This document shows, piece after piece, positions 1 to 64,000 of a stretch of 64,000 nt of DNA. The position numbers were made by a program, and so were the translations under genes. Source of the stretch: Deltaproteobacteria bacterium (lineage in GTDB: Bacteria > Bdellovibrionota_C > UBA2361 > JAGFJO01); contig JAGFJO010000129.1 of assembly GCA_024102635.1 (NCBI GenBank), positions 1-64,000 on the forward strand, written 5' to 3'. Under the pieces are notes generated by a model. It saw only the letters and a list, made by a program, of their open reading frames with translations, searched no databases and was not told where the DNA came from. Each line of letters begins with the position of its first letter. Position 1 is the stretch's first letter.

Positions 1-507
1 GTAAAGAGTGATAACTAGTGAAGCGATAACAAGATAGTCGTGAATAAGAAAGCGCGACCAGTAAACCAGATTTGGCGACAACACTAGTCCTGCTGTCAGC
101 GCCAGTAGCGCCGTTGGAGAAAAGTGCCTTCTAAATATTAGCGGGACGAAAAGAAATGCGGTACCTAGAAGGGCGATTGGCACCCGTGCGGACCAAAGAG
201 TATGTCCCAACGCGGTATAAACTGGCCGCAGCAGATTATAGAGAAGTGGCGCGTGCATCATCGGGTCGTACTTGTAGAATTGCAGCTCCGGCCAATCGAA
301 AAAGTACTTTCCGAACATGGCATGCTGGGACTCATCATGATGATATGGGCGCGCGTCAAGCTCTAGCCACCTGAGCAGCACTCCCGCAAGAACGACGGCG
401 GCGTAAGCTAACCACTCGGACGATGTGAAGTACTTTGATAACGGAAGTGTTTCCTCGCTGCCCTGGCTCTCATCTATTTGAGCGGCAGTCTCGGAGTTCT
501 GCGACAT
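1..507 (-). CDS. Agl23-like multi-pass membrane protein, 5' part only (runs off left edge)
   Basis: The first 169 residues of a larger membrane protein whose gene continues beyond base 1. A polar N-terminus of about 27 residues is followed by a first membrane helix (about residues 31-50) and then the motif RPYHHDESQHAM (53-64), an Asp/Glu loop like those that follow helix 1 in GT-C fold glycosyltransferases. The His-rich wording matches my memory of the TIGR03663 family (flippase activity-associated, Agl23-like). More hydrophobic segments follow near 110-125 and 133-147. The ATG at 507 has a strong Shine-Dalgarno (GAGGAG, about 6 nt away). It probably handles lipid-linked sugars at the cytoplasmic membrane, which fits the glycan genes to its right, but the substrate is unknown. 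The family call is from memory of the motif; GT-C membrane protein is the safer reading. Confidence 0.72.
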   Translation of the reverse strand, partial: MSQNSETAAQIDESQGSEETLPLSKYFTSSEWLAYAAVVLAGVLLRWLELDARPYHHDESQHAMFGKYFFDWPELQFYKYDPMMHAPLLYNLLRPVYTALGHTLWSARVPIALLGTAFLFVPLIFRRHFSPTALLALTAGLVLSPNLVYWSRFLIHDYLVIASLVITLY

Positions 508-817
508 GTGTGGCTCCTCGCTTCAAAAAACCGCGGCTAATGATGGAGCCGGTGCCCCGCAAAGTCCGCATAATACTAAGAAAGATGCTCTGTAGAAAAC
601 AAACCCAGACGAGGCATCACGAGCGAGGCAAACCGAGACATTACGTGGGTAAGTCGCAGGGTTGCCGAGCGAAGTGTAACGAAGTATGGGGAAGTTTTCT
701 ACAGAGCATGAGGGAGATATTACCCTGGATGAACAATTTTAGGTATCGGATTACTGATCGTTTATCCCGTTATTAATACAGCACTTATCTCCCATGACGG
801 CGCTGGAGCGCTCCCAA
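508..817. other. 310-bp intergenic region between two leftward genes
   Basis: No convincing coding sequence. The middle is occupied by a fold-back repeat (585-709, separate entry). The right part (about 710-800) is AT-rich and lies just past the stop codon of the FAD oxidoreductase gene. An open frame on the plus strand runs through here, but it crosses the palindrome and has no coding character. Confidence 0.6.
585..709. repeat. 125-bp fold-back (MITE-like) element with 16-bp perfect terminal inverted repeats
   Basis: Bases 585-600 (ATGCTCTGTAGAAAAC) are the exact reverse complement of 694-709. The similarity continues inward: both arms, read from their outer ends, share a spaced pattern CCCA-AC-G-CAC followed by GGCAA-CC, so the whole element is an imperfect palindrome. 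A second, partial copy of the left arm lies at 36365-36411. No direct target-site duplication is obvious in the flanks and no transposase is encoded. It could be a non-autonomous mobile element, a REP-like sequence or a hairpin-forming RNA end. Confidence 0.72.
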
Positions 818-2182
818 CTAATGAGTGCCCCAGATAGTCTGCTCGGCTTCCCCGGCGGTAATTCGATTTACCCACTCCACTCCCTGCATAAAGGAGTGGT
901 CCTGGTTCGAGACCTCGTACCGCCAGGCGCCAAAACGCCCGCGAGAAAATACGCCGAGCTTCTCAAGCTCGGGTATTACCTTTCTAAGAAGCCCGTCCCG
1001 GTTAAGAAACGGGGTAGGATAGCCGTATTTGGCGACATAGTGCCAGGTGGAGCAAACTTGGTCTCGCGAATGAATTAGTCCGGTATTAAGAAGTCCATCG
1101 ATTGTTTCCGCAATAATTGATTCAGCCCTGACCTTCTTTTGAGGAGATTCACTAGTTTCTGTCATGAGCGAAAAGTGCTTGGTAATATCGGGAACATTGT
1201 TGGGGCTATACTTGGAAAAAAGAGTGACTCTGTAAAAGGGGCAGTTAGACTCCGGGAAATACATCCAACATTTAGTTGAAAGATCCTTTTTGGGCTCTCC
1301 TAGAAGCCCTACCCCTATTATGTGCGAACTCGAATACTTCATAGCGCTGCTCTCTCGCTTGAGCGTCTCGGCAGCCCCTTCAATGACGTTAAGAAGAAGA
1401 TTAAGCGGCATCGTAGAAATTACCTTGTCATAGGTGATTGAATCGCCGTTTTCCAGCTGCGCTCTTCGCGCGGAGAGGTTTATTTTGCTGACCTTGCTGT
1501 TGAGCTGGATTTTGTCCGGGCCGATCATTTGGCCTATTGAGCGCCAGATTGCCCCGGTGCCGCCAAACTTCGGGAAACGGAACAGATTGTTAGGCCCCCA
1601 AGAGAGATCATCTTTTTGCATCACCACGTTTTCGGTAATGCGTTTGAGATCGATTACTGAAACCCGCTCCCCTATCCACTGATAATCCATCTCCTCGGGA
1701 GGAAATGCCCAAACCTTGTAGTTGTAAGGCAGCATAAAGAGATCTGCTATTCCCTGTCCGAAAATGGAGAGTATCCACTCTTTAAAATTACCCGGCTTAT
1801 TCTTTGCGTTGCTTTGCAGTTCGATTAAACCTTTTAAGCAGCTCCATACATCTTCTTTCGGAAGGTAGCGGATATTATTCTGAAACGGATATGGAACAAA
1901 GCGCTCTTTCATCCACACCCACGACTCCCGTTCATGCATCAACCACCCGTCCTTTCCTAGAGCGGCGTCCATTGCATCGTCGAAATACTTGTAGTGCGAG
2001 AACTGCACATGGCCGCCGATATCCCAAGTGAATCCGTTCGGGTCGACAAAGCTGGCAGCAAGTCCGCCTATCCAATCGTTTTGATCGACGATGATAAAAT
2101 CGCTCTCACCCAGATCCTTGAGGCGATAGGCCGCGCCAAGGCCAGTTGGTCCGGCGCCGATTATGAGATAGCGGGTCTTCAT
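818..2182 (-). CDS. FAD-dependent oxidoreductase, amine oxidase / UDP-galactopyranose mutase-like
   Basis: A 454-residue flavoprotein. The N-terminal dinucleotide-binding motif GAGPTG (9-14) is followed by an acidic residue at the end of the second strand (VDQND, near 33-37) and a GG-AAS segment, the pattern of the protoporphyrinogen oxidase / amine oxidase / UDP-galactopyranose mutase group. A mid-protein GGTG-IWRSIG stretch also fits that group. No signal peptide or membrane span is visible. The ATG at 2182 has GGAG just upstream. It is followed on the same strand by other leftward glycan genes, so a role in sugar or polyprenyl-linked intermediate metabolism is likely. The exact reaction cannot be told from the sequence; a true UDP-Galp mutase would usually be shorter (about 370-390 aa). 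Confidence 0.75.
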   Translation of the reverse strand: MKTRYLIIGAGPTGLGAAYRLKDLGESDFIIVDQNDWIGGLAASFVDPNGFTWDIGGHVQFSHYKYFDDAMDAALGKDGWLMHERESWVWMKERFVPYPFQNNIRYLPKEDVWSCLKGLIELQSNAKNKPGNFKEWILSIFGQGIADLFMLPYNYKVWAFPPEEMDYQWIGERVSVIDLKRITENVVMQKDDLSWGPNNLFRFPKFGGTGAIWRSIGQMIGPDKIQLNSKVSKINLSARRAQLENGDSITYDKVISTMPLNLLLNVIEGAAETLKRESSAMKYSSSHIIGVGLLGEPKKDLSTKCWMYFPESNCPFYRVTLFSKYSPNNVPDITKHFSLMTETSESPQKKVRAESIIAETIDGLLNTGLIHSRDQVCSTWHYVAKYGYPTPFLNRDGLLRKVIPELEKLGVFSRGRFGAWRYEVSNQDHSFMQGVEWVNRITAGEAEQTIWGTH

Positions 2183-2225
2183 CTCACTCTCCGGGGAAAA
2201 TTCTTTGATTCAGACAAGCCGGTGA

Positions 2226-3002
2226 TCATGGCTCCTGTCTTAATCTATGAAGCGAGCTGCTTAGTCCGGCGCGGAAGAGAAATAGCTCCCTTACGCAGCG
2301 CAAGCAAGCTTTGATTAGCCGCCACCTCACTATCGAGACTTTCCCGGTCTCCCTATCGCGGTGCCCGACAGGGATCTCCATGAGATCCTGCCCATCCTTG
2401 CGCGCCAATACCGCAAGAAAAATATTAGGAGCAAAAACATCTTGTGGTAGCACGCCGAGCAATTTCCTCAAATAGCTGCCCTTTATCAGCCGGTAGGGGA
2501 CATTTGCATCTTTAAGAAAGGCGCCGAAAATAAGCATATTGAAAAGCAGTAATATGCGGGTAATCACCAGGCGGTGAAAGGCGTCGTGTCTTACGGCTCT
2601 TCGGCCCATGATAAACTGCGATTCACCGCGCCTCGACCAGAGCTTCACAAAATCCTGCGGCAAAAATTGATCGTCGCTATCGACGTGAAACACCCAGTCC
2701 GGATTGCGCTGAAGAGCCTCGCGATATGCTCGTAGAAGTGCCGTACCGTGGCCGCCATTTTTTTGATGCACCACGATTAGCTGCGGCTCGTGCGCGGCGA
2801 TCGAGTCGAGTATCTCACCTGTCGAATCGCGTGACCCGTCATTTACAACTATCATCTCTACCGCCGCATCGGGAATAAGTGAAATCTCACCGAGCCACCG
2901 CTTTACCACCTCCGCAATGCATCCCTCCTCGTTGTATGCAGGCATAACGATACACAACGAGTTCCGTGCCGAAGGTGCTTGATCCATGGAAGTTTGTTGC
3001 AT
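2226..3002 (-). CDS. GT2 family glycosyltransferase (dolichyl-phosphate mannosyltransferase-like fold)
   Basis: 258 residues, cytoplasmic or membrane-associated transferase of a sugar from a nucleotide donor. The GT-A motifs are clear: MPAYNEEG (20-27), nucleotide-binding NDGS (54-57) and the metal-binding DSDD (108-111). A hydrophobic stretch near 148-162 and a basic C-terminus may attach it to the membrane. It lies 43 bp upstream (in transcription) of the FAD oxidoreductase and 16 bp downstream of the hydrolase gene, so the three probably share a transcript. No clear Shine-Dalgarno precedes the ATG at 3002; an in-frame ATG at 2987 is possible. Donor and acceptor are unknown. Confidence 0.85.
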   Translation of the reverse strand: MQQTSMDQAPSARNSLCIVMPAYNEEGCIAEVVKRWLGEISLIPDAAVEMIVVNDGSRDSTGEILDSIAAHEPQLIVVHQKNGGHGTALLRAYREALQRNPDWVFHVDSDDQFLPQDFVKLWSRRGESQFIMGRRAVRHDAFHRLVITRILLLFNMLIFGAFLKDANVPYRLIKGSYLRKLLGVLPQDVFAPNIFLAVLARKDGQDLMEIPVGHRDRETGKVSIVRWRLIKACLRCVRELFLFRAGLSSSLHRLRQEP

Positions 3003-3018
3003 GTTAGGTGAATCAGAT

Positions 3019-3651
3019 TCAATCTTTAAACCGGCCGCATCTTAAAAAGTGCAGCACTTCATCAACTATCGATGGGTAATACATTAAAAATGAGTGCAAC
3101 CCCGGCAATGTCTTGTGAGCCTTTGCGCCCTCTAAAAACGTCTCCTTAACAGCTACCACGCCGTCGTTATCCCCCACAATAAAAGGAGAATAGCCCTTTT
3201 CCCTCCCTTTGCCACCAGCGATTATCCCTATCTCCAATTTATCGCTGGCGGGCGCCATCTCAAGCGCGCAAAGCTCCAGATAAGCGCTGCCCAGGATAGC
3301 CGGAACAAGTGGCAGCTTCTTTAGCCTGGCGGCGAAGGAAGAGCCCTGATTCGGAGGACCCAGCATAACAGCCCGCTTCAAATTGTAGTGTTCGCCATAC
3401 TCAAGCGCAAATCGGCGCAATATTATGCTTCCCAGAGAATGCGTGACAAAGGAGAGTTCCTCTCCGCCGCCCGCAACAATCATAAGTCGCTCATGTAACC
3501 TGCGGGCCTGTTGCGCAATGGTGGCGCTTCGGGAACGGTAACCCCAATTAAGCACGTGGTATCCCTCGCGGCTGATCTTCTGGCCCAAAAGAGACATAGA
3601 AAATTTGGTGCGCCCGAGCCCATGCAGCATCACCACGTGCCGTTTTGACAT
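3019..3651 (-). CDS. alpha/beta hydrolase (lipase/esterase-like)
   Basis: 210 residues. The oxyanion segment HGLGR (10-14) and nucleophile elbow THSLG (70-74, Ser72) match small lipases and PGAP1-like acyl hydrolases. The elbow is T-x-S-x-G rather than G-x-S-x-G. Candidate acid and base are the Asp residues in VGDNDG and the His in GLHSF near the C-terminus. No signal peptide, so probably cytoplasmic. It is the first gene of a leftward run with the GT2 and FAD oxidoreductase genes, and diverges from folK with only 57 bp between. Substrate unknown. Confidence 0.75.
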   Translation of the reverse strand: MSKRHVVMLHGLGRTKFSMSLLGQKISREGYHVLNWGYRSRSATIAQQARRLHERLMIVAGGGEELSFVTHSLGSIILRRFALEYGEHYNLKRAVMLGPPNQGSSFAARLKKLPLVPAILGSAYLELCALEMAPASDKLEIGIIAGGKGREKGYSPFIVGDNDGVVAVKETFLEGAKAHKTLPGLHSFLMYYPSIVDEVLHFLRCGRFKD

Positions 3652-3708
3652 TCCGACCTATGCTTTTTAAAATACAGAAGGCATAGCTTCCAATTCACCA
3701 CCGATTAA

Positions 3709-4341
3709 ATGACAGACGAGACGGGAGATACGACCCCAAAGAGCCGCCCATTCAGGCTTGCTCCGCAGCACGCCTATATTGCCCTAGGGGCGAACCTCGG
3801 CTCGCCTAACAAGAAACTTATAGATACAATAGATGCAATTGATCAACGAATCGGTCGGGTTATCAGGGTCTCCTCGTTCTATCTCACCACGCCCCTCACT
3901 GAAGGCCCTGCCGAAGAGGGAAGTTACCCGAACTACGTGAACGCGGTTATAATTTGCGCCTCCCCATATACCCCCGAAGATACGTTCCACCGCCTTATGC
4001 AGGTTGAAAAGGAGATGGGACGGACAAGAAGCAGCGGAAAAAAAAGATGGGAAGCTCGCATCATCGATATCGATCTTCTGGCGATGGGAGAAAGAGGCAT
4101 CTCTTCGAAGCAACTGACACTTCCGCATCCCTGCATAGCTTCTCGCGATTTCGTTCTTTATCCTCTGCGCGAGATTGAGCCGGCTTTTGTGCACCCGGTG
4201 ACTTTAAAATCGGTCGATCAGATGATTTTTGAGTATCATGCACGTGGTTTGCCGCTGCGCATCATTAGCCGCGCAGAACCGCTTTCATTACCCGGATTTA
4301 TCCGCTCTTCGGAAGACATTTTCCCAGAAACCTTCCACTAA
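3709..4341 (+). CDS. folK: 2-amino-4-hydroxy-6-hydroxymethyldihydropteridine pyrophosphokinase
   Basis: Transfers pyrophosphate from ATP to 6-hydroxymethyl-7,8-dihydropterin in folate synthesis, in the cytoplasm. Signature pieces are ALGANLG (25-31), the RWEARIIDIDLL motif (113-124) with the two metal-binding aspartates at 120 and 122, and LPHP (138-141). At 210 residues it is longer than the usual 160 or so: about 20 extra residues at the N-terminus and a tail of about 40 after the HPHP-like region. The next enzyme of the pathway, folP, lies 3.6 kb away on the other strand. Its 3' end overlaps that of the convergent SDR gene by 44 bp. Confidence 0.93.
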   Translation: MTDETGDTTPKSRPFRLAPQHAYIALGANLGSPNKKLIDTIDAIDQRIGRVIRVSSFYLTTPLTEGPAEEGSYPNYVNAVIICASPYTPEDTFHRLMQVEKEMGRTRSSGKKRWEARIIDIDLLAMGERGISSKQLTLPHPCIASRDFVLYPLREIEPAFVHPVTLKSVDQMIFEYHARGLPLRIISRAEPLSLPGFIRSSEDIFPETFH

Positions 4342-5113
4342 ACGTTGTCGTTATTGAGAGCGGCAAGAATCTCACTACCAACACCATTAGCTTCCCTTTC
4401 CATCCGGGAGCTACGACCGCCTTATTTTTAAGCATCGCCCTAATGCTCTCATTTACTACGTCTTGCACCTCGGCACGCCTAAGGTCCGGGGGCTGCGCCG
4501 CAAGCTGCGCTACACCGAAAAATTCGGTCTCTGTGGGTCCCGGACATAGCGCGGTGACGGAGATGTTATAGCCTCGCAGCTCGTAGCGCAGTGCCAGAGT
4601 CTGAAAGAGGTTGAAAGCCTTGCTTGCCGAGTATGTCGCCATGAACGGCAGCGGCTGGAACCCGGCAATCGATGATACGCAGAGATACATGCCTTGCCTG
4701 CTGGCCTTCATTTTATTAATCACAAACTGCGCAAGCATTGTAGTAGCGTAGATGTTGAGAAGGATAATATTATTCTCATACTCAGAAGGAATTTTTTCAA
4801 ACGGGCCGAACGACCCGACCCCTGCATTATTGATGAAGATATCGATAGGTATCTTTTCTAATCGGGAAACGAGCTCCTCAAGGCCCAATAAATTATCGCC
4901 ATTAGAGCTTCGCTTGGTAAGGTCGGCGGCGACGCACTCGACAGAGTCCGGGCGGAAGCGCTCCAGCTCTTGCTTCAACTCTATTAGCCTCTCCATGCGG
5001 CGGGCTGTTACTACTAAGTTGCAGCCGAGACTATGCAGCTGACGAGCGAACTCTCTCCCTATTCCCGACGATGCCCCTGTAATCAATGCGGTTCGGCCGC
5101 CCAAGTTAGTCAT
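4298..5113 (-). CDS. short-chain dehydrogenase/reductase (classical SDR)
   Basis: 271 residues, NAD(P)-dependent oxidoreductase. The cofactor motif TGASSGIG (12-19), NNAG (95-98), a catalytic Ser in VSSIAG (147-148) and the YSASK active site (Tyr161, Lys165) are all intact. An Arg-rich segment (TARRMERL) after the second strand suggests NADPH. A hydrophobic, positively charged C-terminus resembles the membrane-tethered DltE/HSD-type SDRs. The ATG overlaps the stop of the upstream GT2 gene (ATGA, 5110-5113), so the two are translationally coupled. Substrate unknown. Confidence 0.88.
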   Translation of the reverse strand: MTNLGGRTALITGASSGIGREFARQLHSLGCNLVVTARRMERLIELKQELERFRPDSVECVAADLTKRSSNGDNLLGLEELVSRLEKIPIDIFINNAGVGSFGPFEKIPSEYENNIILLNIYATTMLAQFVINKMKASRQGMYLCVSSIAGFQPLPFMATYSASKAFNLFQTLALRYELRGYNISVTALCPGPTETEFFGVAQLAAQPPDLRRAEVQDVVNESIRAMLKNKAVVAPGWKGKLMVLVVRFLPLSITTTFSGRFLGKCLPKSG

Positions 5114-6201
5114 TTAAGTTCCTCGATGTGACCGGCAGAGCGAAACCACCGTCCTACCTCTTGCGGTGAGGCCTTCCTTCTACGCATGATTAGCTTTCGG
5201 CGCTCGAACGCACGTCTTAAAAGGTATCTCAGTTCAAGAAGACCGCCAATCGAGCTGCGCTCTCGCAGAATAACTCCGGCGATCACAACGCAGTTCCTGA
5301 ATAGGTATCCTATAAAAAATGGTGCTGCTCCGAGCAAGAGAGAGTAATTGTTAAGTTGCAGCAGAAATCTGTTCCTCACACCGAGAGAGTTAATGGTAGC
5401 CGGCAAAATTTTTCTTCTTTCAGGAGTGACGAAGCGGACATGGTATCCACAAGCCGACGGCACGAATGCGCATTTCCAGCCGAGATATTGCGCTCGCCAG
5501 GCCAAATCCGCGTCTTCTCTATAAGCAAAAAAAGCCTCATCAAATAAAAGCGCTCGTTTCGAGCGCCCTGCCGCAAGCGCCGGATAGAGCGCATCAATAT
5601 CCGACTCGAACTTACCTTCCACTATTAGCGATTCCACGAACTCGCGGCTCATGATAAGACATGCCCCGCTGCCGCCGAACACCGCGCACTCGGCGGAATA
5701 CTGACCGGTATCGCTCTCTCCTGCCCCGCGATCAAAATGCCTCAGTGAAGGGGTAATTATCATCCCTGCTGCATCTATTACCGAAGGCTCAAGCGGCTGA
5801 AGCAGCTCGTCAGCTCTAACTAGCTTTGGACAAGCACTGCCTACCCCGCTTTTCTCAAAGGCGCTACACAGCTCGGTCAAAGCATCGGGCCGGAGCGCCA
5901 CATCGGGATTAAGGCAGAGATAGAAATCGCAGTTACTGTCAAGAAAGCGTCTCAGCCCCTGATTATGCGCGCCGCAAAAGCCTAAATTTGAGCTGTTCCT
6001 ATAGACGGTAACGCCCCGCGGACTATACTCACGGGCATTCTCATAGCTGTCATCACACGAAGCATTATCGGTCACGTCTACCACCAGATTTTCTCCGAGG
6101 GTAAACGATTCGAGCCGTAAAAGGGCTTCCAAAGCATGACGGATATAGCCGCCGCTGTTGTAGGTGACGATATGAACATATACAGCCATTCTCTCTGGCA
6201 T
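5110..6201 (-). CDS. GT2 family glycosyltransferase (rhamnosyltransferase-like)
   Basis: 363 residues from the preferred ATG. Motifs typical of WbbL/RfbF-like rhamnosyltransferases are present in order: TYNSGGYI near the N-terminus, VTDNASCDDS, NLGFCGAHNQG, and LNPDV (the metal-binding region). A later DEAFFAYREDADLAWRA segment carries the ED-D-WR pattern expected at the acceptor/catalytic-base site. A hydrophobic stretch late in the protein (PFFIGYLFRN) may anchor it to the inner membrane. A TTG start six codons upstream is possible, but the ATG at 6201 has AGGAAA at good spacing. Coupled to the SDR gene by a 4-bp overlap. Confidence 0.88.
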   Translation of the reverse strand: MPERMAVYVHIVTYNSGGYIRHALEALLRLESFTLGENLVVDVTDNASCDDSYENAREYSPRGVTVYRNSSNLGFCGAHNQGLRRFLDSNCDFYLCLNPDVALRPDALTELCSAFEKSGVGSACPKLVRADELLQPLEPSVIDAAGMIITPSLRHFDRGAGESDTGQYSAECAVFGGSGACLIMSREFVESLIVEGKFESDIDALYPALAAGRSKRALLFDEAFFAYREDADLAWRAQYLGWKCAFVPSACGYHVRFVTPERRKILPATINSLGVRNRFLLQLNNYSLLLGAAPFFIGYLFRNCVVIAGVILRERSSIGGLLELRYLLRRAFERRKLIMRRRKASPQEVGRWFRSAGHIEELK

Positions 6202-6206
6202 CGAAC

Positions 6207-6212
6207 TTTCCT
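6207..6212 (-). promoter_or_regulatory. Shine-Dalgarno that sets the GT2 start at 6201
   Basis: On the minus strand AGGAAA lies 5 nt before the ATG at 6201. It makes that ATG preferable to the TTG at 6219, in front of which no such site is seen. Confidence 0.55.
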
Positions 6213-6436
6213 GCTGCAATCGCTTACATCATTACGGAAAAGTTAATGATTTACAAGAGTTAGGAAGGACGTCTCCCCTCTTGCGCTGTATTCCCTTGTA
6301 TCGCGCATATTGAGCTAAAGTTCCTTTGTATACTTCCGATAACAGAGATAGACGCGAAGGAATGTGTCGACCGATCGGTAATCGCCCCTCCGACCGGATA
6401 ATACTCGTAATCGAGTTCCACGGATTGGGTGCTGTC

Positions 6437-7087
6437 ATGGATGGAGTAACACAGATCAGGGGTAGTTCCCGCAGTAATATCTTACAAGCAAGACTCGACA
6501 CTAAAAAGAGCGCCGATGGGCAGAATCTGCGCTCTGCGCAACCTGTAAGTGACGATGCCGCCATCGTAGATCTTTCACATCAGGGAGCAGGTGCATCACC
6601 CGCTCAAAATTCGAAATATGACCGGGAAGATCTAGGGCGCCTCAGCGAACGAAACCGGCTCATGCTGGCAACCCTTGCTCCTCAAACGGCAAGAAAATAC
6701 CTCCAGCTTCTTGATCATGTCACAGATGAGCGGACCCGGTTGCAAAACTTTATCGTCGGAGTGTCAGAGGTGCTAAGCAAAATTCCGCATAGCAGTTTAA
6801 AGCCCGAACCGGAAGATTCCGAAGATGCTAACCCGCTCCTTATTGGAGGATCGCTCACGGGATCGGTGGAGTCGCAGATAGAGGCGGCTTTTGCTTCTTC
6901 TGAGTCGGGCCCCATAAATGTACAAAAATATGCAGTACAGATCGACCTTCAACAGGCGGCTAATAACCCAGCAGCCAATCAAGAAGACCCGATCTTCGAT
7001 GCGATAAGCGCTCCTGCGGTCCCAGCAAGGGAGAGCCGCCCCACGGAGAATTTGCCGGCGAAAGATATACTGAACCGGCCGGTTTAG
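6437..7087 (+). CDS. hypothetical protein, Ala/Gln/Ser-rich, no recognised domain
   Basis: I do not recognise this gene. From the ATG at 6437 it encodes 216 residues; the frame is open further upstream (a TTG at 6326), but that part reads as non-coding (Arg/Gly-rich, no Shine-Dalgarno). The protein is hydrophilic with no signal peptide or membrane span. A central stretch (about residues 70-120, from LSERNRLML to SEVLSKIP) looks helical, flanked by low-complexity Ser/Ala/Pro/Glu-rich ends. It is convergent with the YP-rich lipoprotein gene (17 bp between stops) and diverges from the GT2 gene. Start is uncertain. Confidence 0.5.
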   Translation: MDGVTQIRGSSRSNILQARLDTKKSADGQNLRSAQPVSDDAAIVDLSHQGAGASPAQNSKYDREDLGRLSERNRLMLATLAPQTARKYLQLLDHVTDERTRLQNFIVGVSEVLSKIPHSSLKPEPEDSEDANPLLIGGSLTGSVESQIEAAFASSESGPINVQKYAVQIDLQQAANNPAANQEDPIFDAISAPAVPARESRPTENLPAKDILNRPV

Positions 7088-7104
7088 TAAAAATTACATT
7101 GCAG

Positions 7105-7842
7105 CTAGTAAAAGTAAGATCGTGAGACCTTAAAAGGGAGTGTTAGACTTACGGCTGTCTCTGAGTTTTCCGCGTTCTTAAGATCCATTTTAAGATTCAC
7201 AGTTTTGTCGTCATAATTGACTTTTTCAAAATAGAGGAAGCCTGCCACTGAGCCTTCGTGGTCCAGCACGCCTTCCGGGATCGCGCCCGCAAGCATGTCC
7301 GGGGTAGGAAGGTCGGCCCGCCACACTACAGTATGCCAAGGATAACGGAAGAGAGGGTAGCCGAAATGATAGTTATAAGGCGCTACAGGAATCGTCGGAT
7401 AAACCGCCGAGTAGGGATAGTGCACATAGTAACGGTCAAAATAAAAGCCTGGCTCATAAAATGGATGATAAGCGTATGACTCAGTTAATGTGGAGACTTC
7501 TCCCTCTATTTTAAACGGAGGAAGTGCGTGATACACCGCGCCCTTCTCGTTTACGAGTGAAATGTTTTCGTACTGCACATTAAGCGGAGCGCCGCTTTCA
7601 TTTATGAGCCGAACTTTAAGCGGGGTGACATGCCGCTCTATGGGAAATGGCCCCGGCCAGCTGACATGCACTGCCCTTACCTGTACGCCCCCCTTCTTAG
7701 CAAGTGCGGTAAGATCTTCTGTTACGTGAGCGCCGGCTGCAGGCATAGGTTTTAGCTCAGCTACCGGCGTACAACAGGACAGAAAAGATATCAAAAAGGG
7801 TAAGACCGCATATACCTTCAGACCACTCCCTAGATCTTTCAT
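7105..7842 (-). CDS. putative lipoprotein with Tyr/Pro-rich middle, unknown function
   Basis: From the ATG at 7842: 245 residues starting MKDLGSGLKVYAVLPFLISFLSC, a basic n-region and hydrophobic core ending at Cys, consistent with a (weak) lipobox, so probably a membrane-anchored envelope lipoprotein. Residues about 50-110 look like a beta-rich domain (IERHVTPLKVRLINES...), followed by an aromatic stretch with many Tyr, Phe and Pro residues. An ATG at 7893 would add 17 residues before the signal sequence and is less likely. No family recognised. It lies downstream of folP on the same strand with about 100 bp between. Confidence 0.62.
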   Translation of the reverse strand: MKDLGSGLKVYAVLPFLISFLSCCTPVAELKPMPAAGAHVTEDLTALAKKGGVQVRAVHVSWPGPFPIERHVTPLKVRLINESGAPLNVQYENISLVNEKGAVYHALPPFKIEGEVSTLTESYAYHPFYEPGFYFDRYYVHYPYSAVYPTIPVAPYNYHFGYPLFRYPWHTVVWRADLPTPDMLAGAIPEGVLDHEGSVAGFLYFEKVNYDDKTVNLKMDLKNAENSETAVSLTLPFKVSRSYFY

Positions 7843-7941
7843 CGTGCGATTATAGTAGTCTAACGTCACTATGCCGGCCATGAAGCCGATCATTCGGTGC
7901 TCAACCCTGATATCGCATGAACGTTCTGTATGATAAGAACG

Positions 7942-8763
7942 CTATATGCCGCTCATTCGCCGAGCAGCGGATAAAACGGAGCTATGAAGGGCAACGTTGT
8001 GGACTCGGAGATACGTGGGCGTTTTAAATGCATTCTTCAAAAGTACGGCCGCGGCGACGAAGGCTGAGGCTCCATCTCGCTCAATCGCGCGCTTTTCCCC
8101 CGCAGCCTTTAGAAACCCCTTGCGCGACGCGCTCAGCATGAGCGGGCGGCCAAAGCTATTTAGCTCACCAAATCGAGTCAAAAGCTCGAAGGAAACCTCA
8201 TTGTGCCTGGCTATAAATGCTCCCATCCCGGGGTCAAGGATAATCTGTTGTTCATCTATCCCGGCAGCAACAGCGGCTTGCATACGGCGCTCAAAGAAGT
8301 TTGAAATAATCTGAATTATGTCTCCCTGTGGTTCATCCTCAAAAAGATGCGGCTTAGGGCAGCGGGTATAGGTAAGAACTATTTTTGCGCTGCTCTCTGC
8401 CACCACGGAGAACATCTCGGCATCTGCACCGGCACTGATGTCGTTTATCCACTTTGCTCCCGCTTTTATTGCTTTGCGCGCCACCTCAGAATGATGAGTA
8501 TCGACTGAAAGGGAAATCTCATTTGCCAGAATGCTCACTACCGGCTCTATGCGAATCCACTCTTCCTCCGGCCCGGTGCATTTGGAGCCGGGGCGGCTAG
8601 AATCACCTCCGATATCGACACAGCATGCGCCTTCGAGAATCAACTCCCTGGCGCGAGAAAGCGCCCCGTCTGTCTCGCTAAACATGCCGCCGTCCGAAAA
8701 GCTATCGGGCGTTAAGTTCAGAACTGCGACAAGCAGAGGGCTACTGCTTTGAGATGATGTCAT
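7942..8763 (-). CDS. folP: dihydropteroate synthase
   Basis: Condenses 6-hydroxymethyl-dihydropterin pyrophosphate with p-aminobenzoate, a cytoplasmic step of folate synthesis. NLTPDSFSDGG (16-26), the pterin-site motif DIGGDSSRPG (50-59), SVDTHHSEVA and ASRKGF near residue 215 identify it. The second motif reads GGDSSRPG where GGESTRPG is more common, a conservative change. 273 residues is the family's usual size. Its 5' end overlaps the 3' end of the VKOR-DsbA gene by 23 bp, so both are probably in one transcript although unrelated in function. Confidence 0.95.
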   Translation of the reverse strand: MTSSQSSSPLLVAVLNLTPDSFSDGGMFSETDGALSRARELILEGACCVDIGGDSSRPGSKCTGPEEEWIRIEPVVSILANEISLSVDTHHSEVARKAIKAGAKWINDISAGADAEMFSVVAESSAKIVLTYTRCPKPHLFEDEPQGDIIQIISNFFERRMQAAVAAGIDEQQIILDPGMGAFIARHNEVSFELLTRFGELNSFGRPLMLSASRKGFLKAAGEKRAIERDGASAFVAAAVLLKNAFKTPTYLRVHNVALHSSVLSAARRMSGI

Positions 8764-10027
8764 TGAAGATGGCCTCGATCACTTGCGGGGCAAAGACCTC
8801 CACAGCGCGGCCGTTAATCCAGATGCTGGGTGTGCCGGCCACCTGAAGCTCACCGCCCTGCCTTATATCGGACGCTATCTTGCGCTTTGTTCGCTCCGCC
8901 GTAAGGCACTCTTTAAAGGCCGTCTCATCAAGGCTTAGAGCCTGCGGCAGGGCCGCTATTCTCGCTTGCCCTTGCTGCACGTCAGCGCCTTCAAGCGTGC
9001 TGAAAAGATAATCTGTGGCCTCCCAAAACATTCCCTGCTCCCCAGAGCACCGCGCGGCATATGCCGCCAAACAGGCATTAGCATGACCGCCGCGGGTCAT
9101 GGCTAAATTGCATAATGGGTCTAACGGGTAGTTCTTATAAACTATCTTTACCTGGTCTCGATATTTTGGAAGCAGCTCTTCCACAATGCGGTAGAAGTGT
9201 CTGCACGCCGGACATTCATAATCGGAGAATTCAACCAAAACGATCGGCGCGTTATCGGGGCCTTTGAAATAATCCTTTCCTGCTCCCTCAGCCTCGATCT
9301 CTATGTTCACCACCGGCTGCTCCCTCCACTTCTTCAAAAGCTCGGCAACCTGTGAAGCTACATCTCCCGACCTTTGCTCTTTCATGGCAGAGAGCCGCAC
9401 CAATATGATATCACCCATTCCGAATGACAGCAGAGCAACGAACAGCATGGAAGCCACCGAAAACCTTGCAAGCCCAGCGTTTTGCTCATCTGCGCCTTTT
9501 TCCCCAAGTCCCAACAGCAATAGAGGAAGCGCTACAAGGTTGCGAAAACCGATCAAACTTCCACGTATCAGCCCGTGCTCCGCAGCTCTCCATGCCACAG
9601 CAAAAAGCGCGAAGTTTACTAGGTACATGCCGATGCAGATGAGACAAAGAGTTCCAATCACAAACTCGGATACGATAAAGAGCGCTACCGAGACCAAACT
9701 TGCAATCAGACTCAAAAACAGAAGAACGCTCCTGAATGCGGCAGGTGCCATCAATTTTGTGCTGCTCGATAAGAACGAGAGGCAGAAAAGCACTAGATAA
9801 AAAGCAAGACCGTAAGAGGCCACCGGAAAGCCGAGGAAAGTTGACCATTCGCTTTGGTTGACCGCATCGCAATTAAAAGCAGCATTGATGTTGCAAAATG
9901 AGGGGCCGCTCTGGAGTCCGGCATTAAATTCGACATAGTGGTAAAGAGAGATAAAAGAAAGAATGGCGCCGGCCAACGAAAGAGTGGCGATTATCAAACT
10001 CAGGGTTCTCGATTCAGTTCTTTTCAT
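8741..10027 (-). CDS. VKOR-DsbA fusion: disulfide-bond forming oxidase
   Basis: 428 residues, two fused modules. Residues about 9-210 form a vitamin K epoxide reductase-like membrane domain with several helices: loop cysteines Cys45 and Cys53 (CNINAAFNC), and the quinone-proximal CLIC pair (Cys128, Cys131). Residues about 250-428 form a periplasmic DsbA-like thioredoxin domain with CPAC (272-275) and a cis-proline loop GTPS near 402. In known homologues the VKOR part passes electrons from the thioredoxin domain to quinone, replacing DsbB with DsbA. The fusion therefore should introduce disulfides into exported proteins. Followed immediately by folP. Confidence 0.92.
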   Translation of the reverse strand: MKRTESRTLSLIIATLSLAGAILSFISLYHYVEFNAGLQSGPSFCNINAAFNCDAVNQSEWSTFLGFPVASYGLAFYLVLFCLSFLSSSTKLMAPAAFRSVLLFLSLIASLVSVALFIVSEFVIGTLCLICIGMYLVNFALFAVAWRAAEHGLIRGSLIGFRNLVALPLLLLGLGEKGADEQNAGLARFSVASMLFVALLSFGMGDIILVRLSAMKEQRSGDVASQVAELLKKWREQPVVNIEIEAEGAGKDYFKGPDNAPIVLVEFSDYECPACRHFYRIVEELLPKYRDQVKIVYKNYPLDPLCNLAMTRGGHANACLAAYAARCSGEQGMFWEATDYLFSTLEGADVQQGQARIAALPQALSLDETAFKECLTAERTKRKIASDIRQGGELQVAGTPSIWINGRAVEVFAPQVIEAIFNDIISKQ

Positions 10028-10066
10028 AGTTGCTTATTCGAGCTCCGATAATATCCTGAAGAGCTG

Positions 10067-10993
10067 ATGCTGTACAATCACCCAGCGCCGCTTGGTTTTA
10101 ATGAATGGTTACAAATAACCTCCCGTGATAGCCTAGAAGTGGCTTCAAATGTCCTTTTTGGAACCGCTTCTAGCCGCGCCAAGGGCGGCGCAGTCAGAGG
10201 CCGTGGCGCTAGACGACGCTTCTGGAGCGAGGCGCAGGCGCTGCGGCTCCACGCCGAGCTTGGAGCGATTCTAAAATGGGCAGGAGCTCATTTTGAAACC
10301 AGCTATAAGTATAACCGTAATATACGGCGGCGCATGGTCCAGTATATCCGCGTTCTCATTCTGGGGTGTTCGTTTCACTTCCTCGGGACATTTGTGGCGA
10401 TTACCATGGCCGCGGCCTCTCGCGCCGAAGATTCCGCCGAGGGGCTGCTCGAACCATCTTCCTCCACAGTTGCGATACGTACCGTCCTTGCTGTACTTCA
10501 ATGGCCTATGAGTTGGGCCTATTCCGGCGCGGCATCGTATCTGGAGATGCCTCTTAGCGGCCTGCTAGCTAATAGTCTTTTTTGGGGCGCAAGCATTCTT
10601 ACAATATACCTCCTCGTACAGCTCATTCTTACGCCCGGACATTCAGCAGGTAAAACACGAAGGGTTAGTAAGAAGGCCTCCAGCGGGGCCCAGTTTACTT
10701 CTCGTTTCTTTTGGCTCTGCATGGCGCATTTCCTTGCGACATATACCATTCACCTTTTTGAGATGGCCGAGCTAATGAGTAATCAGTATGACAGCCCGGT
10801 GGTTTCCGTTGCGCGTTTTTTTCGCTTTCCCATGACTCCACTGCTCTTCTCTGATACCCTTTGGCAGTCGAAAAGCACCCTTATTACCGACAGGTTCTGG
10901 CTAATAATGCCGAACAGTCTAATCTGCTCCTTTGTACTTGCGCTAATAATTGAACTCCTTTCAAGTAAAAAGAAGAGCGGTACAATTCAGTAG
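10067..10993 (+). CDS. hypothetical multi-pass membrane protein
   Basis: I do not recognise this gene. The frame from the ATG at 10067 gives 308 residues. The first 90 are Arg/Ala-rich and GC-rich, unlike the rest. An ATG at 10334 would give 219 residues and begin directly with a membrane helix (MVQYIRVLILGCSFHFLGTFVAITMA). Four or so hydrophobic segments follow (about 90-115, 140-155, 168-190, 231-248 and a C-terminal one near 285-300). Neither start has a good Shine-Dalgarno. The gene converges on the GT39-like gene with 8 bp between stops. The real N-terminus is the main doubt. Confidence 0.6.
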   Translation: MLYNHPAPLGFNEWLQITSRDSLEVASNVLFGTASSRAKGGAVRGRGARRRFWSEAQALRLHAELGAILKWAGAHFETSYKYNRNIRRRMVQYIRVLILGCSFHFLGTFVAITMAAASRAEDSAEGLLEPSSSTVAIRTVLAVLQWPMSWAYSGAASYLEMPLSGLLANSLFWGASILTIYLLVQLILTPGHSAGKTRRVSKKASSGAQFTSRFFWLCMAHFLATYTIHLFEMAELMSNQYDSPVVSVARFFRFPMTPLLFSDTLWQSKSTLITDRFWLIMPNSLICSFVLALIIELLSSKKKSGTIQ

Positions 10994-11001
10994 GTGACCG
11001 C

Positions 11002-12537
11002 TCACTCCGCCAATGAGTAAATGTCGAATTCACCGAATGAACGAATGGGCTTAAGACCGTTCTCCTCAATCAATTCCCGATACACCTTAAAGGCGCTCCT
11101 ACTCCAGGGGCCCTCTATGATAAGATCTGGCTTTTGAAAGGTTGGATCATACGGCACTTGAGTTACAGAACGGCCTGATCCCTCGGCGATAGCTTCAACA
11201 TGAAACTGGTCGGGAGGATAGTGAAACGGAACATCTAATAAGAAAAACAATTGTGAATCATACGTCTCAACTAATCCAGCCGGTCCGAGAGAATGATTGA
11301 CGAAATGCGCAGTTTCATAAAGCGCTTTGTTGGAATCCCAGTGATTTCGGATGAACCCCACACAATAAATTATAGAGCGCAGAACAACAGCCAATGCCAA
11401 CAGAGTTAGGGAATGTGCAATTGCTTTGGGTACACGCATTTGCCGCCCTGAGTTTCGGGCATCCACGAGATAAGATCTAGTGCGGCTGTATATCTCGTGC
11501 AACATGGCCGCAAGAAACGGTGTTGAAAGAACAGCGGGTGGGGCCGCATAACGGGCAAAATTTATGGAAAGCAAGAGGAACCAGGCAAACCAGCTCGTAC
11601 AAAGAATCCATAAAAGCACCTTCACCAGATCAGTCTTTGAATTAAGCCCGTCAACCTTCAGCTTTCTGATAAAAGCCCATCCCCACCAAGTTAATGCAAC
11701 TAGATTAGGTAAGAGATTCTCGAACGAGAAACTTGCCACAGACCATCTGACTGAGGACGAAAGAGATACGCCTAAAATGGCATGGAGTCCGGAAGTACCG
11801 GTGCCCTCATATATCGCTCCATTTTGATGGGGCAATGGAAGCCTTTGAAAGAACTCATACCCAATCCATGCGCCTGCGAATAGCGTAAGTAACTGAAGCG
11901 ACCATCTTGACTTTCTATGCATCCAACATAAGAAAGCCGCACCAAAAAAAGAGGCGCATAAAAAGGGTTGAAGTTGAATTTTCGAGAAAAGGGCAAGAGC
12001 CAAAAAGAGGGTTGCAAGTAGCGCTGCTACCCACCGGAAAAGAACGGATTTAGGCTCCTGGCATAGGATAAGCAATCCACATATGAGATAGAAAACAAGC
12101 GGCAATTCTCCCCAACCCTGCGCCCCGACAAGCAGCGGATGAACTCTCGAATCGGGGGCCGAGGCCAACCATACGATGGGCACGATCGAACCGATTGCTG
12201 GACCAAAACATTTTGCCGTTAGCCAGATGAATATCAGCAAGGCTAAAGCAGTTTGAATTCCCACAATGAGTCTTGCCGCTACATGGTTGATGCCAAGAAG
12301 CTCGAAGCCAAGTGCAGCCGGCAGCACACCCGCCACTCCGGTCATGAGGCGAGCGGTGGTAAGCTCTCCAAGTATCTTGCATCCAAAATGTTGGTTTTCA
12401 ACTAGCGTCCTTGCAACACAGAAATTCCAGCCCTCGTCCCAGGATACCGGTATCACAAAAATATTTAATATAAGTATTGGAGCGGCTATCAAAAGGCTCC
12501 CAATAATCCTTATCCTATCCCATACGCTCCAATTCAT
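11002..12537 (-). CDS. GT39-like (PMT/ArnT fold) membrane glycosyltransferase
   Basis: 511 residues with about ten or more hydrophobic segments. The WDE motif at 33-35, in the first periplasmic loop after membrane helix 1, is the place where GT-C enzymes such as ArnT and protein O-mannosyltransferases carry their catalytic acidic residues. Such enzymes use polyprenyl-phosphate sugars on the periplasmic side of the inner membrane. The C-terminal 100 residues form a soluble tail. Its ATG overlaps the stop of the upstream GT4 gene by 4 bp. A polyprenyl-phosphate sugar synthase (GtrB-like, at 13752) lies two genes upstream on the same strand and is the natural donor supplier. Confidence 0.8.
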   Translation of the reverse strand: MNWSVWDRIRIIGSLLIAAPILILNIFVIPVSWDEGWNFCVARTLVENQHFGCKILGELTTARLMTGVAGVLPAALGFELLGINHVAARLIVGIQTALALLIFIWLTAKCFGPAIGSIVPIVWLASAPDSRVHPLLVGAQGWGELPLVFYLICGLLILCQEPKSVLFRWVAALLATLFLALALFSKIQLQPFLCASFFGAAFLCWMHRKSRWSLQLLTLFAGAWIGYEFFQRLPLPHQNGAIYEGTGTSGLHAILGVSLSSSVRWSVASFSFENLLPNLVALTWWGWAFIRKLKVDGLNSKTDLVKVLLWILCTSWFAWFLLLSINFARYAAPPAVLSTPFLAAMLHEIYSRTRSYLVDARNSGRQMRVPKAIAHSLTLLALAVVLRSIIYCVGFIRNHWDSNKALYETAHFVNHSLGPAGLVETYDSQLFFLLDVPFHYPPDQFHVEAIAEGSGRSVTQVPYDPTFQKPDLIIEGPWSRSAFKVYRELIEENGLKPIRSFGEFDIYSLAE

Positions 12538-13688
12538 TGCACACGCCTTGGATTAATGCTGCGAAGAATAGTTACAAAGTTCGCAACTTGTGCCGATAGA
12601 CTCAAGTCTTGGGCTCTCAAGCGTGCAGCTGAAGATAAACGTTCTCGCAGAGCAGAATCGCACAGCAATGTTTCGATCTTTTTTGCCAGGTTAAGATGGT
12701 CACCATCATTGAACGTCAGCCCAGTTACTTGGTCCGTAACCAAATCATCTAGGCCGCGGTTAAATGTAACAACACAAGGAAGGCCTGCAGCCATAGCCTC
12801 TAAAACGGCGATACTCATTCCTTCGTTATGAGACGGCAGAACAAAAATATCACTGGCTCGATAAATGTTAGGCATCTCCTCTCGGGGGCAGGAGCCGATG
12901 AATTCAACCGAGGCTCCAATGCCTAGGTCGTTGCAAAGACGCTTCAATGACTGCTCCTCATCTCCGGTTCCCACTACCTTCAAGCACAGTTCTGGGCTGC
13001 CCTTCAAGGCAATGCTAAAGGCCCGTATGAGGACATCGATTCCTTTTCGCTGAACAAGCCTCGCAACACATAAAATAGATTTAGGCGACGCTCGCTTCTC
13101 CAGAGAAGGAGAAAAGATGGACGTATCCACTCCATTGGGTAATACCATCAAGTCTAAATTTGGCACTTGATGAAGTATGAGTTCTTTCTCGTACTGGCAT
13201 TTTACAATGACTGACCTGCTATTTCGCCAAACTTTATAAATCAATGGCCTTAACACCGGGTACAAATAACGATATCGGTCCTCGAACCCTGGGATATCAG
13301 GCCCCATCACCCTGATGAAGTATTCCACTCCACATAGCCATTTGAACAGTAAAGCCATAGCGCCAGCAGGGACGGATGACCAAGCAAATACGAGTTGAAA
13401 CGGGTCTGCTTTATGTAATTGGCGCGCCTTCAAAAATCCTCTGTATGAGTAGGTTAATAACTCTCTATTACAGGAATGGTGGGGGTTCTTATTGTTGACG
13501 GGAACGCGGTGTATCGAAATGTTAGTTGAAACTCGACTGAACGAATAATCAGTTCCAGCGCATGAAGTGACCAGCTCTATTTCAAATTCCCCGGTGTCGG
13601 CAAGGGCTCCCAGCAGCGATTGATTCACGCTTGCTGTGCCTCCCCCGAGAGGCGGGTACTCATTGTTGAGCATGAGAATTCTGATCAC
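12534..13688 (-). CDS. GT4 family glycosyltransferase
   Basis: 384 residues, GT-B fold. The N-terminal Gly-rich loop PPLGGGTASVN (13-23) and the C-terminal EX7E region (NEGMSIAVLEAMAAG, near 290) are the family marks; VARLVQRKGIDVLIRAF marks the start of the donor domain. It retains its donor sugar configuration and is probably cytoplasmic on the membrane face. The start is GTG at 13688 (ATG five codons later is possible); no clear Shine-Dalgarno. Sits between the GtrB-like and GT39-like genes on the same strand. Confidence 0.9.
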   Translation of the reverse strand: MIRILMLNNEYPPLGGGTASVNQSLLGALADTGEFEIELVTSCAGTDYSFSRVSTNISIHRVPVNNKNPHHSCNRELLTYSYRGFLKARQLHKADPFQLVFAWSSVPAGAMALLFKWLCGVEYFIRVMGPDIPGFEDRYRYLYPVLRPLIYKVWRNSRSVIVKCQYEKELILHQVPNLDLMVLPNGVDTSIFSPSLEKRASPKSILCVARLVQRKGIDVLIRAFSIALKGSPELCLKVVGTGDEEQSLKRLCNDLGIGASVEFIGSCPREEMPNIYRASDIFVLPSHNEGMSIAVLEAMAAGLPCVVTFNRGLDDLVTDQVTGLTFNDGDHLNLAKKIETLLCDSALRERLSSAARLRAQDLSLSAQVANFVTILRSINPRRVQ

Positions 13689-13751
13689 TAATATGTAATG
13701 TACCTTTGCCGAAGGTAATTGCGCAGCCCCTAGCTTTTGAATGGCGAAAAG

Positions 13752-14723
13752 CTATTGCTGTTTCGCGTTATTTTGTGATGGCGGCGAGAGGATCTCCCTT
13801 ATTACGTAGGTAGGTCTTCCCCGAACCTGCTCAAATATTCTTCCCACATACTCACCGACTACACCAATGACAATTAGCTGGATACCTGAGAAGAAGCAGA
13901 CTATGACCACCAGAGTTGCAAACCCCGGTGGTCCTAAGCCTGAGCTTATCTTAATGTAAAGGTAAACGAGCGCCATTATAGTAGCGATCACTGCAAGTAT
14001 CAGCCCCAGTACGCTAATGGCCCGAAGAGGCAAAGTGCTGGAGGTCATGATTCCATCCAGAGCCAGGCGAGTCAGCTTTCTTAAGTTGTATTTGGGACTT
14101 CCGGCGAAACGAGAATCGCGCGGTACTGGTATCCCCAGCTGTTTGAATCCGAGCCAACCCCTCATTCCACGAAGGAAGCGATGATATTCGGGCATAGCAC
14201 GGAGCTGTTTTACGACCTTTTCGTCTAAGAGACAAAAATCGCCGGCGTCTCTCGGGATTGGGCTGTCCGCTAAGAAACTCAAAATCTTATAAAAAATAGT
14301 ATATGCCCACCGCTTTGATGTGCGCTCCTTGCGATGCACCCGTATCGCGAACACAACATCGAAGCCCTCTTTCCAATGCTTCACGAAATTGGGAATCACT
14401 GCCGGATCGTCCTGAAGATCTGCATCCATCAGAATGGCGGCTCTTCCTCTCATCTGATCGATTCCGGCGGAAAATGCGGCCTGCTGACCGAAATTGCGCG
14501 AAAGCGCGATGACTCTCACGTTAGAATTAGCAATTGCTAATTGAGCAAGGATTTCCAAAGAGCGATCATTGCTGCCGTCGTCGATAAAAAGGATTTCAAA
14601 GTTAAGATCCGACGACCTAAGGATCATGGTAATCCTTTCGGCAAGTGCATGTAATAGCTGATCCTCGTTATAGACGGGGACAATAATTGATATGTCGATA
14701 GGCACATCAGTGGAACAGGCCAT
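13752..14723 (-). CDS. GT2 polyprenyl-phosphate glycosyltransferase (GtrB/ArnC/DPM1-like)
   Basis: 323 residues. The GT-A half has VPVYNED (15-21), IDDGSND (near 48-54) and DADLQDD (near 99-105). Two membrane helices follow (about 230-256 and 264-290), then VGEYVGRIFEQVRGRPTYVI, the tail typical of GtrB and related undecaprenyl-phosphate glucosyl/arabinosyl transferases. These load a sugar on undecaprenyl phosphate for use by periplasmic GT-C enzymes. With the GT39-like gene 1.2 kb downstream, the pair likely decorates a glycan, lipid A or protein outside the membrane. It diverges from the GT4 gene at 14939. Confidence 0.88.
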   Translation of the reverse strand: MACSTDVPIDISIIVPVYNEDQLLHALAERITMILRSSDLNFEILFIDDGSNDRSLEILAQLAIANSNVRVIALSRNFGQQAAFSAGIDQMRGRAAILMDADLQDDPAVIPNFVKHWKEGFDVVFAIRVHRKERTSKRWAYTIFYKILSFLADSPIPRDAGDFCLLDEKVVKQLRAMPEYHRFLRGMRGWLGFKQLGIPVPRDSRFAGSPKYNLRKLTRLALDGIMTSSTLPLRAISVLGLILAVIATIMALVYLYIKISSGLGPPGFATLVVIVCFFSGIQLIVIGVVGEYVGRIFEQVRGRPTYVIREILSPPSQNNAKQQ

Positions 14724-14825
14724 TACCAGTAAATCAATCCTATCTTCCTGGAAATATCAAGGCCTTTGAAGAGTTTCTCTGATTAATCCAAATGGCAATG
14801 CCCGTCGCCGAGGAGCGATCTAGCT

Positions 14826-14851
14826 GGGAAAATCGTAGGATATGATTTCCC
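14826..14851. repeat. short inverted repeat in a divergent intergenic region
   Basis: GGGAAAATC (14826-14834) and GATTTCCC (14844-14851) pair with one bulged base around a 9-nt loop, about midway between the divergent GT2 and GT4 genes. No T-run follows, so it is not an obvious terminator; an operator or leader hairpin is possible. Confidence 0.3.
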
Positions 14852-14938
14852 CCGGCTCAAATTAGGGGGCAGTAAGTCCTGGATATTTGCGCAAGTAGTG
14901 ACGCGACAGCACAGTAACCATATGGTACCAATATTACA

Positions 14939-16075
14939 ATGCGAATCGGACTAGTGGGACGGGTTCTCCAATACGACGGCTACGGTGTAAAAACCCATTC
15001 TTTGGAGTTGTTAAGGGCTTTATGTCGTATTGACCATTCTCATCAGTTAATTCTTTTTACCACCCCAGAGCAAGATCTATCTGAGCTTCCTATCGACCCT
15101 AGATTAAAGACCGTTAGCCTTTACCCTCGAACTCAAAATCCTCTACTTCGATTAGTTTGGAGTCACTTTTCGGTTGGTATCGGATGCTGGCGCGAAGACA
15201 TTGACGTTTTGTTCGTGCCTGGGCACGTTAAGCCGCTGCTTATCCCTTGCCCGAGCGTCGTAGTAGTTTACGATATGATGTATCACTTGTTCCCCTCGCA
15301 ATGGTCATGGACGGAACGACTATATTTCCAGCTAGGAGTGTCTTTACTTACGAAGCGTGCTAAGCAAATTATAGCGATCTCGAAATCAACATCCGCTGAT
15401 CTGGTGCGCTTGGTCGGAGTTGACCCTGGAAAGGTGCGAGTGATTTATCCGGGCGTATCAAATATTTACCGAGAATGCCAGGAAGAGGCCAGAGAACTAT
15501 TGCATCAGCACTACAAAATCTATAAACCTTTTATCCTTTCAGTGGGAAGTTTTCATCCGCGTAAACAGGCAGCTTCCATCATCAAAGCGTTCGAAACAAT
15601 TGCCAGTCGAATTGATCATGAACTTATTTTAATCGGACCCGGCCAATGGGAAGAGGACCGCATAAGAGCCGCAATAGCCGGCAGTGCGTTCGCAGATAGA
15701 ATCAGGTTTTTAGGGCTGGTCCCCGAAAAACATCTTCCATACTTCTACAGCGCAGCTTCGGTCTTTGTTTTTCCTTCAATCTATGAGGGCTTCGGCCTGC
15801 CAGTACTTGAGGCTCTTGCATGCGGAGCGCCAGTAATTACCACCTCATCCAGCTCCCTACCCGAAGTGGCGGGAGCTTCCGCAATTTTCGTCTCACCCTA
15901 TGATTTTAGAGATTTTGGCGAAAAGATATTTGAGGTGTTATCCAATGTTGAGCTGCGCCAGACCTTAAAGGAGCGGGCATTAGAACAAGCCGAAAAGTTT
16001 TCTTGGGAGAAATCTGCAAGGGAAACGCTTGCTCTGCTGGAAGAAGCTGTGAATGTGACAGTGTCCGACAGATGA
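14939..16075 (+). CDS. GT4 family glycosyltransferase (WbaZ/mannosyltransferase-like)
   Basis: 378 residues of GT-B fold. Residues 1-180 form the acceptor domain; the donor domain starts near LSVGSFHPRKQAASIIKAF (about 199) and carries YEGFGLPVLEALACG (near 282), the EX7E motif with its first Glu in EGFG. The HP-K pattern and the TSSSSLPEVAG stretch after the motif are usual for mannosyltransferases of O-antigen clusters, so a GDP-mannose donor is plausible but not proven. ATG with no strong Shine-Dalgarno. Convergent with the GT4 gene at 16167. Confidence 0.9.
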   Translation: MRIGLVGRVLQYDGYGVKTHSLELLRALCRIDHSHQLILFTTPEQDLSELPIDPRLKTVSLYPRTQNPLLRLVWSHFSVGIGCWREDIDVLFVPGHVKPLLIPCPSVVVVYDMMYHLFPSQWSWTERLYFQLGVSLLTKRAKQIIAISKSTSADLVRLVGVDPGKVRVIYPGVSNIYRECQEEARELLHQHYKIYKPFILSVGSFHPRKQAASIIKAFETIASRIDHELILIGPGQWEEDRIRAAIAGSAFADRIRFLGLVPEKHLPYFYSAASVFVFPSIYEGFGLPVLEALACGAPVITTSSSSLPEVAGASAIFVSPYDFRDFGEKIFEVLSNVELRQTLKERALEQAEKFSWEKSARETLALLEEAVNVTVSDR

Positions 16076-16166
16076 AAGAGGCAGATCGTCCTTCAGAAAA
16101 ACTGGCGCTCAAGAAAAGTTGCACGGTTTGCAGACCTCGATATGAAGCGAGCATAGCTTGTCGTCT

Positions 16167-17231
16167 CTAACCTGAAAGGCAATTTTGGATTAAATTACGG
16201 TAGGTTTCGCCTGCTACTTCTGAACTCAGCTGTTCGACAGCGAATTTTCGGCCAATAGATGCAAGTTCAATTCGAAGTTGGCTTGAAGCCACTAAGCGAC
16301 TAAGAAAAGCATCGTCATTCTTTTCATCCCCATCCAACAGAGCCAGGTCGAAGAGGCTATTGAAGGAGGGTAAGTCCGCTGCTAAACCTGTACGCGTAGA
16401 AAGAAACGGTAACCCGCAACTCAAAGCCTCGGCAAGCACCAAGGAAAAGGCCTCAGAACTCGGCGTCTGTATGAAAAGGTCGCTAGCACGATAATAATCG
16501 GGCAGTATGCCCTCTTCTATGGGGCCATAAGAATAGCAGTTAGATGGAAGGTAAGAAAAATCGGACCTCCTTGGGCCAACAAGCATAAAATCAATTTGGG
16601 GGAATCTTCTTGCCAACCTGATGATACGGTCAAATCGCTTCACTTTGTCGAATCGCCCCACGCTGATCGCTGTGATTCTCTCTGGGCTTAATCCGATTAG
16701 GTTCTTGGCTTTTTCCTTATTATCAGCAGGACAAAATAATCTGGTGTTTACTGGATGATATACTACCTTATCCACTCTTATTCCGATGCCACGTAACCAC
16801 TCTGCCTGATGGTGAGACACCGCAATGTTCCTATGCTTGCCATACGATGACAATCGATCGGAGGACTGATTGACGATGCGAAGTTTCCAGTAATTTGGGT
16901 TACGCTTGGAATAATTAGCCCTAATATACTGAGGGGTATTTAAATGAAAAACTGTGAGCCCTTTTCCGAACGCCACTCCACAAGGGGCATGACAAATGAA
17001 TGCGTCGAACTGTTTTCTATTTATAAAACACCGAACTGAAGCTTCGGCCTCGTGAAACATTTGGCCTATTGCAGCCCAAACGACCGGATATTTTTGCCAA
17101 CGCCGCGATGGGGGAGAGATCTCAACTACAGAGTGACCGGCAGCCGCCAAACAACTTTCCATCCACCGTGCAAAAGCTCCCAGCCCTCCTGGTGTGATGC
17201 TGGGAAATGGGAGTACATTTGCAATTCTCAT
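16167..17231 (-). CDS. GT4 family glycosyltransferase
   Basis: 354 residues. N-terminal PSITPGGLGAFARW (10-23) is the Gly-rich acceptor-domain loop, and SSEAFSLVLAEALSCG (near 277) is the EX7E motif; ISVGRFDKVKRFDRII opens the donor domain. Similar to many short GT4 enzymes of surface glycan clusters. It stands alone on the minus strand between two plus-strand transferase genes. Divergent from fcl with a 200-bp AT-rich spacer. Confidence 0.88.
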   Translation of the reverse strand: MRIANVLPFPSITPGGLGAFARWMESCLAAAGHSVVEISPPSRRWQKYPVVWAAIGQMFHEAEASVRCFINRKQFDAFICHAPCGVAFGKGLTVFHLNTPQYIRANYSKRNPNYWKLRIVNQSSDRLSSYGKHRNIAVSHHQAEWLRGIGIRVDKVVYHPVNTRLFCPADNKEKAKNLIGLSPERITAISVGRFDKVKRFDRIIRLARRFPQIDFMLVGPRRSDFSYLPSNCYSYGPIEEGILPDYYRASDLFIQTPSSEAFSLVLAEALSCGLPFLSTRTGLAADLPSFNSLFDLALLDGDEKNDDAFLSRLVASSQLRIELASIGRKFAVEQLSSEVAGETYRNLIQNCLSG

Positions 17232-17433
17232 TAAAGTTCTAGCGGGCCCTATTGAAGGACTATTGCCAATTTGAGCTTAATTGACGCTTTTAGCGGGTAT
17301 TTCCACTTGATGTGATTATTCACAAATTAAACATATAGTAATGATACCACACAGATTTAAGGTCGAGAAATGCTATGGTTAATGAAAAACTTAAGTGGGG
17401 CGCAGCCAGCAAAAATCTGTTAACTTTTATCAC

Positions 17434-18381
17434 ATGGCCCTGAACTCGATTAAAAAGCTACTAATTACCGGGGGCAGCGGCTTTCTTGGGACGCACGTCG
17501 TGCGCGAATTTGAACGAAATTGTCCCTCGGTTGAAGCAATAAGTACCTTCCGCTCCAGTCAATATGACTTAAGGGAACAGGCAGCAGTACGCGCACTCTT
17601 GAATGACATTCCATGCGATACGGTTATTCATCTGGCGGCGCGGGTTGGAGGTATCGGCGCTAATCGGGAGCATCCCGGGGCATTTTTCTACGACAATTTG
17701 ATGATGGGCGCCAATCTCATTGAAGAAGCCCGCAAGAATAAGGTGCAAAAGTTCATTCTGATCGGGACTGTATGTTCGTATCCAAAATTTACCCCCGTTC
17801 CATTTCGGGAGTCGGATCTATGGAACGGCTATCCGGAAGAAACTAATGCTCCGTATGGCATCGCCAAAAAGGCCTTAATGGTACAGTTACAAGCATACAG
17901 GAAAGAATACGCGTTCAATGGTATATCACTCCTAATGGTGAACCTATTCGGTCCGGGAGACAATTTCGATTTAAATAATTCGCATGTGATTCCCGGAATG
18001 ATGAGGCGCTTCCACGAAGCCAAAATGGCCGGCGCCAATTCCGTTACACTTTGGGGCGATGGAACTCCGACCAGAGAGTTTCTTTACGTTGAAGAGGCTG
18101 CCCGGGCTGTTAGACTAGCGGCAGAACAATACAATTCGCAAGAGCCATTGAATATCGGCTCAGGTCTGGAGCTTTCAATGAGAAGCTTAGCCCAGGCAAT
18201 TTCCAAGGTTGTGGGCTTTTCCGGCTCAATCGATTGGGATGTGAGCAAACCAAACGGTCAGCCACGTAGATTATTAGATACCTCTCGTTCTAAGGAGGCG
18301 TTAAATTTTGAAGCATCAAATGACCTGGAACGAGGGCTTAGGGAAACATACGCATGGTATCTGCGGAGATTGGGCAAATAG
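17434..18381 (+). CDS. fcl: GDP-L-fucose synthase (GDP-4-keto-6-deoxymannose 3,5-epimerase/4-reductase)
   Basis: Makes GDP-L-fucose from GDP-4-keto-6-deoxy-D-mannose with NADPH. From the ATG at 17434: 315 residues, normal length. GGSGFLG (13-19) binds the cofactor; AARVGGIGANREHPG and VCSYPK are diagnostic of the family, and NAPYGIAKKA (Tyr-x3-Lys) is the catalytic pair. Where the E. coli enzyme has GSSCIYP this reads GTVCSYP, so the catalytic Ser appears replaced by Thr, while the conserved Cys is kept. A GTG at 17395 would extend the start by 13 residues. The partner GDP-mannose 4,6-dehydratase (gmd) is not in this window. Overlaps the next gene by 28 bp. Confidence 0.9.
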   Translation: MALNSIKKLLITGGSGFLGTHVVREFERNCPSVEAISTFRSSQYDLREQAAVRALLNDIPCDTVIHLAARVGGIGANREHPGAFFYDNLMMGANLIEEARKNKVQKFILIGTVCSYPKFTPVPFRESDLWNGYPEETNAPYGIAKKALMVQLQAYRKEYAFNGISLLMVNLFGPGDNFDLNNSHVIPGMMRRFHEAKMAGANSVTLWGDGTPTREFLYVEEAARAVRLAAEQYNSQEPLNIGSGLELSMRSLAQAISKVVGFSGSIDWDVSKPNGQPRRLLDTSRSKEALNFEASNDLERGLRETYAWYLRRLGK

Positions 18382-19514
18382 GCGCTGGCCTTGAGCAGAA
18401 TCTGACCATAGCAAAGAATATCAAGGTAATTTTCAGCCACGATATTTTTATTCAGCAATCATTCGGTGGAATTTCGCGGTATTTCACGGAACTGATTAAG
18501 CAACTTATTATTCATCATACTCAGGTAAAAATTGAAGGGGCCTTTCATGTGAACTCCCACCTAAGCAAGGTCGACAATCTGAAGGTACGGTATTTACCAT
18601 GTTCTATGGCGACACGTGCGTTCGCATATTATGCAAATCAAGTGGCGAAGCGGCTTGCCCCGATCGACTCAACGGGAGGCATTTACCATAAGACTTATTA
18701 TTCTGGCATTCCTCGCCGACGTCGAGGTAAAACGATTATAACCATATATGATATGATACATGAAAGATTCCCAAACGATTTTGCAGCTAATGACCAGATT
18801 GCCAACTGGAAGCGCGCGTGGTGCAGGGAGGCTGATCATATAATAGCAATCTCACAATCGACAAAGCGCGACATCGTTCGCTATTATGGAATTCCTGAGG
18901 AAAAGATTTCTGTTGTCTACCTTGCCCCCTCTCTCTTAGATAAAGATGTAAAGGCGGACGAATCATTGGATCATATCAGATCTCCGTTCTTATTATACGT
19001 GGGGCGGCGTGATGGATACAAAAACTTCTGGAGATGGTTAGAGGCCTTCAAAATTTCGTGGCAACTTTCTCGGGATCTCAGTGTCGTTTGTTTCGGGGGA
19101 GGCAGGTTTAATAGTAAGGAAAAGGCAAGACTAAGAAGTTTAGGCCTTGAGAAAAAAGTCTATCATTTGAGTGGAGATGACGGGCTCCTTCTTCATTGCT
19201 ATAAGCAGGCTCGTGCTCTCGTTTATCCTTCATTGTGGGAGGGCTTTGGTTTGCCTCTAGTGGAAGCCATGAGCGTCGGGTGTCCGATATTTACCGGAGG
19301 AGAGGGAAGTTGTAGGGAAATTGCTGCGGATTGCGCGCACTACTTCGATCCGTACTCCATCGACGAGATGAAAAGCAAAATGGAGGAGATCCTGCCGGAC
19401 GGGGACATGTTAACGGCTCACAGAAGGGCCGGTATAGAACGAGCAAAGTGTTTTACATGGGAAAGAACAGCTGCAAGTCATTTAGCTATATATCGAACAG
19501 CACTTGCTAACTAG
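18354..19514 (+). CDS. GT4 family glycosyltransferase
   Basis: 386 residues from the ATG inside the end of fcl. The first 25 residues may be untranslated, as the folded domain seems to start at KVIFSHDIFIQQSFGGISRYFTEL. The donor domain has LLYVGRRDGYKNFWRWLEAF and WEGFGLPLVEAMSVG (near 294), the EX7E motif. Same sub-type as the 14939 enzyme (mannosyltransferase-like). Coupled to fcl by overlap and followed after 31 bp by the ABC transporter gene, so the three likely form an operon. Confidence 0.88.
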   Translation: MVSAEIGQIGAGLEQNLTIAKNIKVIFSHDIFIQQSFGGISRYFTELIKQLIIHHTQVKIEGAFHVNSHLSKVDNLKVRYLPCSMATRAFAYYANQVAKRLAPIDSTGGIYHKTYYSGIPRRRRGKTIITIYDMIHERFPNDFAANDQIANWKRAWCREADHIIAISQSTKRDIVRYYGIPEEKISVVYLAPSLLDKDVKADESLDHIRSPFLLYVGRRDGYKNFWRWLEAFKISWQLSRDLSVVCFGGGRFNSKEKARLRSLGLEKKVYHLSGDDGLLLHCYKQARALVYPSLWEGFGLPLVEAMSVGCPIFTGGEGSCREIAADCAHYFDPYSIDEMKSKMEEILPDGDMLTAHRRAGIERAKCFTWERTAASHLAIYRTALAN

Positions 19515-19545
19515 TATCAGCAGATGAATTGGTGCCTATAACTTC

Positions 19546-21276
19546 ATGCAGCATAAACAAGATAGCCGGCATGGGTTCTCGAGTCTCGTTAAAGAGGCAA
19601 TAACTAGCTCGCCTATAAGGTGCTTAATTGCCGTTGCGTTGCTAGCTATATGTTCCCTATCAGAAGCTCTTGGATTGGCGTCAATCGTTCCTTTAACCTC
19701 CCAGGTGCTTTCCCCCGGACAAGATCAACCGTCCCGGTCTCAGCCTGTAATGGAATTTATCGGCCTTGGTAATACTGCCGGAAGTTTTCAGGTATTAGTT
19801 GGATTAGTAGTTGCTAGTATATTAATTAGAGGCGTAGCGCTTTTTGGTGCATATTCGCTTGTCGGGAGGATAGCTGCTGAAGTCGAGTGCAAGTTTGCAA
19901 ATAAATCGTTCGCTGCACTCATTGCTTCACGATTGAATTACCTACAGACGATCGGCACATCTCAGGCCGTTGACTCTATAGCTCGATTGACTCGAGAATT
20001 GAATTGGTGCGTCAGCGCTATAGCTCCGGCCTTATCCGGACTTTTTCTAGCAACAGTTTTCATTATAGTGGCCGGGATTGTCTCCCCTGGAGCGCTGATT
20101 ATTTCGGCAGTTATCGGCCTGCCCATTGTTATAGTAATGAGAGCTACTGCTAAAAGTACGAGGTTAGTAGGTGGTTCTCTAAATGAAACGCTTAAGCGAA
20201 GGCATAGGTTAATTAATGAGGTTTTTCATAACGTCAAGTTCGTAAAAGCGAATCATGCTGAGGAGCAGGTCGGAAATAAGATTCAGAAGCTAAATTCTAA
20301 AATACAAACAAATGCTGCAAAGCTAGCAGATCGCTCGGCGGTTATTACAGCACTCCCAGATACAATAATAGTTATCGGAATTAGTGCCGTTCTCTGGCTG
20401 ATAATGGTATATGCATCAGATCGTTCTGAAGCGATTGCATTTTCTCTCCTTCTTATTTATCGAGCGTTTCATTACCTCAATCTTTTTCAAACTTCATATA
20501 ATTTCATCTCTCAATATCGACATGCGTATGCTTCCTTGAAGCAAATTATCGCAGACGCAGAGCTGGACCCTGAGCCCACTAGGGCAGGCTTAGATACTGA
20601 TGATGGTTTTAGTTTTAATGAGGCGATTGAGTTTTCCCAAGTTACCTTTGCATACCCCGGTGAGAGTCCTATCATCGACAATCTAAATTTTAGTATTACA
20701 AAAGGCGAGAAAGTCCTCGTTGTGGGTCCGTCAGGTTCTGGCAAATCAACCTTTCTGGACCTTTTATTAGGACTGCAGGCGCCGTCTATGGGTGAGATAC
20801 GTATTGACGGACGGCCACTGGTGAAAAGTGCGATCGCTGCATGGCGACGGCATGTCTGTTATGTTCCTCAAGAACCAGCCATATTCTATGGAACAGTGCG
20901 CGATAATCTATTGTGGTTCGGCTCCGACATTACTGACGAACGAATTTGGCAGGTTCTATCCATAGTAAAATTGGACGACATGGTGCGAAATAGAGCCGGC
21001 GGTTTGGATGCTGAGGTGGGCGAAGGAGGAATGGTAGTATCCGGTGGAGAGAAGCAACGATTGGCATTGGCGCGGGCGATACTAAGCGATGCCCGCGTTT
21101 TAGTTCTTGATGAAGTCACAAGTGCCGTGGATTTGGACACTTGCCATGTCATTTGGAAAGTTTTATCAGAGCTTAGCGCCGATCTGACTTGTATTTTCGT
21201 TACTCATCAGCAAGTTAATAATTTGGCGTGGAGCAAGGTTTTGTCAATTACGAGATCTAAGCCTCGTGAAGGTTAG
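19546..21276 (+). CDS. ABC half-transporter (MsbA/PglK-type membrane-ATPase fusion)
   Basis: 576 residues. Residues about 20-310 hold the membrane domain with several helices; 350-576 hold the ATPase: Walker A GPSGSGKST (near 398-406), Q-loop in VPQEP, signature VSGGEKQRLALARA, Walker B VLVLDEVTSAVD, and the H-loop VTHQ. All catalytic residues are present. Half-transporters of this build flip lipids or lipid-linked oligosaccharides (MsbA, PglK). In the middle of a glycosyltransferase cluster with no Wzx flippase or Wzm/Wzt pair visible, a PglK-like glycan-lipid flippase is the best guess. Noticeably AT-rich codon use. Confidence 0.88.
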   Translation: MQHKQDSRHGFSSLVKEAITSSPIRCLIAVALLAICSLSEALGLASIVPLTSQVLSPGQDQPSRSQPVMEFIGLGNTAGSFQVLVGLVVASILIRGVALFGAYSLVGRIAAEVECKFANKSFAALIASRLNYLQTIGTSQAVDSIARLTRELNWCVSAIAPALSGLFLATVFIIVAGIVSPGALIISAVIGLPIVIVMRATAKSTRLVGGSLNETLKRRHRLINEVFHNVKFVKANHAEEQVGNKIQKLNSKIQTNAAKLADRSAVITALPDTIIVIGISAVLWLIMVYASDRSEAIAFSLLLIYRAFHYLNLFQTSYNFISQYRHAYASLKQIIADAELDPEPTRAGLDTDDGFSFNEAIEFSQVTFAYPGESPIIDNLNFSITKGEKVLVVGPSGSGKSTFLDLLLGLQAPSMGEIRIDGRPLVKSAIAAWRRHVCYVPQEPAIFYGTVRDNLLWFGSDITDERIWQVLSIVKLDDMVRNRAGGLDAEVGEGGMVVSGGEKQRLALARAILSDARVLVLDEVTSAVDLDTCHVIWKVLSELSADLTCIFVTHQQVNNLAWSKVLSITRSKPREG

Positions 21277-21323
21277 TAGCTGCATTCTTTGTCGGACTAA
21301 GCAACGGTAGATTATTGCAAGGC

Positions 21324-21980
21324 ATGACTAAAAAGCTTTTAACGATCGAAAACGTCTCGTCCGTTCTTAAAGCGCATTACTCCGCAACTTTTAAGCATTT
21401 CGGAGCTACCGCAGCCGGCGTTGATTGGGGCCCTCAATCCGAAGTCGAGCTTCGATATGATCGAATGTTGGCGCTTGTTAGCTCAACGATGAATAAATCC
21501 TCGGAGTGTCCGGCGGTCCTGGACGTTGGCTGCGGATTTGGCGGTTTGATTGGATATGCAGAGGGCAGAGGCTTTAACTTACGTTATACAGGCATAGATT
21601 TATGCGACAACATGATTCAGCACGCGAGGAAGTCGTTCCCACGCCACGAGTTCATTTGTGGAGACATTTTCCATCTTCCCGAGAACCGAACTTTTGATTT
21701 CTTATTATGCAATGGGGTCCTTACTCAAAAATTGAATGTCAGCACGGCCGACATGGACCGTTATGCGGAAAGACTAATAAAGAAAATGTTTTCCCACTGT
21801 ACAGTTGGAATCGCTTTTAATGTTATGTCAACCAAAGTCAATTTTATGGTAGATAATCTTTATTACCGGGATCCATGTGAACTGGCGGCTTGGTGCATGA
21901 GGGAGGTAACTTCGAGGTTCGTCCTTGATCACGGGTACCCGCTATTCGAATATACACTTAGACTTTATAGGGTAATGTGA
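21324..21980 (+). CDS. SAM-dependent methyltransferase (class I)
   Basis: 218 residues from the ATG at 21324 (a TTG three codons upstream is less likely). Motif I VLDVGCGFGGL (near 60-70) and the GIDLCDNMI acidic end of strand 2 define the Rossmann SAM-binding domain; CGDIFHLP and DFLLCNGVLTQ follow as motifs II-III. The acceptor is unknown; the position among sugar genes suggests a sugar O- or N-methylation, but these folds are versatile. Its stop overlaps the GTG of the formyltransferase gene (4 bp). Confidence 0.8.
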   Translation: MTKKLLTIENVSSVLKAHYSATFKHFGATAAGVDWGPQSEVELRYDRMLALVSSTMNKSSECPAVLDVGCGFGGLIGYAEGRGFNLRYTGIDLCDNMIQHARKSFPRHEFICGDIFHLPENRTFDFLLCNGVLTQKLNVSTADMDRYAERLIKKMFSHCTVGIAFNVMSTKVNFMVDNLYYRDPCELAAWCMREVTSRFVLDHGYPLFEYTLRLYRVM

Positions 21981-22681
21981 AGATCGGAATCATATCGTCA
22001 AGTGGAGGCAGTATTATTCATGAATTACTTAGTATCCCCGAATTAAGGAATAGACATGAGTTTGTAGTAGTGACGGATCGGGCGTGCGGAACTGAAGAGG
22101 TCTGTAGACAACACCAAATTCCTTCCTATCGTATCGAAGAAGACAACAACTACGTTTTTGGAGAAAAGCTCGGGGATTATCTGGCTACGCAGGGAGAAGT
22201 TAGGTTTCTATTACTATTATTCGTGCGCGTTATTTCACAAAAGATTCATAGTCAGTATTTCACATTTAATATTCACCCTTCATTGCTGCCAGCCTTTAAA
22301 GGCTTCAACGCCCTTAAATCAGCGAGATTATCCAATGTTCGATTCCTAGGAGCCACGCTTCATCTCGTGACTGATGAAATCGATGAGGGTCCTATTATCG
22401 CTCAGGTATGCGCACCGGTGGCGTTAGGCCTCTCTCACAGTGAGATGCAGAAAATATCCTTTATACAGAAAACTTACCTTTCATTGTTGCTTTTAGAATT
22501 AATGGAGACGAATGAACTACAGGTGAAAGAAAGTAAGCCATATTTTTCGAATCCAACCGAACTTTTGGTAACAGCTAACGCGTGCCCGGCCCTCCGGCAA
22601 GGTCCTTACCTAGAGGCTATCAAGAACCTGGAGCAAACTTCTGGAATCGATGTTTTTGGAGCAACACCTACGTTTCCGTAG
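21977..22681 (+). CDS. formyltransferase of the GART/Fmt superfamily (candidate sugar N-formyltransferase)
   Basis: 234 residues. The catalytic triad of formyltetrahydrofolate-dependent transferases is visible: Asn98 and His100 in FNIHPSLLPAFKG, and Asp136 in TDEIDEGP. The N-terminal SSSGGSII loop is like PurN rather than the VdtF/QdtF type. GTG start, 4-bp overlap with the methyltransferase, AGGG just upstream. It sits tail-to-tail (2 bp) with a DegT-type sugar aminotransferase, which suggests that the acceptor is an amino sugar, giving a formamido sugar. A housekeeping PurN is the alternative, but it is an unusual place for purN. Confidence 0.75.
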   Translation: MKIGIISSSGGSIIHELLSIPELRNRHEFVVVTDRACGTEEVCRQHQIPSYRIEEDNNYVFGEKLGDYLATQGEVRFLLLLFVRVISQKIHSQYFTFNIHPSLLPAFKGFNALKSARLSNVRFLGATLHLVTDEIDEGPIIAQVCAPVALGLSHSEMQKISFIQKTYLSLLLLELMETNELQVKESKPYFSNPTELLVTANACPALRQGPYLEAIKNLEQTSGIDVFGATPTFP

Positions 22682-22683
22682 CG

Positions 22684-23820
22684 TTAATCGGATGTGATAC
22701 GATTTGATTTTAAGATTGCTTTGAAACAATCCGCAACTTTCAGCACATCATTTTCGCTTAAACTTAAAGCTGATGGCAGATTTACGCCGTATGGGGAGAG
22801 CGTATAGGCGACGGTATTTTTACCTGACACATTAGATTGATATGCGGGCATGCTACTGAGCGGATAGAAAAAAGGCCGGCAATCGATATTGTGCCTACTG
22901 AATAAAGTGACAGTTCGTTCCTTATCCAAGTTTAGTGACGAGTCTATTATTGCCGTAGTCATCCAATAGCTATTAATACATCCCTCAATCTCAGGATTAA
23001 GAATTACTTCCTTAGCATCCTTAAGCGCTTCTCTATACCAGTGAAATATCTTCCTTTTGTGCTGCACTAATTGATCGATTCTTTGCAGTTGAGCATAGCC
23101 CAAGGCAGCTTGCATTGCGCTCATCTTATATTTAAAAGCCACTTCCTCATTCCAAAAAAGTCTATGCGATGATCTCCCGTGGTCTCTTAAAAAAAGAACT
23201 CTTTTATAGATATCTTCCCGATCGGTCACTAGCATTCCGCCTTCTCCGGTAGTGAGAGTCTTTGAACCGTGAAAACTAAAAACACTAACATCTCCAAAGC
23301 TTCCGGCCTTACGTGACCGGTAAGAGGAGCCGATGGCTTGCGCGGCGTCTTCTATCAGCACCAAGTTCCGATCGTTGCAAATAGATGTGATTTTTTCGTA
23401 GTCCGGCATGGCACCATATAAATCAACCGCAATGACAGCCTTGGTACGGTCTGATATGCATTCAATTATGGAATCGGTTGAAATGCACCACGACTTAGGG
23501 TCTATGTCCGCAAATACCGGAGTTGCTTGCACATACGAGATTGGTGCTGCCGACGCTATCCATGTAATATCTGGCACGATAACCTCGTCTCCGCTTTTAA
23601 TCTCCAGCGATAGAAGAGCAAGATGGATAGCAGCTGTACAGGATGGCAAACAGACCGCGTATTTTCTATTCACGTATGACGCGAATCCGGCTTCAAACTG
23701 TTCCTGATAAAAGTTCGAATTAGCGAACCACCCATCACGAGCTGCTTGAGCCACATAAGACACCTCTAGTTCAGTAATTGAAGGGCCTGCTACTGGAATC
23801 CTAGAACTTTTGTCGGACAT
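22684..23820 (-). CDS. DegT/DnrJ/EryC1/StrS sugar aminotransferase
   Basis: 378 residues, PLP-dependent. Lys187 in SFHGSKTLTTGEGG is the Schiff-base lysine and Asp158 in EDAAQA pairs with the PLP nitrogen. The lysine distinguishes it from the CDP-sugar 3-dehydrase RfbH/ColD, which carries His there. It should transfer an amino group from glutamate to a 3- or 4-keto nucleotide sugar (perosamine- or viosamine-type product). It is the last gene of the leftward cluster that starts at rfbF and is convergent with the formyltransferase gene. Confidence 0.9.
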   Translation of the reverse strand: MSDKSSRIPVAGPSITELEVSYVAQAARDGWFANSNFYQEQFEAGFASYVNRKYAVCLPSCTAAIHLALLSLEIKSGDEVIVPDITWIASAAPISYVQATPVFADIDPKSWCISTDSIIECISDRTKAVIAVDLYGAMPDYEKITSICNDRNLVLIEDAAQAIGSSYRSRKAGSFGDVSVFSFHGSKTLTTGEGGMLVTDREDIYKRVLFLRDHGRSSHRLFWNEEVAFKYKMSAMQAALGYAQLQRIDQLVQHKRKIFHWYREALKDAKEVILNPEIEGCINSYWMTTAIIDSSLNLDKERTVTLFSRHNIDCRPFFYPLSSMPAYQSNVSGKNTVAYTLSPYGVNLPSALSLSENDVLKVADCFKAILKSNRITSD

Positions 23821-23823
23821 AAC

Positions 23824-24564
23824 TTAATTCCTAGGCCTCTTAGTCCTCTTCAGATACCCTCCGGGTGCGACCGTGATTAATAACTTCTTCTCAATATCCA
23901 CATCGACTTCAAATTCCTCCGTCGATGATAAGAATTTCCTAACGGCGATTGATGGATTATTGGCGGAGTTCCACGGCTTGCCCTCAAATAGGCTATCCGG
24001 CATATCGTTCACGATCGTATCGAAAACCACAATGTAGCTACCAACTGTCACCAACGGGGAGTATGCCATAAGCTCAAGCAAAACGTGGTCGGTGGTATGA
24101 TTTGAGTCCAGACAGACTAGTACGCATTGCTTATCAGAAGCAAAAGATCTTACTTCCGCTACGATCTGAGGATCGACCGACGATCCACTTAACATTTTGA
24201 TTCTCTTTGATAACGGATGACTTTCAATCGCTCTTCTATTTTCGAGCCGAACATCAACGTCGATTCCAATCACTTGGCCCTTACCGATTAGCTCAAGAAG
24301 AGACGCGTAAAAAATCAGCGACCCTCCGCGCGCTATTCCAGTTTCCACTACTAGGTCCGGTTTCAATGTCCAGATGATCTCCTGCATCGCCACCATATCC
24401 TGAGGAAACTGAATGATCGGCATACCCAGCCAATTAAAATTATAACAATATTGGAAGGGAGCAGTTTCCCGGATAAAGTCTTTAGCTAGAGTCTTAAGGT
24501 TTTCACGTCTGGCCATTGATTCAATATTAGCCGCTTTTTGAGCGGCAAATTCAATTTTGCTCAT
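23824..24564 (-). CDS. CmcI-like cephalosporin hydroxylase / rhamnosyl O-methyltransferase family protein
   Basis: 246 residues from the ATG at 24564. The SAM-binding region reads DLVVETGIARGGSLIFYASLLEL, followed by GIDVDVR and SGSSVDPQIV, the pattern of the CmcI / RmtO-like family, whose characterised members methylate sugars or small molecules. The CLDSNHTTDHV segment (Asp and two His near a metal site) is also typical. The frame is open for 26 more residues upstream, but those lie in the end of the WbqC gene and look non-coding. 14-bp overlap with the WbqC gene; 3 bp before the aminotransferase gene. A sugar O-methyltransferase is likely. Confidence 0.78.
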   Translation of the reverse strand: MSKIEFAAQKAANIESMARRENLKTLAKDFIRETAPFQYCYNFNWLGMPIIQFPQDMVAMQEIIWTLKPDLVVETGIARGGSLIFYASLLELIGKGQVIGIDVDVRLENRRAIESHPLSKRIKMLSGSSVDPQIVAEVRSFASDKQCVLVCLDSNHTTDHVLLELMAYSPLVTVGSYIVVFDTIVNDMPDSLFEGKPWNSANNPSIAVRKFLSSTEEFEVDVDIEKKLLITVAPGGYLKRTKRPRN

Positions 24565-25288
24565 AAAAATCTCTCGTAAAATCTCGCCAGAACTGACCGG
24601 CGGAGCAAATGTAATCCACGCCACTAGGCCCAACATTAGCAATCAAATCCAGCACTGATACGTAGGGAGTGAACGCGCCGTGAAGTTGCGGATATGATAA
24701 CTTCAAGTAATTCATATACTCCACCCTTATATTCTCCCTCTCAAATGCATTATGATCCAAGTATCTCAATGCGCCGTGGCCTGTAATGTAGAGGTCGCCT
24801 TTGAGGTGCTTGACGATCTCTATTAGTCGCTCCGTCTTGCTTCCAGAGACAGGCAAGGTAGAAGATCGAAGGACTTGCTTACCTTTGTTTAGCCCAAAGT
24901 ATTCAAGAACAAGCGTGTGCGAATACATATTTAGATCCACTAAGGATTTAAACGGCTTCTCGTATACCGAGGATACAAGGTCCAACATATTTTTTTTGAA
25001 GACTGCACCGGCATATGACTGCTTTAGAGACTGAAGATGCTTTCTTCTCCAATTGGTGGACTCATCGATTGTTACCTGGTTAATGCGAACCTTGCTCGAG
25101 GACCGGTTAATCGGCATGGTAAGCCACTGCATTCCATGAAGAGTTTTTATTTGCACTCTATTCATGAATGACCTACCTTGTGGAAGTTGCACGTCATCGA
25201 GATAGACATATATCTCTGCAAGCCGCATTTGCTCAAAGAATCCCACCCAGGGGAAAAACATAGGCTGCGATATTACAACTGGCCTCAT
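24551..25288 (-). CDS. WbqC-like family protein
   Basis: 245 residues. The N-terminus (VVISQPMFFPWVGFFEQM, then DDVQLPQGRSFMNRVQIKT) is the WbqC family signature, shared by proteins of O-antigen and capsule clusters. No biochemical role is firmly established to my knowledge; family members often sit beside aminotransferase and formyl/acetyltransferase genes for amino sugars, as here. No membrane segments. Three bp downstream of a GT2 gene and overlapping the methyltransferase gene, so part of a tight leftward operon. Confidence 0.85.
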   Translation of the reverse strand: MRPVVISQPMFFPWVGFFEQMRLAEIYVYLDDVQLPQGRSFMNRVQIKTLHGMQWLTMPINRSSSKVRINQVTIDESTNWRRKHLQSLKQSYAGAVFKKNMLDLVSSVYEKPFKSLVDLNMYSHTLVLEYFGLNKGKQVLRSSTLPVSGSKTERLIEIVKHLKGDLYITGHGALRYLDHNAFERENIRVEYMNYLKLSYPQLHGAFTPYVSVLDLIANVGPSGVDYICSAGQFWRDFTRDFYEQN

Positions 25289-25291
25289 GCC

Positions 25292-26179
25292 CTAAACCTT
25301 CTGCGACGACTTTAATGATGTTCTACTAACGTCCATCATATCCAATAAAGCGTATTTAATCTGGGTTCTAAATGCAGAACCATTTAGCGACAGCATTCGG
25401 AACATAATACGTAGACGATCCTGGAGAAGGAACCCCTGCGAGAGCGTAAGAATGCACAAAGACAGCCTATAGAAGGGCAGTATAAACTCGATTAGTCTAG
25501 TGCGATTGAATCGAAAGACGTCTCTGCGCTGACTAGCGCCTCCTTCCCCGCGAATAAGAAAGCCTTGATGATTCCGGTTAAACATGCCTTTGGTAGCGAG
25601 AAATAGGATAATCGCCCAATCTGCTCCGAGGTACTGTTCTCCGATAATGGGGCAAGCTCGCAACGCGTCAGTCCTAAAAAGTGAATAGAACCTGCTGTTG
25701 GCATGCCAGCAACTAAGCATGCTTAGAAATCTCTCTTCCACATTTCCTGTCAGAGCCAGGTCCCCCATTACCGCTGCATTGAAGCCGGACGTTGCAAATC
25801 GTACTGATGAAACAGAGGCGACATAAGCATCATTTTCTTCAAGAAAACTGAGGTTGACAGCAACAAAATCATTCGAGTGAATGTCATCACAAGCTGCCCA
25901 CATGAAATACTGGCCGCAGGCAGCGTCAAGTACAAACTTGAAATTTGCCGCCGGTCCGCAGTTAGTTTTCTGCCGAATATATTTTATCCGTGAATCTTGT
26001 GAAGCGTACTGCCTACAAATTCCCTCCGTTCCGTCCGTTGATCCATTATCGGAAATAATCAGTTCGAAATCGCCAAAGGACTGTTGCAGGATCCGATCGA
26101 GAGCTTCGCTGATATGTGCAGCAGCATTGAATGCTGGCATGCCGATACTGACTTTTGGAGCGGGAGCAATTGAGTTCAC
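25292..26179 (-). CDS. GT2 family glycosyltransferase
   Basis: 295 residues, GT-A fold. GMPAFNAAAHI (13-23), ISDNGSTDGT (near 41-50) and the WAACDDI segment (near 94) are in the right order; the metal site reads CDD. A C-terminal region of about 80 residues is basic with moderate hydrophobicity. GTG start at 26179 with no visible Shine-Dalgarno. Located inside the leftward CDP-sugar cluster, so it probably transfers one of the unusual sugars made there. Confidence 0.86.
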   Translation of the reverse strand: MNSIAPAPKVSIGMPAFNAAAHISEALDRILQQSFGDFELIISDNGSTDGTEGICRQYASQDSRIKYIRQKTNCGPAANFKFVLDAACGQYFMWAACDDIHSNDFVAVNLSFLEENDAYVASVSSVRFATSGFNAAVMGDLALTGNVEERFLSMLSCWHANSRFYSLFRTDALRACPIIGEQYLGADWAIILFLATKGMFNRNHQGFLIRGEGGASQRRDVFRFNRTRLIEFILPFYRLSLCILTLSQGFLLQDRLRIMFRMLSLNGSAFRTQIKYALLDMMDVSRTSLKSSQKV

Positions 26180-26215
26180 GACAGACCAAAACGAACCATA
26201 GGGGTTATATCGCTA

Positions 26216-27442
26216 TTAATCTACTATTAGCAGCGAGGGGACGGCAGTGACAAAACTGCCTCCCCAATCGCGGATGTAAGAAAGCTGACTGATTAGCTCG
26301 TTTTTAATGTTCCAAGGGAAAATAATAACATAGTCAGGTTCGGCGTCCCGCAGAAACTCCTCGCTTACAACTGGTATATGACTGCCCGGCAGAAACAGTC
26401 CTTGCTTCAAAGGATTACGGTCCGCAATAAAGCCCACATCCCTATTGGTAGCTTTAATGCTATTAAGCAGCGTGTTGCCTTTCGCAGCTGCTCCGTAACC
26501 GGCGACAGACTTCCCCTTTGTGACGGCATCCCTAAGAAATTTCGCAAAATCATGGCAGATAGTTGCAACCCTCTCCCGCAATCTAACGTAGTTACCCGGT
26601 TCATGCATTCCGGCGGCTTGCTCTACGAGTACCTGCTCGCTAACGCGGGGAGACACATCTCTGGACGCTCCTTGTTTTTGAGCATATAAACGTAGACTTC
26701 CTCCATGTGTACCGATCCTTTCAACATCGAATACCTCAAGTCCCTGACTTTCAAAGATATTAATCGCCGATGTAAGCGAAAGATAAGAATAGTGTTCATG
26801 GTAAATGGTATCGAAAAGGCAATTTTCAAGCAGAAGTCTGAACTCAGGGAACTCAAATGTAGCAACTCCCGTCGAACTTAGTAAAGTTGAGATACCGGCG
26901 ACAAAGTCGTTTATGCCCGGAACGTGAGCAAGTACATTGTTGGCGACAATTAGATCAGCCTGCGTTCCGTTATCCCGCAAATTTTCGGCGAGAGATAAAG
27001 AGAAGAAATCCTGTATAATTTCAATTCCCTTCCCCTTCGCGATATTCGCCACACTTGCGGATGGCTCAACCCCCTTACACGGGATGCCATGGGATTTGAA
27101 CTGTTGCAGGAGGTACCCATCATTAGCGGCAATCTCAATCACAAGTGATTTGCTTGATAACTCTAGTCGCCGAATTATTTCATTGGTGAAATTCTCTACA
27201 TGTGTCAGCCAGGTAGATGAAGTGGAGCTGGCATAAAAATAGTTGGATGAAAAAATGTGCTCTGGCGGAACCACCTCTTCCGTCTGTGCCAGCCAGCATT
27301 GATTACAAATCACTACTTTGAGCGGGTATGATATTTCATGTTGACCTGCTTCTAATGACGAAAGGTAAGAGTTCGACGGTGGCATTGCTCCTAAATCCAG
27401 AACTAGCGATGTACGATTGCAACCACAATGGCGGCACTTCAT
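26216..27442 (-). CDS. sugar C-methyltransferase (TylC3/NovU/CloU-like)
   Basis: 408 residues in three parts: an N-terminal zinc site with Cys3, Cys6, Cys46 and Cys49; a SAM-binding core (LVIEIAANDGYLLQQF, near 102-117); and a C-terminal domain with GYGAAAKGNTLLN near 320 and a closing VPSLLIVD. This is the architecture of enzymes that put a methyl branch on C3 of a 4-keto-2,6-dideoxy sugar, and of related proteins without that exact substrate. It overlaps the RmlC-like gene by 4 bp. With rfbF, rfbG and the epimerase, it suggests a 3-C-methyl branched sugar. Confidence 0.87.
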   Translation of the reverse strand: MKCRHCGCNRTSLVLDLGAMPPSNSYLSSLEAGQHEISYPLKVVICNQCWLAQTEEVVPPEHIFSSNYFYASSTSSTWLTHVENFTNEIIRRLELSSKSLVIEIAANDGYLLQQFKSHGIPCKGVEPSASVANIAKGKGIEIIQDFFSLSLAENLRDNGTQADLIVANNVLAHVPGINDFVAGISTLLSSTGVATFEFPEFRLLLENCLFDTIYHEHYSYLSLTSAINIFESQGLEVFDVERIGTHGGSLRLYAQKQGASRDVSPRVSEQVLVEQAAGMHEPGNYVRLRERVATICHDFAKFLRDAVTKGKSVAGYGAAAKGNTLLNSIKATNRDVGFIADRNPLKQGLFLPGSHIPVVSEEFLRDAEPDYVIIFPWNIKNELISQLSYIRDWGGSFVTAVPSLLIVD

Positions 27443-27990
27443 AATTCAATACCGGAAAAATCATCGCGAAGCGGGGGAAATGCTGCATCCCGAGGAGAAA
27501 GGCTGGTTATATTTAGCGGCCATTTGATAGAGATTCGAGGATCGGCACAATGAATTCCGCCCTCTTTTGCCGCATCATAGAATTGCGAATGCACATAAAG
27601 CATTTCTACATCATCAGTTAATGTCTGAAAGCCGTGAGCGCACCCCCGGGGAACTATGAGCGCATTGCAATCTTTGCCGGAAAGAATCTGTCCATGCCAT
27701 TGCAAAAAAGTGGGAGACCCCTTTCGTATATCCAAGATTACATCAAATACCGATCCCCGAAGACAATGAACCAACTTGACTTCTGCCATGGGAGGATGTT
27801 GAAAATGAAGCCCTCGGACAGTACCTGAGAGCATGGTTTGGGAGAGATTAATCTGACGAACCGGCTCGTCAAATCCGGCCTTTGACAAATGCCGCTCACA
27901 GAAAATTCGGGCAAAAGCTCCTCGCTCATCATGTTGAGGCTCGATTTTTATCGCAAACGCTCCTTCTATATTTAGTGCGACTAGATTCAC
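27439..27990 (-). CDS. RmlC-like nucleotide-sugar 3,5-epimerase
   Basis: 183 residues, cupin fold. RDERGAFARIF-like N-terminus, the GLHFQHPP motif with the catalytic-base His62, ILDIRKGSPTF, VPRGCAHGFQTL and the Tyr-containing SQFYDAAKEGG segment are those of dTDP-4-keto-6-deoxyglucose 3,5-epimerases. In this setting, between CDP-glucose 4,6-dehydratase and a C-methyltransferase, its substrate is more likely a CDP-4-keto sugar, as in yersiniose- or mycarose-type pathways (inference). GTG start; no rmlA, rmlB or rmlD gene is in the window. Confidence 0.87.
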   Translation of the reverse strand: MNLVALNIEGAFAIKIEPQHDERGAFARIFCERHLSKAGFDEPVRQINLSQTMLSGTVRGLHFQHPPMAEVKLVHCLRGSVFDVILDIRKGSPTFLQWHGQILSGKDCNALIVPRGCAHGFQTLTDDVEMLYVHSQFYDAAKEGGIHCADPRISIKWPLNITSLSPRDAAFPPLRDDFSGIEL

Positions 27991-28001
27991 CGTCTTTTGA
28001 C

Positions 28002-29093
28002 CTAGATACTCTCCGAAAGCATTCTCGTATACTCATTAAGCTGCGCAATGCTTATGACTTTCTGATTATCATAAAACGATTTATACCACTCGACCGTTCT
28101 CTTTATTGATTCGTCCAATGTCCACAAAGGCTTCCATTTAAGGATCGTGCGTACAGCGTTGCAATCCAAATTTAGCCTCTCAGCTTCTGGAAAAGTACTA
28201 CTGGACGATTGAATTTCGATTGAAGATCCCCAGGCGTTCACTAAACCTTCCACGAGCTGTAGAACAGATACCGTATCATTCCAATCCGGCCCAAAGTTCC
28301 ATCCGCGAGCGTACGCCTGGTCTCCGCTGAGCAAGCGCTCGCCTAACAAAAGGTAGCCGCCAAGACAATCGAGAACATGTTGCCAGGGCCGAACTGCTCC
28401 TGCATTTCGTAATCCGAGGGGAACACCACCAACGACAGCACGCACGACGTCCGGGACAATGCGAGTTGGAGACCAGTCTCCCCCGCCAATAACATTCCCG
28501 GCCCTCGCTGACGCCAAAAGGGGTACATGGGCGCTATCACCTTTGCCTTGAAAGATTGAACGCCTGTAACAGGCGGTCACTATCTCGGCGCACCCCTTTG
28601 AGGCACTATATGGGTCGCTGCCGCCTAACCTATCTTCCTCGGAGTACGGCCCGCATCGGCCATCGTTTTCGTAGCATTTATCACTGGTTACTATTACAAT
28701 CGCGCGTACATACGGAGATGCGCGGCAAGCTTCAATCACTCTAGCAGTTCCGAGTATATTCTTTTCAAAAGTTTCGTAAGCGTTCTGATAGGAGGTACTT
28801 ACCAGAGATTGTGCCGCCAAATGGAAAACGATTGAAGGTCTTGCATTCTCCATTGCAGAGTCGACTCCCTGAGGGTCACAAATGTCCCCGAAGGTTGAGT
28901 AACAACAATCGTTTAATAGGCTGAAGTGATTCGGGGTCGTCGAGGGTGGTAGCGCATAGCCAAAAACTCTAGCTCCCAGCTGACTAAGCCAAAGACTGAG
29001 CCAAGACCCTTTGAACCCAGTGTGACCGGTAATTAATACATTTTGGTTTCGATAAGCGTCACGAAACAGCCGCTTCAATCCCATACTTTCCAT
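28002..29093 (-). CDS. rfbG: CDP-glucose 4,6-dehydratase
   Basis: Converts CDP-D-glucose to CDP-4-keto-6-deoxy-D-glucose using tightly bound NAD. From the ATG at 29093: 363 residues. GHTGFKGSWLSLWL is the family's characteristic version of the GxxGxxG loop; FHLAAQSLV, TSDKCYEN and the YSASKGCAE (Tyr-x3-Lys) segment follow in order. The longest frame begins at a TTG 21 bp further upstream; the ATG at 29084 is also possible. It overlaps the end of rfbF, showing the usual rfbF-rfbG pairing. Confidence 0.93.
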   Translation of the reverse strand: MESMGLKRLFRDAYRNQNVLITGHTGFKGSWLSLWLSQLGARVFGYALPPSTTPNHFSLLNDCCYSTFGDICDPQGVDSAMENARPSIVFHLAAQSLVSTSYQNAYETFEKNILGTARVIEACRASPYVRAIVIVTSDKCYENDGRCGPYSEEDRLGGSDPYSASKGCAEIVTACYRRSIFQGKGDSAHVPLLASARAGNVIGGGDWSPTRIVPDVVRAVVGGVPLGLRNAGAVRPWQHVLDCLGGYLLLGERLLSGDQAYARGWNFGPDWNDTVSVLQLVEGLVNAWGSSIEIQSSSSTFPEAERLNLDCNAVRTILKWKPLWTLDESIKRTVEWYKSFYDNQKVISIAQLNEYTRMLSESI

Positions 29094-29851
29094 GGAGCTA
29101 GCTGATTTTTCCAAAGGTCGTTAACCTGTCGTACATCGCGTAACGTATCAATGCATTTCCAAAAACCAGAGTGAAAATAAGAGAACATCTGTCCGTCTGA
29201 GGTTAAACTCTCGAAGGGAGTGCGCTCCAAAATCGTCTCGTCTCCATCGGAGAGGTAGTCAAAAATTCCCGGTTCACACACGAAAAAACCTCCACTGACT
29301 CGGCCTCCGTCACCCAAAGGCTTCTCAGAAAAACGAGAAACCTTCCCTCCCTTCCTCGACTCTACCAGTCCGAACCGGCCGTCAGGTTGCACGGTAGTTA
29401 TCGTTATAATGCCTCCACTTTCATTGTGGACCTTTAGCAATGAAGGTATGTCAACGTCAGATAGTCCATCACCATAGGTTAGGAAGAAGGGAGAATCCTG
29501 CAGCAAACTTTTAGCCCTAAGCAATCGGCCTCCAGTCATTGTATCCATTCCGGTATCCAGAATAGTTACCTTCCAGGGCTCAGTAGACTGGCTATGCACT
29601 TCAAACGTGCGAGATTGAAGATCAAATGTTATATCGCTGTGATGAATGTAGTAATTCGCAAAGTACTCTTTTATGACATGCCCCTTATATCCAGCTAAGA
29701 TTATGAATTCATGATAACCATATCTCCAATACAGCTTCATAATGTGCCAAAGAAGGGGCTTTCCGCCCACCTCAATCATGGGCTTTGGACGGGATTCCGT
29801 CTCCTCACTTAGCCTGGTTCCATACCCTCCTGCAAGAATTACGACTTTCAC
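29075..29851 (-). CDS. rfbF: glucose-1-phosphate cytidylyltransferase
   Basis: Makes CDP-D-glucose from CTP and glucose-1-phosphate, the entry to CDP-deoxysugars. 258 residues, as in the family. VILAGGYGTRLSEET (4-18) and RPKPMIEVGGKPLLWHIM carry the nucleotide and sugar phosphate contacts; YGDGLSDVD is the metal-binding Asp segment. GTG start at 29851 without an evident Shine-Dalgarno. First gene of the leftward rfbF-rfbG-epimerase-methyltransferase-GT2-WbqC-CmcI-DegT run, which is tightly spaced (overlaps or under 40 bp), so one transcript is likely. Confidence 0.95.
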   Translation of the reverse strand: MKVVILAGGYGTRLSEETESRPKPMIEVGGKPLLWHIMKLYWRYGYHEFIILAGYKGHVIKEYFANYYIHHSDITFDLQSRTFEVHSQSTEPWKVTILDTGMDTMTGGRLLRAKSLLQDSPFFLTYGDGLSDVDIPSLLKVHNESGGIITITTVQPDGRFGLVESRKGGKVSRFSEKPLGDGGRVSGGFFVCEPGIFDYLSDGDETILERTPFESLTSDGQMFSYFHSGFWKCIDTLRDVRQVNDLWKNQLAPWKVWD

Positions 29852-30056
29852 GAATTACACTAATTTCTAAAATTGCAACGAAAGACTACCACAAACAGTT
29901 TAAAAATGTAGCTATACTAGCATAACGAGGAGCGCTTTCTTGGCCTTTCCAACCTTGAATTCTGCATATCAATCGCGAGATTGATTATTAATATAGATTA
30001 TTCCATGTTAATAATTCGACGCCAGAGGCGAATCAATCAGAGGTAGATTAGACCAA

Positions 30057-30995
30057 ATGAGCATTGAGCCACAGCCTCGTATCACCATTGTCACACCATC
30101 CTTCAATCAGGGCCAGTACCTGGAAGACACACTCGTCTCAGTGCTCAATCAAAATTACCCTAATCTGGAATACATTGTGATCGACGGTGGGTCCTCCGAT
30201 AACTCGGTGGACATTATTCGCACATATAGTCACCGGCTAGCATGGTGGACAAGTGAAAAGGACCAGGGGCAATCTGATGCCCTCAATAAAGGATTTGCAA
30301 AGGCAACCGGCGAAATCTTCGGTTGGATAAATAGCGATGATCTGCTATTGCCCGATGCTTTACACCGCGTTGCTTTGCAATACCAAAAGAGTCCACAACA
30401 CCTAGTTATAGGCGACACCATATTATTTTCATCCCATCCGCCATTTGAAATTTTACAGAGGCAGTTCGGCGTTACCTTCGAAAATATGGTGATGAACTGG
30501 ATTGGCCGCAGAATGACTTGGTGCCAGCCCGGTACGTTTTTCCCCGCCCAAGCCTTTCGTAATGTCGGCGGGCTCGATTCTAGCTTGCGCTATGTTTTCG
30601 ATCGCGATCTAATGTGCCGGTTGCTCAAGGATTCGGCGGTGGCTTATGTGAGAGAACCGATTGCAAAATTTCGATTGCATGGCGAGTCAAAGACCGTGGC
30701 TGAAAGCCCCCGCTGGGTTGATGAACAGATCTTGGTTACCAAGAGATACTCCAAGTCGTTTCCAGACCTACTGGATGACAAAATATTTCTTGAGTGTCAC
30801 CTTTGCTCAAGGCTGCTTCCGGCTCTGCGCTCTTGGAGCCAAGGTGAACCCCGTGGCGGTATAGTTAAGGAGCTCGTCAAGCTTTTTGCAGCTTATCCCC
30901 TGCTGGCCATTGGTTCTCCGCGCTTTTGGCAGGCCTTACTAAGATCAGTCACACCAAGACCATTATTAGCAACTCTAGATAGAAATCTTCCGTAG
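30057..30995 (+). CDS. GT2 family glycosyltransferase
   Basis: 312 residues. VTPSFNQGQYLEDT (11-24), VIDGGSSDNS (near 41-50) and GWINSDDLLLP (near 90) are the GT-A motifs in the wording common to O-antigen/capsule GT2 enzymes (the Q-G-QYLE sub-group). The C-terminal 100 residues are basic, with no certain membrane helix. It diverges from rfbF with a 205-bp AT-rich spacer and is followed by the asparagine-synthetase gene after 142 bp. Confidence 0.88.
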   Translation: MSIEPQPRITIVTPSFNQGQYLEDTLVSVLNQNYPNLEYIVIDGGSSDNSVDIIRTYSHRLAWWTSEKDQGQSDALNKGFAKATGEIFGWINSDDLLLPDALHRVALQYQKSPQHLVIGDTILFSSHPPFEILQRQFGVTFENMVMNWIGRRMTWCQPGTFFPAQAFRNVGGLDSSLRYVFDRDLMCRLLKDSAVAYVREPIAKFRLHGESKTVAESPRWVDEQILVTKRYSKSFPDLLDDKIFLECHLCSRLLPALRSWSQGEPRGGIVKELVKLFAAYPLLAIGSPRFWQALLRSVTPRPLLATLDRNLP

Positions 30996-31137
30996 GTTGA
31001 AATTCAGAGAAAGCGCACGCCGGTCAGGGGACGACGGCAAAGATGATTATAAATACAGCGGGTTGTATTTGACTCCCTATCGAACATACAGTCAGTTTCA
31101 TATATACTTCTTCCTAGATAACCAGCGCAAATCGTAG

Positions 31138-33105
31138 ATGTGTGGAATAGTTGCAGCAATCGACAGAACTGCGGGCGAAGCGGCTCGATGCGCTGAAATT
31201 ATGGCTAATGCCATTCGTCATCGCGGCCCCGACGATTACGGGGTTTGGACTGATTCCGATGTCCCTCTTGCAATCGGACATCGAAGGCTATCCATTGTGG
31301 ATGTCTCAGTGGAGGGCCACCAGCCGATGGTGTCCTCCAGTGGCCGCTTCGTCATCTCCTTTAACGGTGAAATTTATAATCATTCCTTAATAAGAAAGGA
31401 GCTGACGTCACTGGGGCACTCTTTTCGAGGCTATAGCGATACCGAGGTAGTCCTTGCCTCCTTTGATGAGTGGGGGGTGGTCGCGGCAATTGAACGCTTT
31501 GTAGGAATGTTTGCGATAATTCTTTGGGACATAAAGAAGCGCACTTTAACCCTTATACGCGACCGGTTGGGAATTAAACCGCTCTTCTACGGCGGGGGAT
31601 CTCAATTTATGGCCGCTTCTGAACTTAAAGCTTTAAAAGCACGTCCCGGTTCTAGCCTGAATGTTGATCGGTCAGCGCTAGCTCTGTACCTACGTTACGG
31701 CTATGTTCCGGCTCCTTATTCAATCTACGAGGGGATTTTCAAACTGGAGCCCGGTTGCATTCTTGAGCTTAGTGAAACGGATCTCAAGCTGGACCGATTG
31801 AAAGACGGCTTAGAGTCAATTCGAGATAAGTATATCAGGTATTGGTCGGCAGAGGCGGTGGCGCGGCACGGCATTGAAAACCCCTTTCAAGGCTCTCAAG
31901 TTGAGGTCGAGGAATGGCTGGAAGAGCTGCTGACTGATTCGGTAAAGTTGCGGATGATCGCTGATGTCCCATTAGGCGCTTTTCTTTCCGGCGGGATCGA
32001 TTCTTCCCTCATTGTAGCGCTCATGAAGAAGAACAGCTCTTCTCCCATCAAGACCTTTTGCATCGGGTTCCATGAAAAGCAATATGATGAAGGCGAGTAT
32101 GCCAGAAGGGTCGCAGACTATTTGGGAACCGACCATACGGAGATGTACCTGGACGCTCAGGATTCATTAGATGTCATTCCGCTTCTGCCCTCTATGTTTG
32201 ATGAACCTTTGGGAGATCCGTCTCAGATACCTACCTATCTTGTCTCCAAAATGGCACGAGCGAGCGTGACTGTCGCGTTAAGCGGAGATGGTGGTGATGA
32301 GCTTTTCGGGGGCTATGAGCGGTATGCTTGGACCGTCCGTCTGTGGAATCTCCTATCTTTTTGCCCAGCGCAGCTCAAGAAGCTGTTCGCATTTTCGGTC
32401 AATAGCACTCCTGCCAGACTATGGGAAATTTTATTCAGCTTAGCTGGTCTTGTCTCAAAAGAAATCGGCGCCATCAAGATGCCGTCAGAAAAACTTCTCA
32501 AGGCAGCAGAACTTTTCGGCGAACGTACACCTGAAAAGATTTATACCGGACTTACAACCCATTGGAAGGACTCCGAGATAATCGTCAACTCAAGCCAACC
32601 CGTTACCTTCTCCTTTCCTAGCTGTACGCCGCCTGGAGATATGGATCTATGGGAGAAAATGACGTTTATTGATCTAGTGACTTACCTACCCGGCGACATT
32701 TTAACCAAACTGGACCGGGCAAGCATGGCCGCCTCCCTTGAAGCTCGTGTGCCGCTGCTCGATCACCGAGTCGTAGAGTTCTGCTTAAGCATTCCTAATA
32801 GCATGAGATTTGCGATTAACGATCCTAAGCATCTGCTGAAGCGTATCTTATATCGACATCTTCCCCGTTCACTCGTTGACCGGCCTAAGCAGGGCTTCAA
32901 CGTACCGATCGGCGATTGGCTACGCGGGCCGTTGCGTGGGTGGGCTGAGGATCTGCTTTCCGAGAACAGACTGCGGCAAGAAGGGTACTTTGAACCGCGC
33001 GAGATCCGTAATAAATGGGAGCAACATCTTTCGGGGCGCCGTAATTATCAGGTGGAGCTTTGGACTATTTTACAATTCCAATCTTGGAAGAGCGATGCCG
33101 TTTGA
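31138..33105 (+). CDS. asnB: glutamine-hydrolysing asparagine synthetase
   Basis: 655 residues. The N-terminal Ntn amidotransferase domain begins MCGIVA with Cys2 as nucleophile and includes RHRGPDD, RLSIVD and NGEIYN; the C-terminal ATP-pyrophosphatase domain has SGGIDSS (near 284-290) and ALSGDGGDELFGGYERY. All catalytic residues seen. It can make asparagine from aspartate, but AsnB homologues within glycan clusters (WbpS-like) amidate sugar carboxyl groups. Either role is possible here. Stops 89 bp before the convergent dehydrogenase gene and marks the right border of the glycan region. Confidence 0.92.
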   Translation: MCGIVAAIDRTAGEAARCAEIMANAIRHRGPDDYGVWTDSDVPLAIGHRRLSIVDVSVEGHQPMVSSSGRFVISFNGEIYNHSLIRKELTSLGHSFRGYSDTEVVLASFDEWGVVAAIERFVGMFAIILWDIKKRTLTLIRDRLGIKPLFYGGGSQFMAASELKALKARPGSSLNVDRSALALYLRYGYVPAPYSIYEGIFKLEPGCILELSETDLKLDRLKDGLESIRDKYIRYWSAEAVARHGIENPFQGSQVEVEEWLEELLTDSVKLRMIADVPLGAFLSGGIDSSLIVALMKKNSSSPIKTFCIGFHEKQYDEGEYARRVADYLGTDHTEMYLDAQDSLDVIPLLPSMFDEPLGDPSQIPTYLVSKMARASVTVALSGDGGDELFGGYERYAWTVRLWNLLSFCPAQLKKLFAFSVNSTPARLWEILFSLAGLVSKEIGAIKMPSEKLLKAAELFGERTPEKIYTGLTTHWKDSEIIVNSSQPVTFSFPSCTPPGDMDLWEKMTFIDLVTYLPGDILTKLDRASMAASLEARVPLLDHRVVEFCLSIPNSMRFAINDPKHLLKRILYRHLPRSLVDRPKQGFNVPIGDWLRGPLRGWAEDLLSENRLRQEGYFEPREIRNKWEQHLSGRRNYQVELWTILQFQSWKSDAV

Positions 33106-33194
33106 TCGGTAAGCTCACGAGTGCATACCCGCAAAAGAAAGGACGTGGCAAGGGAAGAGCAAATTGTTTTGCATGGCCGCTAATGGCATTCCAT

Positions 33195-34151
33195 CTACAC
33201 CACTATGTTACGCCTACTTCCTTCAATGTAGGCTTTTAGATTCTCGGCACTCTCAGCAATAAGCCGCTCACGTCCCTCGCGTGTGGCCCAGGCCACGTGC
33301 GGAGTCACCGTAACCTGCGGCAGCTCAAGAAGCGGGTGATCTGCCGGAGGCGGCTCGCTACACAACACATCTAAGAACGCGGCAGCGATCTCTCCCTCTT
33401 TTACAGCCTCAAAAAGATCCGCTTCATTTACTAAACCTCCGCGGGCAGTATTTATAAGCACCGCTCCTGGCTTCATAAAGCTAATGGTTTTACTATTGAT
33501 AAGCTGAAAGGTGCTTTCGCTAAGAGCGCAGTGAAGCGTAATGACATCCGCTTCTCCGAAGGCATCCTTAAGCGGAAGCCGCTGCTCTCCGCCGACGGTG
33601 CTGTATCTTCTTCCCGGCACTTCAGCCAGCAATACCGTCATTCCAAACGCTCTGGCCAACTGCGAAACCTTACGTCCTATTGCCCCGTATCCGACAATCG
33701 TTACGGTGCTTCCGGCAAGCTCCTGAAGGGGAGGGCCGTGCAGGCAAAAATCCTTGCTTTTGGCCCACTCCCCGGAATGGGTAAGTGCATTATAGGCAGC
33801 GACCTTCGAATAGTGATGTAGCAGGTAGGCAAATACCATCTGCGCGACTGCATCTGTTCCATAAGCAGGGACATTTGTCACGGTAACTCGGCGCTCCGCT
33901 GCGGCCTTTAGATCCACATTGTTCACTCCCGTTGCCGTCACGCCGATATATTCAAGGAGCGGTAGGCTGTTTATTACCTCTTTATCAATAACTACCTTAT
34001 TCACGATTAGCGTCTCGCAATCTGCAGCACGGTTCATAAGGTCCAGAGGATCAGTGCGGGGATATATCCGCACCTCTCCTAGCTTTTCAAAGGCGCTCCA
34101 GGTGAGCCCATCAAAATCGCAGGCATATGAGTCAAGGATAGCGATCTTCAT
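33195..34151 (-). CDS. D-2-hydroxyacid dehydrogenase (glycerate/hydroxypyruvate reductase-like)
   Basis: NAD(P)H-dependent reductase, cytoplasmic. From the ATG at 34151: 318 residues. The Rossmann loop GYGAIGRKV, the Arg of NTARGGLVNE, and the catalytic pair Glu/His (CSEPPP and TPHVAW) are typical of the family. The MKIAILD..CDFDGLTWSAFEKLGEV start resembles glycerate dehydrogenases (HprA). A longer frame from 34190 exists but adds a weak 13-residue leader. It lies downstream of transketolase on the same strand, separated by a 140-bp spacer with its own fold-back. Confidence 0.88.
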   Translation of the reverse strand: MKIAILDSYACDFDGLTWSAFEKLGEVRIYPRTDPLDLMNRAADCETLIVNKVVIDKEVINSLPLLEYIGVTATGVNNVDLKAAAERRVTVTNVPAYGTDAVAQMVFAYLLHHYSKVAAYNALTHSGEWAKSKDFCLHGPPLQELAGSTVTIVGYGAIGRKVSQLARAFGMTVLLAEVPGRRYSTVGGEQRLPLKDAFGEADVITLHCALSESTFQLINSKTISFMKPGAVLINTARGGLVNEADLFEAVKEGEIAAAFLDVLCSEPPPADHPLLELPQVTVTPHVAWATREGRERLIAESAENLKAYIEGSRRNIVV

Positions 34152-34238
34152 CTCTTTTTTATCACTGTAGAGCGGTAGGCCTAGCAGCAAGCTAGCGCAA
34201 ATGCCGTAGTATGAACAGGATAATCAATGCCGCAAATG

Positions 34239-34330
34239 ATGTGAGTTGCCGCGAGACCAAGCCGTTCAAGAGATCTCGTTACCGAATCTCTACCGCTCGA
34301 CTGCACTATGGCAACTGCGATGTCTCACAT
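34239..34330. repeat. imperfect fold-back between the dehydrogenase and transketolase genes
   Basis: ATGTGAG (34239-34245) is complementary to CTCACAT (34324-34330), and inside it GTTGCC (34245-34250) to GGCAAC (34310-34315) with an 8-nt bulge. The 92-bp structure fills most of the spacer and ends 3 bp from the transketolase stop. No U-run, so not a typical Rho-independent terminator; it may act as a 3'-end hairpin. Confidence 0.35.
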
Positions 34331-34332
34331 TT

Positions 34333-36321
34333 CTATTTCAGCCAGCCGCGAATGCGCTCTGCTACAGCTTGTGGCGTAAAGCCGAACTTCTCCGCTAAAA
34401 GCTCTCCAGGAGCAGAGGCTCCGTAATGGTCAATTCCTATCGCGAGGCCGCCTTCGCCGACCAGTTTGTGCCAGCCGTATGTTATTCCGGCTTCGATGGA
34501 AACTTTCTTGGCACCCTGCGGAATGACGTTCGCCTTATATGCAGCGTCTTGTTTCTCGAAGAGTTCCACGCACGGAAGCGATACAACCCGCGCTGACCGA
34601 CCTGAGGCGGCTAATATCTTTGCCGCCTCCACAGCTACCCAGACCTCCGACCCGGTGGCCATTATCACTAGATCATTCACCGAAGCGCCTTGCACGACGT
34701 AGCCGCCTTTCAATATATCATCCGGAGAGAAACCGCTCTCGCGCTCCAGAGGCGGCAGGTTCTGACGGGTGAATAAAAGAGTGCTTGGGCTGTTGGGCTG
34801 CTTTAGAGCAGCATAATAACTCATCGCTACCTCCAACCCATCTGCGGGGCGAAATACAAAGAGATTAGGAATAGCCCGCAGCGCGCTTACATGCTCAATA
34901 GGCTGATGAGTAGGGCCATCTTCGCCGACCCAAAAACTATCATGCGTGAAGATAAAAATGCTCTGGAGATGCGATATCGCAGCAAGCCTTATCGTTGGAC
35001 GCATGTAGTCCGAAAAAACAAGGAAGGTCGCCGAATAAGGAAGCCAGTCCCTGCCGTATGCTAGGCCGTTTACGATCGCCCCCATGGCGTGCTCGCGCAC
35101 TCCGAAACGTATGTTGCGGCCTGCGAAATCTTCCGCCTGTATATCGGAGGAGTCCTTAATCAGAGTCTTGGTTGACGGCTCCAGATCGGCCGACCCGCCG
35201 ATGAAGTACGGCACCCGTTTGGCGATCTCCTGAATAGCCTTCCCCGAGAGGTTTCGCGTTGCGTCCTTCTTTGGCTCTTTAAAAGCATCTACTAAGCCCT
35301 GCTTGAGATCTTCCGGAATCTTGCGCTGCCTCTGCGCCGCAAATTGCGCACTGAGCTCACGATTGCCGCCGCTCCATGCATCGAACTTGCTCTGCCATGC
35401 CTCACACTCGGCGCTCCGGCTTTTTATTATCTCAGTACAATATTCGGCAACGTCTTTAGGAACTACAAACTCCCCTGATTCGGTCCATCCGAGTTTCTCC
35501 TTGGTAAGTTTAAGCTCATCTTTCCCAAGCGGCGCCCCGTGTACATCGGCTGTGCCGGCCTTGTTGGGGCTGCCGTACCCTATAGTAGTACGAGCGCATA
35601 TAATGCTGGGTTTGCCGCTCTCTTTGATTGCATTTTCAATGCATCTGGCAACCGCTGCGTGATCGTGCCCATCAACCTGCTGCACATGCCAATTGTATCC
35701 TTCAAACCGCTTAGCAACCGACTCCGTAAAACAAACCTTAGTAGGATCCGCAAGCGAGATCTGATTGTCGTCATAGAGATACACCAGATTTCCTAGGCCT
35801 AAATGTCCGGCCAACGAAGCCGCCTCAGCTGCGACTCCCTCCATCAGATCTCCGTCGCTTACTATCCCGAATACTCGATAGTTAAAAAGATCGGCAGAGT
35901 AACGTTGCGCCAGCATCTTGGCGGAAAGGGCCATTCCAACGCCGTTTGCAAATCCTTGGCCGAGTGGGCCTGTGGTCGTCTCAACACCAGCCGTCATTCC
36001 GAACTCCGGATGTCCGGGTGTTTTGCTCTCCCACTGGCGAAAGTTTTTAAGCTCCGAAATTGGGAGATCGTATCCGAATAGGTGCAGCAAGGAATAGATC
36101 AACATCGAACCGTGGCCGGCCGACAAAACGAATCTGTCGCGATTTGGCCAATCAGTCTTAGACGGATTGAAGCGAATGAAGTTGGCCCACAAAACCGAAG
36201 CCATATCTGCTGCCCCAAGCGGCAATCCTGGGTGTCCCGAATTAGCCGCCTCGACCCCCTCTATGGATAAAACCCGAACCGTCAACGCCAGCCGCTTCAA
36301 CTTTGCAATATCGATCTCCAC
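34333..36321 (-). CDS. tkt: transketolase
   Basis: Thiamine-diphosphate enzyme of the pentose phosphate pathway (and Calvin cycle where present), moving two-carbon units between sugar phosphates. 662 residues from the GTG at 36321. [18 protein letters not shown], the ThDP motif [19 protein letters not shown], the catalytic-region [12 protein letters not shown] (Glu that activates the cofactor) and [17 protein letters not shown] are all present. A GTG three codons upstream exists, but AAGGAG lies 8 nt before the one at 36321. Probably transcribed with the dehydrogenase gene downstream. Confidence 0.96.
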
Positions 36322-36329
36322 TGTTCTCA

Positions 36330-36335
36330 CTCCTT
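36330..36335 (-). promoter_or_regulatory. Shine-Dalgarno that decides the tkt start
   Basis: AAGGAG on the minus strand, 8 nt before the GTG at 36321 but touching the alternative GTG at 36330, which it would leave without a ribosome-binding site. Confidence 0.65.
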
Positions 36336-36364
36336 ATTGATGTCTACGAAATTCTAGCCAGTCA

Positions 36365-36411
36365 CTCTGCACAAAACAAACCCTGACGAGGCATCGCGCA
36401 AGGCAACCCGA
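36365..36411. repeat. partial second copy of the fold-back element
   Basis: By hand alignment 41 of 47 bases match the left arm of the element at 585-709 (its bases 588-636), with one 2-nt gap. The shared core includes AAAACAAACCC and GACGAGGCATC. The right arm is absent, so it is a truncated copy. It lies between tkt and the thioredoxin-like gene, both leftward. Confidence 0.7.
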
Positions 36412-36431
36412 AAAAAATGTTCGCAATTGCA

Positions 36432-36986
36432 CTAGCGAGTCCATTTAATTGAACACCCGATCGGCCGTTCGAAAGCGGGATCCGGACTGCCGCCCGAGAG
36501 CGCCTGCTTGATAGCCTTTTCGATGAAATTAACAGTCACTTTCGAGGGATCACGCGGGCTGTCGTTGATTGCGCCGTGGTAAATCAGTACTCCATTCTCA
36601 TTAAATAAGTAGACCTCCGGAGTACATTCGGCGTCGAACAGACGAGCCACCTGCTGACCCTCGTCATACAGGTACGGGTATGGAAGGTTCATCTTCTCAG
36701 CCTTCACCTTCATCGCATCAAAGCCGTCTTCGGGATATTGAGCGGCATCATTGGAGCTGATGGCGATCGCCCTAAGCCCCTGCCCTTCGAACTCTCTAAC
36801 AGTTGCAACAAGCATCTCCTCGCTTCCTTTTACATACGGACAGTGGTTGCAAGTAAATGCGACTAGTGACAGCTTGGCTCCAGTCAAAGTGTCGGAGCCG
36901 GCTTCGCCCCCCTGCGCTGCAGGAAGCGTGAAAATCGGCAGTTTGGATCCGATTGGAAATTTCGAACTCTTTGCCTCTCTCTCCAT
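36432..36986 (-). CDS. thioredoxin-fold protein (AhpC/TSA-Redoxin-like, TlpA-type)
   Basis: 184 residues, no signal peptide, so probably cytoplasmic. The redox pair Cys46-x-x-Cys49 is in FTCNHCPYVKG, followed by the peroxiredoxin-like FDAECTPEVYLFNENGVLIYHGAIND. The conserved third Cys (near 119) precedes the cis-Pro, and a GCSIKW near the C-terminus adds a fourth. This family (thioredoxin-like DUF, 'CNHCPYV') is widespread; its substrate is not known to me. Very good Shine-Dalgarno (GGAGGAG) 2-3 nt before the ATG. Confidence 0.85.
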   Translation of the reverse strand: MEREAKSSKFPIGSKLPIFTLPAAQGGEAGSDTLTGAKLSLVAFTCNHCPYVKGSEEMLVATVREFEGQGLRAIAISSNDAAQYPEDGFDAMKVKAEKMNLPYPYLYDEGQQVARLFDAECTPEVYLFNENGVLIYHGAINDSPRDPSKVTVNFIEKAIKQALSGGSPDPAFERPIGCSIKWTR

Positions 36987-37053
36987 ATCTCCTCCATAAG
37001 GTTAAAGCGAGTCAGCGCACAATAGGAACGGCATTTAGAGCGCGTCCGAACAA

Positions 37054-37902
37054 TTACTGCTTGGATTGATTCTTGTAGTAAATGGAGTGCTCCTTAAGGA
37101 ACGCCTCCATCTCCTTAGCGAACCATTCAGGATGTTCAATCATCGGCGCATGGCCGCAATTCTTAATCGATACTAGCTTAGAATTCGGAATGTTCTTATG
37201 AAAAGTATTTGCCACCTGCATGGTAGTGACTTCGTCGTCCTCGCCCCATAAAAGCAGGGTGGGTACCTTGATCTGGTTCAAGACGCTCAGGAGGTTATCT
37301 TTTTTAGCACTGCGCGCGGCGTTAATAAGATTAAGAACGTTCATGCGCTTGGAGAGAATCTGATGAATCTCATCCACTGCTTCCTCAGTGATGAATTTAC
37401 GGTCGTGGAACACGCGCGCCATGTGCTCCCTTATGTACTGGGGTGTCGGCCGCACAGGCAGCGAATCCACTGAGTGCTCATAGAGCCCGGAGGCGCCGGA
37501 GAGTATAAGGCAATCCACTAGCTCCGGCGAGGCAAGCGCCAGCCGCAATGCGATGTGGCCTCCCAATGAGTTACCACAAAGTATCACGGGGTCTAATCGA
37601 CGCTTCCGGATCAGATACTCGGTAAATACCGTCAAAGCCTTCACCCGCACCTCCGAACGGTGAGCGGTTAGGATTGGAAGGTGTAATCCAAGAGGCCTGC
37701 TGAACTTTTCAATAATGGGAAAGAGTGAGTCCCAATTTGAAAGCGCCCCCAGTAGACCGTGTAATAAAATTATATGAGGGCCTGTGGTGCCGCCTTCTAC
37801 TATTTGGAAATCAGGTTCCTGTTCGTGCTTTAGCCAAAGAGGATCGCAAGAACCAAGTTTAGACGCGGTCTGCCGCAGGTCGTCAAATATACCTGTCGCC
37901 AT
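37054..37902 (-). CDS. alpha/beta hydrolase
   Basis: 282 residues. The oxyanion loop LHGLLGALSNW (48-58), nucleophile elbow CGNSLGGH (Ser112), acid loop LLWGEDDEVTT (Asp near 227) and NCGHAPMIEHP (His near 252) give a full catalytic triad. Sequence resembles MhpC/BioH-like and lipase-like hydrolases. Substrate unknown; no signal peptide. It lies 48 bp downstream of parE on the same strand and 67 bp upstream of the thioredoxin-like gene. Confidence 0.87.
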   Translation of the reverse strand: MATGIFDDLRQTASKLGSCDPLWLKHEQEPDFQIVEGGTTGPHIILLHGLLGALSNWDSLFPIIEKFSRPLGLHLPILTAHRSEVRVKALTVFTEYLIRKRRLDPVILCGNSLGGHIALRLALASPELVDCLILSGASGLYEHSVDSLPVRPTPQYIREHMARVFHDRKFITEEAVDEIHQILSKRMNVLNLINAARSAKKDNLLSVLNQIKVPTLLLWGEDDEVTTMQVANTFHKNIPNSKLVSIKNCGHAPMIEHPEWFAKEMEAFLKEHSIYYKNQSKQ

Positions 37903-37950
37903 TAACTTTCGTACACTTACATAACAGCAAAGAACATATCCTTAAACGTT

Positions 37951-39882
37951 TTAAACATCTAGTTCAAGTCTATCAGCGTTCTCCTGAATCAAACGGTACC
38001 TCTCGGCAGAATCCTTTCCGAGCAGTCCTTCCAAGACGGAAGTCACTTCCTGCTCGTCATCTATTTGAATTCTCAGAAGATTTCTTGTGGCCGGATTCAG
38101 AGTGGTTTCCCACAACGCCTTCGGATTCATCTCCCCAAGCCCTTTAAATCGGGTGATATGGATCTCCCCTCTAGCCGATCTGGACTTAAGCAGCTTCTCC
38201 TTCTCCTCATCGGAGTATACCCAGTGAATCTCTTCCTTTGCCCCGCTTCCGATTCTAATGCGGTAGAGCGGCGAAAGAGCCACATAAAGATGTCCGGCAC
38301 GTACAAGCGGGCGCATGAACTTGAAGAATAGAGCCATTAGAAGCGAAGCGATATGCATCCCGTCTGCGTCGGCGTCAGTAAGGATAATGACCTTCCCATA
38401 GCGCAGCTTATCGAGCTTCATATGTTCGCCAAAGCCACAACCAAGCGCCGATATAAGATCTAGTACTTCTTTATTCTCCTTAAGTTTTGCGTCAGAGGCT
38501 GCCACCGCATTAAGAATCTTCCCGCGAAGAGGAAGTACCGCCTGGATGTTGCGGTCCCTGCCCTGCTTAGCGCTGCCGCCGGCAGAATCACCTTCGACTA
38601 TGAACAGCTCGGATTTGTCCGGGCGCGTGGACGAACAGTCTGCAAGTTTTCCGGGGAGATTTAGCCGGTGACTCACTCCTACTTTGCGCGAGACGCTCTC
38701 AGCCGCGCTGCGCGCCGCCGCGCGCGCCTTTGCCGCGAGCTGTATTCGCTCGATTACAGCGGCCGCCACGGTCGGTTTCGAGTTCAGATAGTTCTCAACA
38801 CTTCTCGTTAAAGCCTCTACCGGTGCTGTGACCTCAGGGTTATTTAACTTATCCTTGGTTTGTCCCTGAAACTGAAGTTGAGTGACGCTGCCCGGAACAT
38901 TAACTGAGATAATGCCGATCATCCCTTCGCGCATATCCTCGCCCGTCACCTTAAGGTTCTTTTGGGCTACGTCATGCACCTGCATATAGTTGCGGATAGC
39001 CTTGGAAAGCCCGGAGCGAAAGCCGTCTTCGTGGCTCCCCCCTTCGCCCGTGTGAATCCCGTTTACATAAGAGAGGACCTTTTCTTTAGTAGATTCGGTC
39101 CAGCAAAAAGCGATCTCCACCTTTATGCCGTTGGCTCTTTCAAGAACGAATATCTCGTTCGCCATTGGTTCAATATTTTGCTTTTTCAAAATACTTTCGA
39201 GGTACGACTTCAGCCCCTCTTTGAAACAGAATGACTTCGAAGAACCGTCGGTTTCGTTCTTGAAATTAATTTTGAGACCCTTATTGAGAAAAGCCTTCTC
39301 TTGCAAAATGCTCTCAATGCGATCGCTTGAGAAGCGAATCGAGCGGAAGATCTCTGTGTCGGGGCGGAAGAATATGCTGGTACCCGTCTGGCTGGTCTTC
39401 TTGAGCTTTTTTAGCCCAGAGACCGTCTTCCCGCGCGAGAACTCCTGGCGCCACTCATGACCGTCGCGGCATACAATCGCCTCCAACCTCTCGGATAAGG
39501 CGTTAACGACCGAAGCGCCAACTCCGTGCAGTCCGCCCGCGGAGACGTAATTCTGGTCGGAGAATTTTCCACCGGCATGCAGGGTGGTTAATATTATTTC
39601 TAGCGCCGGCTTTTTGAACTTAGGATGAGTATCGACCGGTATCCCCCGGCCATTGTCGGTAACCGTTATGCTCTCTCCATCCTCATGTAGAGTAACATCG
39701 ATTAGATCGGCAAAACCATTCATCGCCTCATCAACGGCGTTATCAAGGATCTCCTTCAAAAGATGGTGCAGCCCTGCAGGACCCTCAGTGCCTCCGATGT
39801 ACATGCCAGGGCGCTTCCGGACCGGCTCCAAACCCTCCAAAACTTCTATATCCGCTGCTTTATAGGAACTAGTTCTTGCCAT
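37951..39882 (-). CDS. parE: DNA topoisomerase IV subunit B (type IIA ATPase subunit)
   Basis: 643 residues. The GHKL ATPase part has ILDNAVDEAMNG (near 44), TDNGRGIPV and GGLHGVGASVVNAL; the TOPRIM part has EGDSAGGSAKQGRDR, PLRGKILN and LTDADADGMHIASLL. Length (about 640) and no extra insert before the C-terminus fit ParE/short GyrB rather than the long enterobacterial GyrB. Transcribed 3 bp after the stop of parC, which favours a topoisomerase IV pair. Because the gyrase/topo IV distinction rests on subtle features, GyrB remains possible. Confidence 0.88.
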   Translation of the reverse strand: MARTSSYKAADIEVLEGLEPVRKRPGMYIGGTEGPAGLHHLLKEILDNAVDEAMNGFADLIDVTLHEDGESITVTDNGRGIPVDTHPKFKKPALEIILTTLHAGGKFSDQNYVSAGGLHGVGASVVNALSERLEAIVCRDGHEWRQEFSRGKTVSGLKKLKKTSQTGTSIFFRPDTEIFRSIRFSSDRIESILQEKAFLNKGLKINFKNETDGSSKSFCFKEGLKSYLESILKKQNIEPMANEIFVLERANGIKVEIAFCWTESTKEKVLSYVNGIHTGEGGSHEDGFRSGLSKAIRNYMQVHDVAQKNLKVTGEDMREGMIGIISVNVPGSVTQLQFQGQTKDKLNNPEVTAPVEALTRSVENYLNSKPTVAAAVIERIQLAAKARAAARSAAESVSRKVGVSHRLNLPGKLADCSSTRPDKSELFIVEGDSAGGSAKQGRDRNIQAVLPLRGKILNAVAASDAKLKENKEVLDLISALGCGFGEHMKLDKLRYGKVIILTDADADGMHIASLLMALFFKFMRPLVRAGHLYVALSPLYRIRIGSGAKEEIHWVYSDEEKEKLLKSRSARGEIHITRFKGLGEMNPKALWETTLNPATRNLLRIQIDDEQEVTSVLEGLLGKDSAERYRLIQENADRLELDV

Positions 39883-39885
39883 GAC

Positions 39886-42153
39886 CTACTGCCTCTTTAC
39901 AGAAATTATTTCGGCTCTCTGAACAACCTTGTTGCCCTTAAGGGCCCTATGCCCGAAGACGACGTCGCTGGAAATCAGCTCCTTCTCCCGCCCGGTGGAA
40001 AGCTCCATTAACATCTTGCAACTTGAGTCGAAAGAAACCGCTGACACAAGCCGATCATCATCTCGCACGCCCATCAAAGAAACACCGACTGCTGCGCTGT
40101 CCCTTACCGGTATCTCTTTTGACTTTATCAGCAGGCCAGAGCCATGGCGGGTGAACATTGCGATCTTATCTTGTAGGCGGCAGACGGCCGCCAGCTGATC
40201 GCCTTCACGCACCTTCATGATGCGTTTGCCGGTACGCTTCAGATTAATTATTTCGCTTAACTTAAGAGCAAATCCCACTCCATTAGCGGTAACAAGAACG
40301 AGAGTGTCACCATCCTGCAGGTAGTGCGGGTACGCTTCAAGCATCGTGCCTTGACTTCCGGCTGAGGCGCGCACGCCGAAACTCTCGACCATCGTCTCGT
40401 CATCCCTGAACTTAAGCACCTTCTGAATAGGGACCCCGTATCCCGAAGACGAAGGAAATTCGGATGCTTTAAGCGAGAAAAGCGATCCGTGGTTTGTTAT
40501 GAACACCACGGAATCAAGAGTGCTCAAAGGATGCGCGCGCAGTATGCGATCGCCCTCTCGCAGCCTGGTGCTGCTTACCTCGTTATTCTGACGAATGCGC
40601 TTGATCCATCCGTCCGCTGTTACGATTGCGTATACATCTTCCTGTACCACATAATCTTCCGCACGGAAGTCGATCTCTATGTTGTCCTGTTCGAGTTTGC
40701 TGCGTCTTTTGTCTCCGAACTTGTCCGAGAGTTCTTGCAGATCCTTTCGCACAAGCTCCGAGATCTTTTTCTTGCTTGCCAGAAGCTTGTCGATCTCGCT
40801 GACCCTAGACTTTTTATCCTTAAGTTCCTTACGAACCTCCTCGATGTTTGTCTTCGACAACTGATAGATGCGCATGTCCACCACGGCATAGGACTGATCA
40901 TCGCTCAACTTGAACCGGGACTTTAACTTCAATGCCGCATCTTGCCGTCCGTCGCTCTTTCTTACGATCTTGATGACTTCGTCCAGCCGATCATAAATCT
41001 TAGCCAGCCCCTCGAGTATGTGGATGCGCTTTAGAAGCTGCTCGCGCTCAAAAATCAGCCTCTTCTTGGTCACCTCTTCGCGGAAGTCGAGAAAATGCTG
41101 TAGGCACTGCTTAAGAGAGAGAAGCTCAGGGCGGCAGCTGCCTGTTGTCGTCGGAACGAGAGCAGTCAGGTTCACCGCGAAGTTAGTCTCAAGCGGGGTG
41201 TTCTTGAAGAGATAGGCCATTGCGACCTCAGGATCGGCCCCGCTTGAAAGCTCCATAACGATACGCACATCCGTCGTAGATTCGTCTCGAATATCGGAAA
41301 GCTGCGGAATCTTTTTTGCAATAATTAGATCCGCGATTTTCTCGACCAGCTGCGCTTTGTTAACAGTATAAGGAATGGATGATATGATGGCGTAGCTCTT
41401 TCCTCGCGGCCCAGCCTCCGTACTCCACTCGCCGCGCATCCTTATTACTCCGCGGCCTGTGCGGTATATCTCCGAGATCTCCTTGCGCGTGTTTAGTATT
41501 AGGCAGCCGGTAGGGAAATCAGGGCCTTTTAGCACGGTAGATAACCTACCGTTGGTTATTTCAGGATCCTCGGAAAGTTCCAGCAGAGCTTTTACTACGT
41601 CTTTCAGGTTGTGGGGCGGTATACTGGTGGCCATTCCTACCGCGATGCCGGACCCGCCGTTTACCAACAGATTCGGAACTCTGCTCGGCAGGACAACCGG
41701 CTCCGAAATTGTAGAATCGAAGTTATCCCTGAAGGCGACTGTCGCTTCATCTATTTCGCCGATTACCTCTAATGCCAGCGGAGTAAGCTTCGCCTCAGTG
41801 TAACGGTAGGCAGCGGCCTCATCACCGTCGAGCGAACCGAAGTTTCCTTGGCCGTCTACAAGCGGATAGCGCAGCGAAAAATCCTGCGCCATTCTAACCA
41901 TCGCGTCATAGCATGCCACGTCACCGTGCGGATGAAATCGAGCCAAAACCTCACCCACTACTGCCGCGGATTTGCGGTGACTGCCACTCGGTTTTAAATT
42001 GAGGTTTTGCAGCATTGCATACAGTATCCGGCGCTGAACCGGCTTTAGACCGTCGCGCACATCGGGAAGAGCCCGTCCCGAAACCACGCTGAGAGCATAG
42101 GTGAGATACCTATCGCGCGATTCTTTTATCAAAGAGCTGTCTGTTACACTCAT
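39886..42153 (-). CDS. parC: DNA topoisomerase IV subunit A (breakage-reunion subunit)
   Basis: 755 residues. Catalytic Tyr118 in YRYTEAKL is preceded by Arg117. The helix-4 region reads [15 protein letters not shown]: residue 79 is Val where E. coli ParC has Ser80 and GyrA Ser83, and residue 83 is Asp. The C-terminal beta-pinwheel has no clear GyrA box (QRRGGKG); the nearest segment is [13 protein letters not shown], supporting ParC over GyrA. Order parC-parE with a 3-bp gap suggests one transcript. A 195-bp spacer separates it from the divergent membrane-spermidine synthase gene. Confidence 0.88.
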
Positions 42154-42348
42154 GTCTTCTTACCTAACTACCGTTTAATCGATCGATTCAGTATTTGATA
42201 TTACTTGAGCGGAGCGGGATTGGTAAAGATACCGCTGTAGGCGCTCAGCATTACACTGCGCCCAATTATCGCGCAAGTTACGCGATTTCATGGTTGCTGA
42301 TAAGATGTTAGCCTCTTTTCCAGCAAAAGGTTTTACAATATAGATCAC

Positions 42349-44514
42349 ATGGCGGCAGTTATACTTTTTTCGCTCACTTTAGCTTTCAGCGCGAGTCTGC
42401 TTTTCGCTGTCCAGCCGATGATTGGAAAGGCGATTCTGCCTGCATTAGGGGGAACCCCTGCAACATGGACCGTCTGCTTGCTGTTTTTTCAAGCACTGCT
42501 TCTAGCTGCCTACCTGTATGCTCACCTGCTCGACAACCTACGCCTATCACGGCAAGTCGCTATTCACATTATTGTGATATGCGCCGCGTTCCTGTTTCCT
42601 CTTTCTGTTCTGAACTTTCCCGCACCCGGCCCCGGCGCATCGCCTCAACTTTGGCTGCTTTCTCGGCTATTGTGGAACGCCGGGTGTGCCTATTTCGTTT
42701 TAGCCGCAACTGCTCCGCTCATTCAGGCTTGGTTTTCAAGGACCCAACACGGTCGCTCATCCGATCCGTATTTTCTTTACGCGTCGAGTAACGCCGGAAG
42801 CTTGGCGGGTTTGTTGGCATATCCCTTGATTATAGAACCGCTGCTTGAACTTCAAGCACAGGAAAGCCTTTGGCGCAGCGCATTTACTTTTTGTGCTGTG
42901 CTGCTCACCGCAACAGGAATCTATTCTGTGTGGCGAGGAGCCGGCAACCCAATCGCCTGCAGCAGTGAGGCTGGGCCGCCCCCGCCGGTAAGTCAGAAAC
43001 TGCTTTGGTGCTTGCTGGCATTCATTCCTTCCAGCCTGCTGCTCGGGATTACTACGCATATTACTACCAACGTATCTCCGGTTCCGCTTTTTTGGGTGGT
43101 TCCTCTGGCACTGTACCTGATTACATTTATCATATCGTTTTCGAGCTTACAGCCATTATTGATAACCGGTCTCAGCCGCTATTTCCCAATTGTGCTGCTG
43201 GGATACGCTCCGCTGATCTATATTTCAGGAAGCTCCGAGCTGCTTCTGATAGCGATGCAGCTGATATTTTTCTTCGTTGTTTGCCTATATTGCCATTGCG
43301 CGCTTGTGAGCAAACGGCCGGCCGCCGAATACCTGACCAGCTTCTATCTTTGGATGTCATTCGGAGGCATGCTGGGCGGAGTTTTCAATGCTTTAGTTGC
43401 TCCAAATATCTTCGCCGGCACTCCCGAGTATGCCTTAATGCTGGCAGCTGCGGCTGTTGTCTGGGGCTGCCTATATTCACAGGGCCGGAGCTCCATTACG
43501 CTGCACGTGATCCTTATCTGCCTCGCAGCAGTATCCGGCGTAGCGGCTGCGGAATTGTTCGTCGAGCGCATCAATCCTGAATATTCGCTTGAGCTGTTTG
43601 CGGTCTACGGCGCGCCTGCCCTTATCATCTTCGGACTTAGAAGACGTCCAGCCGTTTTCTCCGCAATGTTTTGTCTTCTCTTGATATACTTGAACTATCA
43701 CCACCGCGCCCCAGGGCAGACGCTCGTGCGAGCGCGCAATTTTTTTGGGTCCAAAGAGGTGCGCTATGACAGCGGCAACAACACTCACAAGCTAATTCAT
43801 GGAACCATAGTGCACGGCATCCAAAGTAGAGAGCCCTCCCTAAGGTCACTGCCGATGTCTTATTATCACCCGGACGGACCTCTAGGCGATATATTCAAGG
43901 TGTCAAAGCTTGACGCTTGGCAGGTTGCCGTAATCGGACTAGGAACAGGTGCCATGGCTGCTTACGCGAGACCGCAAGACTCCTTTAAGTTCTTTGAAAT
44001 CGATCCGCTTGTTATCAGTTTAGCAGAAGATGAAAGATACTTTACCTTCCTTGCCGAGGCTGAGGGGAAGGTCTCAGTAGAAGAGGGTGACGGCAGACTG
44101 CTTGTAGCCAAGGAGCGCACCGGCTCGTTTGACATAATAATTCTGGATCCTTTTACCTCCGGCGCAATCCCAGCTCACCTCATCACCCTCGAATCTATTA
44201 GCACCTATTTCGAGAAGCTTAAGCCGAATGGGTTGGTTGTCTTTAACGTCTCCAATAACTTCGTGTCTCTTGATAGACTGCTTCTTAGCACAAGTAGGGA
44301 GCTTAACGTCGTTGCAATTACACGCATGGATCTAGGAGTGCCCAAGGAACGGGCTGCAACAGGACGATACCCTTCGCATTATGTGGTATTAACTAAGAAT
44401 GAGGAGATAGCTCAAAAACTGCGAAGCGACTACGGCTGGCACGAGATCGCCGAAGGCGCAAAGCTTCGGCCTTGGAGAGATCACTATTCGAATATTATTA
44501 GCATCATCCGTTGA
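42349..44514 (+). CDS. membrane protein fused to a spermidine synthase-like domain
   Basis: 721 residues. Residues about 1-480 contain around a dozen hydrophobic segments; 510-721 form a Rossmann methyltransferase-like domain close to spermidine synthase: AVIGLGTGAMAAYARP, KFFEIDPLVISLA, VEEGDGRLLVA, and ILDPFTSGAIPAHLI with an Asp in the aminopropyl-transfer position. The family is known ('fused MFS/spermidine synthase'), but the reaction is uncertain. No Shine-Dalgarno; a TACAAT at 42334-42339 lies where a -10 element would give a nearly leaderless message (inference). Confidence 0.83.
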   Translation: MAAVILFSLTLAFSASLLFAVQPMIGKAILPALGGTPATWTVCLLFFQALLLAAYLYAHLLDNLRLSRQVAIHIIVICAAFLFPLSVLNFPAPGPGASPQLWLLSRLLWNAGCAYFVLAATAPLIQAWFSRTQHGRSSDPYFLYASSNAGSLAGLLAYPLIIEPLLELQAQESLWRSAFTFCAVLLTATGIYSVWRGAGNPIACSSEAGPPPPVSQKLLWCLLAFIPSSLLLGITTHITTNVSPVPLFWVVPLALYLITFIISFSSLQPLLITGLSRYFPIVLLGYAPLIYISGSSELLLIAMQLIFFFVVCLYCHCALVSKRPAAEYLTSFYLWMSFGGMLGGVFNALVAPNIFAGTPEYALMLAAAAVVWGCLYSQGRSSITLHVILICLAAVSGVAAAELFVERINPEYSLELFAVYGAPALIIFGLRRRPAVFSAMFCLLLIYLNYHHRAPGQTLVRARNFFGSKEVRYDSGNNTHKLIHGTIVHGIQSREPSLRSLPMSYYHPDGPLGDIFKVSKLDAWQVAVIGLGTGAMAAYARPQDSFKFFEIDPLVISLAEDERYFTFLAEAEGKVSVEEGDGRLLVAKERTGSFDIIILDPFTSGAIPAHLITLESISTYFEKLKPNGLVVFNVSNNFVSLDRLLLSTSRELNVVAITRMDLGVPKERAATGRYPSHYVVLTKNEEIAQKLRSDYGWHEIAEGAKLRPWRDHYSNIISIIR

Positions 44515-44532
44515 TGGGCACTGTGTGGATGT

Positions 44533-44697
44533 TTACCGTATCCAAGCGGCACTGCTGTGACGAGGAAGCTTTTTGCTGTCGTTGCCAACATCCGAGATCA
44601 CCGGCACCGCTAACACTATAATTAATGCCGCTAGAAGTCCGAGAACCACAAGCTCAATTGAGCCGCTTCCATTATCATTTAATCTTCGCTTCATCAT
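44533..44697 (-). CDS. small type IVb (Flp-like) prepilin-like protein
   Basis: 54 residues, short enough to be missed by length filters. A basic leader (MMKRRLNDNG) ends in Gly10, then S-G-S-I-E with Glu15 at position +5 of the mature form, followed by a hydrophobic helix (about 16-36), the layout cut by a class III prepilin peptidase. A GGAG lies 4 nt before the first ATG. A second prepilin-like gene lies divergently 355 bp away (45053). No tad/flp assembly genes are in the window, so machinery must be elsewhere if it works. Confidence 0.62.
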   Translation of the reverse strand: MMKRRLNDNGSGSIELVVLGLLAALIIVLAVPVISDVGNDSKKLPRHSSAAWIR

Positions 44698-45052
44698 TGA
44701 GCTCCAAAAGGATCTTTCGCTTTACTCTCTCAGGCAACTCTCCGCCCGTTCTGCACGGCTTTTTGCAGAAAAAAGTCCGCTTAGAAGCATTGTCGTCAAG
44801 TGCAAGGCACAACTTAAGATTACTAATCAAATCCCACAGATGCGCACTTTGTTAGAGGCTTGCGCGGGTCTGTAGAACGTTTCTTTGCAAATCATTTACC
44901 AAGAAAGATCAATGAGTTATGGCAATCTTTGACTTTAGCCAAGCAGCAAACTTTTTCTTAGAAGCACCGCACCGGATATAATAGATCTAGGTGTGTGTCA
45001 TGCGCTTCCGTAATGCAGCGCGGTTTGGCCTCTTAGGTTTGCCGGAGGATTT
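44698..45052. other. 355-bp divergent spacer between two prepilin-like genes
   Basis: No coding sequence recognised; plus-strand frames here have no good codon pattern. It must hold promoters for both small genes; one candidate -10 is listed separately. A GGAGG Shine-Dalgarno lies at its right end. Confidence 0.5.
44977..44982 (+). promoter_or_regulatory. candidate -10 box (TATAAT) for the rightward prepilin-like gene
   Basis: A perfect TATAAT 71 bp before the ATG at 45053. The matching -35 is poor (TTCTTA at 16 bp), so this is tentative. Confidence 0.3.
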
Positions 45053-45307
45053 ATGAAAGGATGGATTCGCGCGCGCTCCCTGCGCCGCCAAAAAGGCAGT
45101 CAGTTTATCGAATACTCACTGTTATTATCGCTAGTGGCTGTAGTTTGCATTGCAGGCGTCAATGCCGTATCTCACGGCACACGCCGGACTTTCTGCGCCG
45201 TACTTCTTGAAAAGACAAAAGAGGAAATCACTTCCGATAATTACACCGCTGATGGTCATTGCAAAACGGACGCCAGCAGCCCGGGCGGCGTAACACAATA
45301 CTTCTAA
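45053..45307 (+). CDS. small type IVb (Flp-like) prepilin-like protein
   Basis: 84 residues. Basic leader ending Lys14-Gly15, then S-Q-F-I-E-Y with Glu20 at +5 and Tyr21 at +6, exactly as in Flp/TadE-type pilins, followed by a hydrophobic helix (about 21-40). The 45-residue mature tail is hydrophilic and has two Cys (48 and near 70) that could form a disulfide. GGAGG 4 nt before the ATG. It faces away from the 44533 gene. Role as pilin or pseudopilin is inferred from the leader pattern only. Confidence 0.72.
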   Translation: MKGWIRARSLRRQKGSQFIEYSLLLSLVAVVCIAGVNAVSHGTRRTFCAVLLEKTKEEITSDNYTADGHCKTDASSPGGVTQYF

Positions 45308-45390
45308 CGCTGCTTGAAATTCCCTTGCCTGGATAAGAGCTGCTGCCTAGAGTTAGTGTTATCTCCTTATCCGCTGTTTTTTACCGCTCT

Positions 45391-46182
45391 ATGAAAAAGA
45401 ACAGAGTCCTTATCTTATTCTCCCTTCTGGTCTTAATGCTGATTATTAATGCTTTGGTTCTGCTTTCTTTCTCGTCTCAGGACGATGGGATTCTCCCTCC
45501 CTCCTATGATGAGGAGCCTATTATCTCTTTTGACAGCGAATTGCGCGTAACACACGATGACGTACTTTTTATAACTGAACAGATTAAGGTCAAATCACTA
45601 GGAAAAAACTTGAAGCGTGGAATAACGCGGAGACTGGCGCTTACCATGCCCGAGGACGAGGAAGGTAAGGCGCGGGCTCTGGAAAATCAGCTGGTCTCAG
45701 TACTGCGAAATGGAGAGACGATCGCGGTAGCCGAGCCTCAAGAAGGAAACGGCTTTATCACATACTATTTGGGAGAGGCGGATAAATTTCTTACTCCGGG
45801 CATATATCACTATTTATTTCAGTACTCGGTAAGATCGCCGATCATAAGGAAAGAATCGCACAAATATTTGAAGCACGACATAACCGGCGCCTCACTATTC
45901 CCCGTGTTAGCGGCAAGCGCAGTAGTAAGAATTCCGGAGCAGCTTCAGAGTGAAAACGTTGTGTTCAAAGGGCATATTATTACCCCCGCTGACAATGAGA
46001 GTGGTATCATGAAGGACTCAAAGGATGTTAAGTCGTCATTCGAAATTGATGATGGCGAGATTGATCCTGCGAGCCGAGGTACTCCCAGAATCAAGTTATG
46101 GACCACTAGAGCTCTACAGCCCCTTGAAAGATTCGAGATAGAGGTTGGTTGGGCAGTCGGCGTCCCAATGCCGGCAGAGTAA
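45391..46182 (+). CDS. DUF2207-like membrane-anchored protein
   Basis: 263 residues. An N-terminal hydrophobic helix (about 6-27) acts as signal anchor; the rest is extracytoplasmic and beta-rich. FDSELRVTHDDVLFITEQIKVKSLGKNLKRGITRRL (not quoted further) is the opening of DUF2207-type domains, with G-x-R-R-L and YRIG-like parts in order. DUF2207 proteins usually end in membrane helices and a Gly-rich tail; those are missing here, so it is a shortened form. No Shine-Dalgarno. It may be in one unit with the prepilin-like gene 83 bp upstream. Function unknown. Confidence 0.62.
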   Translation: MKKNRVLILFSLLVLMLIINALVLLSFSSQDDGILPPSYDEEPIISFDSELRVTHDDVLFITEQIKVKSLGKNLKRGITRRLALTMPEDEEGKARALENQLVSVLRNGETIAVAEPQEGNGFITYYLGEADKFLTPGIYHYLFQYSVRSPIIRKESHKYLKHDITGASLFPVLAASAVVRIPEQLQSENVVFKGHIITPADNESGIMKDSKDVKSSFEIDDGEIDPASRGTPRIKLWTTRALQPLERFEIEVGWAVGVPMPAE

Positions 46183-46195
46183 CAGGAACAGAAAT

Positions 46196-47026
46196 TTACA
46201 ACGCCTCCAAGGCTGCAAGAAATTCCGCTGCATCCTGGTAGCGGCTATTAAGATTTACCGACATTGCCTTTGCGATAGTGTGTGCAAGACTTACCGGACA
46301 CTCGCAGATCTCGGCAAGGGAGGGAACTTTTCTTTTTGCACGCTCGATCACTGCCGCTATTCCGGTGGATTCGCCCCATGGAGATCGGCCGGAGAGCATC
46401 TCATACCCTATCACCCCCAATGCGAAGATGTCAGCCCGCCGATCAGCTTCGCCCAACTCGATGTACTCGGGCGCTAGATACTGAGGGGTCCCTACCATGG
46501 ATCCAAGATTTGTAAGTGTATTGGCGGAATCAGCTCTAGCCAGTCCGAGATCGGAGATTTTCAGAACTCCTTTCTTCGTGAGAAGGAGATTCTCCGGCTT
46601 GATGTCGCGGTGGACTATTCCGGCGGCGTGGATCGCCTCCAGTCCGCAAAGAGCCTGCTTCAGAAGATCGATGATATCCTTAATGGTGAGCGCTTTCGAT
46701 TTCATCCTCATCGCCAGGTCTCCGCCGTCAACGTATTCCATAGCAAAAGCCTTGTAGCCTGGATGCTCGAAGTGACCATAGGAGCGCACAACGTTGACAT
46801 GTGAGATCTGCTCGATCATACGCATCTCTGCGCTGAACCGCTCATAGGAGCGCTGATTCGCTGCCATGGGAAACAGTACCTTCAAGGCAACCAAAAACTC
46901 CCGGTCATTCGGGTCGCAGGCAAGATACACAGATCCCATCCCGCCCTCTCCCAAGAGCCGGATAATTTCGTACCGGCCGGCGAATAATGTTCCGGAGTGA
47001 ATACCATCCATCAGAAAGTCGCCCAT
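46196..47026 (-). CDS. Hanks-type serine/threonine protein kinase (soluble, catalytic domain only)
   Basis: 276 residues from the ATG at 47026 (AAGGAA just upstream); a TTG one codon earlier is the other option. Gly-rich loop GEGGMGSV (26-33), invariant Lys49 (VALKVL), HRDIKPENLL (139-148) and the Mg-binding DLG at 159-161 in place of DFG, followed by GTPQYLAPE. It lacks any membrane helix or sensor such as PASTA, so the input is unclear. Converges with the DUF2207-like gene (13 bp between stops) and diverges from the SspB-like gene. Confidence 0.9.
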   Translation of the reverse strand: MGDFLMDGIHSGTLFAGRYEIIRLLGEGGMGSVYLACDPNDREFLVALKVLFPMAANQRSYERFSAEMRMIEQISHVNVVRSYGHFEHPGYKAFAMEYVDGGDLAMRMKSKALTIKDIIDLLKQALCGLEAIHAAGIVHRDIKPENLLLTKKGVLKISDLGLARADSANTLTNLGSMVGTPQYLAPEYIELGEADRRADIFALGVIGYEMLSGRSPWGESTGIAAVIERAKRKVPSLAEICECPVSLAHTIAKAMSVNLNSRYQDAAEFLAALEAL

Positions 47027-47199
47027 CAATTCCTTATAAGCGCCATCAGGTGTAATATCGGCAATCTTCCTTAGAAAGGTTAGTGCCAGGTAGAGTCCGG
47101 AGAAACCCGGATAAGCGCTTTTAATGTTTGAGGCAAAGAAGCAACCCGTTGTTATGGCTAGCCGTTTTTACGGAAGCTCGGACCTGCTATAGTAGCAGT

Positions 47200-47610
47200 A
47201 TGCCAGGCAAGCCGCTTCTAGAGAAAGGCGCTCTGATGCGCAGGCTCATAAATGACGAATACTTCTTGGTTCATCTAAACACCGCCAATGAGTCTCTCCT
47301 GATACCGGACTACCTAAAAGAAAACGGAACTGTAACCCTCAAGCTTAGCCGCCTTTTTCGAGGGGGCATAGATCTCAAAGAGAGTCATATTGAAACCTCT
47401 CTTTTATTCAATAATGAATATGCCGATTGCTTGATCCCCTTCGAAGCAATATGGGGTATCACAAGCTGCAAGGGCGAAAATACTATATGGCCTGAAGACA
47501 CTCCCAAGGAGATTCTCAAGAATCTGCTTAGCAAAGGAGAAGATGACAAGCCGCCAAGCCAGCCGAAAGCAGGCAAACCGAGCCGCCCTAAGCTAAAAAG
47601 GGTCAAGTAA
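47200..47610 (+). CDS. sspB: SspB-like ClpXP adaptor
   Basis: 136 residues from the ATG at 47200. The domain LLEKGALMRRLINDEYFLVHLNT, LLIPDYLKENGTVTLKLSRLF, then ETSLLFNNEYADCLIPFEAIWGI, corresponds to the SspB substrate-binding fold (it binds ssrA tags and tethers to ClpX). The C-terminus, after a hydrophilic linker, ends RPKLKRVK, like the ClpX-binding tail RPALRVVK I recall for E. coli SspB. An ATG at 47236 is possible but would cut the first helix. No ssrA, clpX or tmRNA gene is in the window. Confidence 0.72.
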   Translation: MPGKPLLEKGALMRRLINDEYFLVHLNTANESLLIPDYLKENGTVTLKLSRLFRGGIDLKESHIETSLLFNNEYADCLIPFEAIWGITSCKGENTIWPEDTPKEILKNLLSKGEDDKPPSQPKAGKPSRPKLKRVK

Positions 47611-47648
47611 CGCGAACCGACTTGCAAGAAAGTTTCAGTCCTATGAAG

Positions 47649-48971
47649 TCAAGGCTTCGGGGGTGCAAGCTTTTGCGGATCAAAGTCGCTGATTTTTACT
47701 CCGCTGGGGTACCCGCTGCATATCTTCGTTTCTGAACTCTCGATGATGTATGCGCTTTTGGCGATCAGGTCATCAACAATCGTATAGTGTGGAAGTATAA
47801 TCTGGCGCGCTCCTCCGGAGGTGACTCCTTGAGCATAAGCAGCGGCCACTATCTTCCATAAATAACCGGCTCTATTATAAATGAATTTATAAACCGGCAC
47901 AAAAAGCTCCGCGTCGATATAAAGCACCTGCCGGCCATAGGCGGAGTATGGATCTCTCGATATCATCTCAATTCGCCATAAGTCACGCGGTACTGCGACG
48001 GAAGCGGTTGGAACCCAGCCGAAAGCTTGAGAATATTTATGAGACTGATAGTTCCAAATCGCACTTCGGCTGGGATCGTTGTCCGCTGCCCACTCCATGC
48101 AGGCACCGGCGCCTTGCTTTAGAGCAACCGGTTCGACTGATGGAAAAAACACCAGCCCCTTAATCTTTCGTATCTGCTTCGGCTCCACCAACTCGACTTT
48201 GCCTGACCAAGCCAAGAAATCGTCCGGGGCCACGGATGTTTTTAGAATTGCGTCGCTGCGATTGGTGCCGGTCAGTTGCCTTGATCTCTCTACCACCGGG
48301 GAATAGAGCCACAACATATCCTCTTCCGGCCCGAAGAAACGAAAGCTGAGCCAGGTGAATCCTTTCACGGCCCCAGGAGCTATGAGTTCTATCTTCTCCC
48401 TGAATAGCTGAATGCTTTTATCTCCTTCGGACAATGCTTTAGGATATACCCTCGTCAACCGTCCCCCGAGCTGTCTTGTAAGCTTCTGCCCTTGAAGCCA
48501 CGAAAGCACGAAACTGTTTTCTATAAATTGCTGGCTCCATAGCCTAGACTGAAGATTCCAAAGCACCTTCCATGTAGCGTTTTTATCCGCCACATCTATT
48601 GATGGGAACATCATGCCCGGGGAGAGCTGAATCGGCGGTTCTGCAATCTCTCCGTTTCCCGATATCGCAGCCTCTTGCGCGCTGGCCTGCAGCGCGGTAC
48701 TGGAGGGCCGATAGCGCAGTCCCTTGACGGCATCAAGTTCAATCAAATTGGCGCGCACAAGAGGATAGAGCTCCGGGACGATCAAGGCTTTATACGCCTT
48801 CGCATTGCCTGCATTTATTAGAGTTCCAGCGGCCGAACCTTCTCCCGCCTCAGGTAATGTGACCTCTTGCGCGCTGGGTGTTAACAGAGGAAGAGCCGGA
48901 TCTTGGGCCTCGGCACCGCTAGTATGTGCAAGCAATAGCAACAGCGCAGTAAAAAAGGCGCGCTGAATCAA
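47649..48971 (-). CDS. DUF1329 (outer-membrane-associated, LolA-like fold) protein
   Basis: 440 residues with a signal peptide (about 1-22, cut after AEA), so periplasmic or outer-membrane. The body contains YGRQVLYIDAELFVPVYKFIYNRAG and IRKIKGLVFFPS, typical of DUF1329 proteins, which were linked to lipid or hydrophobic compound handling. The start is TTG at 48971, with AGGAG 9 nt upstream inside the end of nuoI; no ATG is available nearby. It directly follows nuoI (4 bp from its stop), so they share a message. Confidence 0.8.
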   Translation of the reverse strand: MIQRAFFTALLLLLAHTSGAEAQDPALPLLTPSAQEVTLPEAGEGSAAGTLINAGNAKAYKALIVPELYPLVRANLIELDAVKGLRYRPSSTALQASAQEAAISGNGEIAEPPIQLSPGMMFPSIDVADKNATWKVLWNLQSRLWSQQFIENSFVLSWLQGQKLTRQLGGRLTRVYPKALSEGDKSIQLFREKIELIAPGAVKGFTWLSFRFFGPEEDMLWLYSPVVERSRQLTGTNRSDAILKTSVAPDDFLAWSGKVELVEPKQIRKIKGLVFFPSVEPVALKQGAGACMEWAADNDPSRSAIWNYQSHKYSQAFGWVPTASVAVPRDLWRIEMISRDPYSAYGRQVLYIDAELFVPVYKFIYNRAGYLWKIVAAAYAQGVTSGGARQIILPHYTIVDDLIAKSAYIIESSETKICSGYPSGVKISDFDPQKLAPPKP

Positions 48972-48975
48972 GTGC

Positions 48976-49578
48976 TCAAGCTCCTGGTGTTGACTTGAAA
49001 GGATCTTTTTCGAGCTCCTGCATCTTTTTCATGTGAAGCTCGTACAAATAATGCGGTCCGAAGTCCTCAAGCTCCCTTGATCGCTCCATCAACACCTCCT
49101 TGTCCTCAATGAACCTTCGCGGATCCGGCGGATAGACCTCCGGGTGAATATTAGTATCCATTCGGATCGCATCCACAGGACAGGCTTCTACGCAGTAGCC
49201 GCAGTATATGCAGAGTAAAGTATCTATCTCGTAACGATGAGGAAATTTTTCGATGTTCGGATCCTCATGCTCCGCAGCTTCAATATAAATACAACGCGCC
49301 GGGCAAGCTGTCGCGCACAAAAAACACGAGGTGCATTTGATGTCGCCGTTGTCCTTAAGAGTAAGCCGGTGCCGCCCCCTGAATCGGGGTGGATAGGGGC
49401 GGCGCTCATTGGGATATTGAATACTCGCGGCGGCCGGAACATTCTTGGCAACTCCGAGTGAGTGCAGCAGATGAAGCGTAAAATTGCGGATCAGCTTGCC
49501 GAACGTAATGCCAAGTCCGCGCAATACCTCGACGATATAAATTCGCTCGAGAAATGTCATCTCCTCACGCCGTTTCAT
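48976..49578 (-). CDS. nuoI: NADH-quinone oxidoreductase subunit I (2 x [4Fe-4S])
   Basis: 200 residues. Two 4Fe-4S motifs, Cys82/85/88/92 and Cys123/126/129/133, have the text of complex I: KCTSCFLCATACPARCIYIEA and CIYCGYCVEACPVDAIRMD. The N-terminal YPNERRPYPPRFRGRHRL segment is also characteristic. Peripheral membrane subunit that carries electrons to N2. It is unusual that no other nuo gene is beside it; it sits between a metF-like gene and DUF1329. GAGGGTGG Shine-Dalgarno. Confidence 0.9.
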   Translation of the reverse strand: MKRREEMTFLERIYIVEVLRGLGITFGKLIRNFTLHLLHSLGVAKNVPAAASIQYPNERRPYPPRFRGRHRLTLKDNGDIKCTSCFLCATACPARCIYIEAAEHEDPNIEKFPHRYEIDTLLCIYCGYCVEACPVDAIRMDTNIHPEVYPPDPRRFIEDKEVLMERSRELEDFGPHYLYELHMKKMQELEKDPFKSTPGA

Positions 49579-49602
49579 TTGCCACCCTCAATATTCAGCC
49601 CT

Positions 49603-50502
49603 TTAAATTCTCTTGATGTAATCGGCCAACCTGCCCGCTAATTGTATCGCAAGTTTAGGCGTGGCACCACTTATGACATGGAAACCTGCCACATACGGCC
49701 GCGTGCCCTCGGCCACTCTCAAGGCCTGCTCGATAGAGAACTCGCTTAGATCCTCGCGCTGCGAATCTTGCGCAGCACTTAAGATATTGTCGGGAACTTT
49801 AATGCCCGGAATTTTTGACAGCGCACCTACAGATGCCCTCGATTTAAATCCCATTAGCCCCACGAAGAGCTTTATCCCAATTTTTTGCGCTTCTCGAAAA
49901 AACTCACTGGAGCTTTCAACGTCAAAGACCGGCTGACTAAGCGCAAAGGTGGCGCCCGCATCTTTTTTCTTTGCAAGCCGGCGAAGTTCCGCGTTCACAT
50001 TTTTTACGTTCGGATTAACTACCGCTCCAGGGACAAAGGCCGTCGCCCCGGTCAATTCGTTACCAGCAAGATCTTTTCCGCTATTGAGTGTGGAGATCAA
50101 ATGAAGCAGACCGACGGAGTTGATCTCAAACACTCCTTTGCTGTCCGGAAAATCGCCAATACTAACTGCGTCGCCCGTCAATGCCACTATAGCGCGCACC
50201 CCCGTGGCCCAGCCCGCCAAAAGGTCTCCCTGCAATGCGATAATGTTACGATCCCGGCACGATAGGTTAACCAACGATTCAAGTTTGTAGCGCTGCTTCA
50301 ATATGCTGGCAAACGGCAGCGCTCCGAAGCGCATTTTGGCGAGCGCGCAGTCTGTCACATTGAGAAGGTCAATGCCCTCCAACTTGCCGTCGAGCCGGGC
50401 AAAAACCCCGTCCAGGCTAGCCCCGCGCGGGGGATTAACCTCAAGACACAGGAGCGGGCGCTGCGGGCCCGCCTGCGACACTAACTGTTCTAACGGCGTC
50501 AC
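49603..50502 (-). CDS. methylenetetrahydrofolate reductase (MetF-like)
   Basis: 299 residues, TIM-barrel flavoprotein that reduces 5,10-methylene-THF to 5-methyl-THF. CLEVNPPRG at the N-terminus, VNLSCRDRN, IVALTGDAVSIGDFPDSKGVFEINSVGLL, and the FALSQPVFD segment fit the family. The usual Glu-rich E-x-x-P-P-x motif at the start is EVNPPRG here. GTG start at 50502. Two genes (nuoI, DUF1329) follow it on the same strand. Could also be a relative with another substrate in one-carbon metabolism. Confidence 0.78.
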   Translation of the reverse strand: MTPLEQLVSQAGPQRPLLCLEVNPPRGASLDGVFARLDGKLEGIDLLNVTDCALAKMRFGALPFASILKQRYKLESLVNLSCRDRNIIALQGDLLAGWATGVRAIVALTGDAVSIGDFPDSKGVFEINSVGLLHLISTLNSGKDLAGNELTGATAFVPGAVVNPNVKNVNAELRRLAKKKDAGATFALSQPVFDVESSSEFFREAQKIGIKLFVGLMGFKSRASVGALSKIPGIKVPDNILSAAQDSQREDLSEFSIEQALRVAEGTRPYVAGFHVISGATPKLAIQLAGRLADYIKRI

Positions 50503-50700
50503 GTTAATACCTGAATGGAAATTCGATGCTTAATTTTCTAATTGCTCAAACCTGTCAACACATTGCACCCGTCATGCAGCTTTACCATAAAGCCGCCAAG
50601 ATCTGCATCCACCGATAATTTACTATTTTATAGCCGATTCGGCAGGGCTTGTCCCCATTGGGATGCTGCACACCTATGACAACATAAAGGGTTCGCAAAG

Positions 50701-50725
50701 GGGCATATTACCGCAAAAAATGCCC
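50701..50725. repeat. short hairpin in the 50.5-50.8 kb spacer
   Basis: GGGCAT (50701-50706) pairs with ATGCCC (50720-50725) around a 13-nt loop. No U-run on either side. Possibly part of a leader. Confidence 0.3.
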
Positions 50726-50739
50726 TAAAAACGGCCCAT

Positions 50740-50756
50740 AAATTATTCAATAATTT
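50740..50756. promoter_or_regulatory. 17-bp AT-rich palindrome, operator candidate
   Basis: AAATTAT-TCA-ATAATTT, seven perfect base pairs each side of a 3-nt centre, about 85 bp before the ATG at 50842. Could bind a dimeric regulator; the regulator is not known. Confidence 0.35.
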
Positions 50757-50841
50757 GGGGTTAAGGGGGCGATTACCCTTGCAAATAAAAACAATTCCTA
50801 ATAGCCTACCGTCTGGTAATCAACATTAGTTCGACATCATC

Positions 50842-51453
50842 ATGAAATTAAACGTAGAGGTCTACTACTCTTTTCAAAGCCCTTATTCATATCTTGCTCT
50901 TGAATCAATTTACGATTTAGCGAGCGGGTTTGACATTGAACTTCTTTGGCAGCCTTTTTCCGCCAAGGCATCCGGACAACCGGTACCCTCTACACCGATC
51001 ATACCGGAAAAGTTGTCCTATCTTTTCGAAGATACGCAGCGGCTGGCCAATGAACAAGGAATTCCCTTGGTTTTTCCGGAAGGATGGCCGGAGAATGAAT
51101 TCGACCCGGGGCGTATTACCCGCGGCGCTGTGATAGCCGGTGATATGGGAATTCAGATGGAATATAATTACAAAGTGTTCCACAAAGTTTGGGGGCTCGG
51201 GCAAAACCCTTCCGAAGAAAATTTCATGAATGAGCTGTGCGACGAGCTCGATATCGATCTCGGCGAATTCTTAAGTAAAATCTCTTCCTCCGACACCCGA
51301 GAACGGGTCAAAGGGATATATAAGCGCGGCAAGAAAGCCATGGTCTTTGATACCCCTACGTTCGTGATTGATAAGGAACGGATCTTCGGGATCGATAAGA
51401 TTCCCTATCTTAATTCACGATTGGAGCGGTTAGGACTTAAGAAGAAGGCTTGA
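50842..51453 (+). CDS. kappa-GST/DsbA-fold isomerase (2-hydroxychromene-2-carboxylate isomerase-like)
   Basis: 203 residues. The first strand reads VEVYYSFQSPYSYLALESI; the Ser-Pro-Tyr-Ser stretch (about 13-16) is where the family keeps its catalytic Ser in place of CxxC. KAMVFDTPTFVIDKERIFGIDKI closes the domain with a TP cis-proline. These enzymes use glutathione for cis-trans isomerisations or act in aromatic breakdown. No aromatic degradation cluster is here. Its stop overlaps the TTG start of rsmE. Confidence 0.83.
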   Translation: MKLNVEVYYSFQSPYSYLALESIYDLASGFDIELLWQPFSAKASGQPVPSTPIIPEKLSYLFEDTQRLANEQGIPLVFPEGWPENEFDPGRITRGAVIAGDMGIQMEYNYKVFHKVWGLGQNPSEENFMNELCDELDIDLGEFLSKISSSDTRERVKGIYKRGKKAMVFDTPTFVIDKERIFGIDKIPYLNSRLERLGLKKKA

Positions 51454-52289
51454 GCTCCTCCAAAAATCGTTCAAGAGTCTTTGTAGATTTAACTCCACCG
51501 GACTCAACTCCACCGGACTCAACTCCACCGGATTCAAATTCGCTGGGCGCAACTGGGCTGGCAGCCGGCACTGAGACCGTATCACTTTTAGAGATACAGC
51601 TAGCAGACGAAGACTCCCATCACCTGAGGGACGTATTGCGCGCCCGCATCGGCGAGGAGCTGATAGCAGTAGACCGCGCTTCAGGCACCCCACATATCGC
51701 GGTGATCACCTCTCTTAAGCCCGAAGTGCGTCTGCGCATAGTGAAGCCGCTTCCAACACGTTCTTGGGCGAGCAAGGTCAATATCTTGGCTTCAGCCTTG
51801 CTAAAGGGAGATAGAAGTGAGCTGGTGTGCGAGAAGAGCTGCGAGTTAGGGGTCGCCAAGTTGATATTCTGGCAGCCCGACCACGGAGTGGTGAAGCTAT
51901 CGGAACGTAACATTGACTCAAAACTGCGGCGCATGCGTTCCATCGTCCAATCCGCCGCCCGGCAGTCGTTCAATGTCTTTCCGCCAGCGATTTCAATAGT
52001 GAAAAGCACCGACGAGCTGATGAATGCTATGACGGCCGAGTCTAACTCCAGCGATCAGACCTTTTTTTGCTCGCTTAGTCCCGATGCCGAAACGTTAAAG
52101 CCGACCAGCTACAGTACCGTGAATTTAGTAATCGGCCCGGAGGGAGATTTTTCAAATACCGAAGAGCAGAGTTTTAGAGCCGCGCGCTGGAAGCCCCTTT
52201 CTCTCGGACCTATGATTTTGCGAGCAGAGACGGCAGCGATTGCTGCGATCGCCGCAGCGAATGCGGTACTTGGATTTAGGGAGAAATAA
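51450..52289 (+). CDS. rsmE: 16S rRNA (uracil1498-N3)-methyltransferase
   Basis: 279 residues. The SPOUT domain has LVIGPEGDFS and LGPMILRAETAAIAAI near the C-terminus (SAM-binding knot), and HHLRDVLRARIGEEL marks the N-terminal PUA-like RNA-binding domain. Between the first strand (RVFVDL) and the next (VSLLEIQL), a stretch of about 30 residues includes three TPPDS repeats, encoded by a 15-bp tandem repeat. Start is TTG at 51450 overlapping the previous stop (TTGA), with AAGAAGG just upstream. Converges on the M42 peptidase gene. Confidence 0.9.
   Translation: MSSSKNRSRVFVDLTPPDSTPPDSTPPDSNSLGATGLAAGTETVSLLEIQLADEDSHHLRDVLRARIGEELIAVDRASGTPHIAVITSLKPEVRLRIVKPLPTRSWASKVNILASALLKGDRSELVCEKSCELGVAKLIFWQPDHGVVKLSERNIDSKLRRMRSIVQSAARQSFNVFPPAISIVKSTDELMNAMTAESNSSDQTFFCSLSPDAETLKPTSYSTVNLVIGPEGDFSNTEEQSFRAARWKPLSLGPMILRAETAAIAAIAAANAVLGFREK
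51491..51535 (+). repeat. three tandem 15-bp repeats inside rsmE
   Basis: The unit AACTCCACCGGACTC occurs at 51491-51505, 51506-51520 and 51521-51535 (the last with one C to T change). The length keeps frame, adding the repeated residues TPPDS. Prone to slippage by whole units. Confidence 0.9.
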
Positions 52290-52328
52290 GAGGAGCATTG
52301 ATTAGATCGTCCTTGCCCCCTCCTCCTC

Positions 52329-53468
52329 CTAAACTTTCTCGCCTCTAGATACAAGTCGAGGTGACGCCTTACGTAACTTCCCCGCCCAAGCTCTCTGCTT
52401 ACCATGTATCTTCTTTCGAAGCTCCTGCTGCGGCTGTTCGAGATCCCACGGTTCACTGATAATCGTGCGCAGCATCAATTCCAGAGACATTAAGTCGCCG
52501 CGATGCACCTGTTCGTAGGCCGGCCGCCCCGATTGTTCGTGGCGATTGTGCGCGTCTTTTACCGGAAGGCAAAGTGAGCCGACCTTGCATTGCTCTAGCT
52601 GAAATACAGTCGATTCTGTGCCCCCCAAAAGACCGAGCCCGCGCTGGCTCTTAAACCAGCTCTTTCCGCTAAGCCGGCGCGCCAAGGCATTCAATCTTAA
52701 CGAGACCAGTGGATCGAAATCCATCATGCTGTCGCCTGCGCGGATAACTACCCCATTGCCGGCCACCAACGCACCGGCAGATCTCGGCATCTCGACAGTA
52801 AGGATGCTTTTCTCCAGCTTGAAGCTTTTCTGCCTTACAAGTTCGATTGCGCCTACATAACCCACCTCTTCAGCGCGGGTGAAAAGCACTTGAAAACCCC
52901 ATGCTGTGCGCCGTCGGGAAGCATGGTGCAATAGATAGAGCAGTATCGCCGCCCCAAGGTTGTCGTCAAAGCCTCGTCCGGCAATCCAGCTGCCCTTCTC
53001 CCTAAACGGCGCCATATCCCACATCCCGGCGCTTCCCGGCTCAATACTCCCTCTATGCCTGATGTGCACCCATTTCTTCGATCCTGAGCGCAGGAATTTG
53101 ATTATTGTAGCTTTAACCGAGCTCCCGTCTGGACCGAAAAAGCGCAGCTTCCCACGCACACAGTTTTCGGGAATTCCTCCTAATCCTTCAGCCAGCCCGA
53201 GTCCCGGCGACAGCGGCTTGATGAACTGGAAGCCGGGGTGATCAAGATGCGCTTGAAAGCAGATCGGCAACTTTTTTCCACTGCGCGACGAGTAAGTTGC
53301 AAGTATATTGCCGGACCTGTCAGTACGAAGCTTAATGCCGGCGAGCCGGTTCAAACGTTTGCCGATGAACGCTGCCAGCTGGCCCTCGCAGAATGGAGCG
53401 GTCGGGACCGACAAGGTCTCCGATAATATCTTCTTTAAGCCGGGCGGAAGTTTCGGGATGCTGGACAT
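52329..53468 (-). CDS. M42 (glutamyl aminopeptidase / endoglucanase M-like) zinc peptidase
   Basis: 379 residues from the ATG at 53468 (TTG three codons upstream possible). The catalytic core has CFQAHLDHPGF (first metal His), GFDDNLGAA (bridging Asp with its Asp partner) and FTRAEEVGYVGA (catalytic Glu and metal Glu), in the order expected of M42 and other MH-clan enzymes. An insert after the first His (about 80-150) carries the smaller dimer/lid domain. No signal peptide, so cytosolic aminopeptidase. It lies 24 bp downstream of the MATE-like gene. Confidence 0.82.
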   Translation of the reverse strand: MSSIPKLPPGLKKILSETLSVPTAPFCEGQLAAFIGKRLNRLAGIKLRTDRSGNILATYSSRSGKKLPICFQAHLDHPGFQFIKPLSPGLGLAEGLGGIPENCVRGKLRFFGPDGSSVKATIIKFLRSGSKKWVHIRHRGSIEPGSAGMWDMAPFREKGSWIAGRGFDDNLGAAILLYLLHHASRRRTAWGFQVLFTRAEEVGYVGAIELVRQKSFKLEKSILTVEMPRSAGALVAGNGVVIRAGDSMMDFDPLVSLRLNALARRLSGKSWFKSQRGLGLLGGTESTVFQLEQCKVGSLCLPVKDAHNRHEQSGRPAYEQVHRGDLMSLELMLRTIISEPWDLEQPQQELRKKIHGKQRAWAGKLRKASPRLVSRGEKV

Positions 53469-53501
53469 AGATTGCAACGGAGCAAAATCTTGCCGAGTAT
53501 A

Positions 53502-54791
53502 CTACTGCGCCTCCACTTGCGCCATACGGCCCCGGACAAACAACAGATATAGATTGGCGCTAACCGCACCGATCAAAAGTGAGCATGCTGCTGCATCGGC
53601 CCCGATCATATCGAACCCCTTAACCGCGGTGCTCATACTGATGAGCACGATGACGACCTCGAGCAATCCGGCCTTAGATATGTAGCGTGTTACTCCAGAG
53701 GTTATGATAAAGCCGCGCTGAAATGCCGACCAAATTGTAGTTGCCGGAAGAAACGCAAGAATCATTAGCGGAGTCGAGGTATAGGGAAGAAGCTCGGACG
53801 GCAAGCCTCCTACCCACTCAAACCATATGCGCGCTAGGGGGCTAATGCTTGTAGCTAATAAAAGCAAAGTCACCGCGGTCGCCAGCACCAATCCGAATCG
53901 CCGAAGAATCGCAGCGTTTTGCGGCGATCGATTCAGAGCAGCGATAGTGACTTCTTGAAAGGCTATTCCTGCACTCTTAAAGATTAGCACTAGAGCACTG
54001 ACCACCGGAAACACGGCCAGGGATTCTATCGACTTGGCTCCATGCGAGAGGAAAAACGAAGTCATCGGGTGGATGCTTATAAGAATGACGGAAGTTAAGG
54101 CCAGCGGAAGGTAGAAGGTGTAGATCCGCCGGTATGATAGCTCTTCCTGAGAAGTTTTTGATTTCAGCTCCAGTATGCACCTTCTACAAGCAATCCTACT
54201 GACTGCTGCCTCCATCACCATTCCGCTTACAAAACAAACGCTTCCTACAACCGCCCCGGGCCAACCAGCAAGCATGAGAAGAAGTCCGCTGCCGAAGACT
54301 GTGGCGAGTCGGATCGCAGTGCCGTACGCCACGAATTTTGCTTTTCCGAAACTTACTAGTATCCCCTGGTAAAAGCGGCGGTAACCGACAGCTATCGGTG
54401 TGGCGATCATGCAGAGAAGCGCAGGCTTCACAAGCTGAGAGACTGAAGTCTCTATCTCCATTAGGCCGGATACCACTAGATTGAAGAGCGGCGTAACCGC
54501 TAGCAGCAGAAGCACGCAGCTCATCAACGCCGCAACAGTGTGCGAAAACCTCCTTAGCCGCTGAAGTGAAACAGCATCCTTAACTAAAGCATTCGAAGCA
54601 GATATGGCCGGGAATACGGGCGATTCACAAAGCATGACCAGCGCCATGGTTACCCCAAATGCCGCCAGGTTGAATTTTGCTTCAGGCAGCCGGGCAATTA
54701 TGGCATTCACAAGCGAGAACTCCGCGGTCATGAATAACCAGCTGAGCGCCAGCGTTCCCCAGAATTTCGATAGCTCCTTTACGGTCAACAT
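53502..54791 (-). CDS. multi-pass MATE/ANKH-like transporter
   Basis: 429 residues with about 11-12 hydrophobic segments throughout. The sequence has the spacing of MOP-superfamily exporters (MATE, Wzx or ANKH-like); I see no family-specific motif, so the substrate cannot be stated. A basic loop near residue 210 (RIACRRCILELKSK) separates two halves. Immediately before its ATG lies a 25-bp inverted repeat. It starts a leftward pair with the peptidase gene. Confidence 0.6.
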   Translation of the reverse strand: MLTVKELSKFWGTLALSWLFMTAEFSLVNAIIARLPEAKFNLAAFGVTMALVMLCESPVFPAISASNALVKDAVSLQRLRRFSHTVAALMSCVLLLLAVTPLFNLVVSGLMEIETSVSQLVKPALLCMIATPIAVGYRRFYQGILVSFGKAKFVAYGTAIRLATVFGSGLLLMLAGWPGAVVGSVCFVSGMVMEAAVSRIACRRCILELKSKTSQEELSYRRIYTFYLPLALTSVILISIHPMTSFFLSHGAKSIESLAVFPVVSALVLIFKSAGIAFQEVTIAALNRSPQNAAILRRFGLVLATAVTLLLLATSISPLARIWFEWVGGLPSELLPYTSTPLMILAFLPATTIWSAFQRGFIITSGVTRYISKAGLLEVVIVLISMSTAVKGFDMIGADAAACSLLIGAVSANLYLLFVRGRMAQVEAQ

Positions 54792-54792
54792 A

Positions 54793-54817
54793 GATAAAAG
54801 CCACTGTGCGTTTTATC
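54793..54817. promoter_or_regulatory. 25-bp inverted repeat abutting the transporter start
   Basis: GATAAAA (54793-54799) and TTTTATC (54811-54817) are perfect inverted arms with an 11-nt centre, one base before the ATG at 54791. It could be an operator for a dimeric repressor or a hairpin that hides the translation start, where no Shine-Dalgarno is seen. Confidence 0.4.
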
Positions 54818-55094
54818 GCAGCGGAAGAAGAAAATTACGCTCCTATGGGCGCCCAACATAGAGTAAATTCCCTCAACATGCGGCATTTTCGGCCCCTGCG
54901 CCAAATAAATTTCGACCTTTCGGCTACTTAGCTGCAAGATCGGCGGCAAAAACCTCAATCTTCGCCACCTCTCCATTCATCTATAACTTAAGCAACGCTC
55001 TATCACGGAAAGCTAAATAAGGCGCTGTCAGGCAAAGAGTTTCTAAAGACCCGGCGCCGTCAGCCCGATGTCGAAGGATCGGCAAAAAAAGAGA

Positions 55095-55118
55095 GAAAGC
55101 GGACAAAACTCCGCTTTC
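55095..55118 (-). terminator. orphan Rho-independent terminator-like hairpin (leftward)
   Basis: GAAAGCGGA (55095-55103) and TCCGCTTTC (55110-55118) form a perfect 9-bp stem with a 6-nt loop. Read leftward it is followed by TCTCTTTTTTT, a good U-run. However, no leftward gene is upstream of it; the gene at 55153 runs rightward. It may end an antisense or small RNA from the 5' part of that gene. Confidence 0.5.
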
Positions 55119-55152
55119 GCCTCGATCAACTGTAACAGAATAGCCAACGCTC

Positions 55153-57627
55153 ATGAAATGCCCGGCATGTGAATTTGTTTGTTCAGACCTTCGTGACATC
55201 TGTCCCAAATGCCTGGCAGATCTCAGGCCGCAAAAAAAAGCGCTTGGAATTCAGATATCAAACCCGCACCTGTCTTATAATGATCTGATCGACCGCCATG
55301 TGAAGGAGGGCGCTAAGCGACGCGCGCAAAAAGTTCAGACTGCACCCGCATCGCCTAAAGGTGGACTTCTGAGCGGCATAAAAAGTGTTCTAAGTTCGTT
55401 CCGTCTTTCTAAACCGAAGGAAGCGGCGCCTGAGACACCTGTAACCGAAACAGAGCCGGCCAACGAGCAGAAATTATCACCCCCTCAACAAAGTGAAAGC
55501 TCAGGAGGCAAACTTCCCTCCGAGAAAGAAGCTGGCGAAGCCCCTCCCCTCGCCGCCCCCTATGCCGTGGAAACACCTTACAGCACGATTGAGGCCTCTG
55601 ACCAAGTGGGCGTTTCAAGCAGCATGGAGCTTGAGAGCAGTACTGCTTCGCTATTGGAGGATACTGAAGATAGTCCTGTACTTGTCCAGGGGGAGAAGCC
55701 GGACGATCTAGACATCGAGAAAGTTGCCGATCTTAGCAGGCATGAGGAGGAAGAGGAGCACTCTGAGCCGAACGTTTTCAGTAGCAATCTGGAGCTGAGC
55801 GGATATGAAGAACTAAGATCGGAAGATGAAGAGCTTCATCCCGGTTCAACCGTCGAGGTGGTTTTACTTGAAAATTTGAATCTAGAGTCGCTGGAAAAAA
55901 GTAACCTGCCAAGCTCGGAAGAGACCGCTGCCTATGACGAGGCGAAGATCTCCAACACCGAGAGCGCTGCGCAACAAGAATCAACGCTAGAAGATATTTC
56001 TCTCCAAGAGGAGGTTGCAGAGGCTAGGCCCGTGGAGAGCTGGAATATAGAGCGCGAAAATCTTGTAGATAGTTTCGAAGCAAGAGAAGAGCTGCCTTTT
56101 GAGCGACAGTTAATCGAAGCTTCCCCGCCGGCAGCTGAAACACTCAGAGAGACCGCCACTCCAGCGGTAGATGATATTAACGCCAGCACCGAACAGATTG
56201 ATGATGAGCTCGGGCATGACAACTCCCCCGAATTAAAGGAAGAGCTAGCCGAGCTTGGCATCTCCCTTGAGAGTATTAATTCCAGCCCGGCATCAACGCC
56301 TGAAGAAGTAGGCCCGCCGGATGCGCTCGGTCAAGCCAATGTTGAAGTTGACGATGCTGCAATAGCGGTTATTACCGGCGCTATAACCGAAACTCAACTT
56401 GTCGAGCTTGCGCCGCAGGAAGACGGTGACAGTAACGAAGGCGATTCCTCTGCTGACTTTTACGAACACGAAAGCAGCGGCGAGCTGATTGACGATCCCT
56501 TAGAGCCAACGCAGCATGCAGAGCTGGTACAGCATAGCGCCGGCGAAGCAGTATACTCGCACTATGACGCCGCCGGATACGGCAGCCCAGAGCAAGGAGT
56601 TGAATCCGGGGAGGCTTTGGCTCATGGCGCAGGGCAGATCTCCCAAGTCGATTCCGCAAGCGGCAGCGGGCAGATTGATTACCTTTATGAGGACGGCGAC
56701 GAGGCTGAGACGGTAGAACCTGAGCTTGTTTATGCCGCCCTTCAGCAATTGACACAAACCACTGACGCGATTGAGGAGACCGAGTCGAATATCTCTGAAA
56801 TTGCCGGAATTGAGGAGAACGCAGCTGGCGAGATTGAGGATTCTAATGTTCTTTTTGATGACTGTTTGCGCCACCTCAACTCGTTCTCCGCGGCAGAAGA
56901 GGAGATATCAATTGAACGAACTTTGGCCGAACGCGACCGTGAGGATCTCCTGGTTCTTTTCAATTTAGCGAGCGAGGCCGTCAGTAAAGATGGGAGTGGC
57001 CGTCACTTCGTGGAGGAGATTCTCACAAGCGAGAACCGCCACCTTCCTGCAGGAGAACTTGAGCAAGCGCTCGAGAAGACGGAGCAGTCTATCTCTGCGG
57101 CCGGGCTATCTTTAAAACAGAACGGACCGGCTTGGATGCGGCACTCCTTAAAAGGAGATGAAGAAATTGACATATTCAAGATGCACGGCAAAAAGCCATC
57201 CCCGGCGGGAGCGTTCATTCGGCTGCAGTCGTTCCTCTATGACTGCGCAGCTTCGCTGGTCTTGGGATTGTTATTAACCTTATTCATCGCTGTGTGCTTT
57301 TCCCCTGAGCTAAAGAGCATTCTAATCAATTTCGGCTCGCTCGAGCTTTTCGAGCGGCTGCCGCTTTACTCACTTGCCGTGGTAAGCTGCATTACCGCAT
57401 TCTTTGCCTATCCAATCGCTGCGGTTCATCTATTCAAGCAAACGCTTGGTTGTTATATGACCGGCATACGCATAGTTCGCGCCGATTTCCGTAAACCTCG
57501 CCTCACCCATATCACCGTAAGAAGCCTTACCATGATTCTTTCTGCGCTCTCTTTCGGCTATCTACCGCTCCTCATGCAGCGCCGCGCCCTGCATGACGTC
57601 TTATCCCGCACTAGAGTAGTAAAATAA
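55153..57627 (+). CDS. zinc-ribbon, long acidic region and RDD membrane domain protein
   Basis: 824 residues. An N-terminal zinc ribbon (Cys3, Cys6, Cys17, Cys20) is followed, from about residue 90 to 675, by a Glu/Asp/Ser/Ala-rich, presumably disordered region with no membrane segments. Residues about 680-824 form an RDD-type domain: two or three helices, QTLGCYMTGIRIV, VRSLTMILSAL and RRALHDVLSRTRVV. RDD proteins are membrane proteins of ill-defined, possibly transport, function. The combination with a long acidic tether is unusual. No clear Shine-Dalgarno; a second in-frame ATG is not near. Function unknown. Confidence 0.75.
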   Translation: MKCPACEFVCSDLRDICPKCLADLRPQKKALGIQISNPHLSYNDLIDRHVKEGAKRRAQKVQTAPASPKGGLLSGIKSVLSSFRLSKPKEAAPETPVTETEPANEQKLSPPQQSESSGGKLPSEKEAGEAPPLAAPYAVETPYSTIEASDQVGVSSSMELESSTASLLEDTEDSPVLVQGEKPDDLDIEKVADLSRHEEEEEHSEPNVFSSNLELSGYEELRSEDEELHPGSTVEVVLLENLNLESLEKSNLPSSEETAAYDEAKISNTESAAQQESTLEDISLQEEVAEARPVESWNIERENLVDSFEAREELPFERQLIEASPPAAETLRETATPAVDDINASTEQIDDELGHDNSPELKEELAELGISLESINSSPASTPEEVGPPDALGQANVEVDDAAIAVITGAITETQLVELAPQEDGDSNEGDSSADFYEHESSGELIDDPLEPTQHAELVQHSAGEAVYSHYDAAGYGSPEQGVESGEALAHGAGQISQVDSASGSGQIDYLYEDGDEAETVEPELVYAALQQLTQTTDAIEETESNISEIAGIEENAAGEIEDSNVLFDDCLRHLNSFSAAEEEISIERTLAERDREDLLVLFNLASEAVSKDGSGRHFVEEILTSENRHLPAGELEQALEKTEQSISAAGLSLKQNGPAWMRHSLKGDEEIDIFKMHGKKPSPAGAFIRLQSFLYDCAASLVLGLLLTLFIAVCFSPELKSILINFGSLELFERLPLYSLAVVSCITAFFAYPIAAVHLFKQTLGCYMTGIRIVRADFRKPRLTHITVRSLTMILSALSFGYLPLLMQRRALHDVLSRTRVVK

Positions 57628-57770
57628 CCAAGCCTGATATTTCATCCGGAGACCGGCAGGGACCGGAAAAATACAACGTTCATGCAATACTGGCGCTAGC
57701 CTTGAATTTTATCCCTAAACCGGGTAAGTCTTTTGTTCGCATGGGGACCACCCCTTGCGGCCATTTGCAA

Positions 57771-57843
57771 GCCCAGGTAGCTCAGTCGGTAGAGCAGTGG
57801 ACTGAAAATCCACGTGTCGGCGGTTCGATTCCGTCCCTGGGCA
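57771..57843 (+). tRNA. tRNA-Phe (anticodon GAA)
   Basis: A 73-nt cloverleaf: acceptor stem GCCCAGG/CCTGGGC with discriminator A at 57843, D-loop with AGCTCAGTCGGTAGAGC, anticodon stem GTGGA/TCCAC around CTGAAAA (anticodon GAA), and T arm GGCGG-TTCGATT-CCGTC. The 3' CCA is not encoded. It stands alone between the RDD gene and holA. Confidence 0.97.
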
Positions 57844-57925
57844 TTCATAATTGCAGCTATCATTTACATTCATACCTCAAGCAGCAGCATATTGAATTTT
57901 ATTAGAGCTGCGGATCCATTTCGGG

Positions 57926-57931
57926 TATAAT
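57926..57931 (+). promoter_or_regulatory. candidate -10 box (TATAAT) before holA
   Basis: TATAAT 37 bp before the ATG at 57969. No good -35 hexamer at 17 bp, so tentative. Confidence 0.25.
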
Positions 57932-57968
57932 TCTTGCGCAGTAATGGTACTAGCGGAATTCGAGCGAT

Positions 57969-58982
57969 ATGTCTGTAAAAAGCGATGCCATAAAGAGGGT
58001 GAAGGATATTCTGGCCGGAAGCAAGTGCCCTCAGCTCCTTCTTATCTCGGCTCACGATCAAGTCAGGCGGCGGAGAATCACTAAGCTTTTACTTGAAAAG
58101 TTTGCAATTGGGATCGGCGCGGAAGATATAAAAAGAGTTGATCTTTCAAGCATCGATGCCTCCGGCATAACGACGCTACTTGAAGAGCTAAACTCCTTGT
58201 CCCTGTTTTCTCCTAAGCGCTTTTTTGTACTGGACAAGTTTGATGCCGTTGCAGCAGCGATGCAAAAACAACTACTCTCGTTATTCGATGATTTAGCTCA
58301 GGGGGTAACTGTAATTGCTCTATCCAAACCTCTGCCTGCCTCCAATGCAGTGCAGAAATTCTTTTCAAAAAATGGAGAATCCATATCCCTGCCTCAACTG
58401 GAAGGCTTTGAATTGAAGCGTTGGATTCAGAAAGAGATTAAGCAGAACGGCGTTCAGAAGTTCAGCGAAAAGTCGGTCGATCAGATTGCAGCAGTTGCGG
58501 AAGGAGATCTGGATCACGTCGCTGCAGCCGTGGAGCATCTCTCCCTACTGCTAGATGACAATGAGGCTCTCGAACTCAGTCACGTGGAAACCCTTTTTCC
58601 TCATCACAAAGATCCGAGCGAATTTACCCTGCTCGAACTGCTCGCTGAGGGTAAAAGTGTGCAGGCCGAACTGCTGCTTATCAAGCTCTTAAGAAGCGGA
58701 AAGAGTCCTTTTGCCCTGGTGGGGCTGCTAGCGAAGTCCTTCAGTAGAAATCTCGCTATTTCCTGGTTGCAGGACCATGGCCTAAATCAAACAGAGATAA
58801 GGCAGAAACTGGGAGTGCCTCCCTGGCTGTTTCAGAAGCAGCTTAGCGCTATTAGACGTTATAAATCGCCCCGATTAGTGCACTGCCTGCTCGCTACACT
58901 CTCCGCCGATGCGAAGTTAAAGAATCACTCGCTGGGAGCCGAAGCTATATTCAGTGAATTGGCGGGTCGTCTAACTCCCTAG
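57969..58982 (+). CDS. holA: DNA polymerase III subunit delta
   Basis: 337 residues, the wrench subunit of the clamp loader that opens the sliding clamp. The three-domain layout of HolA is visible: an AAA-like N-terminal part (LLISAHDQVRRRRITKLLLEKF, near 20), the middle LPQLEGFELKRWIQKEI and EGDLDHVAAAVEHLSLL, and a C-terminal collar with EFTLLELLAEGKSVQAELLLIKLLRSG. No Walker A, as expected for delta. Alone after tRNA-Phe; the delta prime gene holB lies 2.2 kb further right. Confidence 0.85.
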   Translation: MSVKSDAIKRVKDILAGSKCPQLLLISAHDQVRRRRITKLLLEKFAIGIGAEDIKRVDLSSIDASGITTLLEELNSLSLFSPKRFFVLDKFDAVAAAMQKQLLSLFDDLAQGVTVIALSKPLPASNAVQKFFSKNGESISLPQLEGFELKRWIQKEIKQNGVQKFSEKSVDQIAAVAEGDLDHVAAAVEHLSLLLDDNEALELSHVETLFPHHKDPSEFTLLELLAEGKSVQAELLLIKLLRSGKSPFALVGLLAKSFSRNLAISWLQDHGLNQTEIRQKLGVPPWLFQKQLSAIRRYKSPRLVHCLLATLSADAKLKNHSLGAEAIFSELAGRLTP

Positions 58983-58989
58983 TTTCCGT

Positions 58990-58995
58990 TATAAT
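58990..58995 (+). promoter_or_regulatory. candidate -10 box (TATAAT) before mltB-like gene
   Basis: TATAAT 34 bp before the ATG at 59030, which has AAGGA at good distance. The -35 region is poor. Confidence 0.25.
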
Positions 58996-59029
58996 TAGAA
59001 TAGCTGCGAGTAACATTCATCAAGGATTT

Positions 59030-59962
59030 ATGCGGGGGTTCAGTAAGCTTCAAGTCTGCTTAATTATTCTACTTTTGCTTGTCCCTACAGCTGCGCTTTG
59101 TGAAGTGCGGGTCGCAAACAACCTTACTTCAATTCTTAAGAATGAGAGCGCATCGGCCGATCGAGTCGAGCTGACCGGACTTAAGGGCTGGGACTATCTG
59201 GCCAATAAGCTGGTTGACGATGGGCTTAGCCCCACCGTTGTATCAAAAGTTTATTCCGATCCCCGAATGCCTCCTTTTGACGTGGTGTATTTCAGCTTGG
59301 CCCCGAAGGAATCATACGGGATGTATAAAGACTTCAATAGCAAGTCTCAACTTCAGCTTGCCCGCCAGTTTCTCATAAATAATAAGCGTTTGCTGGACGA
59401 AGCTGAAAAGAAGTACAAGGTGAACCGGTATGTTATCGCCAGCATCCTTTTGATCGAGACCCGTTATGGAAAAAACACCGGCAAAGAGATGGTGCTGAAC
59501 CGTCTTTCGAGAGTAGGTTCAATTGCTAAACCAGAAAATATTCTTGCCAACTATCGCAAGCTCTCTGGTGAGGATCCCAAGGTTACCTTTGAGTCAGTGA
59601 AAGCTCGGGCAGAATATTTGGAGGACAAGTTCTACCCCGAAATTATCTCACTTTTTGAATTAGCCAAGCGCAACAAACTGCATCCTCTATCGATTAGGGG
59701 CTCCATTGCAGGAGCGTTCGGCATCCCGCAGTTTCTGCCCTCCTCGTACCTGCGGTTCGGGGTGGACGGCAATCGCGACGGCAGAGTTTCCTTATTCACA
59801 TTGCACGATGCAATTCTCTCTACTGCCAACTTCCTATCTTCCCACGGGTGGTCGGAGAAACATGACAAGGAGAATAAAGGTTCGGTTATATGGAACTACA
59901 ACCAAAGCGATGCATATGTTGACACAGTCCTGCTGCTGGCTGAAAAACTCTCATCCAGATGA
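59030..59962 (+). CDS. lytic murein transglycosylase, MltB-like (SLT_2)
   Basis: 310 residues with a signal peptide (about 1-24, ALC at the end; a Cys at 24 makes a lipoprotein possible). The SLT_2 fold has the catalytic Glu143 in ILLIETRYG, LSRVGSIAKP, SIAGAFGIPQFLPSSYLRFGVDGNRDG and VIWNYNQSDAYV at the end. It cleaves the glycan strands of peptidoglycan in the periplasm, forming anhydro-muropeptides. Length matches compact MltB relatives without the peptidoglycan-binding domain. Confidence 0.9.
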   Translation: MRGFSKLQVCLIILLLLVPTAALCEVRVANNLTSILKNESASADRVELTGLKGWDYLANKLVDDGLSPTVVSKVYSDPRMPPFDVVYFSLAPKESYGMYKDFNSKSQLQLARQFLINNKRLLDEAEKKYKVNRYVIASILLIETRYGKNTGKEMVLNRLSRVGSIAKPENILANYRKLSGEDPKVTFESVKARAEYLEDKFYPEIISLFELAKRNKLHPLSIRGSIAGAFGIPQFLPSSYLRFGVDGNRDGRVSLFTLHDAILSTANFLSSHGWSEKHDKENKGSVIWNYNQSDAYVDTVLLLAEKLSSR

Positions 59963-60036
59963 CCCGAGGAGCGAATATAAAGGAGCTTTAAGCATACGCT
60001 GTACTTAAAAGAACGATTTAGGTATAAAAGCCGGGC

Positions 60037-60411
60037 ATGAACTCCGAGAAAAGCACCATTCTAGTTGTAGAGGACGATAAGGATAGCCGCCTTGCTCTTT
60101 GCGCCATTCTAGAAGGGCTCGGATACAATCATCTTAGTTTCGCTTCCGCGGCCGAAGCACTGGCCGATATTCCCGGTAAGAAAATTGATCTTGCCTTGCT
60201 CGACATAATGATGCCGGGCATGAACGGCTATGAGTTACTGCAGAAAATACGCGAGATGCCGCAATTCGCTGATCTTCCGATTATCATGGTTACGGCGAAG
60301 GATGAGGACAGCGAAATCATCGAAGGTTATAATTTCGGCGCCGACTACTACATTACCAAGCCGTTTAACTCAAAGCAGCTTGAATATGGCATTAAGATAT
60401 ATCTGCCTTAG
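60037..60411 (+). CDS. single-domain response regulator (CheY-like receiver)
   Basis: 124 residues, no output domain. Acidic pocket Asp13-Asp14, phosphoacceptor Asp56 (LLDIMMPGMNG), Thr86 and Lys108 (ITKPF) are all intact. It can thus be phosphorylated; the partner histidine kinase is not in the window. Followed by tmk after 32 bp, with no other signalling gene nearby. Confidence 0.92.
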   Translation: MNSEKSTILVVEDDKDSRLALCAILEGLGYNHLSFASAAEALADIPGKKIDLALLDIMMPGMNGYELLQKIREMPQFADLPIIMVTAKDEDSEIIEGYNFGADYYITKPFNSKQLEYGIKIYLP

Positions 60412-60443
60412 ACTTATTCAGCGCGGGCCGCGCTTCTCTCCTT

Positions 60444-61109
60444 ATGATTGTTGAAAAAAACAGCAGTGAGATCAAAAGAGAGAATGGCTTCATTGTTTTT
60501 GAAGGGGTGAACGGCTGCGGCAAAAGCACCGCCAGGAAAACCGCCGCCCGGCTGCTGGCAGAGATGAACATCTCCGCAGTTGAGACATTCGAACCGGGCA
60601 GCGGCACTTTGGGCGGAATCTTGCGGCCCTTGATATTGGGAGAAAAAGCCGCTTGGCGCTCCCCGATCGCGGAGCTTTTGCTTTTCGGCGCAGATCGCGC
60701 AGGGCATGTTACCGAAGTGATAAAGCCGGCCCTTGAAGAGAACCATATCGTGCTTTGTGACAGGTACTACTATTCGACTGTCGCTTTCCAAGGGTATGGC
60801 CGCGGTGTCGATCTATCCCTTATCAAGACGGTGAACGACTCCGCAGTAGCCGGCGTAGTGCCTGATTTGGTGCTGCTTTTTGATCTCGATCCACTTATCG
60901 GCCTTAAGCGCACACTGCGGCGCGCTCCATCGGAATCCGGCGATGACTCCTTCGAGAAAGAAGATCTGGCCTTCCACAATAGGATTAGAAGCGGCTATTT
61001 GGAGTTAGCCCGCACGGCCCTGGAGCGCTTTGTAATAATAGATGCCTCCCGGGAATTGCAGGTGGTAGAAGATGCGGTTATTAAGGTTCTAGAGCATTAT
61101 TTGCGCTGA
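60444..61109 (+). CDS. tmk: thymidylate kinase
   Basis: 221 residues. P-loop GVNGCGKST (21-29), DRY in LCDRYYYSTVAFQG (near 95), and the FEPGSGTLGG segment where the dTMP-site Arg is usually seen. Makes dTDP from dTMP, essential for DNA synthesis. A 10-residue extension precedes the usual start. The order tmk-holB-(metG)-tatD is common in bacteria. Confidence 0.9.
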   Translation: MIVEKNSSEIKRENGFIVFEGVNGCGKSTARKTAARLLAEMNISAVETFEPGSGTLGGILRPLILGEKAAWRSPIAELLLFGADRAGHVTEVIKPALEENHIVLCDRYYYSTVAFQGYGRGVDLSLIKTVNDSAVAGVVPDLVLLFDLDPLIGLKRTLRRAPSESGDDSFEKEDLAFHNRIRSGYLELARTALERFVIIDASRELQVVEDAVIKVLEHYLR

Positions 61110-61162
61110 CCTAGCCGTTCAAATCGCTTTATTTTCCGGTACACAAGCCTTAAGATTGCTGC

Positions 61163-62176
61163 ATGCCATCAAATGCGTCGAGGCTAGTCGGGCACAAAGT
61201 ACAGCGCTCATTTTTAGAGAAATTATTGCGGATAGGAGCTTTGCCTCCGGCGACTCTGCTTGCCGGCAGCTCGGGCATTGGAAAAAAACTAGTCGCACTC
61301 GAGCTAATTCGATCGATTCTTTGTGAACAGAATGGTTCCGCATATGGCGGATGCGGCGAATGCAAGGGATGTCTCCTTTTTGGACACTCGAACCATCCGG
61401 ACTTCACGCTCGTGGACTGCTCGGAAAAGGAGCAGGCAAATGTAGAGGCGATCCGCCATCTGCTCTACTCGCTTCATCTACGTCCTTATCAATCTTCATC
61501 CAGGTTAGTGCTCTTTGATAACGCAGATCACCTTAGCCTGCAAAGCTCGAACGCTCTTCTTAAGTCACTGGAAGAACCGCGTAACCACACTCATTATTTC
61601 TTAATCTGCAGCAATCCACACAGGCTTCCGGCAACTATCGTATCGCGCTGCCAAGTGTGGTACTTCGACGATTTAAACACCGAGCAAATTAGAACTATTG
61701 CGCAGAAGTCGGAACTCGTTCAAAGAGTCGCGGCCGAGAGCGGAGCAACCATTGACGAGTTGTGCTTAATGGCTGATGGGACACTGGAGAATATTGGAGA
61801 GATCTCCGCCCGTCACGGCAATTGGAGCGACTTAAGGAACGTGTTGATCTCCATGGCCGCCGGGGATGTCCCGCTTGCAATCGAGTCGGCAGCTACTCTT
61901 GCGAAGGACAAGGAGGCGCTGCGCGCGGATCTGAAGCTACTGAGAGCGATGGCGAGACATGAACTTCACAAACCGGGTGATGCACGCCAGAGAGCCTCCT
62001 GGGCTCGAGCAATATTGGACCTGATATCTGCTGAAAACTTGATTTACGAACGTAACCTTTCGGCTTCTCAGGTTTTGACCAACGTTTTTCTGCGGCTTGC
62101 CGCTCCCCCGGCGAGCCTTTCGTTTACTCATTTAGACCATGGTGCTACATTCCTTGAACAGCAACTATTAAACTGA
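61163..62176 (+). CDS. holB: DNA polymerase III subunit delta prime
   Basis: 337 residues, AAA+ clamp-loader subunit. Walker-A-like LLAGSSGIGKKL (32-43), zinc-binding Cys cluster with CGECKGC, sensor-like SNALLKSLEEPRNHTHYFLIC (arginine-finger region S-R-C in IVSRCQ). The C-terminal collar domain is shorter than in E. coli. With tmk upstream and tatD downstream it is in its conventional setting. Confidence 0.9.
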   Translation: MPSNASRLVGHKVQRSFLEKLLRIGALPPATLLAGSSGIGKKLVALELIRSILCEQNGSAYGGCGECKGCLLFGHSNHPDFTLVDCSEKEQANVEAIRHLLYSLHLRPYQSSSRLVLFDNADHLSLQSSNALLKSLEEPRNHTHYFLICSNPHRLPATIVSRCQVWYFDDLNTEQIRTIAQKSELVQRVAAESGATIDELCLMADGTLENIGEISARHGNWSDLRNVLISMAAGDVPLAIESAATLAKDKEALRADLKLLRAMARHELHKPGDARQRASWARAILDLISAENLIYERNLSASQVLTNVFLRLAAPPASLSFTHLDHGATFLEQQLLN

Positions 62177-62187
62177 GTGGAATAGCT

Positions 62188-62583
62188 ATGACTTCCAATG
62201 CGCAGCCCGATGCCCCGGTACAGCGGGAAAGTGAATCGTCGCCAGATGACCAAATAGATATAGAGCAGTTTGCTAAGATTAAACTTAGAGTTGGCCGGGT
62301 TGAATCTGCCGAGGCTCTGCCGAAATCAAAGAAGCTGATTAAGCTTCAGGTAGACCTTGGTGGAACGCTCGGCAAGCGCCAAATATTGGCCGGGGTTGCG
62401 CAGTACTATACCCCCGAACAGCTTATCGGCAAACGAATTGTGGTAGTTTCAAATTTGAAGCCTGCTACGCTGATGGGAGAACAGAGCCAAGGGATGCTTT
62501 TAGCCGCTTCAAACGATGACGGAAGCGCCCTCAGCATACTGGAGCCGGATGAGAAAATTCAGCTGGGCGCCTCTGTGCGCTGA
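62188..62583 (+). CDS. stand-alone tRNA-binding domain (MetG C-terminal / Trbp111-like)
   Basis: 131 residues: a hydrophilic N-terminus of about 28, then an OB-fold IDIEQFAKIKLRVGRVESAEALPKSKKLIKLQVDLG, GKRQILAGVAQYYTPEQLIGKRIVVVSNLKPATLMGEQSQGMLLAA. This is the C-terminal module of many methionyl-tRNA synthetases and of the free proteins Trbp111 and CsaA. Here it lies where full metG often is, between holB and tatD, 11 bp after holB and 8 bp before tatD. The catalytic MetRS must be elsewhere. Confidence 0.88.
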   Translation: MTSNAQPDAPVQRESESSPDDQIDIEQFAKIKLRVGRVESAEALPKSKKLIKLQVDLGGTLGKRQILAGVAQYYTPEQLIGKRIVVVSNLKPATLMGEQSQGMLLAASNDDGSALSILEPDEKIQLGASVR

Positions 62584-62591
62584 CTCCTTGT

Positions 62592-63368
62592 ATGATTGAG
62601 CTAATCGATACCCACATCCACCTCGATGCGGCTGATTTTGATGCAGATCGCGAGGAGGTCATAACACGCGCCCGCAGCGCCGGAGTATGTGCAATGATAA
62701 CCGTCGGCGCCGGGTATGGGTTGGAGAGCGCAACAAGAGCAGTTGAAATTGCTTCTTCTCATGGCGATATTTGGGCGAGTGTAGGAGTGCATCCGCACGA
62801 CGCCGGAAAGGAATTTTCGCCCGATGCCATCAGAAAACTGTGCAGCAATAAAAAGGTTGTAGCGATCGGCGAGACCGGACTTGATTTCTATCGAGACTGG
62901 AGCCCCAAGGAGCGCCAGTACTCGGCGTTTCGAACACAGATCGAGCTGGCGCTTGAGGTTGGAAAGCCCCTCATAATTCACTGCCGCCAAGCGGCCGAAG
63001 AGTGTTTAAGCGTGCTACAAGAGATGCGCGCATCGGAGGTCGGAGGCGTATTCCACTGCTTTTCAGAAGATGCAGCGTTTGCCCGAAAGCTAATGGATAT
63101 AAACTTCATCGTTTCGATTCCGGGATCTGTTACATTTAAGAAGGCCGATGCGTTAAGGGACGCAGTAAGGCAGATTCCGCTCGATAGAATCATGCTGGAA
63201 ACCGACGCTCCATTTCTAGCGCCCGAACCTCACAGGGGCAAGCGGTGCGAGAGCGCATTGATGGTTGAGACTGCAAAAGCTGTCGCAGATATCAAGAAAA
63301 TCTCGTTTGAGGAGCTTGCTGCCGCTACTACGCATACCGCGCGGGCATTCTTCAAATTAAACGGGTAA
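62592..63368 (+). CDS. tatD: TatD-family metal-dependent hydrolase / DNase
   Basis: 258 residues, TIM-barrel. The metal motif DTHIHL (His8, His10), IGETGLDFYRD (Glu), IIHCRQA, GVFHCFSED and LETDAPFLAP (Asp) are all there. The family acts as 3'-5' exonuclease/DNase and possibly D-aminoacyl hydrolase. Directly after the MetG-like gene; weak Shine-Dalgarno. Confidence 0.93.
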   Translation: MIELIDTHIHLDAADFDADREEVITRARSAGVCAMITVGAGYGLESATRAVEIASSHGDIWASVGVHPHDAGKEFSPDAIRKLCSNKKVVAIGETGLDFYRDWSPKERQYSAFRTQIELALEVGKPLIIHCRQAAEECLSVLQEMRASEVGGVFHCFSEDAAFARKLMDINFIVSIPGSVTFKKADALRDAVRQIPLDRIMLETDAPFLAPEPHRGKRCESALMVETAKAVADIKKISFEELAAATTHTARAFFKLNG

Positions 63369-63375
63369 GGGTAAT

Positions 63376-64000
63376 ATGGCCGAGAGCATTACAACCACCG
63401 TCAGCGGGAGAATTTTATACCTTACTATAAATAGAGAGAAGGCGCGCAACGCCCTTAATAGCGCTGTTGTGGCGGAACTTTCCATGGCTTTTAAAGAGGC
63501 TTCAGCGAGGGAGGACGTCTGCGCTGTTCAGCTTTCAGGAGCAGGCAAGGCCGCATTTTGCGCCGGCGCTGATCTAAAGGAGCTCTGCGATCAAAGGACG
63601 CTCGAAGGTAGAATCGCATTCTTCACATCGATCGCCGAGCTTCTTGAAAGCATGCTCCGGTGCCGCAAGCCTATAGTTTCGAAAGTGCACGGCTTCTGCT
63701 TGGCCGGCGGCATGGGGCTGATAGCGGCGAGCGATATCGTGCTCGCCTCCGACAGCGCTGTTTTTGGACTACCCGAAGTAAAAGTAGGCCTCATTCCGAT
63801 GATCGTCGAAAAGGTGCTGGCGCGGATCAGTGACAAACGGATCATTTCTGAACTAGCCCTTACCGGGAATTCAATCAGCGCAACCGAAGCGCTTAGGCAT
63901 AATCTTGTAAGCAAAGTATATCCGGCAGTTGATCTTGATAGCGAGGCCGATGCGCTTACCGCCAAGCTGGCTTTATTCGATGCCGAGGCACTCGCCGGAA
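63376..64000 (+). CDS. enoyl-CoA hydratase/isomerase (crotonase), 3' end cut by window
   Basis: The first 208 residues of a crotonase-fold protein that continues past base 64000. Oxyanion-hole pieces are FCAGADLKEL (61-70) and GFCLAGGMG (106-114). Glu134 in LPEVKVGLIP and Glu in ISELALTG are at the positions of the two catalytic glutamates of rat hydratase. It starts 7 bp after the tatD stop, so it is probably cotranscribed. The full length and exact reaction cannot be judged here. Confidence 0.85.
   Translation, partial: MAESITTTVSGRILYLTINREKARNALNSAVVAELSMAFKEASAREDVCAVQLSGAGKAAFCAGADLKELCDQRTLEGRIAFFTSIAELLESMLRCRKPIVSKVHGFCLAGGMGLIAASDIVLASDSAVFGLPEVKVGLIPMIVEKVLARISDKRIISELALTGNSISATEALRHNLVSKVYPAVDLDSEADALTAKLALFDAEALAG

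Follow-up and report, generated by a model that had tools for sequence, protein, structure and literature searches.

REPs are short, lack long terminal repeats and leave no duplication, and integron attC sites are recognised by their fold, with strand polarity set by conserved unpaired bases and with a variable central stem. Prokaryotic MITEs, such as Chunjie of Geobacter uraniireducens and Nezha of cyanobacteria, are geneless elements of less than 500 bp with terminal inverted repeats; they are mostly intergenic, have a stable predicted hairpin, show duplications in the younger copies and include many truncated copies (PMC10969869). In the passages of that review consulted here, MITEs are treated as derivatives of individual IS and no shared covarying core is reported (PMC10969869). 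The body of a MITE is usually seen as an unconstrained leftover between two transposase sites. The element described here, found in a window of 64,000 nucleotides (contig JAGFJO010000129.1 of a Deltaproteobacteria bacterium), belongs to a group of repeats which has terminal inverted repeats and is short, non-coding and multicopy, as expected of MITEs. Its most telling feature, missed by an earlier note on this DNA, is a strand-asymmetric hairpin core common to a different bacterial family of the same order and to Myxococcota, for which no description was found in a literature search that left most subscription journals and preprints outside its range.

The fold-back element of the window and its copies in the genome

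Positions 585-709 (125 nt) form a near-palindrome that folds as a single imperfect hairpin, and the 16-nt inverted repeats at its ends, to which the earlier note had drawn attention, are indeed exact. The features of the element, and of its second occurrence in the window, are the following:

585..709, + strand: full-length fold-back element, with the conserved purine loops on the + strand
585..600, + strand: left terminal inverted repeat, ATGCTCTGTAGAAAAC
694..709, - strand: right terminal inverted repeat, GTTTTCTACAGAGCAT, exact reverse complement of the left one
604..690, + strand: conserved hairpin core (models R2/R3)
611..615, + strand: basal internal loop, 5' side, GA-G-GC
678..683, + strand: basal internal loop, 3' side, AA-C-GAA
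635..636, + strand: apical internal loop, 5' side, GA, without variation in the 19 clusters that retain it
656..658, + strand: apical internal loop, 3' side, GCA, without variation in the 19 clusters that retain it
36365..36411, + strand: truncated remnant that retains just the left arm (84% identity to 588-636)

Folding of both strands, as had been suggested, gave for the + strand -58.2 kcal/mol as RNA (z = -9.4) and -31.9 as DNA (z = -9.1), each reached by 0 of 200 shuffles, whereas the - strand folds worse in both cases (-50.7 and -25.1, respectively). The element has the ends TGCTCTGTAGAAAAC, and its flanks, TAAGAAAGA and TGAGGGAGA, agree at 6 of 9 positions; the ends may resemble those of IS903, an element with 9-bp duplications, a likeness to be used as a lead only. 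The neighbours of the window element are an ORF that runs leftward and is open at the window edge (1-507) and an amine-oxidase-like gene, likewise leftward (818-2182), and its loop-bearing strand is antisense to both. The previously reported recurrence of the left arm at 36365-36411 was recovered with E = 2.3e-7; the right half is missing at that site, which is flanked by genes for transketolase and AhpC/TSA. Elsewhere in the window, a 15-bp unit, GACTCAACTCCACCG, occurs three times in overlapping copies at 51486-51545, near the start of the ORF 51450-52289.

The suspicion that these two sites belong to a larger family was borne out in the draft genome that contains the window (G000; 3.88 Mb, 154 contigs), where the 125-mer has 6 copies at E ≤ 3e-24, those besides the window copy being on contigs C21, C5, C102, C12 and C130, and 19 matches at E < 1e-3. 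The covariance model R1 yielded 22 matches at E < 0.01, including an already counted copy read on its other strand, and the total amounts to about 7 well-matched copies plus 15 or more fragments or diverged copies, with many truncated ones. Compensatory differences among copies are seen both at the ends (TGCTCTGTA/TACAGAGCA versus TGCTTTGTA/TACAAAGCA) and in the inner stem (GGCAACCC/GGGTTGCC versus GGCAAGTC/GACTTGCC), and other types, at C21:339, C12:56880, C128:7020 and C145:352, keep the interior motifs with different outer stems. One element type is inserted inside another at 56.9 kb of C12, a deletion derivative (C1:15562-15631) has CACTTTCG at both sides, and the best full copies display no clear target duplication. 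At three loci (L015, L027 and L044) the right arm of the family is fused to another repeat, whose end is GGAGCCTAAGGCGCAGGCGGATAACG or a close variant, forming a chimeric fold-back type. The draft assembly of this genome yielded no transposase bearing ends like those of the window element, and DDE_Tnp_1 (PF01609) and IS66 (PF03050) transposases gave no match in it; the family may be dead here, or its transposase source may be absent from the draft. All genomes analysed are drafts, and transposons are often lost from MAGs.

The location between leftward genes noted previously holds for both window sites but not for the family, which by crude ORF calling occurs in all gene arrangements and in varying orientation. 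By the same crude calling, copies in gaps between convergent genes (L017, L036, L038, L043, L044, L045, L046 and L050) make up about half of the family in this genome and seem over-represented, several of them leaving 10 nt or less before the ORF ends. Together with the A-tract and the T-tract that adjoin the stem of the window element, this placement would suit a bidirectional transcription terminator or an mRNA end stabiliser, kept because it is intergenic. Nevertheless, we regard such a role as very unlikely: the terminator scan did not score the element, the two tracts are the other way round in a relative of the same order (G006; TTTTGG...GCAAAA), and the conserved loops would be left unexplained.

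The conserved hairpin core and its distribution

Among 46 genomes of the phylum, an exact apical-hairpin pattern matched none but the genome of the window and G006 (MAG LJ_bin-2050, "uncultured delta proteobacterium"), which belongs to the same order and to a different family. G006 has 9 core copies at E < 1e-19, whose loops are the same as in the window family and whose helices are entirely different. Covariance models were run over two phyla and, of the 141 Myxococcota genomes scanned, 11 gave R3 matches at E ≤ 1e-3: G090 carries 30 copies of the core, G046 (Myxococcales MAG_56, added through a pattern scan of genomes) has 19, G165 has 12, and G127 and G136 have 4 apiece, the remaining single matches being weak. 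Similar palindromes, whose absence from related strains the earlier note had listed among the things that would refute its proposal, are present in these relatives. Pattern matches in MAGs of Chitinophagaceae, Aenigmatarchaeota and Kiritimatiellae had no surrounding palindrome and were taken as chance, and no match was obtained in plasmids and phages by blastn or in viral contigs by pattern. Many contigs of G090 (C17, C27, C40, C63, C64, C70, C76, C82, C99, C104, C107, C108 and C141) carry the core no more than about 12-60 bases from an end; high-copy fold-back elements probably break this assembly.

The core spans about 87 nt (all 16 copies compared from the window's genome and G006 measure 86-90 nt) and reads, with spacings counted on the sequences, as a basal loop CGAG-GC, 19 nt, an apical loop C(C)-GA-GRC, a hairpin, GYC-GCA-G(G), 19-20 nt and AAC-GAA-G. 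Both loops are C-GA-G opposite C-GMA-G (M = A/C), two purine internal loops about 19 nt apart in which we presume sheared G-A pairs. The 16 copies align nearly gapless over 87 nt (MAFFT) and, with a structure derived from the same sequences, both partners vary in 18 of 31 pairs and 87% of the cells are paired, against 26-38% in slid controls. Inclusion of Myxococcota gave a set of 73 distinct sequences, in which both partners vary in 29 of 31 pairs and 86% of the cells are paired (29-38% when slid), counts which lean towards the structure because this alignment was fitted to the model. The helices vary and the loops do not: when the sequences are grouped at 80% identity into 21 clusters, helix columns are less informative than loop columns, the GA/GCA letters of the apical loop being invariant and those of the basal loop nearly so.

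Part of this pattern could have a neutral origin, namely ordinary MITEs in which quasipalindrome correction homogenises the arms and mimics covariation, while tandem G-A loops escape as poor substrates of mismatch repair. In fact, CGAGACTCAAGCCC and GTGTTTGATTTGGCC coexist in one frame among otherwise nearly identical copies of G006, a wholesale helix replacement more easily reached by arm copying than by stepwise compensation, and in the window's own genome mispairs show no strand bias (10 G-T and 10 A-C), so that a strand-specific constraint is invisible there. The replacement between sister copies suggests that arm copying also occurs, and some of the covariation may accordingly be mutational. 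As an account of the whole, however, homogenisation appears unlikely to us, as it predicts neither a near-fixed distance between the loops, nor identical apical-loop letters across 19 clusters, nor the sharing of loops by elements with unrelated ends.

The polarity of the core is fixed, models R2 and R3 matching a single strand of each palindrome, and G-T mispairs exceed A-C mispairs (116 versus 36; 41 versus 24 as distinct events, P = 0.046), an excess that may be inflated by the fitting of the alignment with an RNA model. Along with the stabler fold of the + strand, the fixed polarity and the G-T excess of the relatives support selection on the folded strand, and fit RNA and single-stranded DNA equally. 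Covariation, polarity and the G-U pairs kept in relatives would also be expected of a small non-coding RNA, or an RNA protein-binding site, with a cellular role of its own and merely carried by transposons. This reading is doubtful in our opinion: Rfam 15 gave no match at the gathering score, with weak sub-threshold hits only, a consensus promoter scan found no promoter-like site for the element, and orientation and neighbours vary. The varied orientation and the antisense position of the loop strand at the window copy likewise speak against a simple role in host mRNAs.

Mobility of the core-bearing elements in relatives

The core copies of G006 have terminal repeats GTAACTAGTCAG, many elements of that genome have the ends GTAACTAGTCAGC in common, and 9 of 20 flank pairs are identical at 7 or 8 of 8 positions, a result reached in 0 of 20000 shuffles, which reveals 8-bp duplications. 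Those of G090, G165 and G046 are mostly 164-182 bp long and flanked by TNA, identical 3-bp TNA flanks being found in 17 of 32 Myxococcota elements versus 6.1 by shuffling, and those of G136 end at TA or CTAG. In G046, a 1.7-kb element (L244) and the local fold-back elements have identical 17-nt ends, GAGGGTCAGCGGAAATA. L244 encodes a 551-aa transposase, for which the best family is IS1182 (NF033551, E = 2e-73); its score of 248 bits falls slightly short of the curated threshold, 270. The fold-back copies of G046, sharing their ends with this element, can be classed as IS1182-derived MITEs. The same cannot be said of the window copy, whose ends differ and whose genome yielded no DDE_Tnp_1. A transposase with matching ends, which the earlier note had thought worth looking for, was found in one relative for its own fold-back elements, and none for the window family.

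In G006, IS66 was considered as the source of the GTAAC ends and rejected, as neither the full transposase nor the broken one is flanked by such ends. A 1.6-kb interval between two such ends (L157) reads like an ordinary binding-protein gene, and its ends appear to come from separate elements. At L161, L164-L168 and L172, long palindromic interiors of several unrelated kinds, among them a CACGGAG type with 10-11 nt repeats and a GACGTC type, are bounded by the GTAACTAGTCAGC ends, in several cases with 8-bp duplications, as if a single transposase served many fold-back bodies.

Of the two affiliations proposed in the earlier note, MITE or REP-like, the first is supported by the many copies, the inverted ends, the duplications in relatives, the nested insertions and the autonomous partner in one relative.

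Proposed mode of action and comparison with known systems

Based on these results, we consider that the window element is probably a non-autonomous, MITE-like fold-back transposon whose body is a conserved hairpin working single-stranded. A DDE transposase would have recognised the terminal inverted repeats and copied the element in trans, which would explain the dispersal, and copies in the genome of the window presumably moved as those of the relatives did. The body hairpin would act when one strand, the + strand here, is single-stranded, either as a transcript or as ssDNA during replication. The part recognised would be the two near-identical loops, spaced by helices whose sequence is free, and their predicted reader is a protein, or else a contact between both loops. 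Transposition leaves unexplained why elements with unlike ends and duplication sizes preserve these loops, almost equally spaced, while their helix letters are free; the pattern points instead to selection acting on a single strand, of RNA or DNA, in its folded form. More tentatively, and with less confidence than we place in the transposon itself, we hypothesize that the folded module, two GA/GMA loops at fixed spacing, might be transferable, in at least two phyla, between transposons whose ends and transposases are unrelated, some factor reading the single strand and aiding spread or persistence. That the loops stay constant while helices and transposon ends swap suggests that the body itself does something; the covariance model of the core is applicable to all genomes, and the two conserved loops are directly mutable.

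With REP/REPIN sequences moved by RAYT (TnpA_REP), the elements share the extragenic location, the imperfect palindrome and conserved unpaired positions. They differ in their size of 125-180 bp, their terminal inverted repeats and their target duplications, the latter clear in relatives, and this anatomy gives no support to the REP-like half of the earlier proposal. Like integron attC sites, they appear to be read by fold and not by sequence, with unpaired bases setting strand polarity and a central stem that varies; in contrast to these, no attC core sequences were seen, the elements are dispersed single copies with duplications, and no cassette array was seen near the copies read. The IS1182-type IS of MAG_56 has the terminal sequences of the fold-back elements of its own genome, but it has a transposase, was not found in the window's genome and has ends unlike those of the window element. 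MITEs are likewise short, geneless and mostly intergenic, with inverted ends, truncated copies, duplications in the younger copies (clear here in relatives) and a stable predicted hairpin. The difference from them is a strand-asymmetric structured core present across elements with unlike ends and duplications (3, 8 and possibly 2/4 bp), and these differing ends and duplication sizes point to different transposons sharing one core.
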